This document shows positions 1 to 64,000 of a stretch of DNA of 64,000 nt, in pieces. Numbering within the stretch: the first letter of the stretch is position 1; each line of letters opens with the position of its first letter. The notes below the pieces were generated by a model. The model did not search any database and had not been told where the DNA came from. It worked only from the letters and a program-made list of their open reading frames with translations. Source of the stretch: Ancylomarina subtilis (GTDB taxonomy: Bacteria; Bacteroidota; Bacteroidia; Bacteroidales; Marinifilaceae); contig NZ_SHKN01000004.1 in the NCBI RefSeq assembly GCF_004217115.1, positions 1-64,000 of the forward strand, in the 5' to 3' direction. The position numbers and the translations under genes were made by a program.

Positions 1-121
1 TTTTTAATCCCTCCGCTGTTGCCTATAGCTTGCTTTCTCTTGCCTGGAATCGAAGCGAAAATTTAAAAACAAAGTCAGGCAATGACCCCTAACGGATGTG
101 TAACATCATATTGATGTTATA
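1..121. other. Non-coding flank downstream of the recombinase, with two inverted repeats
   Basis: No gene is visible here. A 7-base inverted repeat TTGCCTG (40-46) / CAGGCAA (76-82) encloses 29 bases, and a perfect 8-base stem TAACATCA (101-108) / TGATGTTA (112-119) sits directly after the recombinase stop codon. The second hairpin is not followed by a T tract on the minus strand, so it is a poor intrinsic terminator and could instead be a recombination or structural site. That is inference only. Confidence 0.4.
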
Positions 122-1246
122 TTATTTATCTATGTTTTTAATTAACTCATTATCAATCTTCTTCTTATCCTCTAAAATCCGATCTAATGGACTTTTTATT
201 TTTGCAAAATGTTTTGTGCTTACATGAGTATAAATATCCGTGGTTTTACTCGATGCATGACCTAGGATATTTTGAATATACCTGATATCGGTTCCTTGTT
301 CTAATAAGTGTGTCGCAAATGAATGCCTCAACATATGGGGTGTGACTCTCTTATCAAATTTACACCTTTCAGCAGCATTTGTCACAACATTAAATACACT
401 TGTTGCACTATATTTTCTTCGCCCTTTACCCTCAAATAAATAATAATTTGGCTTAAATAACTTTAGATATTTTTTCAATACAATCATTAATGACTCAGAT
501 AGAATTGAAGTTCTATCTTTTTTCCCTTTCCCTGCTCTAATAAATATGAGCTGCTTATCAAACCAAATATCCTGCCGCCTCAGATTAATAAGTTCACTTC
601 GACGCAATCCGGCAGAATACAAAGTCGCTATAATCGCTTTGTGTTTTAGGTTTGTACTAACATTCAATAACTGAATAACTTCATTTTCGGAGATTACTTT
701 AGGCAGCGTTCTAGTTTTACGTGGCCGGTCTATACTATAAAATTCTTTTTTCTTACCTAAAACCTGCTCATAGTAGAATTTAATAGCATTTATCCGTTGA
801 TTCTGCTGACTATGAGAGATCTTATTACGAATAATTAATCGATGTATATAGTCATTAATTTCATCAGGAGTTATGTCCTCAATGTTTCTTAGTCTGAAAT
901 ATCTCTGGTAGTCATCAAAATACTTGGTATAAATCCGAATGGTACTCTCACTGTATCTAACTCGTTCCAATTTCTCCAAATAACCTTTCGGCAATCGAAC
1001 AACTTCCTCAACTTCTGCTATACCTCTTTGTATGCTAATCTCGTATGTCTGAGAGAAAACCTGCTTAAATTTGTCGTAATCAAACTCATTTCGAGCAACC
1101 CACCACATTTTTTTAGTCTGACTCCAGCATGCAGGAAAGTTCGCTCTCAGTAGGTTAATAACTTCCTGATTGCGCTCAAAGCGAATGCACACAACTTTTT
1201 GCTTGCGATGCACATCTGCAGATAGCTTGAGTTTTACTTTTTGCAT
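122..1246 (-). CDS. Tyrosine recombinase / integrase with Bacteroidota-type N-terminal extension
   Basis: A 374-residue site-specific recombinase that would cut and rejoin DNA through a 3'-phosphotyrosine. Residues 1 to about 75 form an extension with a WSQTKKMWWV segment, common in Bacteroidota integrases. A SAM-like core-binding domain follows (about 85-165), then the catalytic domain (about 180-345). The catalytic set is visible: Arg215 in GLRRSEL, the lysine-rich hairpin GKGKKDR at 239-245, His304-x-x-Arg307 in HMLRH, His330 in LGHAS and Tyr339 in DIYTHVS. The insertion that marks true integron integrases is absent, so it is XerC/XerD-like rather than IntI. A good promoter lies at 1269-1297. 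No partner genes or clear att sites are visible, so its substrate is unknown; it may belong to a mobile element extending left of the window. Confidence 0.9.
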   Translation of the reverse strand: MQKVKLKLSADVHRKQKVVCIRFERNQEVINLLRANFPACWSQTKKMWWVARNEFDYDKFKQVFSQTYEISIQRGIAEVEEVVRLPKGYLEKLERVRYSESTIRIYTKYFDDYQRYFRLRNIEDITPDEINDYIHRLIIRNKISHSQQNQRINAIKFYYEQVLGKKKEFYSIDRPRKTRTLPKVISENEVIQLLNVSTNLKHKAIIATLYSAGLRRSELINLRRQDIWFDKQLIFIRAGKGKKDRTSILSESLMIVLKKYLKLFKPNYYLFEGKGRRKYSATSVFNVVTNAAERCKFDKRVTPHMLRHSFATHLLEQGTDIRYIQNILGHASSKTTDIYTHVSTKHFAKIKSPLDRILEDKKKIDNELIKNIDK

Positions 1247-1268
1247 AACGATTACAATATGACAAAAC

Positions 1269-1297
1269 CAAATTTATGAAAATAAAACGATCAACAA
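1269..1297 (-). promoter_or_regulatory. Bacteroidota-type promoter for the recombinase
   Basis: On the minus strand TTG (1295-1297) is followed after 18 bases by TAAATTTG (1269-1276), matching the Bacteroidota -33/-7 consensus (TTG, about 19 bases, TAnnTTTG). The -7 box ends 22 bases before the ATG at 1246, giving a short leader. Confidence 0.6.
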
Positions 1298-1486
1298 TAT
1301 AAATATCGAATGTAAAAACAGAAATCCAAATAAAATAGAATTTGTCCACATAATTATGTTGGTTCCATGACCTTTTAATCCCCCTTTACTTAGCAGGCCA
1401 GAAAAAAGCAAGAATACCTGAAACAGCATATAGATGAAGGCTTCACACCCCCTCTCCAACTACACAGATTTAACTTTTAAAAAAAA

Positions 1487-1525
1487 TCCTTTACCCTTTA
1501 CCCTTTACCCTTTACCCTTTACCCC
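1487..1525. repeat. Heptanucleotide tandem repeat (CCCTTTA), about five copies
   Basis: Four perfect CCCTTTA units (1494-1521) are flanked by a partial unit on each side. The unit length is not a multiple of three and no gene covers it, so slippage would not alter a reading frame but could change spacing. It lies between the recombinase promoter region and the terminator of the next gene. Confidence 0.85.
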
Positions 1526-1539
1526 CTTCCAAATAAAAA

Positions 1540-1562
1540 GGCATGGCCCTCCCAGCCATGCC
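1540..1562 (-). terminator. Rho-independent terminator of the 1645-2574 gene
   Basis: A perfect 8-base GC-rich stem GGCATGGC (1540-1547) / GCCATGCC (1555-1562) with a 7-base loop. On the minus strand it is followed by TTTTTATTT (plus-strand 1531-1539), a proper U tract. It lies about 80 bases after the stop codon at 1645. Confidence 0.85.
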
Positions 1563-1644
1563 CTAATCCCAATCCACATATCTTGATATCTACCAAAGAA
1601 CAAGACATATAAATCAGTATTCTTTTGATTAAAATAACCCGATA

Positions 1645-2574
1645 TCATTTTGCAAACGCAACCAGGGGTTTGGGCATCATCTTAAGATGCAACTTCCGAT
1701 GTTCCGAAGCATACCGTCGAACAGAAACAAAAAGCGTATTGTACCCCATATTCTCTATTTTCAAACGAAATTCACCCTCCGGAAACGACTTAAATCTAAA
1801 AGTACCATTGGCAGTAATCTTTACACTCAAGTCCTGCCCTTCAACCGAAACCTGGCCCAGCGAAATGGGTTTCCCGCTTACCTCATCAGTTATATACCCC
1901 AACACATCGTAATGACGATGTATAGCAGCTGGCACCTGTCGTGCCGTAAAATAATGATTTACAAAATCAGGCTGTGTATTCCGGTAACTCTCAATACTCC
2001 AATCCAGCTCTTGCTTAAGCAGATACTTCATTTTCGTTTTTAGCTTGTTAAATTCCACTCCTGCCACCTTTTTGTCATCTACCAACATCAAACGCTCAAT
2101 ACGTTTTTGTTCAAAAGAGTTCAGCTCGGTTTCACAAGCCGTTATCATCTCTTCACTTATACCAAAAACAACCAATTCTGCTTTACGAGCTTTTGACAAA
2201 CCAATAAGCTTATCTGCATAGATATGCAAATCTGTTTCGTTTAAACTCGACAGTTTTCCTTTACTTATTTTCACTTGGTCCAGCAAAAGTTCATCACCGG
2301 TACTGTTGGCCAAACGAATAAAAGCAACCGATAGAGGATATATCAAATTGAGCAACGAAACTTTAATCTCATTCTTATCTCGGGTCAACCATTCAGTTGG
2401 CTGATCCATTTTATAGGCTAAGGTCGATAACTGTATCTTATAGCCCGAAAAAATATGGGTGAGCGATTTTGTTGCTTCATCTGTTTCATAAATATGGGCT
2501 TCTTCATCTAATACCCGGGAAATCTCAGATATTGAACTCATCCATTTCTTGTCATTTGTTTTCATTTTTTTCAC
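1645..2574 (-). CDS. Unknown protein with C-terminal carboxypeptidase-regulatory-like beta domain
   Basis: A 309-residue protein I cannot assign to a named function. Residues 1 to about 220 look mainly helical and hydrophilic with no signal peptide or membrane segment. Residues about 224-290 (starting HYDVLGYITDEVSGKPI and including GTFRFKSFPEGEF and ENMGYNT) match the carboxypeptidase-regulatory-like / CNA-B-type beta sandwich common in Bacteroidota surface proteins. Without an export signal, a cytoplasmic location is the plain reading, which is unusual for that domain. The start is Met1 or Met4; both are close to the open end. A strong terminator follows at 1540-1562. It appears to be a single-gene transcript. 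Confidence 0.7.
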   Translation of the reverse strand: MKKMKTNDKKWMSSISEISRVLDEEAHIYETDEATKSLTHIFSGYKIQLSTLAYKMDQPTEWLTRDKNEIKVSLLNLIYPLSVAFIRLANSTGDELLLDQVKISKGKLSSLNETDLHIYADKLIGLSKARKAELVVFGISEEMITACETELNSFEQKRIERLMLVDDKKVAGVEFNKLKTKMKYLLKQELDWSIESYRNTQPDFVNHYFTARQVPAAIHRHYDVLGYITDEVSGKPISLGQVSVEGQDLSVKITANGTFRFKSFPEGEFRLKIENMGYNTLFVSVRRYASEHRKLHLKMMPKPLVAFAK

Positions 2575-2787
2575 TTTTTAGCAACAGATCTAAATCAGCT
2601 GACAAGGCTATAGTTCACCTTTTCAGCTTGTTCTGCTGGCCTGATGATTTCTACTATCTGATTTTCATCCATTATAAAACCACCATTCTCATTTACAAAC
2701 GAATCATGACATAAGCCTCTTTAAATTAAATATTAAAACCAAATTAGAATAGTGCAAAATTTTAAAATTAGCGATGGCAATTTCACT
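2575..2787. other. Intergenic region with no recognised gene
   Basis: AT-rich spacer between the minus-strand unknown gene and the 21-base repeat. It should contain the promoter of the 1645-2574 gene, but I see no clear -33/-7 pair on the minus strand. The sequence between the repeat's end (2979) and the lipoprotein start (3581) is equally featureless apart from AT richness. Confidence 0.4.
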
Positions 2788-2979
2788 AAAACGTCTAAGC
2801 TTGAGTCTAACACTTCAATTCCTGAACCCAACATTTCGTTTCTTAACCCCAACACTTCAATTCTTGAGTATAAAACTTCAACTCTACGAAGCAAAACCTC
2901 TAATCTTTTTTATAAAACCAGCTGTCAAAACCTTAAAACCTTGCTTCAGGTCTCGAAAACCTGGCCTCAGATTCAGTAA
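2752..2979 (+). CDS. Possible small repeat protein of nine 7-residue units (21-base tandem repeat)
   Basis: Bases 2788-2976 divide into nine exact 21-base units, each beginning AAA/AAC then ACN or ATT. Read from a GTG at 2752 they give a 75-residue peptide with degenerate heptads of the pattern K/N-T-S-x-L-x-x, ending directly in TAA at 2977. The Ser of the triplet is encoded by TCT, TCA, TCG and once AGC, and the Thr by ACG, ACT or ACC, so third positions vary while the residues mostly stay. That favours translation but is weak evidence. There is no Shine-Dalgarno sequence, and another frame (ATG at 2774, 80 residues) is also open through the repeat. It could equally be a non-coding repeat. 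No known family is recognised. Confidence 0.35.
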   Translation: MQNFKISDGNFTKTSKLESNTSIPEPNISFLNPNTSILEYKTSTLRSKTSNLFYKTSCQNLKTLLQVSKTWPQIQ

Positions 2980-3580
2980 AGAGAACTTAAATAAGATAAG
3001 ATTTGGTGTAAAATGATTAAAATCAGATGAAATATTGCCAATAGTGAGCTTGGTCGCTGGGAGAGATTTAGCAAATATGAAATACTTTCGTCGATATCAC
3101 TTAAAAGTATTTAGAGTATCACCTACAGACTCATTTCGCCGTTTTAAAATCAGTAGGTAGCTGGACGTCTTTGGTAGATTTGTATTTCAAATTTAAAGAA
3201 TTAATTCTTTAAAACCCAAAACTTTTTATCATTTACAACAAAAAAAGAGCCTTTCATCATCAAAAACTACACTTTAGTGTAGGTATCTCCTCAGCTTTTC
3301 ATCAGGCGCAATTGAGTAAGATAAACAAGCTGATTCTCATACCCATCCATCCCATTAAATCCAAACAACTTAGTCTCACCTTCCACAGCTCACAACAAGT
3401 CTAAATACCAACTCCCATCAAAAATGCCCAACACTTAAAGTCAGCCATTCAACTTTGTTCAATATTTGCAATTCAACAAGCAGACTGAGATAAAAAGCGG
3501 AAATAGAGGAAAGACCTTTCCGGAATTGCCCAAATCTCAGATAAAAATTTAATTTTACACGCAAATCAAATCCTATACTT

Positions 3581-4729
3581 ATGACGAAACTTATTTACAC
3601 TTCAATCATTATACTCGCTCTTATCAGTTCAGCTTGTAGCTCCGGTGAAAAAGCCTTACAAAAAGGCAACTACTACACGGCTGTGCTCAAGTCGGTTGAC
3701 CGATTACGATCGAACCCCAATAAGAAAAAGGCACAACAAACCCTATTGGAAAGTTATCCTTTAGCTCTTGATTGGTCGAAAAGAGAAATCACAGCTCTAC
3801 TGAATTCGTCCGATCCTTTAAAAAACACCAAATCGATAGGGCAATATCAGATTCTGAACAGAATGTACAACGAAATCAACCGCTGCCCTGCGGCTTTGCG
3901 TTTACTCTCCAATGTACAATCATTCAGAGCCGAGGAAGATATGGCCAAACAGCTTGCCGCTCCTGAATGTTATAATTTAGGCCTAATAGAACTGGCTAAA
4001 GGCACACGCAATGCAGCCAAATCAGCATACAATCATTTTGCAAAAGCCAACCAGTTTGTGCCCAACTTTAAAGATGTGCTTGCTAAGATGGACGAAGCAT
4101 ACGAGATAGCAACCCTAAAGGTCATTATCGAACACATTCCGGTTAATTCTGCAAAATACAGTTTGAGTGCTGAATTTTTCCAGGATCAGGTCACCCAATA
4201 CATTACCAACAATATCAAACGCCAGTTTGTTCGATTCTATACCCCTAAACAAGCTGAAATGGAAGGTTTAGACTATCCCGATCAGGTGATTGCCATGCGT
4301 TTCGAAGACTTTGTGGTGGGCGAAACCCACGATACCGACATCGAAAAGGAAGTCATTAGTGCCGATAGCGTTGAGGTAGGAAGCACCAAACTTAAAAATG
4401 GTGAAACCATCAAAGTTTTTAACAAGGTGAAGGCCAAACTGCACATTCACAAGCGCGAAGTGATTTCTAAAGGTCTGCTTTCCTTACAAATTGAAGAGTT
4501 TGCAAACAGACGAATCCTGAACAACAAACAGTTGGGCGGAGAATATGTTTGGTTTAGCAAATGGGGCCATTTCAATGGCGACGAAAGAGCCCTGACAAAG
4601 AAAGAACTTAAAATTTGCAATCAAGAACCGATTCTCCCTCCTGCCAAACAGGATTTGTTTGTAGAGTTTACCAAACCCATCTTCACCCAACTTACCGATG
4701 AGTTAAGACGATTCTATAACAGATATTAA
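3581..4729 (+). CDS. Unknown lipoprotein, probably TPR-like
   Basis: A 382-residue predicted lipoprotein. The N-terminus is a signal peptide with lipobox ISSAC and lipidation at Cys19, so it should be membrane-anchored and face the periplasm or surface. Residues about 22-170 are helical with repeat-like spacing (KALQKGNYYTAVLKSVDRL, KGTRNAAKSAYNHFAKANQF), suggesting TPR-like packing. The C-terminal half is beta-rich, with long charged stretches and conserved-looking aromatics near FSKWGHFNGDE. No catalytic motif is visible and I cannot name a function. It stands alone, with a clear terminator at 4751-4783. The ATG at 3581 is set by the signal peptide. Confidence 0.75.
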   Translation: MTKLIYTSIIILALISSACSSGEKALQKGNYYTAVLKSVDRLRSNPNKKKAQQTLLESYPLALDWSKREITALLNSSDPLKNTKSIGQYQILNRMYNEINRCPAALRLLSNVQSFRAEEDMAKQLAAPECYNLGLIELAKGTRNAAKSAYNHFAKANQFVPNFKDVLAKMDEAYEIATLKVIIEHIPVNSAKYSLSAEFFQDQVTQYITNNIKRQFVRFYTPKQAEMEGLDYPDQVIAMRFEDFVVGETHDTDIEKEVISADSVEVGSTKLKNGETIKVFNKVKAKLHIHKREVISKGLLSLQIEEFANRRILNNKQLGGEYVWFSKWGHFNGDERALTKKELKICNQEPILPPAKQDLFVEFTKPIFTQLTDELRRFYNRY

Positions 4730-4750
4730 TGATCTGAATTGATGATATTA

Positions 4751-4783
4751 AAAAAGGCTATCCCATTTAGGATAGCCTTTTTT
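4751..4783 (+). terminator. Rho-independent terminator after the lipoprotein gene
   Basis: The stem AAAGGCTATCC / GGATAGCCTTT with loop CATTTA starts about 23 bases after the stop codon at 4729 and is followed by TTTTAC. The A tract before it could also serve the minus strand, but no minus-strand gene ends here. Confidence 0.9.
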
Positions 4784-5078
4784 ACTAATCTTGAATTCTA
4801 CTTACTCCAAAAAAACAAAGTCGAGGTCTAAATCAAGAGAGAACTTCAACCTTAAATTTTTGATTTGAGCGGACTTTGTCAGTCTGCCGTGAGGCGTGAT
4901 ACAGTTTTATCTAAAAGAAAAAACAAGGATCAGACTGACTTGATTTTTTATTCGCGAAACAATTTTTCAAATGTGCTCATGAGCCCTTTAGTGTTGCTTA
5001 CTTTTTGATCTAAGCAAAAAGTAAGAGCCCAGCGGCTTGAGCGAAATAAGAGATTATTAATCAATCGCGTCCTAAGAG

Positions 5079-5135
5079 ATGGCATACTCGCAAGTCCAAT
5101 TTGATTATAGATTCCAATGGAAATATAAAACCACC
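5079..5135 (+). repeat. 57-base direct repeat, copy 1
   Basis: Matches 5633-5689 over 57 bases with one mismatch (T at 5108, C at 5662). It begins ATGGCATACTCGCAAGTCC and ends AAATATAAAACCACC. The two copies lie 554 bases apart and bracket the hairpin cluster. Confidence 0.9.
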
Positions 5136-5632
5136 AAATAGTTACGCTGTTGTTTGCTCCATTTATATAGGAAGTAAGTTAAGTTCTAATTATTTTATAA
5201 TCTTCACATTTAAATTCACAACAAGCTCTTTCAAGAATACACTTTATCAAAGGCTTCTTCCTAAAAGACAAAACGATAGTCATTCCATCGCTAATGAACA
5301 CAGCGCCCTGATTAACTTCTGTACGTGCGATGGATTTACTTGATGCCAATAACCCGAAGTGGCAGTCACTCCGTGACTTGACTTCGGGCTAATGGGATTC
5401 GAGCCCTTTGGGCTCATTGCTTTGCAATCTTCAAACCGTAATGGGACAACTGGAGCCGGTTCCGAACAATCGGGATTGATTTTTTTTGCTTCGTTTTTTG
5501 GATCAAGCCAAAAAATGAAGTCGGGATTATTCGAAGAGCTCATGAACTCACAAAAGCTCGGTTGAGGCGAAGCCCAATTAATAGGACAGGATTAATTATT
5601 AGCTTATTCTTTTTCCCAAATCACTCGTATCA

Positions 5633-5689
5633 ATGGCATACTCGCAAGTCCAATTTGATTACAGATTCCAATGGAAATATAAAACCACC
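5633..5689 (+). repeat. 57-base direct repeat, copy 2
   Basis: Second copy of the 5079-5135 repeat, 56 of 57 identical. The sequence between the copies may be a duplicated or inserted element, but no transposase or terminal inverted repeat is visible. Confidence 0.9.
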
Positions 5690-5766
5690 TCGCCTTCGTT
5701 CCTCAGGCACTCCTCCTTGTAAAGGAGGAGAAACACTTGTTTTATAAATAAATCAGTCGTTATTAG

Positions 5767-7326
5767 TTACTCCCAGGGTACCAAAGCCGAAGGATAATAA
5801 TTGATTCCCATAAACTCAAAACGTGACTTCTCTTTGCCTAAGCGAACTTTATATTCCTCCCACGATTTATCAGGATGATTCGACCAGCCCAATTCGGCAT
5901 AACCCGGCAAACGTGGAAAAACCAGATACTCAATATCATCAATCGTTTCAACCGTTTCGGTCCAAAGTGGTGCTTCTATTCCGATAATATCCTTCTTGCT
6001 AATACCTTTTACATTGCTTTCTAATGACCAATCGTAAGCATCGTCCACTTCGGTATAACCTGCCCAATGCAGTCCCAAAGGACAAATTGAGTCGTACTGA
6101 ATATCCATATAAGCCCTTGTAGCCGGCGACATAATAATCTTCACATTCTGATTCACAGCATCCAATGCCGTTTGCGTTCTCGTGTGCCAAAATTGGGCTA
6201 TGGTATTTTCCTTGAGATTCGCTGCCGAAATATCAGCCCAACCCATCATCTTTTTACCATGAGCATTCACAATTTCCTGAACTCGGTTTACAAATTTGAT
6301 ATAATCCTTTTTCCTGGTGGCATTCGATTCATCACCTCCAATATGAATGTACTCACCCGGAGTAATCGCCGCCAATTCACCAATCACATCATCAATAAAT
6401 TGGTAGGTGATCTCTTTATTTGCATCAAGCGTGCTGAACCCCACATCGGTTCCAGTATACAGTTCTCTGGCTTTACCATCCGCATTCAACTCGGCATAAG
6501 AAGCCAAAGCGGCATTGGTATGACCCGGCATATCAATTTCAGGAATCACGGTAATATATCTCGCTTGAGCATACTTCACAATCTCACTATAGTCTGCCTG
6601 CGTATAGAATCCGCCTTTTCCTCCGTCAACTTCAGCACTCCCACCATGTGCGGTTAAATTAGGCCAACTTTTTATCTCAATTCGCCAGCCCTGATCATCG
6701 GTCAGGTGCAAATGCAAAACATTCATCTTATAAGCCGCAATTAAATCAATGAATCGTTTCACATCGTCTACATCGAAGAAATGACGCACCACATCGAGCA
6801 TAGCACCACGGTAACCATATTCGGGTTTGTCTTCAATAGTACCACTGGCCAATTCCCATGGGCCAACTTGTAGGTCTTTCGATTCAATTTTAGCTGGTAG
6901 CAGTTGTCGAATGGTTTGGACACCTCGAAACAAACCTGCCAATTGATAAGCCGCCAATACCACACGTTTTTCAGTAATCTCCAATTGATAACCTTCATCA
7001 CCCAATGCTGTCAATTCTTTATTTAAAAGCATAGCGATTCCTTTTTTAGAAGCAGGTGTATTAACAACTTCTACCTTGGTCTTAAACCCGGTTGCCGGTG
7101 CAATAAAATCGGCCAGGTAATTTGCAATACCTTGCACACTTTCCTGTTCAACTGACACATATATTTTTGTTTTCTCATTCCATTCAAATGAGCTACCCGT
7201 TGCAATAAGAATTGAGGGTTTTGGAATCAAATTTTCCTTTGCCAGATCTTTAGGTGTTGGTGTCTTACATGAAAATAGCATCACTACGATTAATAATAGT
7301 GAGCAAAAACTGAATGATTTACTCAT
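5767..7326 (-). CDS. Beta-N-acetylhexosaminidase lipoprotein, family GH20
   Basis: A 519-residue glycoside hydrolase that would release terminal N-acetylglucosamine or N-acetylgalactosamine from glycans such as chitin fragments or host/algal glycoproteins, using substrate-assisted catalysis. A lipoprotein signal ends in LFSC (Cys20). An N-terminal alpha/beta domain (about 30-165) precedes the TIM barrel. GH20 hallmarks are YRGAMLDVVRHF (172-184), LHLHLTDDQGWRIEI (204-218), IPEIDMPGH (261-269) and the catalytic Asp332-Glu333 in HIGGDESN. Tryptophan-rich segments (MGWADI, FWHTRT, LHWAGY) line the pocket. Length is normal for compact GH20 enzymes with no extra carbohydrate-binding module. It appears monocistronic; downstream lies the repeat region. 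Confidence 0.93.
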   Translation of the reverse strand: MSKSFSFCSLLLIVVMLFSCKTPTPKDLAKENLIPKPSILIATGSSFEWNEKTKIYVSVEQESVQGIANYLADFIAPATGFKTKVEVVNTPASKKGIAMLLNKELTALGDEGYQLEITEKRVVLAAYQLAGLFRGVQTIRQLLPAKIESKDLQVGPWELASGTIEDKPEYGYRGAMLDVVRHFFDVDDVKRFIDLIAAYKMNVLHLHLTDDQGWRIEIKSWPNLTAHGGSAEVDGGKGGFYTQADYSEIVKYAQARYITVIPEIDMPGHTNAALASYAELNADGKARELYTGTDVGFSTLDANKEITYQFIDDVIGELAAITPGEYIHIGGDESNATRKKDYIKFVNRVQEIVNAHGKKMMGWADISAANLKENTIAQFWHTRTQTALDAVNQNVKIIMSPATRAYMDIQYDSICPLGLHWAGYTEVDDAYDWSLESNVKGISKKDIIGIEAPLWTETVETIDDIEYLVFPRLPGYAELGWSNHPDKSWEEYKVRLGKEKSRFEFMGINYYPSALVPWE

Positions 7327-7460
7327 TTTGATACGAATTGTTAGTTGGTTTATTGGTCAAATCACAAGGATATAAAAATCCCTGTGAAAGATAAGCATAA
7401 TTACACTTTAAAATAAAACAGATACTGAATACAACCCCTATTTTAATCCACCCCAAAACG

Positions 7461-7494
7461 AAAAAACGATTTCCCAATTAAGGCAAACCGTTTT
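7461..7494 (-). terminator. Probable terminator of the 7516-8979 gene
   Basis: On the minus strand an imperfect stem starts AAAACGGTTTGCC and closes GGGAAATCGTTTT, followed by TTTTCG. It lies just after the stop codon at 7516. The stem contains mismatches, hence modest confidence. Confidence 0.5.
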
Positions 7495-7515
7495 CACATA
7501 TATATCAGTTCCAAA

Positions 7516-8979
7516 TTAAACCTTCTCTACCTTCTTTATACCACTTCGGTTGAAAATAATGCGGTAACGACGATAGGCCGTTTCATCATCAAGCTTAAAA
7601 CGGAGAACCATATTCATAAAATAAACCTTTTCACCGGATAGTTTCTCAAACTTATCTGTATTCAAATAATAAAGAGGAATCTCAGGATTATCCATTTTCT
7701 GTATAAAGCGAGACACGTTAAAACGGATGATATCAACCACCCCGGTTATATTGTAGTTGCCATAGGAATTATCAAGCGCCTTTTGATCCAATCGCAGCAG
7801 CTTGCGATAGAAAATAATCTTCTCGCCCACACCCCGACTCTCAATATCGATAATGCGTGAGCGATTGCGATGCTTCATCACACGAAGAGGAACCGAATCT
7901 TCACTCACAAAGTCGAAACTCTCCTTACACCAACCAATTTTCTCATCCCCCTTAACACGAATGACAGTCTTATGATCGAAAAAGCGCTTATTGATTTTCC
8001 CAATCAGATAATGACGACTCAAATCCTTAATCCTATCCTTAAGCATGTAAATAATCACCAAGGCAATATATAAGGGAATGGTGAAACCGCCCAGACTTTT
8101 TTGAAAAATAAAGGTCAGTGCAGCACCAATAATCATGGCCATTCCGGCTGCAACACTATAAAGTAATTGCATCATAAAAAGACCTTCCTTTTTCTTACGG
8201 GAAGAAAGTAAAAGCTGCCCTTCGAAATATTTATTAAACACACTTCTGCGATGAACCAACCAGCGGTTACGATCCCGTGTATCTTTCTCAACCACCAAAT
8301 AGCCATTGGCACGCTTGTAAGCAATCTCTTCTCTTATCAATTTCAGAATCTCGTCTTTACTCCGATCGAAATCAGCAAGATACTTTTTACGCAAGCCTCG
8401 ATATAAATAGCCGCTATGCTGTTCGAACTGATTGCTCATAAACTCATCCCCAAACAAAAAATAATCGAACATTTCCTTTTGTATGGTAGGCACATTCACA
8501 ATTGGACGCAAATCGCGATAATGTTGCGCAATCGTTCTCACATTTTCGATATAAGCATCAATCAGATAACGCCTGTCATCAGCCATATCGTTATTTAAAA
8601 TATGCTGAATCTCTCTTCGAAGTGCCGACTTGAGAATAGAATGAAACATGCGAATATGATACTCATAATTCGCCTCATTCTTAGGGCCGGGATAGTTCGC
8701 CACCTTTACGAAGGCTTCTTTCAAATAAGAAAAAACAGAATGATCGCCATGAGCAATCTCCCTTAACAAATAAGGAGGGGTAATAAGACGAATATTGGAG
8801 TTAAAATCGTTGTAAAAGTCCTCTTTCTTGTAAGTCGACGAATTGATATCCAGCTTACTTGGGATAAATAACCAGGTCTTAACCGAAAATTCATTCACCT
8901 TTCGATCCTTACGAGCTTCGTAGCCCATTTTAATCTCCACTGAAAACTTATCATGTACTTTTACAACTTCTTCTATCAT
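7516..8979 (-). CDS. Unknown protein with two central transmembrane segments
   Basis: A 487-residue protein of unknown function. Residues 1-265 are hydrophilic and mostly helical, with many charged residues (for example RYLIDAYIENVRTIAQHYRDL) and no signal peptide. Two membrane helices lie close together at about 271-292 and 297-314, separated by a tight QKSLGGF turn, so both long termini should be cytoplasmic. Residues 320-487 are mixed alpha/beta with basic patches (RVMKHRNRSRIIDIESRG). No enzymatic motif is visible. The hairpin topology would suit a membrane-tethered scaffold or sensor, but that is a guess. The gene stands alone between the GH20 gene and divergent hsp20. Confidence 0.75.
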   Translation of the reverse strand: MIEEVVKVHDKFSVEIKMGYEARKDRKVNEFSVKTWLFIPSKLDINSSTYKKEDFYNDFNSNIRLITPPYLLREIAHGDHSVFSYLKEAFVKVANYPGPKNEANYEYHIRMFHSILKSALRREIQHILNNDMADDRRYLIDAYIENVRTIAQHYRDLRPIVNVPTIQKEMFDYFLFGDEFMSNQFEQHSGYLYRGLRKKYLADFDRSKDEILKLIREEIAYKRANGYLVVEKDTRDRNRWLVHRRSVFNKYFEGQLLLSSRKKKEGLFMMQLLYSVAAGMAMIIGAALTFIFQKSLGGFTIPLYIALVIIYMLKDRIKDLSRHYLIGKINKRFFDHKTVIRVKGDEKIGWCKESFDFVSEDSVPLRVMKHRNRSRIIDIESRGVGEKIIFYRKLLRLDQKALDNSYGNYNITGVVDIIRFNVSRFIQKMDNPEIPLYYLNTDKFEKLSGEKVYFMNMVLRFKLDDETAYRRYRIIFNRSGIKKVEKV

Positions 8980-9467
8980 TCGCTATTCTCTCTATAATTT
9001 GACTTAATATCCTTTCGGAAATTAAAGATACTCAAATCCTTTTAATATAAATCATTTCAGACTACCTGATTTTAAAGGGATAGAAACGTTAACGATTGCA
9101 GATTAAAAAAAACGATAAGGAGAAATCTATTTTATTATTATTCCAAAGAATTTCGCTCTATCTGATCCAATATGGCATAAAATTCAAGCCCATTTACACT
9201 TGCTCCTAAAGTTATTATGTCATTTTTACTGTTTAACCTACCACAAGCCGTCAATCTGACAATATAAATGTCATTTTTTCATTTTGTTTCCCTTTTTATT
9301 GACCCCAAACGCCACACCCGTCAACCAACTGTTAATCAAATAAAAACAATTGCAAATCCTATTAACAAAAGGCAATTTGGCATTCAATTTGATGAGAACA
9401 TAACGGATCGCGATTCCGATATTTTTAAATAGAACTGATAATTATTTAATGATCACAAAATTTAATT
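8980..9467. other. Divergent intergenic region upstream of hsp20
   Basis: A gene-free, AT-rich spacer between the minus-strand unknown gene and plus-strand hsp20, expected to hold both promoters. I see no CIRCE operator (TTAGCACTC inverted repeat) and no clear TAnnTTTG box, so heat-shock control is not supported by a visible site. Confidence 0.4.
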
Positions 9468-9474
9468 AAGGAGG
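9468..9474 (+). promoter_or_regulatory. Strong Shine-Dalgarno sequence of hsp20
   Basis: AAGGAGG lies 7 bases before the ATG at 9482. Such a full match is unusual in this window, where most genes have no recognisable ribosome binding site, and suggests high translation. Confidence 0.85.
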
Positions 9475-9481
9475 ATTTATC

Positions 9482-9925
9482 ATGACACTAGTAAAGAGAA
9501 ATTCAGACAATTTATTTCCATCCTTATTTGACAATTTCTTCTCAAGAGATTGGATGGATTGGAATAATTCAAACTATTCAAGTACCAACACAACCCTGCC
9601 AGCCGTGAATGTGCGTGAAGATGACCATGAATTCACGATTGAAGTGGCTGCTCCGGGAATGAAAAAGAGTGATTTCAACATCAATTTGGATAACAATCAG
9701 TTAACAATTTCATCTGAAATTAAAAGTGAAAATGAAACTAAGGATGGTAAATATTCCAGAAAGGAATTTTCATACCAATCATTCCGCAGATCTTTTCGAC
9801 TACCTGTCGATTTAATTGATGGTGATAAAATTGAAGCCAAGTATGATGAAGGTATTCTTTGCATCCATCTTCCAAAAAAAGAAGAAGCAAAACCCAAACC
9901 TTCACGAATGATCTCTATAAAATAA
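9482..9925 (+). CDS. Small heat shock protein, Hsp20 / alpha-crystallin family
   Basis: A 147-residue ATP-independent holdase chaperone that binds unfolding proteins in the cytoplasm. The alpha-crystallin domain spans about residues 38-130, with VAAPGMKKSDFNINLDNNQL and the late signature YDEGILCIHLPK (G-x-L beta9 segment). The C-terminal RMISIK carries an I-x-I motif used for oligomer assembly, and the N-terminal arm (NLFPSLFDNFFSRDW) is aromatic-rich as expected. Length is typical. It has a full Shine-Dalgarno sequence and a hairpin after the stop codon (9931-9955). The HtrA protease gene follows 157 bases downstream on the same strand, a sensible proteostasis neighbour, though they are probably transcribed separately. 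Confidence 0.95.
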   Translation: MTLVKRNSDNLFPSLFDNFFSRDWMDWNNSNYSSTNTTLPAVNVREDDHEFTIEVAAPGMKKSDFNINLDNNQLTISSEIKSENETKDGKYSRKEFSYQSFRRSFRLPVDLIDGDKIEAKYDEGILCIHLPKKEEAKPKPSRMISIK

Positions 9926-9930
9926 ACAAA

Positions 9931-9955
9931 TAGGGCAGGTTGGCAGCCTGCCCTA
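9931..9955 (+). terminator. Hairpin between hsp20 and degQ
   Basis: The perfect 9-base stem TAGGGCAGG / CCTGCCCTA with loop TTGGCAG directly follows the hsp20 stop codon. The tail AACCTGTTTATA is only moderately T-rich, so termination may be partial. Confidence 0.6.
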
Positions 9956-10082
9956 AACCTGTTTATATCCCGAAACAATTGGCATTGCTTTATTTTTTGC
10001 ACGCAAGTTTTTAGTCAGTAATCGAATTCAACAAAAAGTTCGCTCACTGGCCATTTATATAAATCATTAAAAGTAAATAAAA

Positions 10083-11597
10083 ATGAAAAAATTCAGTTTA
10101 CTACTTTTATCCGCAATTATGGGAGGCGCCCTTACCTTAGGGGGCTATCTCATATTGAGCGAAAAGAAACAATCAATCAGGATTGAACACATTACAGAAA
10201 CACCAGTGCACGGAGCAAGCTATAGTGTTTCAAAAAATGGTGAAAACACACCCCTGCAGTTTACTGATGTCTCGAAAAAGGTGATGGATGCTGTTGTTCA
10301 CATCAAATCAACACAATTGCAAGAGAATCCAAATTCAAGGACAACTCCCTCTCCTTTCAGAGAATTTTTTAATGATGATCTTTTTAAAGATTTCTTTGGT
10401 CCCTATTCACGTATACAACCTCAAAACCCAAAACAACGAATGCCACAAGCTAGAGTGGCAAGCGGATCAGGGGTTATCATCAATGCCGATGGTTATATTG
10501 TCACCAATAATCATGTGATTGAAGGAGCCGATGACATTGAAATCAGTTTGCATGACAACCGGGTTTATAAAGCCAAAGTCGTTGGTACCGACCCAACAAC
10601 CGATTTGGCTTTGCTGCAAATCAAAGAAAAAAATCTGGTTCATATTCCCTTCACCAACTCCGACGAAATTGAAGTGGGCGAATGGGTGCTTGCAGTCGGA
10701 AATCCTTTCAATCTAAATTCAACCGTTACGGCCGGTATTGTCAGCGCCAAAAGTCGTAATATCAATATTCTTCGAAATCGAAGTGCGATCGAATCCTTTA
10801 TTCAGACCGACGCTGCGATCAACCCGGGGAACAGTGGTGGTGCCCTGGTCGATCTAAAAGGCGGATTGGTTGGAATTAACACAGCCATTGCCAGCCCAAC
10901 AGGAGCCTATTCGGGCTATGGTTTTGCAATCCCATCAAATATCGTCAGCAAAGTGGTTGAAGATTTAATGAAATACGGATTTGTACAACGCGGGTATTTG
11001 GGTATTCTAATACGCAATATCGATGGTAACTTTGCCAAAGAAAAAGAGCTTAAAGTGACCGAAGGGGTTTACGTCGATAGTTTACCTGATAACAGTGCAG
11101 CTTCTGATGTTGGAATTCAAAAAGGTGACGTGATTTTAAAAGTTAACGGTTCCGAAACAAAATCAACTTCCGAACTCATGGAAATTGTTGCCAGACACCG
11201 TCCTGGAGATAAATTAAACCTGGAAGTTGATCGATTTGGAAAAAGCAAAAGCTTTGACATCACCCTACGAAATGAAAAAGGAGACACAGGGCTGAACAAA
11301 AAAGAAAATGAACAAATCTTAACAAGACTGGGCATAGAGCTAAAAGAATTGGATAAAGATGAACTCAAAAAACTCGAAATATCAAATGGTTTACGTGTAG
11401 ATAAAATCCATTCGGGACTAATCAAACACCAAACCAATATGAAAGAAGGTTTCATTATCACTCGAGTTGATGGTAAACCAATTGACAATATTGAAGCATT
11501 CAAAAAATACGTCAACAACAAGGAAGGTGGCATTATGCTCGCCGGCTTTTATGAAAATTACCCGGGCAATTATTACTATGCCTTTGGTCTTGATTAA
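10083..11597 (+). CDS. DegP/HtrA-family periplasmic serine protease (Do family)
   Basis: A 504-residue envelope protease-chaperone that degrades or refolds misfolded exported proteins. An N-terminal hydrophobic segment (residues 5-25) is a signal peptide or anchor. The trypsin-like domain spans about 60-280 with a complete triad: His144 in TNNHVIEG, Asp174 in DPTTDLALLQI and Ser251 in NPGNSGGALV. Two PDZ domains follow, about 295-390 (GYLGILIRNI and KGDVILKVNG) and 410-500 (LGIELKELDK, KEGFIITRVDG). The arrangement matches DegP/DegQ of other Bacteroidota. It lies after hsp20 and ends at a strong bidirectional terminator. Which Deg paralogue it represents cannot be decided here. Confidence 0.94.
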   Translation: MKKFSLLLLSAIMGGALTLGGYLILSEKKQSIRIEHITETPVHGASYSVSKNGENTPLQFTDVSKKVMDAVVHIKSTQLQENPNSRTTPSPFREFFNDDLFKDFFGPYSRIQPQNPKQRMPQARVASGSGVIINADGYIVTNNHVIEGADDIEISLHDNRVYKAKVVGTDPTTDLALLQIKEKNLVHIPFTNSDEIEVGEWVLAVGNPFNLNSTVTAGIVSAKSRNINILRNRSAIESFIQTDAAINPGNSGGALVDLKGGLVGINTAIASPTGAYSGYGFAIPSNIVSKVVEDLMKYGFVQRGYLGILIRNIDGNFAKEKELKVTEGVYVDSLPDNSAASDVGIQKGDVILKVNGSETKSTSELMEIVARHRPGDKLNLEVDRFGKSKSFDITLRNEKGDTGLNKKENEQILTRLGIELKELDKDELKKLEISNGLRVDKIHSGLIKHQTNMKEGFIITRVDGKPIDNIEAFKKYVNNKEGGIMLAGFYENYPGNYYYAFGLD

Positions 11598-11619
11598 TAT
11601 CTCTTAAATATCTAAAAAC

Positions 11620-11651
11620 AAGCCCTCATCAGAATAATCTGGTGAGGGCTT
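11620..11651. terminator. Bidirectional terminator between the protease and synthetase genes
   Basis: The stem AAGCCCTCATCAGA / TCTGGTGAGGGCTT has one T-G pair and loop ATAA. T-rich tails lie on both sides (ATTTTCT on plus; GTTTTTAG on minus), so it can stop both the plus-strand protease and the minus-strand synthetase operon. Confidence 0.88.
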
Positions 11652-11719
11652 ATTTTCTGTCTTTATAATTACTTCCTTTTATTTACAACTCGTTTTTTTC
11701 ACCCATAACATCCTTAGGA

Positions 11720-14700
11720 CTAAACGGCTTGACAAGGTATCCCCTTCCATTTCGAATTTGAAGGCAAATTTTCTCCTTTCATTACTAATGACAATGGTGC
11801 TATTGATGTATTTCTGTCAATAATGGAATCATATAAAACGATGGACATATTTCCGATATTACAATTTTCCTTTATTCGCAGCGATGATGCTTTCATAATT
11901 CTATCTTCAAACAAATGGTTTTGGATAACAACGCCAGCATTAAGACTAACATTATCCTCTATTTCAACCAAATCGAACTCGGAAAACAAACTTGTTCCCA
12001 TATGCACATTTCTTCCAATTTTACAACCAAGCAAGCGTAAAAAAGGGGCAAAAAATGGTGTTCCTATAAAAGGCGCTAGCATTTGAGCTGTTATACTTTC
12101 GTAGGCTCCGTTTACGGCTTCATTATACCAAACGAATGTTGACCATAGTGGTTTTACTGTCGCTTTTATTCTCCCCATTAGCAGCCACTTCACAAAAACG
12201 ACGATGAGTGAACTTACTATTGCCACCAGAATTGCGAGCAAAGGCAATAAGCCAATCATGCTAAAAATCCCTTGTGTTTCATAAAAGTAATATGCGGTGT
12301 AAAATGTAGATAAAACACCCAGTACCTCAATTGTTGATGGTATAAGGATTCGAAGAAAATCAATCAAATATCTTTGTATGTACAGTTTTAAAGTCGGTTT
12401 AAAAATAACCTTATCATCAAAACCTTTGACAATTTGCCTTCTGGGAAGATTGAAGGATGGGGATCCTAACCAATCGGTACCATCTTCAATTTTCCCACTT
12501 TTTACCGGAGGAACGGACAATACCCCTATCAAACAATTGTCGCCAATACTTGTCCCCACGGGAAGAATGGCACTGTTACCCACAAAACTACGATTACCAA
12601 TTACTGTAATGGAGACTTCCATATAACCATTGTAAAAATGTCGCCCACCTATAATTGATCCATCGGCAAAAAAACTCTCATCGCCAATAATCATAAGTTC
12701 GGGAGAGAATTGTGACACGGTTGATATTTCTGCATTCTTTCCGACTTTAGCCCCCAACATTCTTAGCCAATGAGGAAAAAATATGGTGGTGTAAACTGGT
12801 TTCACCAACATTACACTTAGTCTGATAATACTATCGACAAACCACTTGCGCAAAAAGAACAAACTCTCTGTTTTATACGTTCCCGGAGTAATTTTATTAA
12901 AGACAATCTTCTTAACAATGACTGCTGTAATACAGAAAGAGAGAACTGCCAAGGGACCCGATACAAGAATGCTGGCCATATTGATTAACAGGCTTGAGGA
13001 ATCGAGACCAAACTTGATTAAGACTATTGAAGGGATACCTGCCATCATAAGAAAGGCGAAGAGTGTAAAGATTGCAAACAGGTGCATTATACCCCAAAAG
13101 AAGGGTTTAGACTTGTATGATTTACCCTTTGGCACATTAACTTTTGTTTTTACAGAGGGAGAACCTTGTCGTGATTCATCTGCTGAGATATGTTCATTAT
13201 CCTGCAGGGCTGAAATGTCTCCAATCCTTGAATTATTTCCCATCTTAGTATTCAAACCTATATAAGAGTGAATGCCAACAAAACAGTTGTCGCCTATCTC
13301 AATTTTTCCGATTTTTAAATAGCCATTTTCAATAGAGGTTCCTAATAATTGAGTTTCATTTCCGATAGATGAGTTATTTCCAATGCTGAGGTTATCCCAA
13401 CTTGAACACAAGTGAGTATCGATTGTACAATGACGACCTATTTTCGCCCCCATTAAACAGTAATAAAACGACATCAAAGGACTTCCTGCAAGCAATTGCG
13501 ATCCCGTCATTGCCTGTATTCGATCAGTAAGCCACCATCTATAATAATAGAATCCATTAACAGGATAAATTCCTGGTTTTATTCGACCTATGATTAGCCA
13601 CTTTAAAGCAACTCCCAACAACAGAATAACGGGATACATCAGCATCATGATTCCTGCACTTCCAAAGATTAATCTATTGATGGAAAGCTCATTCTCGGTA
13701 TATTTCAAATAATAAAGGATTAATGCTGCAATGGGTAAAACACCTAGCCCATAAATAAGGTACATGGAGAGTGCCTGCAATGCTTTAATCAATGTCGCAA
13801 TTTTACTTTTGGGTGGCAAACCCAAAGACTCTTCTTCATCAGCAGTTTCGCAAACATTCATCTTCGAGTGGGCCGTATCGGATAGTTTTTCTATGGTAGG
13901 AAAAATATATAAATCACGTATCGCTATCTCAATATTGTGTTTAAATCGGAGTACTGAAGCTACTTTCGCAGCTAGCAGAGAATGCCCTCCCAAATCGTTA
14001 AAGAAATTATCTTTAATTGAAATCTCATCCATTCCAAAAACTTCTTTCCAGACTTCAACCAGTATCTTTTCAGTCCCATTTGAAGGAGGAATGATTTCCC
14101 TATTCATTTTAATCAGTGGGGTCATGGGAATGGGTAACCTTTTTTTATCCACCTTACCACTCGTTAAAAGCGGGAGACCATCAACAACTTCCAAGTAGGT
14201 AGGAATCATATAGGCTGGCAGATGTTGTTCCAACATGCTTAATATCTCATCGAAAATAACAGGTTTTGAACTGTCTTTTAAAACAATATAGGCCACCAGC
14301 TCTTTAATCACGTTTTTCTCAGTTACATTAACTACCGAGCTTGAGACATTGGGGAATTCCCGCAAAACAGATTCGATTTCCGAGAGCTCAATACGATATC
14401 CCCTCACCTTAACCTGTGAGTCGATACGCCCATGAAAGAGGATTTCTTTATTCTCATTCAGACTGACCAAATCACCTGTTTTGTATAGCCTTTCATTTTT
14501 CACTATTCCGTCAACAAATGTATTTCTGGTCAGTTCTTCCTGATTTAAATACCCCTTTGCCAAACCTTTTCCGCCAATGTAAAGTTCCCCCTTATCACCA
14601 TTCAATACGGGCTTTTTGTTTTCATCCAAAATGTAAATGTCATAATTCGGTATTGGCTTTCCAATGGTCACCTTCGCTCCTGCTTTACACTCCCAATATG

Positions 14701-15583
14701 TTGTATTAACAGTGGTTTCAGTTGGTCCATAAACATTTAACATTCGCGCCCCATTTTTTGACCATTTATTAACCAACTCAGGGGGGCAAACTTCACCACT
14801 CAGGATTATTAATTTCACCGAATGTAGTTCCTCATCCATCATACTTAGAAAAGTAGGCACGGTTGACAGAAAAGTGACTTTTTCATTATTAATTAATTTA
14901 ATGGCCTCGCTAGCCAATTTGGTCACCTCATCATTTGCAACAATAAGCGAGGCTCCACATGAGAAAGCCATCCAAATCTCCTCAACCGAGCCATCAAAAC
15001 TGTATGCAAAACCATTGTAAAGACGATCATTGGAATTGAGCTTACAAACTTGTTTAAAGGAGTTGACGAAATGGACAACATTGTAGTGTTGTGCCATGAC
15101 ACCTTTAGGGCGACCGGTTGATCCGGATGTATAAATGATATAAGCCAGATCATCATTTTTAATCTGAACCTGGTTTTCGCCCACTCTTTCCGGAGACAGG
15201 TCATTTAGCTCTGGAGAATTAATGTCGAGCAAACAAGTGTCGATATCTAATTCTGAAAACAGACCTGACTCTGTTAAAATGATTTTTATTTCGGCATCCT
15301 TAATAATGTGTCTTATTCTATCGACAGGAAAGCTCCTGTCTATTGGTACATAAGCTGCGCCAACCTTTAAAATTCCCAACATTGCGACGATAGGCAATTC
15401 GGAGCGTTTAAAATAGATCGCAACCAAATCCTTAGGCTTAACCCCCTTGGCAATAAGATAGTGAGCAAGCTTGTTCGCTCGTTCTTCAATATCTTTATAT
15501 GTAAATTCACAACTCCCACTTTTTACTGCCAGAGCATTTGGAGTTAAACTGGCTTGATCTTCGAATATTTGATGTAAAAGCAT
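11720..15583 (-). CDS. Pls-like membrane NRPS (adenylation - carrier - six-TM acyltransferase-like region)
   Basis: A 1287-residue single-module synthetase. The adenylation domain (about 1-490) has IIYTSGSTGRPKG (149-161), YGPTETT (285-291), YKTGD and the final GK (Lys477). The carrier domain (about 500-575) has the pantetheine Ser535 in LGGHSLL. Three pairs of membrane helices follow (about 604-664, 835-892, 1080-1134), each before a hexapeptide-repeat beta-helix segment (about 710-800, 940-1040, 1185-1270). There is no condensation or thioesterase domain. This order and length match epsilon-poly-L-lysine synthetase (Pls), where three acyltransferase-like domains polymerise the tethered amino acid. 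The pocket residues read DGESISVVNK, close to lysine codes as I recall them. It is the last gene of a tight operon with a PPTase and KamA. The product (beta-lysine or lysine polymer or conjugate) is inference. Confidence 0.88.
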   Translation of the reverse strand: MLLHQIFEDQASLTPNALAVKSGSCEFTYKDIEERANKLAHYLIAKGVKPKDLVAIYFKRSELPIVAMLGILKVGAAYVPIDRSFPVDRIRHIIKDAEIKIILTESGLFSELDIDTCLLDINSPELNDLSPERVGENQVQIKNDDLAYIIYTSGSTGRPKGVMAQHYNVVHFVNSFKQVCKLNSNDRLYNGFAYSFDGSVEEIWMAFSCGASLIVANDEVTKLASEAIKLINNEKVTFLSTVPTFLSMMDEELHSVKLIILSGEVCPPELVNKWSKNGARMLNVYGPTETTVNTTYWECKAGAKVTIGKPIPNYDIYILDENKKPVLNGDKGELYIGGKGLAKGYLNQEELTRNTFVDGIVKNERLYKTGDLVSLNENKEILFHGRIDSQVKVRGYRIELSEIESVLREFPNVSSSVVNVTEKNVIKELVAYIVLKDSSKPVIFDEILSMLEQHLPAYMIPTYLEVVDGLPLLTSGKVDKKRLPIPMTPLIKMNREIIPPSNGTEKILVEVWKEVFGMDEISIKDNFFNDLGGHSLLAAKVASVLRFKHNIEIAIRDLYIFPTIEKLSDTAHSKMNVCETADEEESLGLPPKSKIATLIKALQALSMYLIYGLGVLPIAALILYYLKYTENELSINRLIFGSAGIMMLMYPVILLLGVALKWLIIGRIKPGIYPVNGFYYYRWWLTDRIQAMTGSQLLAGSPLMSFYYCLMGAKIGRHCTIDTHLCSSWDNLSIGNNSSIGNETQLLGTSIENGYLKIGKIEIGDNCFVGIHSYIGLNTKMGNNSRIGDISALQDNEHISADESRQGSPSVKTKVNVPKGKSYKSKPFFWGIMHLFAIFTLFAFLMMAGIPSIVLIKFGLDSSSLLINMASILVSGPLAVLSFCITAVIVKKIVFNKITPGTYKTESLFFLRKWFVDSIIRLSVMLVKPVYTTIFFPHWLRMLGAKVGKNAEISTVSQFSPELMIIGDESFFADGSIIGGRHFYNGYMEVSITVIGNRSFVGNSAILPVGTSIGDNCLIGVLSVPPVKSGKIEDGTDWLGSPSFNLPRRQIVKGFDDKVIFKPTLKLYIQRYLIDFLRILIPSTIEVLGVLSTFYTAYYFYETQGIFSMIGLLPLLAILVAIVSSLIVVFVKWLLMGRIKATVKPLWSTFVWYNEAVNGAYESITAQMLAPFIGTPFFAPFLRLLGCKIGRNVHMGTSLFSEFDLVEIEDNVSLNAGVVIQNHLFEDRIMKASSLRIKENCNIGNMSIVLYDSIIDRNTSIAPLSLVMKGENLPSNSKWKGIPCQAV

Positions 15584-15602
15584 GTTTTGTTTTTTTTGAT
15601 GT

Positions 15603-16325
15603 TTATTTAGATAATAGCTTCATTAAACGACGACTATCGAACTCAATAATATGTGGGGTTTGATTTAGGTTTATCTCCTTATGAGTTACTGACAAGGCAT
15701 AACTTTTGCCAGAGAAACAAATTGTTTTATTGTAAATGTGATTAGGCTGAACTTTATTATTGTACATCGCTGCATAGTATGACTCAGATCGACCAACAAT
15801 ATCGAGACCTTTAAAGTCGAGACCAATTCCCAGTCCCAGGTATTTAGCATAGGCTTCCTTGATGGTCCACAGACGCAAATAATGCATCTGTTTTGACAAT
15901 ATGCTGCTTCGCTGCAATTTTACTATTTCGCTATCAGTAAATACAGTTTGTGCAAGACGGTCATCAATTTTATAATGGTAGGATTCTATATCCAGGCCAA
16001 CTTCATCTTTAGAGGAAATTGCTATCGCAAAAATATCTTCGCAATGCGAAACATTAAAAAACAGTTTGGATTCATAAATGGAATTAACTGTGTATGGTTT
16101 ATTTTCAATCGTTTTTTCAAACTCCCAGTATGCAGGTAATATTCCAAAATCACAGTACTCTGAGAGTAGATATCTTTTTAAAACCTTTGACACAACAATA
16201 CTCATTTTCAATTGATTATTCCCGATTAATGCGATCTCTGTTTTTTCAATCGGTGATAAAACATCCAAAACCTGACACATAGATTGAAGCAATTTTGGAG
16301 TTATTTCTACGATGTAAATCTTCAT
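15603..16325 (-). CDS. 4'-phosphopantetheinyl transferase (Sfp type)
   Basis: A 240-residue enzyme that would transfer phosphopantetheine from coenzyme A to the carrier-domain serine of the adjacent synthetase (Ser535), converting it from apo to holo form. Family motifs are clear: the metal-binding pair Asp112 and Glu114 in EVGLDIESY, and WTIKEAYAKYLGLGIGLDFK (153 onward) with Lys156, Glu157 and Lys161. Length fits Sfp-type enzymes for secondary metabolism rather than the short AcpS type. It starts 3 bases after the kamA stop and ends 19 bases before the synthetase start, so the three are almost certainly one transcript. Its position makes the NRPS the natural substrate. Confidence 0.93.
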   Translation of the reverse strand: MKIYIVEITPKLLQSMCQVLDVLSPIEKTEIALIGNNQLKMSIVVSKVLKRYLLSEYCDFGILPAYWEFEKTIENKPYTVNSIYESKLFFNVSHCEDIFAIAISSKDEVGLDIESYHYKIDDRLAQTVFTDSEIVKLQRSSILSKQMHYLRLWTIKEAYAKYLGLGIGLDFKGLDIVGRSESYYAAMYNNKVQPNHIYNKTICFSGKSYALSVTHKEINLNQTPHIIEFDSRRLMKLLSK

Positions 16326-16328
16326 GAC

Positions 16329-17336
16329 TTATTCCAAAGGGTAACTAAAATATTTATTTTCATAATTTCTAAGAATTACTTCTCCATATTCCTTTGAAAT
16401 GATGGTCTCAGGCATAATAGGGATTTTTCCTCCACCATTAGGTGCATCAATAACCAACTGAGGAACTGCCATTCCTGATGTATGCCCCCTTAATCCTTCG
16501 ATTATATCCAATCCGGTCTGAAGCGAAGTTCTAAAGTGACTAGCTCCTAGTATTAAATCCATCATGTAGATGTAATAGGGTTTTACACGTATCTCAAGTA
16601 GCTTTTGCATCAACAACTTCATGGTCGCAATATCATCGTTAACACCCTTAAGCAAAACGCTCTGATTCCCTAGAGGAATACCAACATTGGCTAATTTATT
16701 ACAAGCTTCGGTCGACTCATCTGTAATTTCATCGGGATGATTAAAATGTGTATTGATATAAAGAGGATGGTGTTGTTTTAGAATTGAACACAACTTATCC
16801 GTAATGCGATTAGGGTTTACAACCGGCATTCTCGTTCCAATTCGAATAATCTGTACATGTTTTATCTTTCTTAAATTTGAAAGTATAAAGCCCAGATTTT
16901 CATCAGATAAGGTTAAGGGGTCGCCACCGGAAACAACCACATCTCTAATCTCAGTATGCTTTTTAATATATTCAAAACCTTCATTCCAATCTTCTTTTGA
17001 AACGGTATCTGTTTTCCCTACTTTCCGTTTTCGGGTACAGAAACGGCAGAACATAGCACATTCGGAAGTTGAGTAAAACAAAGCCCTGTCCGGATAACGG
17101 TGAACAATACATTTAACCGGACTATCGTGCTCCTCTCCTAAAGGATCCGTTATACCAGAATCCTCTAATTCTTTGATAGAGGGCATGGACTGTTTCCAGA
17201 TTGCATCGTTTTTTTCTTTAATAAGGCCCTTGTAGTACTTTGTTATTCTTACAGGATATCTTGAACTTACTAGTTTCAGTTCTTCTGCATCTGTGATGGG
17301 GCTATTCATTTCAAGCTGTACTGTCTCCACTGTCAT
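16329..17336 (-). CDS. kamA: KamA-family radical SAM aminomutase, probable lysine 2,3-aminomutase
   Basis: A 335-residue radical SAM, PLP-dependent aminomutase expected to convert L-lysine to beta-lysine. The [4Fe-4S] motif CX3CX2C is at Cys93, Cys97, Cys100 (ECAMFCRFC). SGGDP (136-140) is the SAM-binding region. GGGK gives the PLP lysine Lys304. Asp260 (MMDL) and Asp297 (VIDAP) sit 37 residues apart, as do Asp293 and Asp330 of clostridial lysine 2,3-aminomutase, which bind the substrate epsilon-amino group; glutamate mutases replace them. The C-terminal zinc-binding tail of the classical 416-residue enzyme is missing, so the length resembles EpmB. No EF-P or EpmA gene is nearby, and the tight linkage to the Pls-like NRPS points to supply of beta-lysine building blocks. 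Product stereochemistry cannot be told. Confidence 0.88.
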   Translation of the reverse strand: MTVETVQLEMNSPITDAEELKLVSSRYPVRITKYYKGLIKEKNDAIWKQSMPSIKELEDSGITDPLGEEHDSPVKCIVHRYPDRALFYSTSECAMFCRFCTRKRKVGKTDTVSKEDWNEGFEYIKKHTEIRDVVVSGGDPLTLSDENLGFILSNLRKIKHVQIIRIGTRMPVVNPNRITDKLCSILKQHHPLYINTHFNHPDEITDESTEACNKLANVGIPLGNQSVLLKGVNDDIATMKLLMQKLLEIRVKPYYIYMMDLILGASHFRTSLQTGLDIIEGLRGHTSGMAVPQLVIDAPNGGGKIPIMPETIISKEYGEVILRNYENKYFSYPLE

Positions 17337-17409
17337 ATCAACATTTTTAGTTCTTGTTAAAAATCTATATGACTCTTGGACTCAATAAACGAGCCCATAG
17401 TTCACAAGC

Positions 17410-17444
17410 ATTGGCGAACGACATGTATCAATTGGTGAACGACA
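17410..17444 (-). promoter_or_regulatory. Candidate LytTR regulator binding site upstream of kamA
   Basis: A 14-base direct repeat ATTGGCGAACGACA (17410-17423) and ATTGGTGAACGACA (17431-17444) differs at one base, with a 21-base period. On the kamA strand the half-sites read TGTCGTTCACC and TGTCGTTCGCC, with GTT cores 21 bases apart. LytTR proteins bind 9-base direct repeats around a GTT core separated by 12-13 bases, which this fits. The site ends about 74 bases before the kamA start, a sensible activator position. The LytTR gene itself begins the next upstream operon. Confidence 0.6.
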
Positions 17445-17564
17445 AAGAAAGGCAGAAAGGAAGGGGTAATAAGTGGAGAAAACTCCAATTAAAAGACATT
17501 AATTAGTACTGCATATTTAATTACGTAAAGCAAGTTGTATAAATATGCATGAATACACAAATTG

Positions 17565-17770
17565 ATGTCCTTGCCGGACGGGCTTGTACTTTTTTCTTGA
17601 AAGAAAAGTACCAAAAATTCAAGACTGCGGCATTCGCTGACCCATTACGACTTAAAGGCTAAACGAAATGAACTCGCTACGCTCAAACAGCATTTCGTTT
17701 TTAACGCCTTTTTCATCTATGGGACCCCAGCTGCCATTGCCGATGTCGTCATGAGAAAATATAATTCATA
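17565..17770. repeat. Palindromic dispersed-type element
   Basis: Contains GTACTTTTTTC / GAAAAGTAC around 17589-17613 and a large hairpin with perfect 10-base arms AAACGAAATG (17661-17670) / CATTTCGTTT (17691-17700), extended by AAAGGC and GCCTTT outside. Sequence of this kind recurs in Bacteroidota intergenic regions and resembles in style the hairpins at 4997-5520. No gene runs through it. It separates the regulator operon from the kamA operon. Confidence 0.55.
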
Positions 17771-17887
17771 AGCTTAATCAAGCTATTCGCATTTATGATA
17801 AAAGTTGAATATGCATCAATAATAACGCACTCCCAAACTGTTGGGTGAACAGCCCGTAAGGATCAAAACTGAACTGAAAACGAAGTT

Positions 17888-18601
17888 TTAGCCCTTCAAA
17901 AGATCTCTAAACTTATTTAGATAGACACGACCGACAGGGATTTCAGAATGGCCAATGGTAATTCTGCTGTTCATGAAATAATCAATCTTGCTTAAGGCTA
18001 CCACGAAGGATTTATGCACTTGAATAAATTGATCACTGGGCAGTTCTTCGAGCACAGATTTTAAACTTCGCAGAACGATATGACACTTGTTTACTGTAAA
18101 TATCTTCACATAATTGTCCATCGCCTCAAGATAGGTGATGTCCTGTAATTTAATCTTAAAGCTTTTGTAATCAACCTTAACTGTTATCGACTCCCCGTCT
18201 GCAGCCCTAGGTATCGTTTTACTGCTAGTCAAGCTCAACTGTTTTTTAGCTTTTTGAACTGCCTGATGAAACCGTTCAAAATCATAGGGCTTAAGAAGGT
18301 AATCTATGGCTTCCAGGCTGTAACTTTCAACTGCATATTTACTGTAAGCCGTTGTGAATATGACCAAAGGCTTCTTCTCAAGATTCTTAATCAGCTGTAT
18401 ACCCGAAAACTCAGGCATATTGATATCAATAAAGATAATATCAGGGAGATTGTTTTTCAGATAAGAATAAGCCTCAATGGGGTTGTTGAAGCTTTCAAGC
18501 AAAATTAATGAGGGTATGCGGTCGCAATACGATTCAATTAAGCGTAAAGCTCTTGGTTCATCATCAATGGCAATGCAGGTTATGCGAGTATTATAGGTCA
18601 T
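17888..18601 (-). CDS. LytTR-family response regulator
   Basis: A 237-residue two-component regulator. The receiver domain (about 5-125) has the acidic pocket Asp13-Asp14, phosphoacceptor Asp59 in IIFIDINMPEF, Thr83 in FTTAY and Lys104 in LLKPYDF. The LytTR DNA-binding domain (about 140-237) is recognisable from KVDYKSFKIKLQDITYLEAMDNY and IQVHKSFVVALSKI. It begins 2 bases after its kinase partner, so they are co-translated. It is the nearest regulator to the kamA-PPTase-NRPS operon, on the same strand 550 bases upstream, and a repeat of LytTR geometry precedes kamA. Control of that operon is therefore a reasonable inference. Confidence 0.93.
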   Translation of the reverse strand: MTYNTRITCIAIDDEPRALRLIESYCDRIPSLILLESFNNPIEAYSYLKNNLPDIIFIDINMPEFSGIQLIKNLEKKPLVIFTTAYSKYAVESYSLEAIDYLLKPYDFERFHQAVQKAKKQLSLTSSKTIPRAADGESITVKVDYKSFKIKLQDITYLEAMDNYVKIFTVNKCHIVLRSLKSVLEELPSDQFIQVHKSFVVALSKIDYFMNSRITIGHSEIPVGRVYLNKFRDLLKG

Positions 18602-18603
18602 GC

Positions 18604-19608
18604 TTACAAATTTATTGACAAATCAACCTGATAGCTATTTGTTTCATGGTTAATTCTTAGATCATGCTTCCCGGGATAAATTAAGGCAAGTCTTTTCTTA
18701 ACATTGTCTAAGCCACTCTGAGTTCCATCTGCTTCCTTATTCGTAAAAATACCATTCCTAACCTGAAAACTCAAATGATTCTTTTCCACTCTTAATTTTA
18801 TATTGATTTCCGTATCGGAACTGGAGCTTACGCCATATTTAAAGGCATTTTCGATAAATGGGATTAATAACAAGGGTGCAATCATCACCTCCCCATTGTC
18901 TACAGAGAGATCGAAATTCAGATGGGTTTTATGGGGCAGTCGTAGTTTCTGCAGTTCAATATAGCCTTGTATATAACTAATTTCCTGGTCCAAACTAACA
19001 TATTCTGATTTTGCATCAGTCAGAACATATCGCATTAAGTTCGATAGTGACATGATTGCTTTGGGCGCCAGATCTGTTTTCTCAATAGCTTCATAATAGA
19101 TCGAATTAAGACTATTGAAAAGGAAGTGGGGGTCTATTTGTGACTTTAATAGTGACAGCTCTGCCTTGTTTTTTTCGCTACTCATCTTTTGGCTTGACTT
19201 ACGAAGCTGAGATGTAATTTCAAGAATGTTGATTGCCAATACCACAAAAAACAATATAGACAAGCCCTGTCTCATTCTATTTAGCCGATGAGCGTCACTA
19301 ATGAAAAAGTTTGCCTCTGAATCAGTTTCCTGTAAGATCTTAAAAATCAGCTGTGGTAAATACAAGTACACTAAAAAACATATAATGACGACAATGATAT
19401 AAACAATGCTCTTTTTCTGCAGAAGATAGATACGAGTAATGTAATAAATGGGGATGAGCAAAAGGCATGAGAAATAATAATATTCCGGAGCTACAGTACT
19501 TACGCGTTCAAAACTATTAAAAAGAAATGGGGGCAATAAAAACAGTAGAATCCAAGCAACCGTATGGAGAATTATTTTTTTTGTGATATCTAATCTAATT
19601 GAAAGCAT
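18604..19608 (-). CDS. LytS/YehU-type sensor histidine kinase
   Basis: A 334-residue membrane sensor kinase. Four membrane helices (about 13-31, 46-63, 68-92, 116-134) form the input region with very short loops and no extracytoplasmic sensor domain. The His-kinase domain of the LytS class follows: LLKSQIDPHFLFNSLNSIYYEA with phosphorylatable His161, then the ATP-binding N-box PFIENAFKYGV and a G-rich QSGLDNVKKRL. It would phosphorylate the LytTR regulator encoded just downstream. The signal is probably sensed within or at the membrane; nothing in the sequence names it. Confidence 0.93.
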   Translation of the reverse strand: MLSIRLDITKKIILHTVAWILLFLLPPFLFNSFERVSTVAPEYYYFSCLLLIPIYYITRIYLLQKKSIVYIIVVIICFLVYLYLPQLIFKILQETDSEANFFISDAHRLNRMRQGLSILFFVVLAINILEITSQLRKSSQKMSSEKNKAELSLLKSQIDPHFLFNSLNSIYYEAIEKTDLAPKAIMSLSNLMRYVLTDAKSEYVSLDQEISYIQGYIELQKLRLPHKTHLNFDLSVDNGEVMIAPLLLIPFIENAFKYGVSSSSDTEINIKLRVEKNHLSFQVRNGIFTNKEADGTQSGLDNVKKRLALIYPGKHDLRINHETNSYQVDLSINL

Positions 19609-19827
19609 ATCTATTCTAAGGTATTATTGACGAAATGTACAAGTTTAACACCAATTGATTAAGATGAATAATATCCATTAAGAAATGTTTAAGATATAAT
19701 CTTAAACATCAAGTCTAAATCATGCAAGGCAAACAACACCAAACCCTCTATATAGAATAATCTCTTTAAACCAACAAAGCGAGCTTGAGTATAACTTTCC
19801 AACAAAAGCTTATTATCAATATTTAAA

Positions 19828-21309
19828 CTATTTTGTCGTGATAATCACCACGCCATATTTTCCTTTATCACCATATACAGCCTCAGCGGCTGCACCTTTC
19901 ATCACATTCATTTCTTTAATATTCTTAGGATCAATATGCATCATATCTTCTGTGATTTTTCCATCAATAATATACAAAGGTGATTGTGTGTTCTCTGTGC
20001 TTCTAAAGACCTCTCTTTGTACGGGTTTGTACTCAACGGGAGCTTTATATCGTATTAAATTATCAGCAATTACCTCGCCTTTCAACTTTCGTATAATATA
20101 CGCAATAGTCTGATTGTATGCTTCAACCTGTCGAAAAAATATCGGTGTCCGATCTTCAGAAGCTTTAGCAATCAATTTATAACTCTCAATCCGGTAATCA
20201 CAATATCTTTTCAATAGAGCATTTCGTTGATATATCTCTTCTGAGAAACCTGACATTTCATCGAGCTTTAAAATGAGATCTTTGCATTTTTGCCAATTGG
20301 GAATGCCATCCTTATTGATTGCATCCAAATTTGCCTCAGTTATATACTGAGGATAAACACTTAAGGCTTTTTGCTCCAACTCAACAAATTCAGACATATG
20401 CGTTTCGTATATAACTGATATTTTCGGTGATCTTAGAACAATGAAACCACAACACACAATGAAGATAAAAGTCAACCCCGGAATAAGCAAGCCTTTCAGC
20501 TTAGCTTCCTGATTTGAGAGACTGGGATAAAACGAAAAGCCCAAAAGTATACCCGAAAACAAACCACCAATATGTGCCGCATTATCAATACCTCCTTTTA
20601 AACCAAAAAGCAGATTGTATCCCACAAAAATTAGAATACTCACCAGAATTCCTTTCTTACTTTCCTTGTCAATCAAATTGGTTGTTAGCAAGGCAAGATA
20701 CACCCCATACAAACCAAATATAGCGCCCGATGCACCTGCACTCACAATCATATCGTGCCAAGCCAAACTAAGGAGACTACCTGCTATCCCAGTTAAGATG
20801 AAAGCAAAACCCAGTTTCCATTTTCCAATGATGGGCTCCAACAACAAACCAATATATAGGAGCGCATACATATTAAACAAGAGGTGAATCAGTCCAATGT
20901 GCAGAAAACAATTACTTAGCAATCGCCAGTATTGTCCCTGAAAAGTTAGAGTTGTAAAGTTGGCGCCCCAAGCTACCAAATTCTCAACTGTTGGGTCGAT
21001 TAAATGCACTCCGGAAAGCACCATGGAAATAAATACCAAAACACAAAAAATGATGATAATAGGACTCATAAAAAAGCCTGGCTTGGGAGTCAGTAGCTCA
21101 AAAAAGCCAATGGTTTTCTCAGCCAATAGTCCTTTCTTTGCCTCGGGTGGTTGATAAACGTAAACCTCCTCATTATTACCTGTAAAATCAGGACATTCTT
21201 CTTCGAAATCTGCCTTAGCGTTTGTTAAGCCACACACAATACCTTGCCTGGTATCGAACTTTGACTTGTCACAAACCTTACAAAATTTAACACGTTCTTC
21301 TCTTGTCAT
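19828..21309 (-). CDS. Rhomboid intramembrane serine protease with zinc-ribbon-like head and plug-like tail
   Basis: A 493-residue membrane protease. Residues 1-45 carry four cysteines (10, 13, 26, 39) in a ribbon-like pattern. The rhomboid core spans about 80-295 with HLLFNMYAL (Asn146), catalytic Ser194 in GASGAIFG and catalytic His246 in NAAHIGGL, so the serine-histidine dyad is complete. A cytoplasmic or periplasmic linker (about 300-435) follows. The last 55 residues (SPLYIIDGKI... EMNVMKGAAAEAVYG... GVVIITTK) look like the end of a TonB-dependent receptor plug (SusC type, usually IEVLKGASATAIYG-GVILITTK). The fusion is unusual; a protein-interaction role is inference. It appears to be transcribed alone upstream of the kinase gene. 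Confidence 0.88.
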   Translation of the reverse strand: MTREERVKFCKVCDKSKFDTRQGIVCGLTNAKADFEEECPDFTGNNEEVYVYQPPEAKKGLLAEKTIGFFELLTPKPGFFMSPIIIIFCVLVFISMVLSGVHLIDPTVENLVAWGANFTTLTFQGQYWRLLSNCFLHIGLIHLLFNMYALLYIGLLLEPIIGKWKLGFAFILTGIAGSLLSLAWHDMIVSAGASGAIFGLYGVYLALLTTNLIDKESKKGILVSILIFVGYNLLFGLKGGIDNAAHIGGLFSGILLGFSFYPSLSNQEAKLKGLLIPGLTFIFIVCCGFIVLRSPKISVIYETHMSEFVELEQKALSVYPQYITEANLDAINKDGIPNWQKCKDLILKLDEMSGFSEEIYQRNALLKRYCDYRIESYKLIAKASEDRTPIFFRQVEAYNQTIAYIIRKLKGEVIADNLIRYKAPVEYKPVQREVFRSTENTQSPLYIIDGKITEDMMHIDPKNIKEMNVMKGAAAEAVYGDKGKYGVVIITTK

Positions 21310-21526
21310 TATACTCGGGGATTATTTTGATTTAGATCATTCAGTGCATTCTAAAAATTCTTCTAAACTGATGGGCGATTTCAAAAAAGTCACCCCATAC
21401 ATGCACTTATTTAGCAAATCACGAATTTAAACATTATCACACTATTTTTCATAATCCAGATTCTCTAATTATGATATTAATTTTAATTCCAAATTAAGCA
21501 CACTCCGAATAGCATCCGCAAAAAAA

Positions 21527-21556
21527 TAGCGACTTGAATTTTCATTCAAATCGCTA
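21527..21556 (-). terminator. Terminator of the flavin oxidoreductase gene
   Basis: The stem TAGCGACTTGAAT / ATTCAAATCGCTA has one mismatch and loop TTTC. Plus-strand AAAAAA precedes it, giving a U tract on the minus strand. It lies 27 bases after the stop codon at 21583. Confidence 0.8.
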
Positions 21557-21582
21557 CTCTCTATTTTATTCTTCAGTTCTTT

Positions 21583-22656
21583 TTAAACGTAATCGGTATA
21601 GCCTTTTTCGCCCGGTGAATAAAAGGTTTCCATATCAGGAATAGCAAGTTCTGCTTTGTTTTGTATTTTTTCAACAAAATTTGGATTCGAGATAAAAGAT
21701 CGTCCGACATAAACCAAATCCAAACCACTGTCTAAAACAGACTGAGCCTTCTCTACAGAGTCGACACCCCCACCCGAAATAACAGTGCCTTTAAAATTTG
21801 TCTTAATCGTATTCTTTATATCTGTTGCAAAATCTGGTGCTCCAAAAGCAATCCGATGATCGACAATATGAATATAAGCCAAATTCATTTTCGCTATCTC
21901 TTGTGATAAATAGATATAGCTTTGCTCCAAATCTGCATAATCGGGCAACATATCGTTAAAATCGCCATAAGGAGAAAAACGAATTCCAACCTTATCAGCC
22001 CCAATGGCATCCACAACCTTTTGTGCTATTTCCAATACAAATCGAGCTCTATTTTCAATCGATCCCCCATATTGATCATCCCTTTGATTCGATCTGGGAT
22101 TGATAAATTGATCCAATAAATAGCCATTAGCTGCGTGCAACTCTACCCCATCGATACCCGCTTCGTTAATCAATCGCTTAGCAGAAGAAACAAATTCATT
22201 TTGAGTGGCTTGAATTTCGTCCAGACTCATAGCCTTAGGCGTTTCATGAGGCATCATACCCGTTTCAGTAAACATCTCACCTGCCGCCTGAATACTTGAT
22301 GGCGCCAGAGTTTCACTACCTTCAGGCATATTCAGCTTGGCGGTAATTCGACCACAATGCATCAGTTGAACAAAAATCTTCCCATCCTTAGCATGAACCG
22401 CCTCGGCAATCTTTTTCCACCCTTCAATTTGTGCATCAGAGTAGGCTCCGGGAATTCTGGGATACCCCAGACCATTAGGCGATGGAGATGTTCCTTCACT
22501 AATAATCAGTCCTGCACCAGCTCTCTGACGGTAGTACTCTGCCATTAATTCATTGGGAATATTATTTATCGCTCTGCATCGTGTCAATGGAGCCATTACA
22601 AATCGGTTCTTTAATTCTGTGGTTGAACCCAATTGAAAGCTTTCAAATAAACTCAT
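21583..22656 (-). CDS. Old Yellow Enzyme family NADH:flavin oxidoreductase / alkene reductase
   Basis: A 357-residue FMN-dependent TIM-barrel ene-reductase that reduces activated C=C bonds (enals, enones, maleimides, possibly nitro compounds). Family signatures: NRFVMAPLTRCRA near the N-terminus (FMN contact), GLIISEGT, VQLMHCGRI (the usual H-GR), DGVELHAANGYLLDQFINPRSNQRDDQYGGS (substrate and flavin site), and the phosphate-binding ISGGGVD with VYVGRSFISNP at the end. Length is standard for NemA-like enzymes. No physiological substrate can be inferred. It forms a single-gene unit with its own terminator. Confidence 0.94.
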   Translation of the reverse strand: MSLFESFQLGSTTELKNRFVMAPLTRCRAINNIPNELMAEYYRQRAGAGLIISEGTSPSPNGLGYPRIPGAYSDAQIEGWKKIAEAVHAKDGKIFVQLMHCGRITAKLNMPEGSETLAPSSIQAAGEMFTETGMMPHETPKAMSLDEIQATQNEFVSSAKRLINEAGIDGVELHAANGYLLDQFINPRSNQRDDQYGGSIENRARFVLEIAQKVVDAIGADKVGIRFSPYGDFNDMLPDYADLEQSYIYLSQEIAKMNLAYIHIVDHRIAFGAPDFATDIKNTIKTNFKGTVISGGGVDSVEKAQSVLDSGLDLVYVGRSFISNPNFVEKIQNKAELAIPDMETFYSPGEKGYTDYV

Positions 22657-22802
22657 ATGATTTATCTTTTTTGGTTAATCGTTTCTTATTAATAATAGAC
22701 CAGTCTTCAACAAACCTAATCCTTTTTTATTTAAGACACAAAGGTCCTTTATACAAAAAAACGAGCCAGTTTATATTTCATACAAAAGCTGGAATGATAA
22801 AA

Positions 22803-23450
22803 CTATTTAAAAGCAATACCTCTAATCTGAGGAATAATGGGTACAATGGCAGAATATAGATTGTAGGATTCGATTTCCAACTGACTGAAACCAGCTGACT
22901 CAATAAATGGTTGAATATCCCGATTGGTATGACAGCCCTCGAAACAGTAGTGCCAAGGCCTGTGAAGCAAATTTTGAATCATTGCCAGAACAGAATTCTC
23001 TCTGGCTTTTACATGCTCTATAAAAACAAATTTACCCGAAGGTTTTAATATTCGTTTCACTTGTTTTAAACATTGATCCAAATCCTTCACCGTACAAAGA
23101 ACAAGAGTACTCACCACAAATTCACAGGATTCATCATCCAAATCAATGGCCTCACCAATCAAGGAACGAATCTCCAGACTGATACCATATTTTTCAGCCG
23201 TTTTTTTCAAGCTGCCGTGCATATGCTCGTTGGGTTCAATAGCAATAAGATGCGTCCCCTTTCTCAGATAACGCAAATTTTCTCCCGTTCCCGATCCAAT
23301 CTCAACAACAGTGTCGGGATGATCCTGAAACAAAACCTTCTTCATATCGCCAAACTTATAGTGCATATAGGCCGACATGATTCTGAGCAACCAGGAATTG
23401 ATTGGTCCGCGTATGGCATTGTTCTTAAATTGATTCTCCATATAAAACAA
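22803..23450 (-). CDS. Class I SAM-dependent methyltransferase
   Basis: A 215-residue methyltransferase of the UbiE/phospholipid-methyltransferase type. The SAM-binding glycine loop is VVEIGSGTGENLRYL (motif I), with an acidic residue at the end of beta2 (IAIEPN) and a motif IV-like FVVSTLVLCTV. Late residues FIEHVKARENSVLAMIQNLLHRPWHYCFEGCHTNRD resemble METTL7/UbiE-like lipid methyltransferases. The C-terminal helix ends in a hydrophobic stretch (NLYSAIVPIIPQIRGIAFK). The substrate is unknown; a membrane lipid or quinone is possible. The start is Met1 or Met4. It lies between the flavin oxidoreductase and peptidase genes, all on the minus strand but spaced widely. Confidence 0.85.
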   Translation of the reverse strand: MFYMENQFKNNAIRGPINSWLLRIMSAYMHYKFGDMKKVLFQDHPDTVVEIGSGTGENLRYLRKGTHLIAIEPNEHMHGSLKKTAEKYGISLEIRSLIGEAIDLDDESCEFVVSTLVLCTVKDLDQCLKQVKRILKPSGKFVFIEHVKARENSVLAMIQNLLHRPWHYCFEGCHTNRDIQPFIESAGFSQLEIESYNLYSAIVPIIPQIRGIAFK

Positions 23451-23490
23451 GCGATTTTATTATCCTCTTCGATTAACCAAAAGTAAGAAA

Positions 23491-23518
23491 AAAGGGCACC
23501 CCTTACGGAATGCCCTTT
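23491..23518 (-). terminator. Terminator of the zinc-peptidase-like lipoprotein gene
   Basis: The stem AAAGGGCA (23491-23498) / TGCCCTTT (23511-23518) is followed on the minus strand by a TTTTTTC tail and lies 22 bases after the stop codon at 23540. Confidence 0.8.
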
Positions 23519-23539
23519 CAAAATATCATATCAAACGGA

Positions 23540-25600
23540 TTAGTTCGCTAATTTCTTTAATGCCTCACTTGCAGCCTGAATCAAAGGCTGTGATGACAAC
23601 TTATTACCTGTTGCCTCAATCATCCACTGATTAGGAGTTAATCGACCTTGCTTAAAGATACGATCAACCTCATTAGGGAAACTTTTCCCTTTAAGCTGTT
23701 GCTCAAGCTGAAACTCAATCAAATTACCAAAAGCATAATTGGACAAATACAAAGGACTGTTCAACATGTGAGAATATACAGCCAAAATAGTTTGATCTTT
23801 CATGCCATAAACCGGAGCGTAGAATTCGTTCCAAATTTCTTTGGCAATACGCATAGTTGCATCGCGAAGTTGTGCCGCATTTGCATCCGGATTTGCATAT
23901 AACCATTTCCAAACACGAATATCCAACACAGAAACGCCCATAATTTCGTAAGCACTCCAAAATAGATCCAATTTCTTTAAAGCATCTTTTTCCGGCGAAT
24001 CATCATTGATATCCAATAACATCATATCTCTCTTCTGGAATATAAAAGCCAAGGCCTCAGTGAAAGCGGTATTAGGTACGCCATTCAGCATAAAATAATC
24101 AACATCATATAATGAAATGGTTTGCTCCACATTGTGTCCAAATTCATGAACAGCAATATTGTAACCTTTATAATCCATTCCTTTAGCTCCAATTCGGGTA
24201 CGTAAATGTGCCTTCTGTCCTTTTTTGGCTCCTCCCCAGGCATGCCCCGATCCTCTGGCAGGATCAACTGCAATATGATCTGAAAGGAATTTTGCACGAT
24301 CTTTATTATAACCTAATTTCATCAATAGGTTTCCTAGATCAGCTTCCAAAGCCGGAGCATTTGGATACAGTCTTCGAGTCTTAGCATCAAGCTTTGACTC
24401 GTCCATTCCGCTACGAGCTTTAAAGCCATCGTACCAAATATCGAATGGCTGCAAATCACGCCCCAATCTCTTCTTAATAAGCTCACCAACCTTTTTAGTC
24501 TCCTCTGATCTTAGGAAATCTGTAAAAATTTTCTCGGTATTTTCATGGGAAATTTCCTTGGCACCCGCATACTGTCTTTTGATGAAGGTATTCTGATCCG
24601 GATAGTAGGGATCAATCGCCTTATTAGCGTGGAAATTATTTAAAATTTGCTGATATCTCTCATTTGGCTCGGGAGTTGCCTCAACGGTATTGCCATTCTG
24701 ATAAACCACATTTGCATATGGGTCCCATTCGTATTCCCCGCTATTAATTACCTTTTCAGGGATTTCCTGAGAAATAATACGTTGCATCACCTGATAAATG
24801 ATCTTTTGTTTCTCTAATCCATCAACCGAATTGGCATAGTTAGCTTTAATTTCGTCACGTAAATTCCAATGAGATAGAAGCACCTTATCCTCTGGAAAAA
24901 AACGCTTATTATTAGCATCAGTCAAATGCCCCACATAAATATTATAATCAGCAATATAAACATCTGATTCTGCAGCTGCTTTACCCGCATTTTGCAACAA
25001 TTCAGCAGGAACTCTTGCCGTAAAATAATCACCTAAACGCGCATAAGCCCATTCCTGGCGAGACCATTTCCCAGCCATAGCTTCTTTTTCTTCCAAACTA
25101 AAAGGAGGAAAGTTTAAAGCAATTGTAAATGCAATCTTATTTTTATAAAAATCGTCTTGCCAGTGCGCATCAACGCTATATGCACCAAACTGATTATCAA
25201 TAGGGTGCTGCTCAAACGTATTTAAATGAACAGGTTCAAGCAAATCAAGCGTTATTTTATTAAAGTAACCGGTAATGATTTCGATATTTCGTGAAATCTT
25301 ATTGAAAACCAATTCGCGTTCGTCTTTATCTGAAACATAGTTTTCTTCACAAAAAGCTTTAAAAACCTCAGAAGAACCATCAGCTTCAGTCCAAAGGTTG
25401 GCTACATGCTTCACCCCTCTTATCAATAAACTTTCATCAGCCTTAGGAAATTTAGCTTTCAATGCACTAATAGTAGCATCAACAGTCGTTTTATCAATGT
25501 TTGATTTTTCGACACTTGCCGTTTTTGTCGTCGGTGTTTCGTTTGGTTGACAAGCCGTAAAAAATAAAGCTGTACACACAAACAGAAGTAGTTTTTTCAT
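23540..25600 (-). CDS. Zinc-metallopeptidase-like lipoprotein (HEFGH)
   Basis: A 686-residue predicted lipoprotein with lipobox FFTAC (Cys17), so envelope-anchored. The zinc motif HEFGH (His485, Glu486, His489) is followed 26 residues later by a glutamate (Glu515 in AFTEALAF), the gluzincin arrangement seen in M3-like peptidases. Upstream, residues 30-480 are helical and acidic, containing conserved-looking aromatic motifs (KWSRQEWAYARLGDYF, PFDIWYDGFKARSG). The C-terminal half continues helical (NAFGNLIEFQLEQQLKGK). The overall fold resembles M3/M32 thimet-type enzymes. Its substrate is unknown; periplasmic peptide turnover is likely. A terminator follows. Confidence 0.82.
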   Translation of the reverse strand: MKKLLLFVCTALFFTACQPNETPTTKTASVEKSNIDKTTVDATISALKAKFPKADESLLIRGVKHVANLWTEADGSSEVFKAFCEENYVSDKDERELVFNKISRNIEIITGYFNKITLDLLEPVHLNTFEQHPIDNQFGAYSVDAHWQDDFYKNKIAFTIALNFPPFSLEEKEAMAGKWSRQEWAYARLGDYFTARVPAELLQNAGKAAAESDVYIADYNIYVGHLTDANNKRFFPEDKVLLSHWNLRDEIKANYANSVDGLEKQKIIYQVMQRIISQEIPEKVINSGEYEWDPYANVVYQNGNTVEATPEPNERYQQILNNFHANKAIDPYYPDQNTFIKRQYAGAKEISHENTEKIFTDFLRSEETKKVGELIKKRLGRDLQPFDIWYDGFKARSGMDESKLDAKTRRLYPNAPALEADLGNLLMKLGYNKDRAKFLSDHIAVDPARGSGHAWGGAKKGQKAHLRTRIGAKGMDYKGYNIAVHEFGHNVEQTISLYDVDYFMLNGVPNTAFTEALAFIFQKRDMMLLDINDDSPEKDALKKLDLFWSAYEIMGVSVLDIRVWKWLYANPDANAAQLRDATMRIAKEIWNEFYAPVYGMKDQTILAVYSHMLNSPLYLSNYAFGNLIEFQLEQQLKGKSFPNEVDRIFKQGRLTPNQWMIEATGNKLSSQPLIQAASEALKKLAN

Positions 25601-25737
25601 TGTATTTAGATTAGTCGCTCTTGTGAGCTGGTTGTTTCGATTATCCGCTAAAGATATATTTTTCCCACGAGAAGAAATATGATAGAAAACAGGAATAATC
25701 TCCAGTTTGTCTATTCTAATCTACAACTCCTAATTTA

Positions 25738-26319
25738 TCATTCATCAACTCCTTTCAGGCCTAATTCTTCGGCTATTCCTTGCATGGCTGTTAATGTGCC
25801 TTCAATCAGTTCCCCACGTTCCAATCCTAACATCTCAGCTCCCTTTTCAATGGTTTCACGATGACAGCCTGCTGCAAAATTCTTAGTCTTCCACGTCCGT
25901 TTAACAGATTTCACTTTCACGTCCATAATCGATTTTGACGGACGCACTAAAGCCGTTGCAGTGATTAAACCGGTTAATTCATCTATTGTATAGAGTGTTT
26001 TTTCTAAGAGAGAAACCGGTTCGACTTCGGTACAAGAACCAAATGCGTGAGACTCAACAGCCCTGATATAATCTTCCGGCCAATTGGCGGCTTCCAAAAT
26101 CTCCCTTGTTTTTATAGTATGCCTTTCCGGTGCGACTTCCCAATCTAAATCATGTACCAAACCGATGGCACCCCACTTCTCAAAATCTTCGCCATGCAAA
26201 TGGGCATAATAGCGCATCACCGCCTCAACGGCTAGAGCATGTTTAATTAAACTTTCTGTTTTGATATATTGCTTTACCAGTTCAAAAGCTTCAGTTCGGG
26301 TTGGAATATGTTTTTGCAT
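25738..26319 (-). CDS. HD-domain phosphohydrolase-like protein
   Basis: A 193-residue cytoplasmic protein with an HD/HDIG-type metal site: an early His in LIKHALAVEAVMRYYAHLHGE, the core His-Asp pair in GLVHDLDWE, a later His in VESHAFGSC and Asp in TIDELTGLI. Family members hydrolyse nucleotides or nucleotide-derived signals, but the substrate cannot be told. Similar proteins are annotated as HDIG-domain hydrolases of about 185-195 residues in many bacteria. The C-terminus (LGLERGELIEGTLTAMQGIAEELGL) is a helical bundle. It stands alone, with no terminator recognised after it. Confidence 0.85.
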   Translation of the reverse strand: MQKHIPTRTEAFELVKQYIKTESLIKHALAVEAVMRYYAHLHGEDFEKWGAIGLVHDLDWEVAPERHTIKTREILEAANWPEDYIRAVESHAFGSCTEVEPVSLLEKTLYTIDELTGLITATALVRPSKSIMDVKVKSVKRTWKTKNFAAGCHRETIEKGAEMLGLERGELIEGTLTAMQGIAEELGLKGVDE

Positions 26320-26496
26320 ACACTTTGTTTATTTGAGTCTAACAACAGAATAAAAATATCAAAAGTTTTATTCACACCCTATAAGTCTCAATAAAAATGA
26401 GTTAATCATTATTCCTATAAACAATTCATATTTGTGATTTTCAAAAATAAGTTCTTTTAAGTATATTCGGATCTTCAACTCTTATTAATATCATTT

Positions 26497-26859
26497 ATGA
26501 AGAAAGATAATCGACGAAATTTTATACAAAAACTGGGTGTAACTGTTGGTGCGACCGCACTACTCGACACAGAAAGTATTGCCTCAGTGGCTCGCATGCA
26601 TTCTGGAAAAGATATGGAACGAACTGAATTCTTAAACAATTATGAAAATTGGATTAATCAATACATCGAAGTGGTTGAAAAAGAAAAATCTGATCAAAAT
26701 AATCTGGCCAACAAACATCGCATTATGGAGTTATCAGATCAAGCCAAGGATTGGCAAGAGAAGATTGCACTCTATTTAAATGACGATACATTTAAGAAGC
26801 GTTACATTCAATTATCGATGCGTTTATCGGATCGTATTAATCACGAACTAGAGGCCTAA
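26497..26859 (+). CDS. Small protein with a Tat-like N-terminus, unknown function
   Basis: A 120-residue protein beginning MKKDNRRNFIQKLGVTVGATALL, a twin-arginine-type signal (RRNF followed by a hydrophobic stretch) like those of short Bacteroidota redox or hydrolase proteins. The remainder is acidic-basic helical with no cysteines, histidine clusters or catalytic motif. It would be exported if the signal works. I recognise no family. It converges with the ferritin-like gene over a shared terminator. Confidence 0.7.
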   Translation: MKKDNRRNFIQKLGVTVGATALLDTESIASVARMHSGKDMERTEFLNNYENWINQYIEVVEKEKSDQNNLANKHRIMELSDQAKDWQEKIALYLNDDTFKKRYIQLSMRLSDRINHELEA

Positions 26860-26923
26860 CCAGCACGTGTTCATACAATAGGGGATACTCTTTTCTAAGA
26901 TAATCGACCGACTAACTACAAAA

Positions 26924-26948
26924 AAAGCCCCGATGCAGTCGGGGCTTT
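26924..26948. terminator. Bidirectional terminator between the Tat-like gene and the ferritin-like gene
   Basis: The stem AAAGCCCCGA (26924-26933) / TCGGGGCTTT (26939-26948) with loop TGCAG has an A-rich start and T-rich end. It serves the plus gene ending at 26859 and the minus gene ending at 26968. Confidence 0.9.
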
Positions 26949-26967
26949 AATGTGATCAACAAAACGT

Positions 26968-27426
26968 TTAGTTTTCTGTCAAAATATTCTCGTCGTATTC
27001 AACTTCGAATCTCAATTTGTGCTTCGCCTCTTCTTGAGCCAAATTCAAAAATAATTTCTTTTCAACTTCGTCAGTAGTTGCTGCAGCCAAATCGCTATAC
27101 AATCTAAAGGCAGCTTTCTCCTTTTTCATAGCAATTGTTAATGCTTCCTGATAAGTGATGTTGGTTTTCTCTTCGTCAACATCAACCAGGTAATCTGCAA
27201 TTTTCATATCAGCAATCTTCACATCAGAAAATTTTTGCCCTTTACCATTTTTAATGGCTTCAAGCTTGGCGCGATGTCCCATTTCTTCAATTGCGTATTG
27301 CTCAAATGTTTCTTTAATCTCCTTGTGCTTCATTTTTGCAGCAAGGGCTGTATAAAATTCAGCGGCCATTGCTTCCTCGTTAATGGCAAAATCAAGGATG
27401 TCATTTAATGATTTGAACTCTTTCAT
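26968..27426 (-). CDS. Ferritin-like / rubrerythrin-type diiron protein
   Basis: About 152 residues from the ATG at 27426; an in-frame TTG further upstream is less likely. A four-helix bundle carrying two ExxH-type diiron half-sites: NEEAMAAEFY with EEMGHRAKLE, and KKEKAAFRLY with QEEAKHKLRFE. There is no rubredoxin-like cysteine motif at the C-terminus, so it is a stand-alone ferritin-like domain of the rubrerythrin group rather than a full rubrerythrin. In anaerobes such proteins reduce peroxide or bind iron. It sits next to the Nfn genes (the nfnB stop is about 68 bases upstream), which fits a redox or oxygen-defence setting. Confidence 0.9.
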   Translation of the reverse strand: MKEFKSLNDILDFAINEEAMAAEFYTALAAKMKHKEIKETFEQYAIEEMGHRAKLEAIKNGKGQKFSDVKIADMKIADYLVDVDEEKTNITYQEALTIAMKKEKAAFRLYSDLAAATTDEVEKKLFLNLAQEEAKHKLRFEVEYDENILTEN

Positions 27427-27493
27427 ATTAAGAATTTTTAAAATCAATATTATAATAAGTGCTTGTATTTAAACATACACTTTTTTATTCAAA

Positions 27494-28984
27494 TTAGTTT
27501 GATAGATATTTCTCAGTCAAATAAATATCCATGTTCTTAGCCGCTTTTCTACCGTCACCCATTGCCAGAATAACAGTTGCACCACCACGAACAATATCAC
27601 CACCGGCAAACATTTCCGGAATAGATGATTGCATCTTGTCCTTCACAACTTCAATGGTTCCCCATTTCGACACCTCTAAGCCTTCAACTGAATTAGGGAT
27701 CAATGGATTTGGTGAAACACCAACAGCTACAACTACAACCTCACAGTCAAGAATGCACTCAGAACCTTCAACTGGTACTGGTCTTCTACGACCTGAAGCA
27801 TCAGGCTCGCCTAATTCCATCTTCTGAACCTTCATCTGACATACACGACCGTTTTCGTCAGCAATGTATTCAATAGGATTAGTCAATGTCAAGAACTCAA
27901 CACCTTCTTGTTTCGCGTGGTGAACTTCCTCAACACGAGCTGGCATCTCTTCTTCAGAACGACGGTAAACGATCATAGCGCGCTCAGCACCCAAACGTTT
28001 CGCAGTACGCACAGAGTCCATAGCTGTGTTACCACCACCAACAACAACAACATTCTTTCCTCTCAATACAGGTGTATCCGACTCTTCGCTATCAGCACCC
28101 ATCAAGTTTACACGAGTCAGATACTCATTTGATGATAAAATACCATTGGCATTCTCACCAGGAATATTCATAAAACGTGGTAAACCAGCTCCTGATCCTA
28201 CATAAAAAGCCTTGTAACCATCAGCTTTCAAATCAGCAAGACTAGCAGTTTGTCCAACAATATAGTTCGTGATAAATTTCACACCCATACGGCGTAGACT
28301 TTCAATCTCAACATCAACAACAGCATTTGGCAAACGGAATTCAGGAATACCATATTTCAATACTCCACCAATTTCATGAAGTGCTTCGAATACAGTCACA
28401 TCATAACCCAATTTTGCCATATCTCCAGCAAATGAAAGCCCAGAAGGTCCTGAACCAATCACAGCCACTTTAATACCGTTTGAAGCGACCATTTCAGGAG
28501 TAGAAATATGACCAGATTCTCTTTCGAAATCAGCAGCAAAACGCTCCAAATAACCAATTGCAACAGCAGGTTGATTTAATTTCTCAACATAGAAACACTT
28601 TTGCTCACACTGCAGTTCCTGTGGACAAACACGACCACAAACCGCTGGTAAAGCTGATGTTTCTTTCAATACAGAAGCTGCCTCCAGGATTTCACCACGT
28701 TCAATATTCTTAATAAACTTAGGAATATTAATGCTTACCGGGCAACCTTCCATACAAGTTGGGTTCACGCAGTCCATACAACGAGTTGCTTCAAGAATCG
28801 CTTGCTCCTGAGTTAAACCTGTATTTACTTCGATACGTTGTGATTTAATACGAACCTCAGGCTCAGTTTCAGCCATAAGTGCTCTCTCAATCGACATACG
28901 ATCTTTAGCTTTTGTCTTTTTCTGAAGAGCTACTCTCCAGTCTTGTTTTCTTTCGTTCTTGATATATTCTTCAGACCTTTCCAT
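27494..28984 (-). CDS. nfnB: NADH-dependent ferredoxin:NADP+ oxidoreductase large subunit (NfnB / GltD-like)
   Basis: A 496-residue flavo-iron-sulfur enzyme. Near residues 70-125 it has the two [4Fe-4S] motifs of the GltD/Nfn family (CMDCVNPTCMEGCP and CGRVCPQELQCEQKC). Two Rossmann folds follow, FAD first (VAVIGSGPSGLSFAGDMAKLGYDV) and NADPH later (VVVVGGGNTAMDSVRTAKRLGAE), ending with MFAGGDIVRGGATVILAMGDGRKAA. As a lone gene it would be called glutamate synthase small subunit, but the adjacent FNR-like gene in NfnA style, and no gltB nearby, makes electron-bifurcating Nfn transhydrogenase the better call. Nfn links reduced ferredoxin and NADH with NADP+ reduction in anaerobes. Confidence 0.88.
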   Translation of the reverse strand: MERSEEYIKNERKQDWRVALQKKTKAKDRMSIERALMAETEPEVRIKSQRIEVNTGLTQEQAILEATRCMDCVNPTCMEGCPVSINIPKFIKNIERGEILEAASVLKETSALPAVCGRVCPQELQCEQKCFYVEKLNQPAVAIGYLERFAADFERESGHISTPEMVASNGIKVAVIGSGPSGLSFAGDMAKLGYDVTVFEALHEIGGVLKYGIPEFRLPNAVVDVEIESLRRMGVKFITNYIVGQTASLADLKADGYKAFYVGSGAGLPRFMNIPGENANGILSSNEYLTRVNLMGADSEESDTPVLRGKNVVVVGGGNTAMDSVRTAKRLGAERAMIVYRRSEEEMPARVEEVHHAKQEGVEFLTLTNPIEYIADENGRVCQMKVQKMELGEPDASGRRRPVPVEGSECILDCEVVVVAVGVSPNPLIPNSVEGLEVSKWGTIEVVKDKMQSSIPEMFAGGDIVRGGATVILAMGDGRKAAKNMDIYLTEKYLSN

Positions 28985-29025
28985 TGTCCTGTTTTTTTTG
29001 TGTTGCTATTTGTACTTTGAATCCT

Positions 29026-29847
29026 TTATTTCTGGAATTGATCAAATTTATCAACCTCCTCATTCTTATAACCACCAAGGCGAGACATCATCTCTTCAAA
29101 ATCAATTTGGTGAGCATCGAACTCAGGACCATCTACACATGTAAATTTGGTTTTTCCACCAACTGTAACACGACAAGCGCCACACATACCTGTACCATCA
29201 ACCATGATACTATTTAAACTAGCAACAGTAGGAATTTCGTACTTCTTAGTTAATAGAGAACAGAATTTCATCATGATTGCAGGACCAATAGTCACACACT
29301 CATCAATTTTTTCTCTCTTAATAACTTCTTCCATTCCTTCGGTTACCAAACCTTTTTTACCATAAGAACCATCGTCAGTCATGATAATCAACTCGTCAGA
29401 ATGCTTACGCATTTCGTCCTCAAGAATGATTAAGTCCTTGCTACGAGCCGCCAAAATAGTCACCACTCTGTTGCCCGCTTTTTTATAAGCTTCAACAATT
29501 GGTAATAAAGGTGCAACTCCTACACCACCTCCACAACACAGGATTGTTCCTAAATTATGAATTTCTGTTGGCTTACCTAAAGGACCTACTAAATCAGTGA
29601 TATATTCACCAACTTCAAGATCACAAACTTTGGTAGAAGACACTCCCATTTTTTGCACAACCAAAGTAATGGTTCCTTTAGCAATATCAGCACCAGCTAT
29701 GGTCAAAGGAATACGTTCTCCTTTTTCACCTACGCGTAGAATAACGAAATTTCCCGGCTTACGAGATTTTGCAATTAAAGGCGCTTCTACAACGATTTTT
29801 ACGATTTTCTCTGAAAAATATTCTTTTTCAACTATCTTGTTCATCAC
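29026..29847 (-). CDS. nfnA: NfnA-type FAD/NAD-binding subunit (FNR-like with [2Fe-2S])
   Basis: A 273-residue subunit that partners NfnB. An FNR-type FAD domain (GNFVILRVGEKGERIPLTIA) leads into a NAD-binding fold (ILCCGGGVGVAPLLPIVEAYKK), and a [2Fe-2S] cluster region near the end carries four cysteines (GMCGACRVTVGGKTKFTCVDGPEF). This is the SudB/PyrK/NfnA arrangement. The gene lies 41 bases before nfnB and shares its strand, so an operon is clear. The start is Met1 or Met2. Function: hydride transfer with NADH for the Nfn complex; sulfide dehydrogenase is an alternative name for the same family. Confidence 0.88.
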   Translation of the reverse strand: MMNKIVEKEYFSEKIVKIVVEAPLIAKSRKPGNFVILRVGEKGERIPLTIAGADIAKGTITLVVQKMGVSSTKVCDLEVGEYITDLVGPLGKPTEIHNLGTILCCGGGVGVAPLLPIVEAYKKAGNRVVTILAARSKDLIILEDEMRKHSDELIIMTDDGSYGKKGLVTEGMEEVIKREKIDECVTIGPAIMMKFCSLLTKKYEIPTVASLNSIMVDGTGMCGACRVTVGGKTKFTCVDGPEFDAHQIDFEEMMSRLGGYKNEEVDKFDQFQK

Positions 29848-30125
29848 TTTCTATGATAAAATAAATAAATTCTTAATCCGAAACCACATTAAAAAAGCTG
29901 GCAATCAAAACAATAACACCCACTCAATTAATATTAATTCACTTTTCAAATGTAAAGAGTTCGTGTTAATCACCCGACATTATACAGGATTTTTTTTTCT
30001 GCCATAAAACATTTTAGTTTGAGTCTAAATTATGCCCCAATAGGGCTATATTTCTTTAATCAATATGACTTAGATGAAGAGTGACGAATCGCGTCAAAAA
30101 TCAAACCATCAATAATATAAATGAT

Positions 30126-30461
30126 ATGCCCAAAATTAACCAAGACGAAATCAGGCATCAGATTGAAGAAAAAATTATAAAATTAAATGACGATATCTCC
30201 TATCTGATTGAACTCACAAAACCCATTTCTCCTGACTGTGCAATCGGACGAATTAGCAGAATGGATGCAATCAATAATAAAAGCATCAACGATGCAGCAT
30301 TGAGACAAAAAAAAATACAGCTCAAAGCTTTACAACAGACGTTAAATCACATCAGCGATGCTGATTTTGGGAAATGTATCAGTTGTGGATGTGAAATTCC
30401 ACTGGGTAGAATCATATTAATGCCCGAAAGTAAAAAATGTGTTGCTTGTGCAAGTCGCTAA
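30126..30461 (+). CDS. DksA/TraR-type zinc-finger protein
   Basis: A 111-residue protein from the ATG at 30126 (upstream GTG starts are less likely). A coiled-coil of two helices (about 5-75; RRHQ-like [25 protein letters not shown] and [17 protein letters not shown]) precedes a C4 zinc finger ([13 protein letters not shown] ... KKCVAC). This is the TraR/DksA C4-type architecture. Family members bind RNA polymerase through the secondary channel and tune initiation, for example in the stringent response. The acidic tip residues that define DksA activity are not certain here, so the general family name is safest. The SUI1 gene follows 38 bases later on the same strand. Confidence 0.85.
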
Positions 30462-30499
30462 AATTTGTGCTTATATTTGTAGAAATAAAGTATAGAACC

Positions 30500-30838
30500 A
30501 TGGCAAAAAAGAATAAAAAAAATATCGTGTATTCAACAAACCCTGATTATGAATACGAATATGATCAAGAAGAAGCTTTGGAAACACTCCCTCCACATCA
30601 ACAAAGCTTGAAAATAATGATCGATAAGAAACAGCGTAAAGGGAAAGCGGTCACTCTCGTTGCTGGTTTTATCGGTAGTGAAGATGATTTAAAAGATCTT
30701 GGTAAACTCCTAAAATCAAAATGTGGTGTTGGAGGGTCTGTCAAAGATGGCGAAATTCTAATTCAAGGCGACCACAGAGAAAAAATCATTGACATTTTAA
30801 ATAAGGCGAATTATAAAACAAAAAGAGTTGGAGGTTAA
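30500..30838 (+). CDS. SUI1/eIF1-family translation factor (YciH-like)
   Basis: A 112-residue protein from the ATG at 30500; an upstream in-frame start overlaps the previous gene and is less likely. The C-terminal SUI1 domain (about 40-110) shows [50 protein letters not shown], the signature of the bacterial YciH group. Bacterial SUI1 proteins can bind the 30S subunit and affect initiation fidelity; the role here is by family only. It is probably co-transcribed with the DksA/TraR-type gene. Its stop codon lies in the loop of the following hairpin. Confidence 0.9.
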
Positions 30839-30849
30839 TTTCCAACTCT
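30824..30849 (+). terminator. Terminator hairpin that contains the SUI1 stop codon
   Basis: The perfect 9-base stem AGAGTTGGA (30824-30832) / TCCAACTCT (30841-30849) encloses GGTTAATT, which includes the TAA stop at 30836-30838. CTCTATTTAG follows. Overlap of terminator and coding end is compact but not rare. Confidence 0.7.
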
Positions 30850-31364
30850 CTCTATTTAGACTAATTTCTCAAATTATACTCACTTCTATTCTCCCCCCTC
30901 ATAATCTTAAACGTCCTGTTTCCCCTAAGTGCAAAACCTTCGAAAAATCAAGAATATTGATCACGAATCTCGACTAGCCATTAAGGGTAATCTCAAAAAA
31001 CTGATTACCAAACAGTCAACTCTCTCACCCAACCTCTATCACAATAAAATATTACAATAACTATCAAAAAACATATTTTAAACAATATATTTTAAAGTAT
31101 ATTAAATTACAAATACAACCAGCACAACAAGTCTTATATATTATGATCTGCAAACTCCATCTATTAGTCTAATTTTCTGGATGTATATATTCTGACACAC
31201 TTTTTTTTCACATCAAAAATATGTGTGATTATCTAAAAAAATCGTAAATTCATACACAATTCTTATCCAGAAGATAAAAGTATGAATTCAATAAATCAAC
31301 AATTATTTTCAATCATTAATACGTCATATTCATACTATTAAACAAACTTGACAGATTTGACAAG
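30850..31364. other. AT-rich intergenic region, no gene seen
   Basis: A roughly 500-base spacer of A/T runs (for example TATTTTAAACAATATATTTTAAAG near 31070). No ORF of note, hairpin or repeat is convincing. The promoter of the next gene lies at its right end. Confidence 0.4.
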
Positions 31365-31394
31365 TTGAATTACGACATATAATTCATACATTTG
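31365..31394 (+). promoter_or_regulatory. Bacteroidota-type promoter of the GT4 transferase gene
   Basis: TTG (31365-31367), exactly 19 bases, then TACATTTG (31387-31394): a full match to the Bacteroidota consensus. It supports the ATG at 31425, since the alternative TTG start at 31392 would fall inside the -7 box. Confidence 0.75.
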
Positions 31395-31424
31395 TCATTG
31401 TATTTTGAAATCGAAACTAAACTT

Positions 31425-32507
31425 ATGTATCCTTTTACACACCACTTCTACATTATTGCTAGTTTTCTTTTCTCATTAATAGTATGTTACAAAATTATAC
31501 CTTCTGTAATACATCTTGCTAAAGAGAAAAAATTATATGATGAACCCAATCATCGTTCATCACACACGACAATTGTACCCTCTTTAGGTGGCATTGCCAT
31601 TTTTATTGGCTTTGCACTGTCTATTCTAATATTTAGCAATGGCTTCTTAATTCATGAACTGAAATATATCGTTGCGGCAACACTAATTGTATTTGGGTTA
31701 GGTGTAAAGGACGACATCATGGTCATTTCCCCAAAGAAAAAATTATTAGGGCAAATTTTCGCAGCATTGGTCATCATCATCCTTGGAGATATTCGTTTCA
31801 CAAATTTCCATGGCATATTAGGGATTCATGAACTTAATTATTTTGTGAGTATTCTATTCACCATTTTTGTCATCATTGTTGTAACCAATGGGTTCAACCT
31901 AATTGATGGGATTGATGGATTAGCTTCCGGGATCAGTGGTATCTGCACACTCACATTTGGAATTTGGTTCTATATTACAGGACATTACGAATATGTTGTT
32001 TTAGCTGGAAGTTTACTAGGTGCTTTAATTGCATTCTTCCGTTTTAATGTATTTGGCAAGCATAACAAAATATTCATGGGTGACACGGGATCACTCATTT
32101 TAGGATTATTAATCTCAATTCTAATGATCCATTTCAATGAATTAAACATCTATCCCGAATTCAAGTATGCAGTAAAATCTGCACCAGCTGTTTCTATTGG
32201 TATTCTTGCAGTACCTTTATTTGATACACTTAGAGTGATGTTCATTCGTATCAAAAATAAAAGGTCACCTTTTGAACCTGATAAGAACCACGTCCACCAC
32301 CGTATGGTTAGCCTTGGCTTTAAACATGTTCATGCTTCAATTCGAATTATGGGGGTAAACATCTTATTTATTGCTATTGTATTTGCTTTAAGCGATATTG
32401 GAAACCCTAGTTTATTAGTTATTGTAGCATTAATGGGCGCATTTTTCTCTTGGCTTCCATCTTATCTGCTTCACAGAAAAAAAGCAAAAGAACTCCAAAC
32501 TGCTTAA
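31425..32507 (+). CDS. Polyprenyl-phosphate N-acetylhexosamine-1-phosphate transferase (WecA/TagO/MraY family)
   Basis: A 360-residue polytopic membrane enzyme that starts a glycan by moving sugar-1-phosphate (typically GlcNAc-1-P) from UDP-sugar to undecaprenyl phosphate. About ten membrane helices. Family motifs: RSSHTTIVPSLGG near residue 45, LGVKDDIMVISPKKKLLGQ (Asp-Asp pair), NGFNLIDGIDGLASG (the NxxNxxDGIDGL signature), FRFNVFGKHNKIFMGDTGSLILG and the late HHRMVSLGF. These place it in the WecA/RgpG/TagO group rather than MraY. The likely product feeds O-antigen, capsule or exopolysaccharide. The start is set by the -33/-7 promoter. It is followed by a terminator and is probably monocistronic. 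Confidence 0.92.
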   Translation: MYPFTHHFYIIASFLFSLIVCYKIIPSVIHLAKEKKLYDEPNHRSSHTTIVPSLGGIAIFIGFALSILIFSNGFLIHELKYIVAATLIVFGLGVKDDIMVISPKKKLLGQIFAALVIIILGDIRFTNFHGILGIHELNYFVSILFTIFVIIVVTNGFNLIDGIDGLASGISGICTLTFGIWFYITGHYEYVVLAGSLLGALIAFFRFNVFGKHNKIFMGDTGSLILGLLISILMIHFNELNIYPEFKYAVKSAPAVSIGILAVPLFDTLRVMFIRIKNKRSPFEPDKNHVHHRMVSLGFKHVHASIRIMGVNILFIAIVFALSDIGNPSLLVIVALMGAFFSWLPSYLLHRKKAKELQTA

Positions 32508-32527
32508 AAAAAAAGATATTGAATATT

Positions 32528-32551
32528 AAAGCGTCTCATGCGAGGCGCTTT
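32528..32551 (+). terminator. Terminator after the GT4 transferase gene
   Basis: The stem AAAGCGTCTC (32528-32537) / GAGGCGCTTT (32542-32551) has one T-G pair and tetraloop ATGC, followed by TTTTTATACC. It starts about 20 bases after the stop codon at 32507. Confidence 0.88.
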
Positions 32552-32652
32552 TTTTATACCCTACAACTCCATCCTTAAATTTAATCTAAATAAACTCGCA
32601 AATTTAAAGGAATAGTCATAAATTAGCTTTCCAAATAAAAATTGAACAAGAT

Positions 32653-33075
32653 ATGGATCCTATTTTACTTAAAGAATCTCTGAACACACAAGATATAGAC
32701 TTGCTAATCAAACAAGGACTAAACGACTTGGAAATAAACCTAGAGCAAAAAAAAAGCATCTATAATGAAGCTAAAAAACTAGCTTTACCATTTGTGAAAG
32801 CCATCAACTATCACACCACAAATCAGGAAACTAAAGACGCCTCTTACACCTTTAACATTGCTGTTCACTTTAATAATTTCACAGAAAAATTTCGAGAGAT
32901 CTTCATTTCAAGTTACAGCAAAGATGTTCTTATTGGTTTTGGTATAAGTGCCATCTGGATGGGGATACTAAATGGTCTTGATGCCGAGAGTGGGATTATG
33001 CCCAATCATCCATTCAAAAGAGAAATAGCAACTTGTTTGAGAACAATAAGTGAGATATTAGACAACAAAGCATAG
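32653..33075 (+). CDS. Small unknown cytoplasmic protein
   Basis: A 140-residue protein of unknown function, mainly helical with no export signal or membrane segment. The middle (YTFNIAVHFNNFTEKFREIFISSYSKDVLIGFGISAIWMGILNGLD) is moderately hydrophobic and may form a helical core. No known motif is visible. It has its own terminator at 33080-33109, shared with the convergent iorB gene. Confidence 0.7.
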   Translation: MDPILLKESLNTQDIDLLIKQGLNDLEINLEQKKSIYNEAKKLALPFVKAINYHTTNQETKDASYTFNIAVHFNNFTEKFREIFISSYSKDVLIGFGISAIWMGILNGLDAESGIMPNHPFKREIATCLRTISEILDNKA

Positions 33076-33079
33076 ATAA

Positions 33080-33109
33080 AAAGCCTCAGCGAAGTTTCAC
33101 TGAGGCTTT
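33080..33109. terminator. Bidirectional terminator between the small unknown gene and iorB
   Basis: The stem AAAGCCTCAG (33080-33089) / CTGAGGCTTT (33100-33109) encloses CGAAGTTTCA, with A-rich and T-rich flanks on both sides. It can end both convergent transcripts. Confidence 0.88.
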
Positions 33110-33147
33110 CCTATATCATCTAACTATTAAAACATAGTTAGCTTCTT

Positions 33148-33732
33148 TTACTTATTTTCTTCTGAGAATTTACGTCCAGCATGAAGAGCGTCAATGTTCA
33201 TTTTCACAACATCTTCACCTTTTCTACCAAAGATCTTACGGATACCTTCTTCCAAATACTCAAAAGGAACATCGATAAATGGAGAAGCAGCACCTAACAT
33301 CACAAAGTTAAAAGCTCTTGTAGAACCCGTTACTTCCTTAGCAATCTTATCAGCATCAATCAATACATAGTTTGGTAGAGCTTCAATAGTTTTTACCAAC
33401 TCCTCCTCATTCGGATAATCAGGAATGTTGATGAATGGAGATGAATTTGCTACCACGTACCCCCCTTTTTTAAGGTAAGGGAGGTAACGTAATGCTTCCA
33501 TTGGCTCTACTGACAAAATGATATCTGCACCACCTTTAGGAATCAAATCCGAGTAAATTGGTGTATCAGAAATTCTCATGAATGACTGAACATCACCACC
33601 ACGCTGACTCATACCGTGAGTTTCAGCTTGTTTCATGTGTAAATTATTATCTAAAGCAGCAGATCCTAATGCAGCAGCAATGGAAAGAATTCCTTGTCCG
33701 CCAACACCTGCAATAACCATATCTGTTTTCAT
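33148..33732 (-). CDS. iorB: Indolepyruvate:ferredoxin oxidoreductase beta subunit
   Basis: A 194-residue gamma/beta-type subunit of the ferredoxin-dependent 2-oxoacid oxidoreductase family. The N-terminal GVGGQGILSIAAALGSAAL and the later SQRGGDVQSFMRIS are typical of the pyruvate-ferredoxin oxidoreductase gamma-like fold. With IorA it decarboxylates indolepyruvate, phenylpyruvate and related aryl-pyruvates from aromatic amino acid breakdown, making aryl-acetyl-CoA and reduced ferredoxin. The iorA gene is just upstream on the same strand with a 168-base gap, and the two are probably co-transcribed. Confidence 0.93.
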   Translation of the reverse strand: MKTDMVIAGVGGQGILSIAAALGSAALDNNLHMKQAETHGMSQRGGDVQSFMRISDTPIYSDLIPKGGADIILSVEPMEALRYLPYLKKGGYVVANSSPFINIPDYPNEEELVKTIEALPNYVLIDADKIAKEVTGSTRAFNFVMLGAASPFIDVPFEYLEEGIRKIFGRKGEDVVKMNIDALHAGRKFSEENK

Positions 33733-33900
33733 GTGTCTAAAATTTAATTTAATCTGTCACATGTAAGTCGCCACTATTAGTCGTTTCCATAAGGCTGAAA
33801 AGTTCTTCAGTGGCTCGTTTCATATGTATGCTATTTTATTTTCGGAAAGCAATTTTAAATCACTTTCCGATATATTGAATTATTTGGGCAAAAATTAAAA

Positions 33901-35526
33901 TTAAGCTTTTGCAGCTGCTTTAGCTTTCATTGCTTTTTTAATCTTCTGATCACGAACATTCTTCTGAACGCAAATACGACGAGGAATAATTACAGACACC
34001 CCTTGATAATCACACTCTTTACGAATAATATCCTTCACTTCTTCGTGTTTCTTAGGAAGAGACGTAAAGACTTTGATATGCTCAGGATCAACTCCTAAAC
34101 CTTCACAAATAGATTCAAGCTTTCCTTTGGCAGAAGACTTCTGACCACCAGTCATCGAAATTGACTCATTATCAGAAATAATAACTGTTATAGGAGAATT
34201 TTCGTTGATGGCATCCAATAAACCTGTCATTCCTGAGTGAGTAAAAGTAGAATCACCAATCATTGCAACAGCTGGAATAAGACCTGCATCTGCAGCACCT
34301 TTAGCCATCGTAATAGACGCACCCATATCTACACACGTGTTAATGGCACGGTATGGAGGCAATGCACCTAAGGTGTAACATCCGATATCAGAGAATACGC
34401 GACCTTCACCATATTCAGCAATGACTTCATTCAATGCTTTATAAACATCATGATGACTACAACCAACGCACAATGCTGGTGGACGTGCAGCAACCAAATC
34501 AGGAATAGCCATTCCTTCTTCAACTTCCATTCCCAAAGCTTTTGCAACCATATCAGGAGTCAACTCACCATCACGTGATAAAGTGCCATCCAAACGACCG
34601 ATTACAGCTTCTTTTCCTAAATAACCTTTCAATAATTCTTCAACAACAGGATAACCTTCTTCAAGAACCATCACCTTATCACACTCAGAAGTGATTTTTT
34701 CCATCATCTTACGAGGAAGTGGGTATTGACTAACTTTCAATACAGGGAAAGGACAATTGCCATCAGGATAATTTTCCATCAAATAATTGTATCCCAAACC
34801 ACAAGCAATTACACCTAATGATTTATCAGAACCTTCGGTATATTGATTGAATTGAGAATCCTCAGAAGCTGCTTCGAATTTCTCTTGGTTTGACAACAAC
34901 AACTTGTAACGACGACGAGCAATACCTGGCAACAATACAAACTGCTGCTTATCTTCTGGCAAATGCATTTCGTTTTCAACTACAATTTCTGATATTGGTT
35001 CAACACCAGCACGCGAGTGAGCCAAGCGAGTTGTAATACGCATCATTACAGGCGTTCCAAAAGCTTCAGACAACTCGAAACCAAAGCGAGTCATGTCATA
35101 AGCTTCTTGCTGATTTGAAGGCTCAAGAATTGGAATCATTGCAAATTTACCATACACACGTGAATCTTGCTCATTCTGAGAAGAGTGCATAGATGGATCA
35201 TCAGCAATTGTAATAATCATACCGCCATTAGCTCCGGTGATGGCAGCATTCATAAAACAGTCAGCAGCTACATTCAATCCAACATGCTTCATACAAACCA
35301 TAGTTCTTTTCCCAGCATATGACATACCAAGAGCCGTTTCCATAGCTGTTTTTTCATTCGCAGACCATTCGCTATGAATTTGACGCTCATTAGCAACTTT
35401 TGAATGCTGAATGTACTCTGTGATTTCTGTAGAAGGTGTTCCTGGATAAGCGTAAACACCAGACATTCCAGCGTCAATCGCCCCTTGAGCAATAGCTTCA
35501 ACACCTAACAATAGTGACTTTTGCAT
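33901..35526 (-). CDS. iorA: Indolepyruvate:ferredoxin oxidoreductase alpha subunit lacking the C-terminal ferredoxin module
   Basis: A 541-residue catalytic subunit holding pyrimidine- and pyrophosphate-binding TPP domains. The N-terminus (AIAQGAIDAGMSGVYAYPGTPSTEITEY) and AVAMIGDSTFTHSGMTGLLDAIN with NESPITVIISDNESISMTGG carry the TPP signature, and LCVGCSHHDVYKAL is also typical. In canonical archaeal IorA (about 590-640 residues) the tail holds two [4Fe-4S] clusters. Here the protein ends soon after VIIPRRICVQKN in a lysine/alanine tail, with no CxxCxxCxxxC set, and none is present in any frame of the 168-base gap. Electrons may pass to a separate ferredoxin. The iorB gene follows downstream. 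Confidence 0.9.
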   Translation of the reverse strand: MQKSLLLGVEAIAQGAIDAGMSGVYAYPGTPSTEITEYIQHSKVANERQIHSEWSANEKTAMETALGMSYAGKRTMVCMKHVGLNVAADCFMNAAITGANGGMIITIADDPSMHSSQNEQDSRVYGKFAMIPILEPSNQQEAYDMTRFGFELSEAFGTPVMMRITTRLAHSRAGVEPISEIVVENEMHLPEDKQQFVLLPGIARRRYKLLLSNQEKFEAASEDSQFNQYTEGSDKSLGVIACGLGYNYLMENYPDGNCPFPVLKVSQYPLPRKMMEKITSECDKVMVLEEGYPVVEELLKGYLGKEAVIGRLDGTLSRDGELTPDMVAKALGMEVEEGMAIPDLVAARPPALCVGCSHHDVYKALNEVIAEYGEGRVFSDIGCYTLGALPPYRAINTCVDMGASITMAKGAADAGLIPAVAMIGDSTFTHSGMTGLLDAINENSPITVIISDNESISMTGGQKSSAKGKLESICEGLGVDPEHIKVFTSLPKKHEEVKDIIRKECDYQGVSVIIPRRICVQKNVRDQKIKKAMKAKAAAKA

Positions 35527-36108
35527 ACTATTAGTATTTGTTTATTATTTAAATATTTCGAGATATATTTTGGGTATCTATTCCTAGACTTATAGAAATA
35601 CGGATCAACAATCGGTCAATCATGTCCAAAAAAAAATGTACTCAGAGAGAATTTCAGATTAATAAAATCTGAAAAAAAGGGAATATGGATTATAGGCCTC
35701 CGAAAATTTCAAAAAAGCTTACGAGATATGCAACAACGTAAAAATAAATTGCAAGAAAATCCATTTGTTTACTTGAAGATTGTAATTAAAACAAGAATTT
35801 ATCCTATTAATTGTTGCAATTATACCAATATTTGATTTAATGTCAATACAACTGGAAGCCCAAACAAGAAGTTTAGAATTATTTCAAATAACGAAAACGG
35901 TTGCATAAATATCATAACCCTAAGAAACAGTAGATTAACAACAATTGAATTTAAGCATTTTATTGATTTTAGATAAATCAATAAAATTAGAATCTGCTTT
36001 ATTCGCAAATAAATGAAGCCTTTTAAGCGAAGAAGATTATTTTTGTAATTTACAGTGTAAAAAAGTTCAGAAAACCGTTCAATATAACAAGACTAAATAA
36101 TACAAAAG
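35527..36108. other. Intergenic region, divergent promoters of iorA and prmA
   Basis: No credible gene. TATTTTTG at 36038-36045 could be a -7 box for prmA, though I see no matching TTG about 19 bases before it. The rest is AT-rich with no repeat of note. Confidence 0.4.
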
Positions 36109-36951
36109 ATGGATTACATTGAATTAAAATGTGAGATTACCCCTTATAACGAAGCTGTTGCACAAATTCTGATATCAGAACTTGGTGAACTTGGCTACGA
36201 CAGCTTTACCGAAAATGAAGATTCAGTTGATGCCTATATCACTGAAGATCTTTTTGATATTGATATGGTCAAAGCTATTAGCTTGGATTACCTCCCTGAA
36301 TCAAATTTTAAATTGAATTACACTTATAAAACAGTCGTCTCTCAAGATTGGAATGCCGTTTGGGAATCAAATTTCCAACCCGTTATCATCTCAGATCAGG
36401 TTGTCATTCGCGCCTCATTCCACACCGATACACCCAAAGTCCCTTATGATATTGTTATCGATCCTAAGATGTCTTTTGGAACCGGACACCACTCCACAAC
36501 TTCGCTTATGGTTCAGAGCATTTTGGAAAGCGATATTGAAAACAAAAGAGTGCTTGATATGGGCTGTGGAACCAGTCTTCTTGCCATATTAGCCTCAAAA
36601 CGAGGAGCAAAAATGGTTGACGCCATTGATATTGATGAATGGCCATATAAAAACTCTCTTGAAAACATTAAAAACAATAAGGCTGAAAATGTTTCCGTTT
36701 TCCTGGGAGATGCCAGTCTGCTTGAGGGAAAAGAATACGATATTGTTCTAGCTAACATCAATCGTAATATTCTTTTAAATGACATGAAATCATATATCGC
36801 TTGCCTACCTAAAAACGGAAGTTTAATTATGAGTGGTTTCTATACTGAAGATTTGAAGTATATTCAGGAAGAAGCTGAAAACAACGGATTGACTTATATA
36901 AATCACAAAGTTGATAACAATTGGGTTGCTGTCCGTTTTGAAAAAAAATAA
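36109..36951 (+). CDS. prmA: Ribosomal protein L11 methyltransferase PrmA
   Basis: A 280-residue methyltransferase that trimethylates ribosomal protein L11. An N-terminal substrate-recognition domain (about 1-95) precedes a class I SAM fold. Diagnostic sequence: KMSFGTGHHSTTSLMVQ (PrmA signature), the SAM loop VLDMGCGTSLLAILASKRGA, the acidic IDIDEWPYKN, and ANINRNILLNDM, the PrmA form of the NPPY-like motif. Length and motifs are standard. The 1494-residue unknown gene starts 40 bases after its stop on the same strand, so the two may be co-transcribed. Confidence 0.96.
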   Translation: MDYIELKCEITPYNEAVAQILISELGELGYDSFTENEDSVDAYITEDLFDIDMVKAISLDYLPESNFKLNYTYKTVVSQDWNAVWESNFQPVIISDQVVIRASFHTDTPKVPYDIVIDPKMSFGTGHHSTTSLMVQSILESDIENKRVLDMGCGTSLLAILASKRGAKMVDAIDIDEWPYKNSLENIKNNKAENVSVFLGDASLLEGKEYDIVLANINRNILLNDMKSYIACLPKNGSLIMSGFYTEDLKYIQEEAENNGLTYINHKVDNNWVAVRFEKK

Positions 36952-36991
36952 AAGACAAGCATTCAGTTTTAAGAATATAAAATAATCACCA

Positions 36992-39900
36992 ATGTCAAAG
37001 CACCTATTCTCACTTATTTTTTTAGGATTTCTCATAGCTAGTCTTTCAACTAAAGCTAATACCTTCAATCAAGATTCTATAACTAAAATAAGTGAGATAG
37101 ATGTACTTATGGACCATCCATCCTTAAACAATAAGGAAAAAAAAGTTTTTCAGGAAAAGTTTCAAAACTTCTGGTCCAAAGCACAAAAGAATACTGCCCA
37201 AAGAGATTCTATTCTTGCAATATGTGAACGGTTTAGGAAAAAAAGAGCTCGTGTTGTCCCCGACTTCTACGACTATTTCAAAAGTCTCATACTCTTCAAC
37301 GAAAAAGGATTAAATGAAACCGATTACACAAATTGGCAAAATGGATTACTTCACCAGTTGAATGCCCCAAAGGCTAAACTTAGAAATATCAACGAGTTTC
37401 TAAAACAAACAAACTATTTACTCAAAGACAGTCTTCTCTATAAATCTTTTTCAACAAGGTGGAAAACAAGGTCTCATGATTTTCACTATGTCTATGACAA
37501 AAAACTCAAAATTGTTTTCGATGCAACGGAACTTGTTTGTTATTCACAGAAAGATAGCTGCACAATATACAATGCAAGTGGAGTCTACTTCCCTTTCGAG
37601 AAAAAATGGATCGGCACAAAAGGTAAAATTGCATGGACAAGAGCTGGAAAATCACCATCAGATGAATATGCCGATTTTGAGAATTACCAGATTGACATTA
37701 CCAAACCCCGAATTGAAGTAGACACCGTACAATACCGCAACAAACAGCTTTTTAAAAATTCGGTATCGGGCTCACTAACAGAACGAGTTAATATTGTAAA
37801 AGACCCTGCTTCTGCCACTTATCCACGATTTAATTCCTTTAATCAGGATATCGCAATCGACAGTTTATTCAGCAACATCAGCTATAAGGGTGGAATCGCA
37901 ATTCAAGGGTCCAAATTTATTGGGAAAGGTAATTCTGAACAGCCAGCACGTATTAAATTAACCCGAAACGACAGCTTATTTATTGAAGCTTCATCGGAAT
38001 ATTTCAGTTTCTCAAACAATAAAATCATTGGGAAAGACGCCGAAATCACCCTGCATCTCGACACATTCAAAATTTACCACCCCAACCTTCATCTGAAAAT
38101 TTTAACTAAAGATAAAGAACTCATCCTAACACGAGACGGAACCGGCATGTCTCAAAGTCCATATTTCAATAACTATCACAATTTGCTGATGGATTTCGGA
38201 ATTCTTCACTGGAAAATGGACGAAGACATTATTCATTTTCAAAAAATGAAAGGTGCATCACATCGTTTAGCCAAATTCGAATCCATAAATTATTTTACAA
38301 ACAATCATTATCTGAGACTTAAAGGAATGGATGATAAACATCCATTGGTTCTCCTTAATGCCTTTGCTGAGCATATGTATTCCAACAGCTTTACCACCGA
38401 AGAATACGCCAGTTATATAAAAAAACCAATCAGTCAGGTTCGTCAGCAAGTAATTAGTTTATCCTTTCAAGGCTTCGTCAATTACGATGCTGCGAACGAT
38501 GAAATCACCATTGAAAAACGCTGTTCAAATTACATCTCAGCTGCTATGGGCCAGCAAGACTACGATGTCATCCATTTCACATCAAAAACTGAAAAGCTTC
38601 AGGATGACGCGACTCTAAATCTTAAAAATTTTCATCTTCAAATTAACGGAGTCGATCAGGTTTCGGTCAGTAATTCTCAGAATGTAACTTTTGTTCCCCG
38701 GGGAGGAGAGTTGCTGGTAAAACAAAATCGGGATTTTGAATTTAATGGTCTGATAAAAGCAGGACCTCTAAATATGTACGGAAGAAACTTCAATTTCTCC
38801 TATGATCAATTTAAAGTTGAAATGGGATTAATCGATTCATTAAAAGCCTACATTCCCTCAGATGACAAGGGGCAATTTGCAAAAAGAAACGCCATATTTC
38901 TTGAAAACATTGTAAAAAATGCCACTGCTAACCTGCTGATTGATGATCCATCCAATAAATCAGGAAACGAATATTTGGCACAATATCCCATTTTTAATTC
39001 TTACGACTCGTCCTATCTGTATTACGACAAACAATTTATTCAAAATGGGGTTTACAAAAAGGACAAGTTCTATATTAAAGTTGACCCTTTTACCATTGAT
39101 AATATCAATAAACTGTCTGATCAAGATTTACAGTTTCAGGGCGAATTTAAATCGGGAGGTATAGTTCCTGATTTCCGTGAAAGCTTGATTGTAAATACTG
39201 ATAACTCAATAGGTTTTGCACATGCTATAGACCAAAATGGTGTTTTAGTTTATGAAAAAGCAACTTTCACAGATTCTCTTTTCCTAAATAATGATGGTTT
39301 ATGGGGAAAAGGTACGTTTACTCAGAACAACACCAAAATTGTTTCAGATCATTTTGTTCTCTTGCCCGATAGAGCAAAGGGTCAAGCTGAATCGTATACA
39401 CTTATGGCTCAAACTGTACCTTTCTCGCACCCGGACATCAGCGGTAAAAATGTTTGGGTTGAATGGCAAACTGAAAAAAATCAATTTAAAATTCAAAGTC
39501 AGGGAAAAGATTCTCCTCTGGGTATGTACCAAGGTTATGCTTCACTTACGGGAATCGTAAATATTAGTAATGATAAAATGGATGGTTCCGGAGAAATGGT
39601 TTACGCCAATGGTTCATTTACATCAAATCATTTCAATTATTCAGGACGTAAAATAACCGCTGACACCAGTAAATTTAAACTTCTTAGTCACAATGAAGCA
39701 GGCTATTCCTTTAAGGCAGAATCATGCGATGCTGTAATCGATTTAAAAACCCAAAGAACCGACTTTAAGAGTACTATAGCTGGCAACTACAGTAGTTTCC
39801 CTTCAAACAACTACATCTGTCAACTCAATAGTTTTAAATGGAATATGACCAACGACCAAATTGAATTTGGAAGTGAAGAACTCACAAACCTGAATCAGTT

Positions 39901-41476
39901 GTGGGAAACAGGTCAGATCAACAATTTACCTAAAGAATCGTTTAACACGTTTATCTCAACTCATTTCGATCAGGATTCCTTAAGTTTTGAAACACCATAT
40001 GCTATTTATGACACAACCGATTATACCATCGCGGCAAAGTTTGTTGAAAAACTAAGGGTTGCCGACGCCAACATTTTGCCATTACATGGAAATATAACAG
40101 TTAAAAATGATGGTTATTTAGCACCACTGAGCAATTGTGAAATTCTGGTAGACACCCTCCTTCATTTTCATAAAATCACCGATGCGATGATTGAAGTGAA
40201 AGGAAAAAGAGAATATACAGGAACCGGATTCTACACCTACAAAGATGAATTAGACGAAGAACAAGAGATCTATTTCAATGAAATCAGCGTGGATTCTACA
40301 GGGCAAACCATCGCCTCCGGAGCCTTACCAGATGCCAAATCCTTTACTCTAAGTCCGGATTTTGATTTTAGAGGAGAGGTGCACCTTGCTGCCAGAGAAA
40401 AACATTTACGCTTTGATGGTGAGACTCAAATCCATAATAAATGTGACAACATCAAACACAGATGGCTGTCTTTCAATGCTCCAATAGATCCCGAAAATAT
40501 TCTAATTCCTATCGACACCATTGGTCGCGATAAAGAAAATGTGAAAATTTTCAACTCCTTGTATCTAACCAATGATTCGATTCATATTTACCCTGCATTT
40601 TTGTCTACAAGAAAATTCTATACCGATAATCCTCTTCTTACTGTGGCAGGTTACCTGACCTACAATAAGGGTGAAAACCTCTACCAAATTGCCAGCGAAG
40701 AGAAACTTAGAAATCCTGATCTTCCGGGAAATCAGATTTCTTACAATATGACTAATTGTGATCTGAATGCTGAAGGACTTATCAACTTCGGTGTAGAGCT
40801 TGGTCATGTAAAAACCACTGCAGCCGGGACTCTCGATTACGATTCAGACAAAAGCAAGCTTACGATAAACACCTGTTTAGGCTTCGATTTTTATTTCTCA
40901 GAGCATTTATTGAAAATGATGAGTAAACATATCTCAAACTCAGTACAAAGACCAAGTAATCTAAATAATGAAGATTTTCTCAGAACATTCCCTTTAATCT
41001 TCCCAAAGGGAGAATCAGATAAAATCATCGAAGAAATTAAGAAAAAAAGCACTTACGACGCACTGCCCGATACCATTAAACAAACGCTGTTTTTCAATAG
41101 GGTTATGCTCACTTGGGATGCTAAAAATAAAGCTTATTACTCCCAGGGAGAGCTCGAACTGGGAAGCATCTTAAATAAGAGCTTCAATAATATCGTAAAA
41201 GGTAAAATTGAGATTCGAAAAAGAAGACGTGGGAACCGTATGTACCTATACATGGAACTTGAAGATGGTGCTTGGTTCTACTTTGAATATCAAAATCAGG
41301 TCATGTTCATGAGATCATCTATTTCTGAAATTAATCTTGCTATGGAAGAAGTTAAGGAGGATGAGAGACGCTTTAGAGATCCTGTAAGCAGACTCAACTA
41401 CCTATACTTGTTAGCTCCTATGTCTAAAGTAACACGCTTTAAAAAGCTGCACGAATTGGATACAAGCAATCAATAA
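36992..41476 (+). CDS. Very large exported protein of unknown function
   Basis: A 1494-residue protein with an N-terminal signal peptide (HLFSLIFLGFLIASLSTKANT) and no lipobox, so it probably reaches the periplasm or outer membrane. It is beta-rich throughout, with many repeated amphipathic strands (for example FHKITDAMIEVKGKREYTGTGFY, FDFRGEVHLAAREKHLRFDG) and no known repeat signature. A helical stretch at about 460-512 (FTTEEYASYIKKPISQVRQ ... GFVNYDAANDEITI) resembles a winged-helix fold, odd in an exported protein. No transmembrane helix follows the signal. I cannot assign a family or function; large conserved proteins of this type occur in Bacteroidota. Ppk1 follows after 110 bases with its own possible -7 box. 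Confidence 0.8.
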   Translation: MSKHLFSLIFLGFLIASLSTKANTFNQDSITKISEIDVLMDHPSLNNKEKKVFQEKFQNFWSKAQKNTAQRDSILAICERFRKKRARVVPDFYDYFKSLILFNEKGLNETDYTNWQNGLLHQLNAPKAKLRNINEFLKQTNYLLKDSLLYKSFSTRWKTRSHDFHYVYDKKLKIVFDATELVCYSQKDSCTIYNASGVYFPFEKKWIGTKGKIAWTRAGKSPSDEYADFENYQIDITKPRIEVDTVQYRNKQLFKNSVSGSLTERVNIVKDPASATYPRFNSFNQDIAIDSLFSNISYKGGIAIQGSKFIGKGNSEQPARIKLTRNDSLFIEASSEYFSFSNNKIIGKDAEITLHLDTFKIYHPNLHLKILTKDKELILTRDGTGMSQSPYFNNYHNLLMDFGILHWKMDEDIIHFQKMKGASHRLAKFESINYFTNNHYLRLKGMDDKHPLVLLNAFAEHMYSNSFTTEEYASYIKKPISQVRQQVISLSFQGFVNYDAANDEITIEKRCSNYISAAMGQQDYDVIHFTSKTEKLQDDATLNLKNFHLQINGVDQVSVSNSQNVTFVPRGGELLVKQNRDFEFNGLIKAGPLNMYGRNFNFSYDQFKVEMGLIDSLKAYIPSDDKGQFAKRNAIFLENIVKNATANLLIDDPSNKSGNEYLAQYPIFNSYDSSYLYYDKQFIQNGVYKKDKFYIKVDPFTIDNINKLSDQDLQFQGEFKSGGIVPDFRESLIVNTDNSIGFAHAIDQNGVLVYEKATFTDSLFLNNDGLWGKGTFTQNNTKIVSDHFVLLPDRAKGQAESYTLMAQTVPFSHPDISGKNVWVEWQTEKNQFKIQSQGKDSPLGMYQGYASLTGIVNISNDKMDGSGEMVYANGSFTSNHFNYSGRKITADTSKFKLLSHNEAGYSFKAESCDAVIDLKTQRTDFKSTIAGNYSSFPSNNYICQLNSFKWNMTNDQIEFGSEELTNLNQLWETGQINNLPKESFNTFISTHFDQDSLSFETPYAIYDTTDYTIAAKFVEKLRVADANILPLHGNITVKNDGYLAPLSNCEILVDTLLHFHKITDAMIEVKGKREYTGTGFYTYKDELDEEQEIYFNEISVDSTGQTIASGALPDAKSFTLSPDFDFRGEVHLAAREKHLRFDGETQIHNKCDNIKHRWLSFNAPIDPENILIPIDTIGRDKENVKIFNSLYLTNDSIHIYPAFLSTRKFYTDNPLLTVAGYLTYNKGENLYQIASEEKLRNPDLPGNQISYNMTNCDLNAEGLINFGVELGHVKTTAAGTLDYDSDKSKLTINTCLGFDFYFSEHLLKMMSKHISNSVQRPSNLNNEDFLRTFPLIFPKGESDKIIEEIKKKSTYDALPDTIKQTLFFNRVMLTWDAKNKAYYSQGELELGSILNKSFNNIVKGKIEIRKRRRGNRMYLYMELEDGAWFYFEYQNQVMFMRSSISEINLAMEEVKEDERRFRDPVSRLNYLYLLAPMSKVTRFKKLHELDTSNQ

Positions 41477-41586
41477 GTATAGATATCTAATCTCATAAAA
41501 GACAGGCTCAATTAAATTAAAGAACGTGTAAAGCCTATTTAAAATTTTCTAATTTTGTTAGAGTACATTTTGAATCTATCAGTTAT

Positions 41587-43677
41587 ATGTCAAAATATCA
41601 GTTTTTCAATCGCGATTTAAGTTGGTTATCTTTCAACAATAGAGTTTTGGATGAAGCTAGAAATAAAGACTTACCCCTTTACGAAAGGATTAAGTTTCTT
41701 GCCATTTATTCTTCCAATCTTGATGAGTTTTACCGAGTTCGGGTTGCATCATACCAAAGGTTTACAGAACTCCCCATTGAAGACAAACTCAAATTAAGAG
41801 AAAATCCCGACCACACCTTAAAGAAAATCAAACAACAAGTTCATAAACAACAAGTTGAGTTTGGTCAGATTTTCACCAACGAGATTGTACCTGAATTGCT
41901 TGAGAATGACATCGTACTTTTGCAAGGAGAAACACTATGCGAGGAGCACTACCAGTACACCAAAGAATTTTTCCTTGACAACTTGTTGCCACACATGCAG
42001 CCTATGCTCCTTTTGAAAAAACAAATTCAACCTTTTTTACAAAATAATGCCATTTACCTGGCGGTAAAATTGTACAAAAAAAGAAGCAAAAAAGACAATC
42101 CAGACAAACCAAAACGCGCCAAATACGCCATTGTTAAGATTCCCAGTAATCGCTTCGACCGTTTTATTGAACTGCCTTCAATCAACGAGAAACACCACAT
42201 CATGTTCCTCGACGATATCGTGAAACTTCACATGAAAGTTGTTTTTCCGGGATTCAAAATTGACTCGGCATACAGCTTTAAAATGAGTCGTGATGCCGAT
42301 ATTTTGATTGAAGATGAATATTCGGAAAATATCCTGAGTATGATCGAACGGAACCTAAAAAAACGGGAAACGGGTGTCCCTTCACGTTTTTTATATGACG
42401 AAAACATACCTCGCGATTTCTTGAATTTATTAAAACTAGCATTTAATCTAACCAATAAAGAACTGGTTAAAGGAGCCCGATATCATAACTTTCACGATTT
42501 TTTCAAATTCCCCAATCCTGCTGATGCGAAATTGGAAGATTCTGCATTTTCTGCTCTCAAAGTAAAAGAACTCGGTCAGAGTAAATCGATGTTTAAAGCC
42601 ATTCATAAAAAGGATATTTTACTTCACTACCCTTATCAATCCTACGAATATGTTATTCGTTTTTTGAATGAGGCAGCCCTGGATCCCAAAGTTGAAGAAA
42701 TTAAGGCAACACAATATCGGGTTGCAGAAAACTCTGCCGTTGTCAACGCTTTAATTAATGCGGCTTTAAACGGAAAAAAAGTAACCGTCCTAGTCGAGCT
42801 TAAAGCCAGATTTGACGAAGAGGCCAATATGAATTCAGCAAGGGCCATGACTAAGGCTGGCGTGAAAATTATATACAGCTTGCCAGGACTTAAAGTGCAT
42901 GCTAAAATCGCTTTGGTTATCAGAAAAACAGATAAAGAGGATTATGCCTACCTCAGTACGGGTAATTTCAATGAAAAAACAGCACGAATTTATGCTGATC
43001 ATGGCTTTTTCACATCCGATGAAACAACAATATCCGAACTAAAACTTTTATTTAAATACCTTGAGAATCAAGAAACAGAATGTAAATTCAATAAGCTCCT
43101 CATTGGAAAATTCAATATGCTGGATGAATTCATGGCAATGATAGATCGTGAAATTAGCCATGTGGAAAATGGTGGCAAAGGTCATCTTATATTAAAAATG
43201 AATGGCTTGCAAGAAAGGGGAATAATAACGAAGCTCTACGAAGCAAGTATCAAAGGTGTTAAAATTGATTTAATTATAAGGGGGATTTGTTGCTTGGTTC
43301 CAAACAAACCGTATTCCAGAAACATTAGAATTATTCGTATTGTTGACCAATATCTGGAACATGCCCGCGTTTTCTATTTTTACAATAACGGTGCTGAAGA
43401 TGTTTATCTTTCATCAGCCGATTGGATGTCGCGCAATCTACATCGACGAATTGAATGTGCTTTTCCAATTGAAAAACCTAAACTAAAAAATGAACTCATC
43501 GATATTCTGAACATTCAGCTCAGCGACAATACAACAGCCCGACTAATTAATGAAAAATTGGAAAATATCAAGCTGAAAAATGAGATTGATGTACCAGAAA
43601 AGCGCGCACAAAGGGATATTTTTATGTACCTTGAGAAAATTGAATTGGCTAAACATTCCAAAAAAATAGAGATTTAG
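41587..43677 (+). CDS. ppk1: Polyphosphate kinase 1
   Basis: A 696-residue enzyme that makes inorganic polyphosphate from ATP and can work in reverse. N-terminal signature YQFFNRDLSWLSFNNRVLDEA and LAIYSSNLDEFYRVRVA; the catalytic PLD-like half contains His438 in GLKVHAKIALV, expected to be autophosphorylated, and His592 in YLEHARVFYFYNNG. RALTKAGV-like and YLSTGNFNEKTARIYADHGFFTS are also standard. Length is normal. A possible -7 box TAATTTTG lies at 41550-41557. SixA follows 25 bases later on the same strand. Confidence 0.96.
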   Translation: MSKYQFFNRDLSWLSFNNRVLDEARNKDLPLYERIKFLAIYSSNLDEFYRVRVASYQRFTELPIEDKLKLRENPDHTLKKIKQQVHKQQVEFGQIFTNEIVPELLENDIVLLQGETLCEEHYQYTKEFFLDNLLPHMQPMLLLKKQIQPFLQNNAIYLAVKLYKKRSKKDNPDKPKRAKYAIVKIPSNRFDRFIELPSINEKHHIMFLDDIVKLHMKVVFPGFKIDSAYSFKMSRDADILIEDEYSENILSMIERNLKKRETGVPSRFLYDENIPRDFLNLLKLAFNLTNKELVKGARYHNFHDFFKFPNPADAKLEDSAFSALKVKELGQSKSMFKAIHKKDILLHYPYQSYEYVIRFLNEAALDPKVEEIKATQYRVAENSAVVNALINAALNGKKVTVLVELKARFDEEANMNSARAMTKAGVKIIYSLPGLKVHAKIALVIRKTDKEDYAYLSTGNFNEKTARIYADHGFFTSDETTISELKLLFKYLENQETECKFNKLLIGKFNMLDEFMAMIDREISHVENGGKGHLILKMNGLQERGIITKLYEASIKGVKIDLIIRGICCLVPNKPYSRNIRIIRIVDQYLEHARVFYFYNNGAEDVYLSSADWMSRNLHRRIECAFPIEKPKLKNELIDILNIQLSDNTTARLINEKLENIKLKNEIDVPEKRAQRDIFMYLEKIELAKHSKKIEI

Positions 43678-43702
43678 TAATCGACCTCTTAAAACCACAC
43701 CG

Positions 43703-44203
43703 ATGAAACAACTTATTTTATCTCGCCATGCCAAAACAGAAGTCATTCGATACGACATCAGTGATTTTGAGCGCAATTTAACAAACAGAGGAATCAATGA
43801 TTCAGCTCTGGTTTCAGATCATTTATTAAAGAAAGGGATTCAAACGGAACTTATTATATCCAGTCCTGCCAATAGAGCGATTGCAACTGCCAGACTCTTT
43901 GCAAATCGTTTTAGTATTCACTCGGATAAAATTGTGGAGGTAGATCAACTTTATCATGGGTTTAGCACTCAGGAGTTTTTAGAAATGTTACAAGATAAAG
44001 CTGGTCAAATCAATCATGTTTGGGTCTTTGGTCATAATCCCGATATTGCGTCATGGGCTTACAATCTTCTTGAAGAAGCTTATCTGCATGTGCCAACGGG
44101 TACAGCCATCGGAATAGAATTCGATGTAGAAAACTGGTCTGATATTGATGCGCGATCGGGAAAATTAATTCACTACACAACACCAAAAATGCTAAAAGAA
44201 TAA
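43703..44203 (+). CDS. sixA: SixA-type histidine phosphatase
   Basis: A 166-residue member of the histidine-phosphatase superfamily. The catalytic Arg8-His9 is in LSRHAKTE (RHG-like), followed by a second-shell arginine in SSPANRAIATARLFA and a His in VWVFGHNPDIASW. SixA proteins remove phosphate from histidine phosphoproteins such as HPt domains. The 25-base gap to ppk1 implies one operon. It could act on phosphohistidine made by Ppk1 or on an unrelated phosphorelay protein; the pairing does not decide this. Confidence 0.92.
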   Translation: MKQLILSRHAKTEVIRYDISDFERNLTNRGINDSALVSDHLLKKGIQTELIISSPANRAIATARLFANRFSIHSDKIVEVDQLYHGFSTQEFLEMLQDKAGQINHVWVFGHNPDIASWAYNLLEEAYLHVPTGTAIGIEFDVENWSDIDARSGKLIHYTTPKMLKE

Positions 44204-44242
44204 GCTCAGATTAAAACTGATCTTTTTTACTTATAGGTAGAC

Positions 44243-46603
44243 TTATTGCTTCCCAAAAACAATCTTCCCCATATTATCGATGATTAACTTCCCATCAAGT
44301 TTTGCTTGAGTTTCGGGATGTATAAACCCTTTTATCAGTTTGGTTTTTCTATCGATCACCAAAGATTTTATCTGAGATTCTGAAAGACTCTTGCCCATAA
44401 ATTCGAACGGAATAATAAAACGACATCCCTGCTTGTAATTCGAACAACCATAGGCAGCATTTCCTTTCATCATTGTTCCTTCTTTACACATCGGACAATG
44501 CCAAACTTCAGCTTCTTCGGGAACAAAACTTAATTCGAAAGAAGGATCAAAAATTAAAATACCATTCTGCTTATTTCCGTCAACCTCAAATCCTTTGATC
44601 TTAGGCGTTTTCTGTTTTAGGATTAAAGCTTCTATTTGTTTATCCGTAAGCTTTTTATTTTGAAATTGAAATGGCAAACGGATATCACAACCATTCTTCC
44701 AATTGCTACACCCCCAGGAGTTCTTGCCTTTCAATATTTGTCCTTCTTTGCATTTAGGACACGTCAGTTCTTTTGCTTTAACGACAGCCTTTTTTTCAGA
44801 TTTATCTTTGACTTTCTCCTCCTCTACAGCAGCAATTTTCTGAATATGTGTTCGGGATTTAACATCCTTAACAATATTAAAAACCATCTGCTTTAACTCA
44901 ATCATAAACTGATCAACCTCATAATTTCCCTGTTCAATGTCTCTCAGTTTTTTCTCCCAAAGTCCTGTCAGTTCTGCTGATTTCAACAGTTCATTCTGAA
45001 TGGTGTCGATCAACTGAATTCCGGCAACAGTTGCCACAAGACGTTTCTTCTCTTTTCTAATATATTTGCGACGGAAAAGTGTCTCAATAATATTAGCTCG
45101 GGTAGATGGTCGCCCAATTCCATTCTCTTTCATCAACTCTCTCAGTTCATCGTCATCAACCTGCTTTCCTGCTGTTTCCATAGCACGCAATAAAGTTGCT
45201 TCAGAATAATATTTTGGAGGTTGAGTTTGCTTCTCAGCTAAATCCGGAACATGCTCACCGCTTTCACCCTTCTCAAACACAGGTAGAATCGTTCCTTCGC
45301 CAACATTGCTGTCTTTTGAGAAAAGAACACGCCAACCTGGCTCAATAATCTGTTTCCCCGTTGCTTTAAAATCGATATTCGTCACCTGCCCCAATACCGT
45401 TGTATGACTCACTTTACAATCAGGATAGAAAACAGCGATAAAACGCCGTGTAACTAAATCGTAAACCTGTTTTTCTTCATAACGCAGCCCACCGGGTTGC
45501 ACCCCTGTTGGAATAATGGCGTGGTGATCGGTTACCTTTTTATTATCAAATACCTTTTTCGATTTACGTATTTTTTCTCCAAGTAACACCTCCGTAAATT
45601 CCTTGTAAGGTGTTAATTTTTTAAGAATATCAGGTACTTTTTTATAGATATCATCTGTTAGGTATGTCGTATCAACTCTGGGATAAGTCGTCAGTTTCTT
45701 TTCATATAAGCTTTGAATAATTCGTAGAGTTTCTTCAGCAGAGAGATTCAACTTTCTATTGCAATCAACCTGAAGTGAAGTCAAATCGTACAATTGAGGA
45801 GGCAACTCCTTACCTGCTTTTCGCTCAAAAGAAACCACTTCAAAAAGCTCCGACTTAATTTTACTTAAAAATTCAACGCCTTCTTCTTTCTTATCAAAAC
45901 GTCCACGAGTTGCTGCAAAAGTGACCTCTCGATAAACCGTTTTTAGTTCCCAATAGGTTTGGGGAACAAAATTATCGATCTCTTTCTGGCGATTCACAAT
46001 CAGTGCCAAAGTTGGTGTTTGAACACGACCAATGGAAAGCACATTTTTACCACTACCGTATTTAAGAGTAAACAAACGTGTGGCATTCATGCCCAAAAGC
46101 CAGTCACCAATCGCTCGTGATGAGCCTGCCGCATATAAACGATCAAATTCTTTCCCATCTCTTAAGTTGTCAAAACCTTCCCGAATTGCCTCTTCGGTAA
46201 GAGATGAGATCCATAGACGCTTAATCGGCACATTGCATTTTGCTTTATGAAGCACCCAGCGCTGTATGACCTCTCCTTCCTGACCGGCATCACCACAGTT
46301 TATCACTTCTTCCGCATTCTGTATCAATTTTGCCAGGATATCAAACTGTTTTTGCACCCCAGTATCATCAATCACTTTAATTGCAAAACGCCCAGGAATC
46401 ATTGGCAAATCATTCATATGCCAATATTTCCAATTCAGATTATAATCACCTGGTTCTTTAAGTGTACACAGATGCCCAAAAGTCCAGGAAATCTGATAGC
46501 CATTGCCCTCATAATAACCATTTTTCTGACTCTTGGCTCCCAAAATCATCGCAATTTCACGCGCAACACTTGGTTTCTCTGCAATACAAACTTTCATCCG
46601 CAA
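44243..46603 (-). CDS. topB: DNA topoisomerase III (TopB-type IA topoisomerase)
   Basis: A 786-residue type IA topoisomerase that relaxes or decatenates DNA by single-strand passage. The TOPRIM domain starts MKVCIAEKPSVAREIA and has the acidic GDAGQEGEV (104-112). The catalytic tyrosine is Tyr307 in LTTYPRVDTTYL, and IGRVQTPTLALI (191-202) is the TopB form of the core. Two C-terminal zinc-ribbon-like C4 modules follow (CPKCKEGQILKGKNSWGC... and CPMCKEGTMMKGNAAYGC...), a common extension in Bacteroidota. It is convergent with sixA. The first two codons leave a choice of Met1 or Met3. Confidence 0.95.
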   Translation of the reverse strand: MRMKVCIAEKPSVAREIAMILGAKSQKNGYYEGNGYQISWTFGHLCTLKEPGDYNLNWKYWHMNDLPMIPGRFAIKVIDDTGVQKQFDILAKLIQNAEEVINCGDAGQEGEVIQRWVLHKAKCNVPIKRLWISSLTEEAIREGFDNLRDGKEFDRLYAAGSSRAIGDWLLGMNATRLFTLKYGSGKNVLSIGRVQTPTLALIVNRQKEIDNFVPQTYWELKTVYREVTFAATRGRFDKKEEGVEFLSKIKSELFEVVSFERKAGKELPPQLYDLTSLQVDCNRKLNLSAEETLRIIQSLYEKKLTTYPRVDTTYLTDDIYKKVPDILKKLTPYKEFTEVLLGEKIRKSKKVFDNKKVTDHHAIIPTGVQPGGLRYEEKQVYDLVTRRFIAVFYPDCKVSHTTVLGQVTNIDFKATGKQIIEPGWRVLFSKDSNVGEGTILPVFEKGESGEHVPDLAEKQTQPPKYYSEATLLRAMETAGKQVDDDELRELMKENGIGRPSTRANIIETLFRRKYIRKEKKRLVATVAGIQLIDTIQNELLKSAELTGLWEKKLRDIEQGNYEVDQFMIELKQMVFNIVKDVKSRTHIQKIAAVEEEKVKDKSEKKAVVKAKELTCPKCKEGQILKGKNSWGCSNWKNGCDIRLPFQFQNKKLTDKQIEALILKQKTPKIKGFEVDGNKQNGILIFDPSFELSFVPEEAEVWHCPMCKEGTMMKGNAAYGCSNYKQGCRFIIPFEFMGKSLSESQIKSLVIDRKTKLIKGFIHPETQAKLDGKLIIDNMGKIVFGKQ

Positions 46604-46656
46604 TTATTTAAATTTTCAATACGTTAAAAACGCAGGTAAACAGATCGATTTATGAT

Positions 46657-47031
46657 CTACAAATATTTATCTAACATCTCAAAAAGAACCGTTTTAGTTA
46701 CGGGTTTTGAAATATAATCGTTCATTCCAGCTTCTTTCGACTTTCTATTTTCATCAGAATAAGCATTAGCCGTCATACATATGATAGGAATCTTAATGCC
46801 AATTTCTCTCAAATTGAGACTGACTTCATATCCATTGATAATTGGCATCTGAATATCCATTAAAACTAAACCATAATCCCCTGAGTTAGGAATAAGAATC
46901 TCCAAAGCTTCTTTCCCGTTTTTAACCCATTCCACATTATAATTGGCTTTTTCAAGTAGTGTTTTTACAATCTTTCCATTTATGAAATCATCCTCCACTA
47001 AAAGGATTTTACAACTTGCTTTCTCTACCAT
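46657..47031 (-). CDS. Single-domain response regulator (CheY-like receiver)
   Basis: A 124-residue stand-alone receiver. Acidic pocket Glu13-Asp14-Asp15 (LVEDD), phosphoacceptor Asp59 in VLMDIQMPI, Thr/Ser position in ICMTANAYSD, and Lys in YISKPVTK. There is no output domain, so it likely acts in a phosphorelay, or interacts directly with a partner such as a hybrid kinase. Sequence resembles receivers normally attached to hybrid sensor kinases. Between topB and the large barrel gene on the minus strand, but with no obvious functional link. Confidence 0.9.
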   Translation of the reverse strand: MVEKASCKILLVEDDFINGKIVKTLLEKANYNVEWVKNGKEALEILIPNSGDYGLVLMDIQMPIINGYEVSLNLREIGIKIPIICMTANAYSDENRKSKEAGMNDYISKPVTKTVLFEMLDKYL

Positions 47032-47086
47032 CGTAACATTTAATTCTACACCTCAATGTCAATAAAATCAACTTTTCCAGACTTGC

Positions 47087-50000
47087 CTAAAACATATATT
47101 TAAATTCCAATGAAAAGAGATTATCCTCCTTAGAACAACTATAGTTAGCCGTAATTATCATCAATTTAAAAGGCGAAAGCCACAAACCACCTCCATATCC
47201 ATGGTGCAGCGTTTCTGACCGTTCTCCTGAACTCCAAACTCGTCCAACATCATTAAAGGCTAAAATACCAAACTCACCAGCTAGCAAATACGTTCTAAAC
47301 TGTGATAATCTGAAACGAATGTCCGTATTTTGATAAAAGACACCGTCTCCAGCAAATCGATCCAATGCAAATCCTCTTAAATTTGATTTCAGCCCCAACC
47401 TATTCGCATGAACTAAAGAATAACCATCCGAATTATACGCCCCGCCAACTCGAATAGCTAAAACAGTTCTTGCAGGTGGACTGAAACTGAAAAACAAGCG
47501 CATGTCAGACGAAACCCGGTCAAAATCCCGATCGTTCCGTCCTAACCCCTTGAAAACCTGAAAAGCCGACTGCCAGTAAATCCCTCGCGAAGGAAGTACT
47601 TCTGAGTTTCTGGAATCCCAAATATAATCAATATTTATTCCTAAATATTTCCTTGTCGAAAAATCCTTATTGGGATCTAAATCATACTTAAGATTCGAAA
47701 AATCTGTCACAAACCGATTTTCAGTCCTTTGCAGCCTTGATTGATCGAAAAAAACACCTGCTTTTATTTGATGATTTGTATTAAAATTAAATCTCAATCG
47801 CGGATTTATACTCAACCTTTCAAAACGCAGTCTATTATAGGTATTGTCGTCAGATTGTATATTTTCACTGTCATTTCCCATTCCGTAATAATAGCCCTGA
47901 AAATTTGGTGAGTTATAATTTACACTTCCCTCTAAATCTATATTTCTAAAAATAGATTTTAGTTCACCCAGATATTTAACTTGATAAGAAGGGTAATTAA
48001 ACGCATAATTAATTAAAAGTTTATGCTTGGAAGCAAACGGTTCTTTTTTGAACGCATGTGATGTGTAATTAACACCCGCCCCTAAGATCAGGCCATCATC
48101 ACTCACAAAATTCCCGTTAAGCATTGGGCTGACAATATCGTATTTAAAAGCTTTTCTATTATACACATTTACCTCAGCACTGTTCGATGTTTTATTCCTA
48201 TAAACGGCATCCTTATTAATATGAAGCTTTGTTTTGTCATAAACACTCACCAAACCTCTTCGGGTATCCTGCAAGTCAAATTGATCTTTACCTTTGCCTC
48301 CTACAAGTTTAAGTCTGACTCCTTTACCTTCAGTTTTGCCTTGTATTTTAAACTGATCTTTACCTTTTAAACCAAATAGCCGAACCTCATCTGTTTGATC
48401 CGGATAAAAGGTTCTTGCATAAATGAGATCCCTCTTTTTATCCTTTTTTGATAAATGAAACACGTTTACATTCAAACTACCATCGTTTTGCCAATTGGCC
48501 TGATAGAGCTCTTTTTCATTGGTTCCCACAACATCAACTCCCTTTGCTAAAAAGGAATAAAAATCCATGGCCATTTGAGGCAGAAGATCTCGTCGGGCTT
48601 TTAGTTTTGAAATCAAAATATCTCCGGATATTGCAAATACTTCAGTCGGCAAATCCGAAACGGCTGATTCAATAAGCTCATCACTTAATTTGAATTTCAG
48701 ATCGTTAGCCATATATTCCCAATCTGCTTTTGTTTTTGACGATAAAAAACTACGATCAAAATAGCGGGAGTTGAACCCCAACCCTGAAACATTTTCAACG
48801 ATAGAATCAAACACCTGAAATTTAGGTATCAGCCACTTTCGACGCATCAACCATGGAAGTTTCCCATCAGTATAGAAAAAAACCTGGTCTCTATCCCGAG
48901 GAATAGGCCGAACAATCGTTTTATCATCTTCTTCAAAACTTGCCCATCGCCACTGATCATCGTGCCTGTCCCAATCGTTAAGAAAAATATCAAAAAGGCG
49001 GGCTCTTAAAACAGCATCCTCATCAATACGAATATTGGAATTTTTATAGCGCTTTTTCAAAAGTTTATCTGTGCTTAAAATCTCTTTGCTTCCACCAAAT
49101 AGGCCGGAATCCGACCAATCTCCGGAAGCCCTTTCTTCAAATAAGAATAGTTCATTCTTAAAACCATCCTGATAAATTCCAAAACGAGGATCGTCAGGCA
49201 CATATACAATTTTGGGTTGAGTATGGTAAACGCCTGCAGCCTCTGCCATTTTAGGCACAACCAAAGCAGCATATGGGTAAGACTCCGAAATACCATCCTG
49301 AACAATTTCAGCTGCCAATGTCTTCCGAAGACTCTGAGGAATGGCTTTCTCGGTATATTTTTCAACTGAACGCAAAACATATTGATGCCCATCCTTAGCC
49401 TCCAAACGCAACGATCTCGTCTGCTGACCTCCTCCCCGCTTTATAATTTTCAATCCTCCTTTTTCCTTACCGATATCAAAAACGGGGACCTTAATCGGTG
49501 TCCTCCATTCCTCACGATAATTATGCCCTAAATAGTTTAATTTAAATTGACTTGTTGTATTATAAACCTGGCTTGCAGCAATGCTTATTGTACTGTCTGA
49601 AAAATCAATCGATTGATCACGCTTTAAGATCTCATTATCTGAGGAACTAATATGTTGATAAAGGCATCTGGAAAAAGCCAAACGTGGTGCTTTTTGGCCC
49701 TCTCGACCCACCGCCCAGAATTCAAGAATTACTCGACCATCCTCGTAAAAATTCAATTTGGAGAAACCGACTTCGCGCAAAGCAAAATCCATTTTTTTCT
49801 CATTCACATAACTTGTTTGACTTGCTGAACCCGAAACAACCTGATAAGAATCACCTATTTGCTTAAACTGCAAACTATTATCATGAGCAGCAACAGAAAT
49901 CAACCGAGGTGATTTCCCAAGCATCTTTTTAGCCATATAACGCATTTGCTTATAATATGGCGAAGCAAAATCCTGAGGGGTTCCCAGGAATTTTCGATAC

Positions 50001-50698
50001 AGTTCAACGGGACCTGGAAAAGGGAAATTACCGGCATGTTTTCCACCACTATACAAGGGGTGATGACTAGCTAAAATTAGTTTCTTATTCTCATTTCGTT
50101 TGAAAGCATCACTCAACTGAATTAAAAAGTCGGCCGTATTTTCAAATCCACATTCAGATTCAGGTTTCTCACCAAAATGCAACCACCATTGCGAGTCAAC
50201 AACCAAAAGAACAATATCATCGCTTAGTTCAATTTCAATCGGTCCGGGACACCCTCCCGATGGTAAAAACACATCTCCCTTATTTAAATAATCCTCAACA
50301 TAGTTTTCAAAATTCATTAATGATTCCCAGCCGTTTTTCTTATTCAGAGTCCACTCCTGATCACCAGGAATAAAAACAACTTCTCCATCAAAATCTTTAA
50401 CCAAATCAAGGAAATGATTCAGATCTTCACTTTCAAATTCTTCATCTTCCCTATCACAATTTAAGTACTCTTTCGAAATGACATTTCCCAAAACAACCAG
50501 GGTTCCGTCCTTTCCAGAATCTGACAATTGCCCACTGAGCATTTTCATATTAGCTTCCACCAACGGTCCCTCACCAATATCACCCACAAAATAGACGCTA
50601 TGCATCAGTTGAGTACTATCTAAAACAGGACGTTCTGTATTCCCTAAAACATTAAGAGATACCAAAGAAAAAAACAGATAATATATATATTTTGCCAT
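47087..50698 (-). CDS. Phosphoesterase-like / kinase-like / outer-membrane-barrel fusion protein
   Basis: A 1203-residue exported protein from the ATG at 50698, chosen because the signal peptide AKYIYYLFFSLVSLNVLGN then lies at the N-terminus; an upstream start adds 20 residues. Residues about 30-290 form a calcineurin-like phosphoesterase domain (VGDIGEG, VLGNV, IPGDQEWT, LASHHPLYSGGKHAG), but the usual GHxH is AHDNS (271-275), so one metal ligand seems lost. About 400-640 has kinase-like hallmarks: a glycine-rich hairpin, YVLRSVEK, NDWDRHDDQW, and IPRDRDQVF, resembling CotH/Fam20/PI3K-type motifs. About 860-1203 is a BamA/Omp85-type surface-antigen barrel ending in FSLEFKYMF. It lies after the SdiA-regulated-type gene in one operon. 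Function is unknown. Confidence 0.82.
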   Translation of the reverse strand: MAKYIYYLFFSLVSLNVLGNTERPVLDSTQLMHSVYFVGDIGEGPLVEANMKMLSGQLSDSGKDGTLVVLGNVISKEYLNCDREDEEFESEDLNHFLDLVKDFDGEVVFIPGDQEWTLNKKNGWESLMNFENYVEDYLNKGDVFLPSGGCPGPIEIELSDDIVLLVVDSQWWLHFGEKPESECGFENTADFLIQLSDAFKRNENKKLILASHHPLYSGGKHAGNFPFPGPVELYRKFLGTPQDFASPYYKQMRYMAKKMLGKSPRLISVAAHDNSLQFKQIGDSYQVVSGSASQTSYVNEKKMDFALREVGFSKLNFYEDGRVILEFWAVGREGQKAPRLAFSRCLYQHISSSDNEILKRDQSIDFSDSTISIAASQVYNTTSQFKLNYLGHNYREEWRTPIKVPVFDIGKEKGGLKIIKRGGGQQTRSLRLEAKDGHQYVLRSVEKYTEKAIPQSLRKTLAAEIVQDGISESYPYAALVVPKMAEAAGVYHTQPKIVYVPDDPRFGIYQDGFKNELFLFEERASGDWSDSGLFGGSKEILSTDKLLKKRYKNSNIRIDEDAVLRARLFDIFLNDWDRHDDQWRWASFEEDDKTIVRPIPRDRDQVFFYTDGKLPWLMRRKWLIPKFQVFDSIVENVSGLGFNSRYFDRSFLSSKTKADWEYMANDLKFKLSDELIESAVSDLPTEVFAISGDILISKLKARRDLLPQMAMDFYSFLAKGVDVVGTNEKELYQANWQNDGSLNVNVFHLSKKDKKRDLIYARTFYPDQTDEVRLFGLKGKDQFKIQGKTEGKGVRLKLVGGKGKDQFDLQDTRRGLVSVYDKTKLHINKDAVYRNKTSNSAEVNVYNRKAFKYDIVSPMLNGNFVSDDGLILGAGVNYTSHAFKKEPFASKHKLLINYAFNYPSYQVKYLGELKSIFRNIDLEGSVNYNSPNFQGYYYGMGNDSENIQSDDNTYNRLRFERLSINPRLRFNFNTNHQIKAGVFFDQSRLQRTENRFVTDFSNLKYDLDPNKDFSTRKYLGINIDYIWDSRNSEVLPSRGIYWQSAFQVFKGLGRNDRDFDRVSSDMRLFFSFSPPARTVLAIRVGGAYNSDGYSLVHANRLGLKSNLRGFALDRFAGDGVFYQNTDIRFRLSQFRTYLLAGEFGILAFNDVGRVWSSGERSETLHHGYGGGLWLSPFKLMIITANYSCSKEDNLFSLEFKYMF

Positions 50699-50759
50699 TG
50701 AGGTTTTTGAAATAATCAATAATAAAACAAAGTGATCACCTTTTAAATGAGCTGACACA

Positions 50760-51707
50760 TCAATTCTTCAAAACGGGCTTGTAATCAAACTGATATATTT
50801 TGCCTGACATCATCTTCCCTTCTGTTGAAATAAAAAGAGTCCCGTCAGGCGTAAAACAAATGCCCTCTGGTTGAGGAAAAATTTTACGTTTCAATCTGTT
50901 CACAGCTAACAATTCTCCTTGAGGATTTAACACCAAAAGTAATTTCCCAACCGAGCCTAAGACATAGATATTTCTACTGATTGGATGTATGGCTATAGCG
51001 GATGGTTGAAAAGTCAGATTCCCCTTGGAAGGATTAATACCCTTTAATAACTTATTCGAAAATTTCGTATATGCATCCAAATTCAAAATTGTCTCTAATT
51101 CTCCCTGATCAATCAGGATATCAGGATACTTACTCAAACTACTGTCCTTAATGGAATAACGATAAATTGCTCTCTTATCCATATAACTCGAATCCTTATG
51201 AGCAAGCCCTTTGCAAGCAATTAACAAAGTTTGATTGGAAGCATCATATGCCAAACCCTCTGTATCATTTTTGCTCCCAAGTCCTGTTTTCACTTTAATG
51301 CTTTCACTTTTTGAATGAGACATGTCATTAATAAAATACAACTTGCCATCACTACGCAAAGCAACCACCTTGTTATCCATCATTTCCACTGCTTCAAAAT
51401 CACCTTTTTTTGCAAACTTAATTCGCTGAGTAATTTTTCTTTTCTGAATATCGTACTCAAAAACATAGCCTTGTTCATCATTAATACAAAGCAACTTATG
51501 ATCTCCTTTATAGGTCAAGCCCGAAATCTCTCTTAATTCCTTACTTAAAATATAGGTTCTACTGGGCTGATTAATACGATAAGGGAAGTGAGTATAATTT
51601 TCTGACAAGAAGCAAGTTTGTTTGTTTTTTTTATTCTTTGAACACGCAGAAAAAACCACAACAAAGACCAACAATATCAACAGCTTAACTTTCTTTAGAC
51701 AAGGCAT
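50760..51707 (-). CDS. SdiA-regulated-type beta-propeller lipoprotein
   Basis: A 315-residue predicted lipoprotein with lipobox FSAC (Cys22). The rest is a beta-propeller-like repeat protein with SdiA-regulated family character: an N-terminal ISGLTYKGDHKLLCINDEQGYVFEYD, then GDFEAVEMMDNKVVALRSDGKLYFIND, KNDTEGLAYDASNQTLLIACKG, and PEGICFTPDGTLFISTEG at the end. Such proteins may bind ligands or act in envelope stress; the actual role is unknown. The gene ends 61 bases before the next start at 50698, so it likely forms an operon with the phosphoesterase/barrel gene. Confidence 0.82.
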   Translation of the reverse strand: MPCLKKVKLLILLVFVVVFSACSKNKKNKQTCFLSENYTHFPYRINQPSRTYILSKELREISGLTYKGDHKLLCINDEQGYVFEYDIQKRKITQRIKFAKKGDFEAVEMMDNKVVALRSDGKLYFINDMSHSKSESIKVKTGLGSKNDTEGLAYDASNQTLLIACKGLAHKDSSYMDKRAIYRYSIKDSSLSKYPDILIDQGELETILNLDAYTKFSNKLLKGINPSKGNLTFQPSAIAIHPISRNIYVLGSVGKLLLVLNPQGELLAVNRLKRKIFPQPEGICFTPDGTLFISTEGKMMSGKIYQFDYKPVLKN

Positions 51708-51932
51708 AGTTCGATTTTATTTTCATTGATAAAAATAAACAAAACCCAAGCATTATCCCAACAATATGAATGAAAACAAACAGCAAAAACTAAACAATAA
51801 AGCCTTCTACAGGCCATCCTTTTCCAAAATAATTCCCTCTATTCATCGGACGAACAAATCCAGCTCCCGAATGAATCAAGATTATTGCTATCTTTAATCA
51901 TTCACATTTTATTGATTTCAACATCTTATTTT

Positions 51933-53126
51933 ATGTCTATTATAGATCAAGCAGAAGCTTTTGTTATTGATTTTTTTGAGAAAAATCACAAGCCCATATA
52001 TACATACCACAATCTGGAACACACAAAAAATGTGGTAAAACATGCAGGTAAAATTGGAACCATATTGGAATTTTCAGAAGCAGATATGGAAATCTTAATA
52101 CTTGCCGCCTGGTTTCATGACACCGGCTATTTTCAAGGTTTTATCAACCATGAAGCAACCAGTAGTAAAATTGCTGAAGAATTTTTAAAAGAAAAAAATT
52201 ACCCCAATGAGAAAATTGAACGAGTTTCGAGTGCGATTATAAATACCAAACTGCCCTATAAAGCGTGCGAATGTGATATTTCGAAGGCTCTTTGTGATGC
52301 CGATTTACAACATTTATCTTCGAAAAATTTCATGAAATCATCAGATAAACTGCGTGAAGAAAGATCTGCCTTAATCGAACACGAAATTTCAACCAAAACC
52401 TACTGGGAAGAAACTCTAAACTTCTTAAAAAAACACAACTACTGTACTGAATATGGCAAAAAGGTAATGGCAAAAAAGAAGGAACTCAACATTCAAAAAG
52501 TAACTGAGAAGGTTAATTCCTATCAAAATAAAGAGATTCAAAAACTCAATGAGAAAGTAATTAAACTTGAAAACCAAAACCTAAAATTAAAGATGCCTCA
52601 ACGTGGTATAGAAACCATGTTTAAGGTTACGTCACGAAATCAAATTAACCTGAGTTCCATTGCCGATAAGAAAGCCAACCTGATGATATCAGTAAATTCC
52701 ATCATCATTTCTGCCATTTTTTTCATTTTTAAGAATATCATGGAAGTCCCTCACTTCATAATCCCCTGTTTGATTCTTTTAGGCGTCAGTTTGGTAACGA
52801 TTATATACTCCGTTTTGGCTACCAGACCCAACGTAACATCCGGAACTTTTTCGCAACAAGATGTTGAAGAAAAAAAAGTGAACCTTCTTTTCTTTGGTAA
52901 TTTTCATCGCATGCATGTTGATGATTATTCTAAAGCGTTAAAAGGTTTGATGGTTAACTACGACGATTTGTACGACAGTTTGATTAAAGACCAATATTAT
53001 TTGGGAGTTGTACTGGGTAAAAAGTACAATTTACTGCGCATATCCTATACAATTTTCATGTTTGGTTTAATTATATCGGTACTTAGTTTTATTTTTGCAG
53101 CCATCTACCAACCCGTTTTCTTTTAA
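51933..53126 (+). CDS. HD-domain protein fused to a Pycsar-effector-type membrane domain
   Basis: About 397 residues from the ATG at 51933; the in-frame TTG at 51885 is less likely. The N-terminus (about 1-180) is an HD phosphohydrolase domain: His30 in YHNLEHTKN, the His62-Asp63 pair in AAWFHDTGYFQGF, HE at about 73 and Asp in CDADLQHL. A coiled-coil linker (about 185-225) precedes RNQINLSSIADKKANLMISVN, the hallmark of PycTM, the Pycsar anti-phage effector (formerly DUF5706). Three membrane helices follow, the last at the C-terminus. In Pycsar, PycTM responds to cyclic pyrimidine nucleotides and breaks the membrane. No nucleotide cyclase gene is nearby. Whether the HD domain degrades that signal or another is unknown. 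Confidence 0.85.
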   Translation: MSIIDQAEAFVIDFFEKNHKPIYTYHNLEHTKNVVKHAGKIGTILEFSEADMEILILAAWFHDTGYFQGFINHEATSSKIAEEFLKEKNYPNEKIERVSSAIINTKLPYKACECDISKALCDADLQHLSSKNFMKSSDKLREERSALIEHEISTKTYWEETLNFLKKHNYCTEYGKKVMAKKKELNIQKVTEKVNSYQNKEIQKLNEKVIKLENQNLKLKMPQRGIETMFKVTSRNQINLSSIADKKANLMISVNSIIISAIFFIFKNIMEVPHFIIPCLILLGVSLVTIIYSVLATRPNVTSGTFSQQDVEEKKVNLLFFGNFHRMHVDDYSKALKGLMVNYDDLYDSLIKDQYYLGVVLGKKYNLLRISYTIFMFGLIISVLSFIFAAIYQPVFF

Positions 53127-53197
53127 TTGTACGAGTAATGAATAAGGTTGGTGATTAAATCAACCATAAACCAACTGTCTCAAATCAAAATAGCACA

Positions 53198-53899
53198 ATG
53201 AACTTGTTTTACACACCCGATATAGAAGATAAATTTTATCAATTAAACGAAATTGAGTCGAAACATTGTGTTCGTGTTCTTCGCTTGAAAGAAGACGATC
53301 AAATTCATTTGATTGATGGCAAAGGCAACCTGTTTACGGCCAAAATCATTGATGCGCATCCTAAAAGATGTACCGTAGAATGCATTGAAAAACAAGCTGA
53401 ATTTGAAAAACTAAATTACAAGCTACATATTGCTGCTGCACCAACTAAAAATATCGAACGGACAGAATGGTATATGGAAAAATGTACCGAGATTGGCATA
53501 GATGAATTCACACCTCTTCTTTGTCAGTTTTCAGAACGAAAAGTGGTTAAGATCGATCGCCTTTTTAAAGTCATCACATCAGCGGTTAAACAATCTTTAA
53601 AAGCTTACCACCCGAAATTAAACGAACTAACTAAATTTAAAGATTTGGTAAAAACTCCTTTTGATGGTGAAAAATATATTGCACATTGTTACGAGGGAGA
53701 AAAAACGCATTTAAAAAACCTGTACTCTGCAAACCAGAATGCCTTAATTCTTATTGGTCCTGAAGGAGATTTTAGCCCACAGGAAGTTGAATTAGCACGA
53801 GCAAATGGATTCAAAGAAATTACTCTGGGAACAAGTCGATTGAGAGCTGAAACGGCAGGAGTTGTGGCTTGTAATATTATAAGTTTGGCAAACCAGTAA
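53198..53899 (+). CDS. rsmE: 16S rRNA m3U1498 methyltransferase RsmE
   Basis: A 233-residue SPOUT-class methyltransferase that methylates U1498 in 16S rRNA. Diagnostic parts: an N-terminal PUA-like region (KHCVRVLRLKEDDQIHLIDGKG), and the knotted SAM-binding region LILIGPEGDFSPQEVELA and ITLGTSRLRAETAGVVACNIISL near the end. Length is standard. It is in a plus-strand run with DUF4159 and phosphofructokinase genes but with gaps of more than 60 bases, so separate promoters are possible. Confidence 0.96.
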   Translation: MNLFYTPDIEDKFYQLNEIESKHCVRVLRLKEDDQIHLIDGKGNLFTAKIIDAHPKRCTVECIEKQAEFEKLNYKLHIAAAPTKNIERTEWYMEKCTEIGIDEFTPLLCQFSERKVVKIDRLFKVITSAVKQSLKAYHPKLNELTKFKDLVKTPFDGEKYIAHCYEGEKTHLKNLYSANQNALILIGPEGDFSPQEVELARANGFKEITLGTSRLRAETAGVVACNIISLANQ

Positions 53900-53965
53900 A
53901 TTTCAAATTATTGATTTAAGAATACTAAAAATCTAATCCTAATTGTAAAATAGCACGCTACCTCA

Positions 53966-54622
53966 ATGAAAAAAATCATTATTCTGTTTTTTATCATTTT
54001 GTTTAACCACAATGCTTTCTCACAAGAAAGTGGGGTGCGCATTGCGTTGCTCAAATATAATGGTGGAGGCGATTGGTATGCCAATCCCAGCTCATTACCC
54101 AATCTGATTGAATTTTGTAAGACCAATAAAATTGCCAATATTCAAGCCGAACCTGCCACTGTTGAAGTAGGAAGCAACGAACTCTTCTCCTACCCTTTTG
54201 TCCACCTGACAGGCCATGGCAATATCGTTTTCAACAGTCAAGAGGCTCATAACCTACGCCTCTATCTCGAAGCGGGAGGTTTCCTGCATGTAGACGATAA
54301 TTATGGTTTAAATGCCTATTTCCGAAGAGAAATCAAAAAAGTATTCCCTAAAGAAGAACTTGTTGAACTGCCCTTTTCGCATCCCATTTACCATCAGGTT
54401 TATGATTTTAAGACAGGACTACCCAAAATCCACGAACACGACGGAAAAGCCCCACAAGGTTTTGGTATATTCCATAAGGGACGCCTCGTGTGTTTTTATA
54501 CCTACGAATGCGACTTGGGTGATGGTTGGGAAGATCCATCGGTGCATAACGACACTACAGAGAATCATAACAAAGCACTTAAAATGGGGGCCAATATTTT
54601 AGCTTTCGTTTTTTCGCATTAG
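53966..54622 (+). CDS. DUF4159-domain exported protein
   Basis: A 218-residue protein with an N-terminal signal peptide (KKIIILFFIILFNHNAFSQ) and no lipobox, so exported to the periplasm. The mature part (RIALLKYNGGGDWYANPSSLPNLIEF ... VHLTGHGNIVFNSQEAHNLRLYLEAGGFLHVDDNYGLN) is the DUF4159 fold, which looks like a glutamine-amidotransferase-like alpha/beta domain. Family members often sit near gliding or cell-envelope genes. No catalytic residue is certain. It lies 66 bases after rsmE. Confidence 0.85.
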   Translation: MKKIIILFFIILFNHNAFSQESGVRIALLKYNGGGDWYANPSSLPNLIEFCKTNKIANIQAEPATVEVGSNELFSYPFVHLTGHGNIVFNSQEAHNLRLYLEAGGFLHVDDNYGLNAYFRREIKKVFPKEELVELPFSHPIYHQVYDFKTGLPKIHEHDGKAPQGFGIFHKGRLVCFYTYECDLGDGWEDPSVHNDTTENHNKALKMGANILAFVFSH

Positions 54623-54712
54623 ATTCCAAGCGGCTCACTTCATAAATCTACCCACAAAAGCTATCTTCTTTAAAAGAAAAAATCATTACCTTATAATAGG
54701 AATTAATGATAA

Positions 54713-54718
54713 AAGGAG
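54713..54718 (+). promoter_or_regulatory. Shine-Dalgarno sequence of the phosphofructokinase gene
   Basis: AAGGAG lies 6 bases before the ATG at 54725. It is one of only a few clear ribosome binding sites in the window and fixes the start. Confidence 0.8.
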
Positions 54719-54724
54719 ATCGCT

Positions 54725-55927
54725 ATGAAAATACCAAAGAATACCAAAGGAGTCATAGGCATTTTAACAGGTGGCGGTGATGTTCCGGGTCTAAATCCTG
54801 CCATTCGTGCCGTAACCATCAGAGCATTGCGCGAAGGTTACACCGTTTTAGGCATCCGCAAGGGGTGGAAAGGATTGATTGATATTATAAGAGATGAAAA
54901 AGCAGATAATAGCGAAAATTATTCCATCCTAACGGAAGAATTGGTCAATAGAGTCGGTCGAACCGGCGGAACCTTTCTGCACAGCTCCCGCATCAATCCA
55001 TCAAAAACATCAAAATCCCGCGTTCCAATACACTTGCAGGATAAATACAATGCTGAAGTTAACGATCTTACGGAAGAAGTTCTGGCCAATCTGGCCTTTC
55101 TTAATATCGATTACCTAATTCCTATTGGTGGTGACGACACCCTAAGTTATGCGGTCCGCTTGGACATGGAAGGCTTTAAAGTTGTTGCGATTCCGAAAAC
55201 CATGGATAATGACGTACCTGGAACGGATTACTGTATCGGTTTTAGTACCTGTATAACCCGAACCATATCCTTAACTCACAGCTTAAGAACCTCAGCTGGC
55301 TCACACGAACGCTTTTTGGTGCTTGAGGTATTCGGCCGTTATGCCGGATTCACTTCTATTTTGCCCACACTGGCAGGTGCTGCCAACCGTTGTGTTATTC
55401 CCGAGCACAAATTCGACATTCATCGACTCACCCAACTCATGCTTGAGGATCGATACAAAAATCCCAGTCGCTATTCAGTTGTGTTGATTTCCGAAGGGGC
55501 TGCTTTTACAGGTGAAGAAATGATTTTCCAGGATAACGTGACGGATGACTATGGACACAAAAAACTGGGGGGTATTGGTGAACGCGTCTCTGATCAAATG
55601 AAACTCTTATCACTCGAATACAATAAGGGAGTCCCCGTAAATGTAATTAATCAAAAATTAGGCTATTTAGTACGTTGCGGCGATCCCGATGCCATCGATT
55701 CCATTGTTCCTATGGCATTTGGCAACCTGGCACTCGATCTGATTATAAAAGGCATACACGGACGATTGATTACCCTTCGAAATGGGCGTTACGACAATGC
55801 GCCAATCGATATCATAACCAGCTCGAAAAAAATCGTGGATATTGACCGTTACTACAACACCGAACGCCTGCGTCCCAAATACAATAGTTTTGAACTGCAA
55901 CCTCTCTTTTTAATGACAAGTCTTTAA
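54725..55927 (+). CDS. 6-phosphofructokinase with the PPi-dependent signature
   Basis: A 400-residue phosphofructokinase of glycolysis. The nucleotide/PPi site is visible as ILTGGGDVPGLNPAIR (13-28) and IGGDDTLSYA (134-143). Here the second Asp (Asp138) and Lys158 in PKTMDNDVPGTD are the residues that distinguish PPi-PFK (GGDD, PKT) from ATP-PFK (GGDG, PGT). Substrate-binding parts TRTISLTHSLRTSAGSHERFLVLEVFGRYAG and ISEGA are normal. So PPi rather than ATP is the likely phosphoryl donor. That is by residue signature, not assay. It has a Shine-Dalgarno sequence and a strong terminator; a single-gene unit. Confidence 0.88.
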   Translation: MKIPKNTKGVIGILTGGGDVPGLNPAIRAVTIRALREGYTVLGIRKGWKGLIDIIRDEKADNSENYSILTEELVNRVGRTGGTFLHSSRINPSKTSKSRVPIHLQDKYNAEVNDLTEEVLANLAFLNIDYLIPIGGDDTLSYAVRLDMEGFKVVAIPKTMDNDVPGTDYCIGFSTCITRTISLTHSLRTSAGSHERFLVLEVFGRYAGFTSILPTLAGAANRCVIPEHKFDIHRLTQLMLEDRYKNPSRYSVVLISEGAAFTGEEMIFQDNVTDDYGHKKLGGIGERVSDQMKLLSLEYNKGVPVNVINQKLGYLVRCGDPDAIDSIVPMAFGNLALDLIIKGIHGRLITLRNGRYDNAPIDIITSSKKIVDIDRYYNTERLRPKYNSFELQPLFLMTSL

Positions 55928-55942
55928 TCCAAAGTATTGCAT

Positions 55943-55970
55943 GAGTGGCTACTCAATCATGTAGCCACTC
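55943..55970 (+). terminator. Terminator of the phosphofructokinase gene
   Basis: The perfect 10-base stem GAGTGGCTAC (55943-55952) / GTAGCCACTC (55961-55970) with loop TCAATCAT, followed by TTACTTTATT. It lies 15 bases after the stop. Confidence 0.85.
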
Positions 55971-56123
55971 TTACTTTATTAAAGCAAATTCATATTTTAT
56001 CCTTTCAATTAATTTGTCTATTTTAGCACCGCCTTCCATGGGCACCCTACTATTTCAACCATCCCATTATCTTTTTTTATTAACTCAGCTGAATTTAAAT
56101 CAGCAGAACAAACTTATTTTAGT

Positions 56124-56756
56124 ATGTTAGAATTTTTAGGCATTTCTTATTTGGAATGGTTAGGTTATGCAGCGTCAATAATCGTATTTGTGTCACTTTC
56201 GATGACTTCAATTGTAAAGTTACGCTGGTATAACATGTTAGGTGCCGCCCTGTTTTCAACTTATGGTTTTTTAATTGGCTCTTACCCTGTAGCCTTCATG
56301 AACTTCTTAATTGTTTGCACCAATATTTATTATTTGGTAAAAATGTATCAGCATAAGGAAAACTTCAAAGTCATTGAAATCAACGGAAACGATGAAATTC
56401 TAAACTACTATCTGGAATCATACAAGAAAGATATTGCTAAATTCTTCCCTGATTTCACAAGAACTGAAGGCAAATTAAATGTTTTTGTATTGCGCGATAT
56501 GTCGGTTGCAGGCATCTTTATTGGTGAGGTTAAAGATGATATCTTTAAAATTGATATTGATTATGCACTTCCCCAGTTCCGCGACTTTAAGGTTGCCAAC
56601 TATTTGTATCAAAAACTTAGCGACATCCTTTCTCAACACGATGTAAAATGTATTGTTTGCGATTCAGATATTGAAGACAACTTGAAGTACATCAAAAAAA
56701 TGGGCTTCGAAACCTGCACTCGTGAAGGCAAAAAAGTGATGTGTAAAAGCTTGTAA
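56124..56756 (+). CDS. YgjV-like membrane protein with a GNAT-like C-terminal domain
   Basis: A 210-residue protein. The N-terminus (about 8-85) has three hydrophobic helices (EWLGYAASIIVFVSLSMTSI, MLGAALFSTYGFLIGSY, VAFMNFLIVCTNIYYLVKMY), matching the YgjV-type inner-membrane family. The C-terminal about 110 residues are cytoplasmic alpha/beta: FVLRDMSVAGIFIGEV and a late VANYLYQKLSDILSQHDVKCIVCDS ... YIKKMGFETCTREG, which look like a GNAT acetyltransferase fold, though the acetyl-CoA pyrophosphate loop is not clear. The function is unknown. A terminator follows at 56787-56814. Confidence 0.8.
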   Translation: MLEFLGISYLEWLGYAASIIVFVSLSMTSIVKLRWYNMLGAALFSTYGFLIGSYPVAFMNFLIVCTNIYYLVKMYQHKENFKVIEINGNDEILNYYLESYKKDIAKFFPDFTRTEGKLNVFVLRDMSVAGIFIGEVKDDIFKIDIDYALPQFRDFKVANYLYQKLSDILSQHDVKCIVCDSDIEDNLKYIKKMGFETCTREGKKVMCKSL

Positions 56757-56786
56757 TTAATGACTTTAATTCAGACTCGACATAAG

Positions 56787-56814
56787 AAATCCCGAAGCCA
56801 AAGCTTTGGGATTT
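56787..56814. terminator. Terminator between YgjV-like and GT39 genes (bidirectional)
   Basis: The stem AAATCCCGAAGC (56787-56798) / GCTTTGGGATTT (56803-56814) has one G-T pair and loop CAAA, followed on plus by TTTT. The minus strand has a less perfect U tract (TTTC), so it probably ends the plus gene and may assist the minus gene stopping at 56865. Confidence 0.85.
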
Positions 56815-56864
56815 TTTTATAAGCTAAATTTTAAATCCGAACAAAAAACTGTTTCAAGAAATAC

Positions 56865-58436
56865 TTAATAATGACTATTTTTCTCATCAAATCCCTTAAA
56901 ATCTTTTAAAACGTAGATTTTAAAATTATAAGTTTCTGCTCCACGGTGAAGAATTCTTCGAGTGGTAAAAGAGTCTAGCTGCTCAAAACTTGACTTTAAG
57001 TCGTCCTTAAGTGGATCTGTGCTAATATAAATTCCATAATAATTTTTATTAGTAAACTGTTCCAGTCCTGGCCAAAGGCTAAATTGATTCATCCGATTAT
57101 TATAATTTAAGATGTAAGTTGTTGGTTGTTTATCGAGATAAAACTGCAATTCGGAACTGATATGATAACTATTGGAGAAAACAAAAAAACGTGTATCAGG
57201 TATATTGGCTTTCAAAGAATCAATATGTGTAGCAAGACTTTGCCAACCCGTCAATTTCTTTGTGGGATCCAATTCTGCAGGAACAATTTTCTGGATCCCC
57301 ACTCTATCAAGAACCGATAAATTGGATAAAAGTAAAAGTAAGATAAAACTTGTACTTGCCAACAGGGCCAGACTACCAACTTTCTTTTTAATGACTGCCC
57401 AATGAGCCAAAGCAATCGGAATTGCTCCGTAAGCAAACATGGGCCAATTGACATTGATACCTGATTTTCTGGCAAATGCTATTGGTAAAAATGCAATAAA
57501 AACCAAAATCCCCGGAAGAATGAGAAACAACATTTCATCCGAAAGCTGTTTCCGAATCCACGATTTTATAATTTTAAAATAAAACACGATAAAAAATGGA
57601 GACAATACAGCTATTTGTCCAAGAATATACTCCAATAAATTCAAAGCCGTCTTTTTTATCGGAACTGAAACATCATTAGCACCACTGAGATATTGAAGGT
57701 GACGGAAACTTACAAAGTCATTTTTAATATTCCAGACAAGAACCGGTAAAAAAAACAAAAGACCTATACCAATTCCCATATAGAACTTTCGATTTCGAAG
57801 AATATAAGAATGACTCAGCAATATAAATACAAGTAGCCCAGGAATTAAGAATAATATTGTATACTTGGAAATGATACCCAAACCAAAGCTAATGCCAAAC
57901 AAAACCCAATTCTTTAAAGAATCATTTTTAATAGCTTTCCAAAAGAAAAGCAGAGACAGAAGCCAAAATAGCAAAAGAGGACTATCCGTGGTAAAAAATA
58001 ATGAAGGAATCCAAATAAAAGGCATGGCATAGGTCAAGAAAGAGGCTATAACAGCTGTTTTTCGATCATGAAAAAGTTCCAAAGCAAGAGAATAGCAGGT
58101 CATAGCAGTAGCAAACCCAATGAGAATGGCATTGATCCGAATACCAATAAGTGTATCACCTAAAATAGACGTAGAAATCCAATTCAAATAGGCTATTAAA
58201 GGGGGTTTGGAGTAGTAAGCTAGCTGAAGATGTCGAGACCATATCCAATATTGAGCCTCTTCTGAATCAATTTCTAAAGGGCCAAACTGTACATACAAAA
58301 TTCTTAATATTGCAATAAAGACGTGTAAGGCCAGAAATAAATACAACACGGAATTCCTGCCAGAAAAAATAAAAGCTATTTTTTCCGGGATAAACTCAGA
58401 TAAACGATGTGTATAGTGTCGTAAACGATTAATCAT
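56865..58436 (-). CDS. GT39-family membrane glycosyltransferase (ArnT/PMT-like)
   Basis: A 523-residue polytopic protein, about ten or eleven membrane helices, of the GT-C superfamily that uses polyprenyl-phosphate sugars. The first large loop carries FGPLEIDSEEAQYWIWSRHLQLAYYSKPPLIAYLNW, the ArnT/GT39 pattern with acidic DSEEAQY and KPP. A soluble C-terminal domain (about 400-523) is consistent. Members add sugars to lipid A or proteins in the envelope. It sits in the same minus-strand cluster as another GT39 gene, an epimerase, a LAB_N protein and a GT2 gene, but with a 219-base gap to the epimerase gene. Confidence 0.87.
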   Translation of the reverse strand: MINRLRHYTHRLSEFIPEKIAFIFSGRNSVLYLFLALHVFIAILRILYVQFGPLEIDSEEAQYWIWSRHLQLAYYSKPPLIAYLNWISTSILGDTLIGIRINAILIGFATAMTCYSLALELFHDRKTAVIASFLTYAMPFIWIPSLFFTTDSPLLLFWLLSLLFFWKAIKNDSLKNWVLFGISFGLGIISKYTILFLIPGLLVFILLSHSYILRNRKFYMGIGIGLLFFLPVLVWNIKNDFVSFRHLQYLSGANDVSVPIKKTALNLLEYILGQIAVLSPFFIVFYFKIIKSWIRKQLSDEMLFLILPGILVFIAFLPIAFARKSGINVNWPMFAYGAIPIALAHWAVIKKKVGSLALLASTSFILLLLLSNLSVLDRVGIQKIVPAELDPTKKLTGWQSLATHIDSLKANIPDTRFFVFSNSYHISSELQFYLDKQPTTYILNYNNRMNQFSLWPGLEQFTNKNYYGIYISTDPLKDDLKSSFEQLDSFTTRRILHRGAETYNFKIYVLKDFKGFDEKNSHY

Positions 58437-58655
58437 AAATTAAACAGGTATGAATCTATAAAACTGAACTGAAGATCCTTAAACTTCCAGCACACCCATT
58501 TAATTTACTTATTTTTTAGAGTTACATTTAAATATTACACTTCATTTTCCACCAAAGCAGCTGTAAAAGCCACGAATTGCAAATAATGTTTTTTATAAAA
58601 TAATGAGATTTAACCCAACTTTATAAAAATAGAAAAGACCTCACAGGGATATCAT

Positions 58656-59609
58656 TTAATTACAATCAAACCACTTTACAAATCGTTTGATACCTTCAGC
58701 AAAACTGACCTGTGGCTTGTAGCCGATTAATTTTTCTGCTCTGGAAATATCGGCATAAGTCTGTTTTACATCCCCTGCCTGCATTGGCAATCTGTTTATC
58801 AATGTTTCAACTTTGGCTTCTTTACCTAAGACCTCAATAAGCTCACTTAAAAGTACCGGAAAGCAATTTCCTAAATTTATCGTCTCATATACAGACTGAT
58901 GGGTATCCAAATAATGACAAGCTTGAATAATCCCGCTTACAGTATCTTCAATATAGGTGTAATCTCTAGCTGTGGTTCCATCTCCAAAAACTGGAATAGA
59001 TTTGCCCTCCCGCATTAAACGCAAGAATTTGTGAATGGCTAAATCCGGACGTTGTCTGGGACCAAAAACTGTGAAAAAACGGAGATTTATAATGTCAAAA
59101 TCATATAAATGATGATAGGTATGGTTTAATAATTCACAACTCTTTTTGGTAAAGGCATAAGGCGAAATAGGCTCATCCAATTTGGAATCTTCCTGAAATG
59201 GAACACTTTCAGTATTGCCATAAACAGATGACGAAGATGCAAATGCCATTTTCTTTATCGACTTCTCGCGCATATAGGTCAAAATATTTTGAGTCGCCGT
59301 GATATTGCTGTCAATATAACTTTTCGGATCATCTATGGAAGGTCTGACCCCAGCCTTACCAGCTAAATGTATAATCAAATCAACATTCTCTTCAATCTGG
59401 TTGACGGGAATTTCTTTTCTCAGATCAATTTCATAAAAACTAAAATTTGAATGAGTTCTAAACCCCTCCATATTTCGCTCTTTTACAGCTTTGGGATAAA
59501 AAGGATCAAAATTATCAAGTCCAACAACCTGATACCCTTGTTCCAGAAGTCTTTCACATACGTGGGATCCTATAAATCCAGCACAACCCGTTACCATAAT
59601 TGATTTCAT
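58656..59609 (-). CDS. NAD-dependent sugar-nucleotide epimerase (UDP-glucuronate 4-epimerase-like)
   Basis: A 317-residue extended-SDR enzyme from the ATG at 59609; an upstream start adding 14 residues is less likely. The NAD-binding TGCAGFIGSHV is at residues 7-17 and the catalytic YAFTK motif follows SSSVYGN (Ser-Tyr-Lys triad). QVVGLDNFDPFYPKAVKERN is characteristic of UDP-glucuronate 4-epimerases, and FFTVFGPRQRPDLAIHKFLRLM is also typical. It would make a sugar nucleotide such as UDP-galacturonate for the envelope glycosylation enzymes around it. It lies between the two GT39 genes. Confidence 0.88.
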   Translation of the reverse strand: MKSIMVTGCAGFIGSHVCERLLEQGYQVVGLDNFDPFYPKAVKERNMEGFRTHSNFSFYEIDLRKEIPVNQIEENVDLIIHLAGKAGVRPSIDDPKSYIDSNITATQNILTYMREKSIKKMAFASSSSVYGNTESVPFQEDSKLDEPISPYAFTKKSCELLNHTYHHLYDFDIINLRFFTVFGPRQRPDLAIHKFLRLMREGKSIPVFGDGTTARDYTYIEDTVSGIIQACHYLDTHQSVYETINLGNCFPVLLSELIEVLGKEAKVETLINRLPMQAGDVKQTYADISRAEKLIGYKPQVSFAEGIKRFVKWFDCN

Positions 59610-59743
59610 GTGATTATCTTTTTTTAGTTTTTGCCATATAGAAGTGCCCACACATTTTCCAACTGTGTCAGAAATCTTGGACAGCGTTCAGTTTATAATT
59701 CGTTAGTTTTGATTAACCGTTAACGCAATACTTGTAAAATATT

Positions 59744-61384
59744 CTATTCTAAACTTTTGGGTCTTATAACAGACAGGTACTTTTGAAACCGAGCTCTATT
59801 CCCCGTACGGTTGTTATCAAAATAGTCTAAAACTTCAATCTCAATCCGATCTTTAATTTCTGTTGGCAATATGTCTTCAGGTTTTTGACTAGAAAGAACA
59901 ACAAACGCCTTGTTCTCTGGCAATTCAGCGTTTTCTTCATAATCCCAAGGAGTTACATTTCGACCAATTTCCCAAACCAGTTCAATTCGGAAACCATCCT
60001 TCCCTATGCTATAAAAATTAAGGGACTTCACCGATTCCATTTGACGCACTTCCCTGATATCTCTAAAGTTAGGATTCTTATTTATAAATTGTCCAACATG
60101 TGGCATTATAAGCCCCTGAAATGTTAAAGTCAAGAAACCAATCGCTATCAACAGTTTATTAACGTCTTTCCTTTTCCATGCCCCGATCAGCAATACACAA
60201 AGGAATTCAAACACAATAGTCAGTAGGATAAAAATAACCAATGATATATACCCTGGCAAATAAAAGAGATAGAACAAAGCAAAGGGAATTGCAAAAGTGA
60301 CCAATACAATCAAAAACACATTAACCCCAAACAAGATTTTATCCCACTTATCCGCCTTATTCTCCTTAAACACAGTCAATAAATAATTGAGATAATAAGC
60401 GACAATAAAAGCTGATGGAATCAATACAGGCAGTAGGTATCTATCTTTTTTTTCAGGCAATAATGAAAGCAGAAAAACAGAAGCCAAAGTCCATATAAGA
60501 GCTAATTTATACCCCTTGTGTTCCTGAAATCGCTTTAAGCCATAAGGGAATAATAAAGCTGTTGTAACAAATAAGGTCCATATACCCGATTGAATTGGAA
60601 AATTCCAGTAATACCAGAATGGTCTGACATGTCTGTTCATCCATGACCCCGATTCGAGTTTAGCAACAGCAGCCAACGCTTCGGGATGCATAAAATAAAT
60701 ATAGACAGGCCACCAAAAGCTAATAACTAAGAATACAAAAATGCTAAGTAATAAAGGGCGCCACTTATTTACAACGGGTTTGCCGCCATATAATGTGATG
60801 TATATCACTAAAAAAGGAAAAAGCACACTATAAAAGGCCACAGGGCCCTTACTCAGGAATGATAATCCTAACATAAGACCAGCACCTAAAAAGAGCTTCC
60901 AATTTGCCCCCTCTTTTTGCCAGGCTTTTACCAAAAGCCAAATGGCTCCCACCATAAAACTGTGGCAATAAATATCCCAGGTTCCGGTCCTCCCCATATG
61001 AAAGACATAAAATGTCGTCGCTAAAACAAAACCAACGATTAAAGCCAAGGTTCTGTTTTTGTGCAATTCGAAGGATAAAGAATAGGCGAAAAACACAAGT
61101 AAACTTCCCATAATTCCCGCAGGAAAACGAAGCATACTGATATTATCTATTCCAAACCAACCGCCAAAAATCGCAGTAATCCAAGTTGGGAAAGGAGGTT
61201 TTGCCAATCGTAGTTCACCATTCATGTTGGGAATAAGCCAGCTTCCATGCTCGAGCATATCACGGGCAGTTACAAAATTGCGTGCCTCCATTATATTTAC
61301 AAACAAACTGCCATTATTCAGGAAGAATGCAAATACACAAACCACACTAAGTGTAGTGAAATGCAACAAGCGCTTATTCTGCAT
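59744..61384 (-). CDS. GT39-family membrane glycosyltransferase (ArnT-like)
   Basis: A 546-residue polytopic GT-C enzyme. The first periplasmic loop contains the ArnT/PMT pattern: NIMEARNFVTARDMLEHGSWLIPNMNGELRLAKPPFPTW, with acidic-basic EAR, the LIPN stretch and KPP. About ten membrane helices are followed by a C-terminal soluble domain (about 440-546). ArnT proteins attach aminoarabinose to lipid A from undecaprenyl phosphate; related enzymes use other sugars. It is the closest member of the cluster to LAB_N (62-base gap), which together with GT2 makes an Arn-like trio. The real sugar is unknown. Confidence 0.88.
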   Translation of the reverse strand: MQNKRLLHFTTLSVVCVFAFFLNNGSLFVNIMEARNFVTARDMLEHGSWLIPNMNGELRLAKPPFPTWITAIFGGWFGIDNISMLRFPAGIMGSLLVFFAYSLSFELHKNRTLALIVGFVLATTFYVFHMGRTGTWDIYCHSFMVGAIWLLVKAWQKEGANWKLFLGAGLMLGLSFLSKGPVAFYSVLFPFLVIYITLYGGKPVVNKWRPLLLSIFVFLVISFWWPVYIYFMHPEALAAVAKLESGSWMNRHVRPFWYYWNFPIQSGIWTLFVTTALLFPYGLKRFQEHKGYKLALIWTLASVFLLSLLPEKKDRYLLPVLIPSAFIVAYYLNYLLTVFKENKADKWDKILFGVNVFLIVLVTFAIPFALFYLFYLPGYISLVIFILLTIVFEFLCVLLIGAWKRKDVNKLLIAIGFLTLTFQGLIMPHVGQFINKNPNFRDIREVRQMESVKSLNFYSIGKDGFRIELVWEIGRNVTPWDYEENAELPENKAFVVLSSQKPEDILPTEIKDRIEIEVLDYFDNNRTGNRARFQKYLSVIRPKSLE

Positions 61385-61446
61385 GAGACTTCTTTTTTGA
61401 TTTTTATAATTTTAAAATTTACCCAATTGATTCAGCCAAATCTGTC

Positions 61447-62070
61447 TTAGGCTTTACTCTTCCTTATCAAATGAATATTTCGAGCATAAATAACGGCACC
61501 TAACCCCTGTCCCATTAATAAAACAGGATCTTTACGATAAACGGCATATGACAGAATCATCATGGCTCCAATTAAACTTATCAGCCAAAAACCTAAAGGA
61601 AGTACTGACTCACCTTTCTTCTCTGAGTAAATCCATTGGTAAATAAAACGAAAGGTAAAAATAATTTGTCCCATACTGCCCCATACCAGAAGCCAAAGTG
61701 GAATATCCTGATTATAAAACAGAAGGTGCAATTTGCTTTCGAAATTCACAGCCATGTAACCAAAAGCAAACAGAGGGCTTATCAAGCAAACAATTCGGGA
61801 TATTAAAGGTAACTCTTTCCAATTCCCTTTCAATTGCAGATTTCGAATATAGATGAAGTAAGTGATAACTTGCCCCAGAATAATGGCAAAATCATCTCTT
61901 AATACACCATAGACAAATAAGAGCCATGCAGCTAAAATACTAAGCTGCCAAAAAATTGTTGGAGAAAGGGATTTTTTAGCATTCTCCGATTGAATCCATT
62001 GAACAATTAAACGGGCTGCAAATAGGCCCTGCGCCAAAAATCCGACGCCAAAAATAAAGTAATTGCTCAT
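61447..62070 (-). CDS. Duplicated lipid-A-biosynthesis N-terminal (LAB_N) membrane protein
   Basis: A 207-residue membrane protein made of two LAB_N modules. First copy: FGVGFLAQGLFAARLIVQWIQSENAKKSLSPTIFWQLS; second: WGSMGQIIFTFRFIYQWIYSEKKGESVLPLGFWLISL. Both share the pattern Q-x-x-F-x-x-R-x-x-x-Q-W with a following helix pair. LAB_N is normally a single N-terminal piece of LpxB-type proteins or a small ArnE/F-like flippase-type partner. An internal duplication suggests a transporter-like fold. Its start overlaps the GT2 stop by one base (TAATG), so they are translationally coupled. Confidence 0.87.
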   Translation of the reverse strand: MSNYFIFGVGFLAQGLFAARLIVQWIQSENAKKSLSPTIFWQLSILAAWLLFVYGVLRDDFAIILGQVITYFIYIRNLQLKGNWKELPLISRIVCLISPLFAFGYMAVNFESKLHLLFYNQDIPLWLLVWGSMGQIIFTFRFIYQWIYSEKKGESVLPLGFWLISLIGAMMILSYAVYRKDPVLLMGQGLGAVIYARNIHLIRKSKA

Positions 62071-62792
62071 TATCCTTGTTTTGAAATTTCATAATCGATA
62101 TATCGTTTCTTCATCCATCGATAAGCAAAACAATCGAGAAAAGGCCCGGTCAAACGATTAAACAAATGGTATTTAGCCTCTCCGGCAATTCTTGGAAAAT
62201 GTCGAACAGGGACTTGTTTTACTTTCCCGTTCAGCATCAATGTTAGTGCAGGAATAAAGCGATGCATTCCCTTAAAAAAAGGCATTTTTTTTGCGTAAGA
62301 AGTTTCAATAACTTTTAATGGACAACCTGTATCCTCAGCATCATCCTTGGTCATGAAACGTCTAAAATTATTAGCGATCTTCGAACTCATTTTTTTCACA
62401 AAACTGTCCTTTCTATTTTGTCTCATACCCGTTACAAGCGCAAAGTCCTTGCGATGTTCCAATAACAAGTTAAAATCCTCCGGACTGGTTTGCAGATCAG
62501 AGTCGATATACCCAACATAAGGACTATCACAATAATCAATCCCCGCCTTAATAGCAGCACTCAAACCACAATTATTTAAAAGTGAAATATAAGAAAACGC
62601 CTCATTTCGTTGACAAATCAGTTCAATTATCTCTTGTCCATTATCTGTAGACCCATCATTCACAAATAAAACCCGGGAAGGTACCAAAGCGATTTGAAGA
62701 AAAGCTGAAAGTTCACTTTCAAGTCGAAGCAGGTTCTCTTCCTCATTAAAAACAGGAACAATAATTGTAAACTCAATCCCTTCCATTTCCAT
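62070..62792 (-). CDS. Family 2 glycosyltransferase (DPM1/ArnC-like)
   Basis: A 240-residue GT-A enzyme from the ATG at 62792, chosen because the fold begins there (FTIIVPVFNEEENLLRLE); an upstream start adds a 34-residue hydrophobic leader. FVNDGSTDNGQEIIE and YIDSDLQTSPEDF (the DxD-like site) are the GT2 hallmarks, and GCPLKVIETSYAKKMPFFKGMHRFIPAL follows. No C-terminal membrane helices, so it resembles DPM1/ArnC short forms that make polyprenyl-phosphate sugars. It is translationally coupled to the LAB_N gene and together with GT39 forms an Arn-like unit. Confidence 0.89.
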   Translation of the reverse strand: MEMEGIEFTIIVPVFNEEENLLRLESELSAFLQIALVPSRVLFVNDGSTDNGQEIIELICQRNEAFSYISLLNNCGLSAAIKAGIDYCDSPYVGYIDSDLQTSPEDFNLLLEHRKDFALVTGMRQNRKDSFVKKMSSKIANNFRRFMTKDDAEDTGCPLKVIETSYAKKMPFFKGMHRFIPALTLMLNGKVKQVPVRHFPRIAGEAKYHLFNRLTGPFLDCFAYRWMKKRYIDYEISKQG

Positions 62793-63256
62793 ATTTAATT
62801 TATAGATTATATTATGTATAAATACGATAATCAGCACCGTAACACACACATGAAAAAATGATCGGCAAGTTATAAAAAACAAGCTTGGGCTCAAACTAAA
62901 AGCTCAGCTTTTTAAGCTTAATTCACGATGCTCATAAACGACTATACAATAACACGAAACAGCATACAAATGTACAATCCACTATAAAAAATAATAATTA
63001 TTGATTACATCAAATGCATTTTTTCATACTTATAATCAGACATCTGTCCGTATCAAAATAACATTCTTTTGAAAACTTCGTGACATTTGACAACAATAGA
63101 TACAATTCCCCCTCAGGATTACAAACAAAAACACATTTAAATCAAAAACTTACAAAACCAAAAGCAACCTTTTATGTTTTCTTACATCTTAGAATCAAAT
63201 TCCAACAATTAATTCTATAATTAGTTAAATCAGTTTATCATTAAAACCTCGAACTA
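62793..63256. other. Intergenic region between the GT2 and serpin genes
   Basis: AT-rich spacer, expected to hold promoters of both divergent genes. I see no clear TAnnTTTG/TTG pair and no repeats. If the GT2 protein used its upstream start, this spacer would shorten to 62895-63256. Confidence 0.35.
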
Positions 63257-64000
63257 ATGAAACGTATTTTATTTTTTACAATAATGTCATCAATGATTCT
63301 AGTTTCCTGTGATTTATTCGACTCAGATAAAAAAAAAACTGCGCCCACCCCCTTTCCCGAAAACATGGAGTTGGAAGCCAAATCCGTCATTGCGTCCAAT
63401 AATGAATTTGGATTTGATTTATTCAAAAAAATATATCAGGATGATTCAGCTGAAAACATGATGATATCCCCCATTAGTATCTCTCTAGCCTTGGCCATGA
63501 CCTACAACGGCGCTGAAAGAGAAACCCAAACGGCATTTGAAAACACCCTACACCTCACTGATTTCTCACGCGACCAAATTAATGCCATTTACCAAAATCT
63601 ACAGAACTACTTGAAGAAAACAGACCCTAAAGTGAAAATGAATATTGCCAATTCGGTATGGAGCAAGCAGGGAACAAATGTTGAAGAAGAATTCAGAAAA
63701 AACATCCGAGAATTTTATAATTCAGAATTCCGAATCGAGGATTTTTCTAACCCCTCAACTCTGAATGCCATAAATAATTGGGTGGAAGATAATACGGAAG
63801 GTAAAATTCAAAATATTTTAGATAGAATTGACTGCGATGCATTCATGTACCTGATCAATGCCATTTATTTTAAGGGTAAATGGGCAAATTCATTTGATAT
63901 TAAAAACACCTACAGTGGAATATTTACCGACGAAGATGCTGTAAATTCAACAGCCAAATATATGACTACAAATATGCACGTTGGATACCTGAATAATGAT
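63257..64000 (+). CDS. Serpin-family lipoprotein, 3' end beyond the window
   Basis: The first 248 codons of a serpin (serine protease inhibitor), cut by the window edge. The N-terminus (KRILFFTIMSSMILVSC) is a lipoprotein signal with Cys18, so surface or periplasmic. Then NEFGFDLFKKI, MMISPISISLALAMTYNGAERETQTAFENTL, ANSVWSKQG and INNWVEDNTEGKIQNIL are clearly serpin strands and helices. YLINAIYFKGKWANSFD is also typical. The reactive-centre loop lies beyond 64000, so the inhibitory target cannot be read. Prokaryotic serpins occur in some Bacteroidota and often protect against exogenous proteases. Confidence 0.93.
   Translation, partial: MKRILFFTIMSSMILVSCDLFDSDKKKTAPTPFPENMELEAKSVIASNNEFGFDLFKKIYQDDSAENMMISPISISLALAMTYNGAERETQTAFENTLHLTDFSRDQINAIYQNLQNYLKKTDPKVKMNIANSVWSKQGTNVEEEFRKNIREFYNSEFRIEDFSNPSTLNAINNWVEDNTEGKIQNILDRIDCDAFMYLINAIYFKGKWANSFDIKNTYSGIFTDEDAVNSTAKYMTTNMHVGYLNND

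Follow-up and report, generated by a model that had tools for sequence, protein, structure and literature searches.

The locus described here raises the question of what a marine member of the Bacteroidota would make with a lysine 2,3-aminomutase, a phosphopantetheinyl transferase (PPTase) and a large single-chain synthetase encoded side by side. The window, by which we mean the whole 64,000-nucleotide stretch of Ancylomarina subtilis DNA that was analysed (contig NZ_SHKN01000004.1), carries these genes on the minus strand, head to tail, in the order kamA, PPTase gene, synthetase gene. An earlier note on this DNA had described the trio, with a 1287-residue synthetase and gaps of 3 and 19 bases, and the list of open reading frames agrees, coordinates included. 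As for the product, the locus would very probably make a cationic isopeptide polymer or oligomer of β-lysine, by the pathway proposed below and including control by a LytTR two-component pair.

Boundaries of the island

The unit of the earlier note, 11720-17336, was correctly placed but too short, as the island extends to 19608 and takes in a LytTR regulator and a histidine kinase (Table 1). A sister genome, G002, has flanking proteins with 86-99% identity to those of the window and lacks the segment 11720-19608 as a single piece containing the genes for the synthetase, the PPTase, KamA, the LytTR regulator and the histidine kinase; there htrA is directly followed by a rhomboid-like gene, the counterpart of which lies at 19828 in the window (both names were assigned by eye). 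Another genome of the genus, G004, has all five island genes at the same site, plus one extra DUF6515 gene. A TIGR02353 search found no synthetase over threshold in the congeneric genomes G001-G003; the region beyond htrA is rearranged in G001, and a search of G003 for htrA gave no match over the full length. There are two PPTases in the window's own genome (G000) and in G004 and one in each of G001-G003, the second PPTase thus occurring only in the two island-bearing genomes of the five.

The G+C content of the operon (0.34-0.38) is close to that of the window (0.369), and base composition is therefore uninformative on recent arrival. No exporter or resistance gene was seen among the five island genes, and no relative was found in viral contigs with six peptide patterns.

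Table 1. Features of the Ancylomarina subtilis island, in window coordinates
Feature	Position	Strand	Description or basis
Pls/PosA-family homo-poly-amino-acid synthetase, predicted ε-poly-β-lysine synthetase	11720-15583	-	1287 aa; TIGR02353 597 bits, pocket code, tree
C-terminal polymerisation domain, (two membrane helices + left-handed β-helix) x 3	11735-13780	-	AlphaFold model, Foldseek, alignment
QxHLFEDRxxK motif, residues 1221-1231, third repeat; candidate catalytic His1223	11891-11923	-	alignment
Carrier (PP-binding) domain, residues 508-569, attachment motif DLGGHSL	13877-14062	-	motif intact
Adenylation domain, residues 7-477	14153-15565	-	pocket D197 G198 E201 S240 I260 S262 V284 V292 N293 K477
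4'-phosphopantetheinyl transferase, the genome's extra PPTase	15603-16325	-	240 aa; ACPS match
KamA-type lysine 2,3-aminomutase, short form	16329-17336	-	335 aa; Cys triad, R102, D260, D297, K304 = R134, D293, D330, K337 of 2A5H
Paired direct repeat GTCGTTCACCAAT-8-GTCGTTCGCCAAT, candidate LytTR regulator site	17410-17443	-	73 bases upstream of kamA ATG
LytTR response regulator, island member	17888-18601	-	domain search, genome comparison
Sensor histidine kinase (His_kinase PF06580), island member	18604-19608	-	domain search, genome comparison

Family and domains of the synthetase

The synthetase combines in a single chain the three parts that mark the Pls/PosA family, namely an adenylation domain (AMP-binding, residues 7-346; AMP-binding_C, 402-477), a carrier domain (PP-binding) and, at residues 602-1283, the Pls/PosA NRPS terminal domain TIGR02353 (cut-off 423 bits). 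The likeness to Pls-type synthetases drawn in the earlier note is borne out by this family score of 597 bits and by the match of residues 6-487 to structure 7wew at 2.8e-69, an entry that we take to be the A-domain of Streptomyces albulus Pls. Two entries titled 'dimodular NRPS', 8g95 and 8g97, which we take to be PosA, were matched at 4e-108 by the DMEH-coded synthetase L022 versus 2e-69 by that of the window. These solved structures confirm the fold of the A-domain. The middle gene of the operon had been read as a carrier-activating PPTase, and the ACPS match of its product (55 bits, cut-off 25) agrees. For the trio as a whole, the strength of the domain matches is far beyond chance.

Adenylation pocket and linkage to kamA

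The ten pocket positions, which we placed through an alignment to gramicidin synthetase A, spell DGESISVVNK in the window synthetase. As a reservation, the codes for closely similar diamino acids are told apart by few positions. DGESISVVNK is the code given for the ε-poly-β-lysine synthetase of Streptoalloteichus hindustanus and for a candidate Methylomarinum protein (PMC10522769). In our own alignment both S. hindustanus genes have V, not I, at pocket position 5, so that the agreement with the window is ten of ten by that source and nine of ten by our reading. The ornithine enzyme PosA has the code DMEHNGTVSK, and lysine enzymes carry Ala at pocket position 2 (PMC10522769). The Asp at position 1 and the Glu at position 3 are described as serving the two amines of the substrate (PMC10522769), and this pair is present in the window synthetase as D197 and E201. 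A non-basic substrate of the adenylation domain, which the earlier note had named as the contrary case, is not what the pocket code indicates. A second Ancylomarina locus (L021) has the same code and an identically ordered set of the three genes. The ten other Bacteroidia synthetases read differently, nine of them carrying the ornithine-like, PosA-type code DMEHNGS[VI][TS]K and one (L031) the lysine-like code DAESIGTVIK.

A genome collection with one genome per species was scanned at the DNA level for FDG..EE[IMV]W, a motif by which pocket positions 1-3 alone are fixed; the scan demands exact codon matches, and it may leave aside records close to the genome of the window. It returned 65 loci, of which 31 were discarded as chance hits for want of an A-domain match. 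All 34 that were kept, from many phyla, read DGES[IV]S[VA]VN(K), the last position being cut off in two. An aminomutase gene accompanies the synthetase gene in 24 of the 34, within the locus in 21 cases and in wider stretches in three more (L058, L060 and L039). In L058 it lies on a separate contig, which also holds a PPTase gene and the start of a synthetase gene; in L039 it is a fragment of 130 aa where a contig begins, matched only by a second KamA query, with no match to the window's KamA in that genome. The gap between kamA and the synthetase gene was at most 1.2 kb in the 17 linked loci measured, from a neighbour list that misses some kamA genes through ORF pruning; the linkage counts rest on the searches of loci and wider stretches. 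Both kamA and a PPTase gene accompany the synthetase gene in L034, L036, L054, L063 and L074 (with weak PPTase matches of 23-25 bits in L034 and L036), and in wider stretches also in L058 and L060.

In the stretches examined, kamA was not seen at the other ten loci (L035, L051, L062, L065, L066, L072, L090, L092, L093 and L097), some of which are short: L066 is cut by a contig end, L072 is represented by an 8-kb locus only and L051 by a 9.9-kb contig. These ten, both S. hindustanus loci among them, belong to nine genomes, eight of which have a KamA-like gene elsewhere; none was found in G457, the genome of L066. With kamA unseen at these loci, a supply of β-lysine in trans is conceivable, as is the use of α-lysine by some members. 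Linkage in homologues, which the earlier note had made a point of its proposal, is therefore seen at most DGES-coded loci but not at these ten. Within the Bacteroidota, for which the note had suggested a survey, both neighbours are kept in the second Ancylomarina, and no kamA was seen in the stretches fetched around the ten Bacteroidia synthetases with other codes (that of L027 being short on one side). The contrast of 24/34 DGES-coded loci with 0/10 other-coded ones gives a Fisher p of 7e-5, uncorrected for kinship. Among 11 extra TIGR02353 proteins that the motif scan did not list (two of them below the cut-off), from six KamA-searched genomes, none had a KamA within 20 kb. Linkage to kamA follows the DGES pocket code and not the Pls/PosA family as a whole, and together with the code itself it backs the β-lysine monomer of the earlier note.

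The same evidence bears on the possibility that the synthetase makes ordinary ε-poly-α-lysine and that kamA serves something else. The family does include α-lysine enzymes, and the Asp/Glu pair in the pocket is the one that binds diamino acids in PosA (PMC10522769), but L031, the lysine-like case, differs from the window at positions 2, 6, 7 and 9, and its fetched stretch shows no kamA. The DGES code is moreover accompanied by kamA in unrelated phyla, and another lysine 2,3-aminomutase (LAM) of the genome sits in an apparent lysine-fermentation cluster. We consider an α-lysine product unlikely.

The C-terminal polymerisation domain

An AlphaFold model of residues 597-1287 (691 residues, 18-row alignment; mean pLDDT 82, pTM 0.85) shows a pair of long helices followed by a left-handed β-helix, three times over, and the hydrophobic segments of this part of the protein fall into three groups. 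Domain matches and model agree in the layout that had been read from the sequence, an A domain and a carrier followed by three repeats of two transmembrane helices and a β-helix. Foldseek matched the model to hexapeptide acyltransferases, for example maltose O-acetyltransferase and serine acetyltransferase (E 4e-5 at best, with low query coverage). Enzymes of this kind are trimers with active sites between the subunits, and the three-fold model would fit such a trimer drawn into one chain. For PosA, a roughly three-fold symmetry with one joint domain has likewise been described (PMC10522769). The fixed positions of QxHLFEDRxxK are invariant in all of the 37 compared synthetases that cover the motif, some sequences being cut short, and its His may be the catalytic base.

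An enzyme of this build might instead place one or a few β-lysines on another molecule, giving a conjugate or a tailored lipid and no homopolymer. Streptothricin chains of one to seven β-lysines are reported in the literature, and the modelled fold resembles β-helix acyltransferases that have other acceptors. The C-terminal domain nevertheless belongs to the same family as those of the polymerising Pls and PosA and has QxHLFEDRxxK intact, and none of the five island genes resembles one for making another scaffold. This makes conjugation improbable, more so than an α-lysine polymer, and leaves a β-lysine polymer or oligomer as the preferred product.

The aminomutase

Against profile models, the operon KamA scored 314 bits with TIGR00238 (cut-off 199), and its best model was the lysine 2,3-aminomutase TIGR03820 (AblA equivalog) at 456 bits, under the cut-off of 525; we file it only as a putative LAM-like enzyme of the KamA family (TIGR00238). 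In an alignment to 2A5H, the source of which we take to be Clostridium subterminale, the Cys triad is kept, as are R134, D293 and D330, presumably lysine-binding, and K337, presumably the PLP lysine. The earlier description of the first gene as lysine-2,3-aminomutase-like holds on these grounds. Unlike 2A5H, the window KamA has no C-terminal tail, being about 50 residues shorter at that end, and has Asp in place of Cys268; for these two reasons we presume the zinc site to be missing. Among the 24 linked KamAs, 22 are complete at the lysine-site positions and all 22 keep them; the L096 protein is incomplete, showing D, D and K, and that of L099 cannot be read.

The genome has a second, longer LAM of 427 aa, with neighbours that we read as kdd, kce, kal, kamD and kamE and take to be a set for lysine fermentation. 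A role of the operon KamA as the only or housekeeping LAM of the genome was ruled out by this longer enzyme in its apparent fermentation cluster. A KamA tree without the fragments L096 and L099 has a split, supported at 96/90, with the second LAM and the window on one side and 15 further KamAs, 14 of them linked, on the other. This points to more than one joining of aminomutase genes to DGES synthetases, although the tree has few outgroups and some long branches.

A reading of KamA as an EpmB-like enzyme, which would β-lysylate elongation factor P and adjoin the synthetase only by coincidence, would suit the shortness of the protein and its sub-threshold match to EpmB (TIGR03821; 248 bits, cut-off 369). 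It is very improbable and was rejected, since the score with the LAM model is higher (456 bits), no EpmA in the genome passes its cut-off (best 227 bits, cut-off 287), and the genomes compared at this site have either both KamA and the synthetase or neither.

Distribution and phylogeny

A TIGR02353 protein over the cut-off occurs in 11 of 395 genomes of the class Bacteroidia, a sample drawn from a larger group, and in 2 of 56 of the family, Marinifilaceae, to which Ancylomarina belongs. The synthetase type had been called known mainly from actinobacteria, which does not hold, as the family spread given in PMC10522769 is not mainly actinobacterial. Our synthetase tree had 37 rows, comprising 28 DGES-coded sequences (the window, L083 and 26 more with a length of 1000 aa or above, not all of them reaching the C-terminus) and nine others (seven PosA-coded, L031, and L111, with an unread code); shorter DGES loci and the PosA-coded L025 and L027 were left out. 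The 28, chosen by their code and including S. hindustanus, form one group with support 100/100 against the nine others under midpoint rooting. Within this sampling, the two Ancylomarina synthetases, the second being L083 from Ancylomarina sp. DW003 with the same genes, form a deep line of their own with 38-49% identity to the other 33 loci, and for this reason no donor can be named. The two Ancylomarina genomes are the only case with a predicted β-lysine code that we found in Bacteroidota. Our search of the open-licence PMC literature returned no paper on a β-lysine polymer from the Bacteroidota, nor one that pairs Ancylomarina with 'nonribosomal peptide'.

Regulation

Upstream of kamA, the repeat GTCGTTCRCCAAT occurs twice with eight bases between the copies, an arrangement found once in the genome and kept in G004. 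The LytTR regulator has a close orthologue only in the two island-bearing genomes, G000 and G004 (86%), the next best match being 44%. A 21-base period suits a LytTR regulator, and on this ground the paired repeat is probably the site by which the LytTR/kinase pair controls the operon.

Proposed pathway and significance

The sequence itself shows the gene order, the domains, the conserved active-site residues, the pocket code and the island boundaries, whereas the substrate in use, the kind of bond, the length of the chain, its export, the regulation and the role in the organism are inferred. KamA would convert L-α-lysine to β-lysine, and the PPTase would arm the carrier domain, onto which the adenylation domain would load β-lysine after activating it. 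The membrane C-terminal domain, a putative three-in-one left-handed β-helix acyltransferase, would then link each unit through its distal amine to the carboxyl group of the following one, yielding ε-poly-β-lysine, and the LytTR pair would control the operon via the paired repeat upstream of kamA.

That the Ancylomarina synthetase joins the ε-poly-β-lysine branch of the known family of cationic homo-poly-amino-acid synthetases is, on pocket code and tree, a well-supported assignment. These synthetases are described as a small separate branch, with one characterised producer named, an actinobacterium (PMC10522769). A broader and tentative view, to which we give slightly less than even weight, is that β-lysine polymers may be old and shared across many phyla, that the aminomutase may have joined at least twice, and that the Ancylomarina island may be a self-contained version under two-component control, with an enzyme for its own monomer and another that arms the carrier. 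A compact and apparently complete five-gene version in a marine Gram-negative offers a simple set for expression, an island-free sister genome and a candidate signal system, resources for studying under what conditions, and to what end, bacteria produce these polymers. The short pocket motif combined with kamA linkage also yields candidates for the β-lysine product type in many phyla.

Comparison with known systems

Pls of Streptomyces albulus, the ε-poly-L-α-lysine synthetase, shares its architecture and family with the window synthetase, and to our knowledge its synthesis needs no aminomutase. Where the lysine enzymes have Ala at pocket position 2 (PMC10522769), the window has Gly. PosA of Acinetobacter baumannii, which makes δ-poly-L-ornithine, has the three-part architecture and the C-terminal family in common with the window but differs in its code (DMEHNGTVSK against DGESISVVNK) and in its single-gene operon (PMC10522769).

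The nearest known system is the ε-poly-L-β-lysine synthetase of S. hindustanus (ACS Chem Biol 2022, 17:171, as described in PMC9606270 and PMC10522769). We took L097, the full-length DGES-coded gene in the S. hindustanus genome, to be the characterised enzyme. The polymer is reported to have been found via a lysine-2,3-aminomutase gene adjoining the synthetase gene (PMC10522769), an adjacency that was not reproduced in the deposited genome, where the 11.8 kb upstream and the 3 kb downstream of the full-length DGES synthetase gene show no kamA. There are two KamA-like genes in that genome: one is 33 kb from the full-length synthetase gene, on the same contig, and encodes a protein in which Thr replaces the second lysine-binding Asp, and the other, on a different contig, groups in the KamA tree with KamAs that are linked in other actinobacteria. 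The two systems thus differ in that the S. hindustanus synthetase gene has no kamA found nearby, whereas the window has kamA and a PPTase gene in the operon with the LytTR pair beside it. The synthetases themselves are alike, with 44% identity over 1283 columns, the same domain order and membership of the same tree group.

Flanking and additional features

Additional features of the island and related loci
Feature	Locus	Coordinates	Position or note
Terminator-like hairpin, strong	Window	11620-11651	Between htrA and synthetase
DUF6515 protein, additional, signal-like start	L021 (Ancylomarina sp. DW003)	4285-4857	Within this genome's copy of the island
DGES-coded A-domain ORF, 599 aa, additional gene	L072 (Streptoalloteichus hindustanus)	4363-6159	

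Because a near-identical hairpin lies 3' of htrA in the island-free sister genome, the hairpin listed for the window is probably that of htrA. The DUF6515 gene of the DW003 island has no equivalent in the window. Upstream of kamA, about 330 bases (17460-17800) that lie between the regulator gene and the paired repeat have no counterpart in the DW003 locus; this segment matches a repeat dispersed through the genome, which has four other partial copies (74-78%) as well as shorter ones.

Related synthetases and their neighbours

No polymerisation domain was found next to the A-domain ORF of S. hindustanus within its 8-kb locus. A single gene family was common to five of the DGES synthetase loci (L068, L085, L101, L105, and L108), and the one member tested, that of L105, was an AAT-type acyltransferase/hydrolase (PF03417), a candidate for trimming, release or resistance. 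Nine further Bacteroidia (L022-L030) had PosA-like synthetases whose pocket code was of the ornithine type, and six of the nine (L022, L024, L025, L026, L029, and L030) carried a PPTase-like gene within the fetched stretch.
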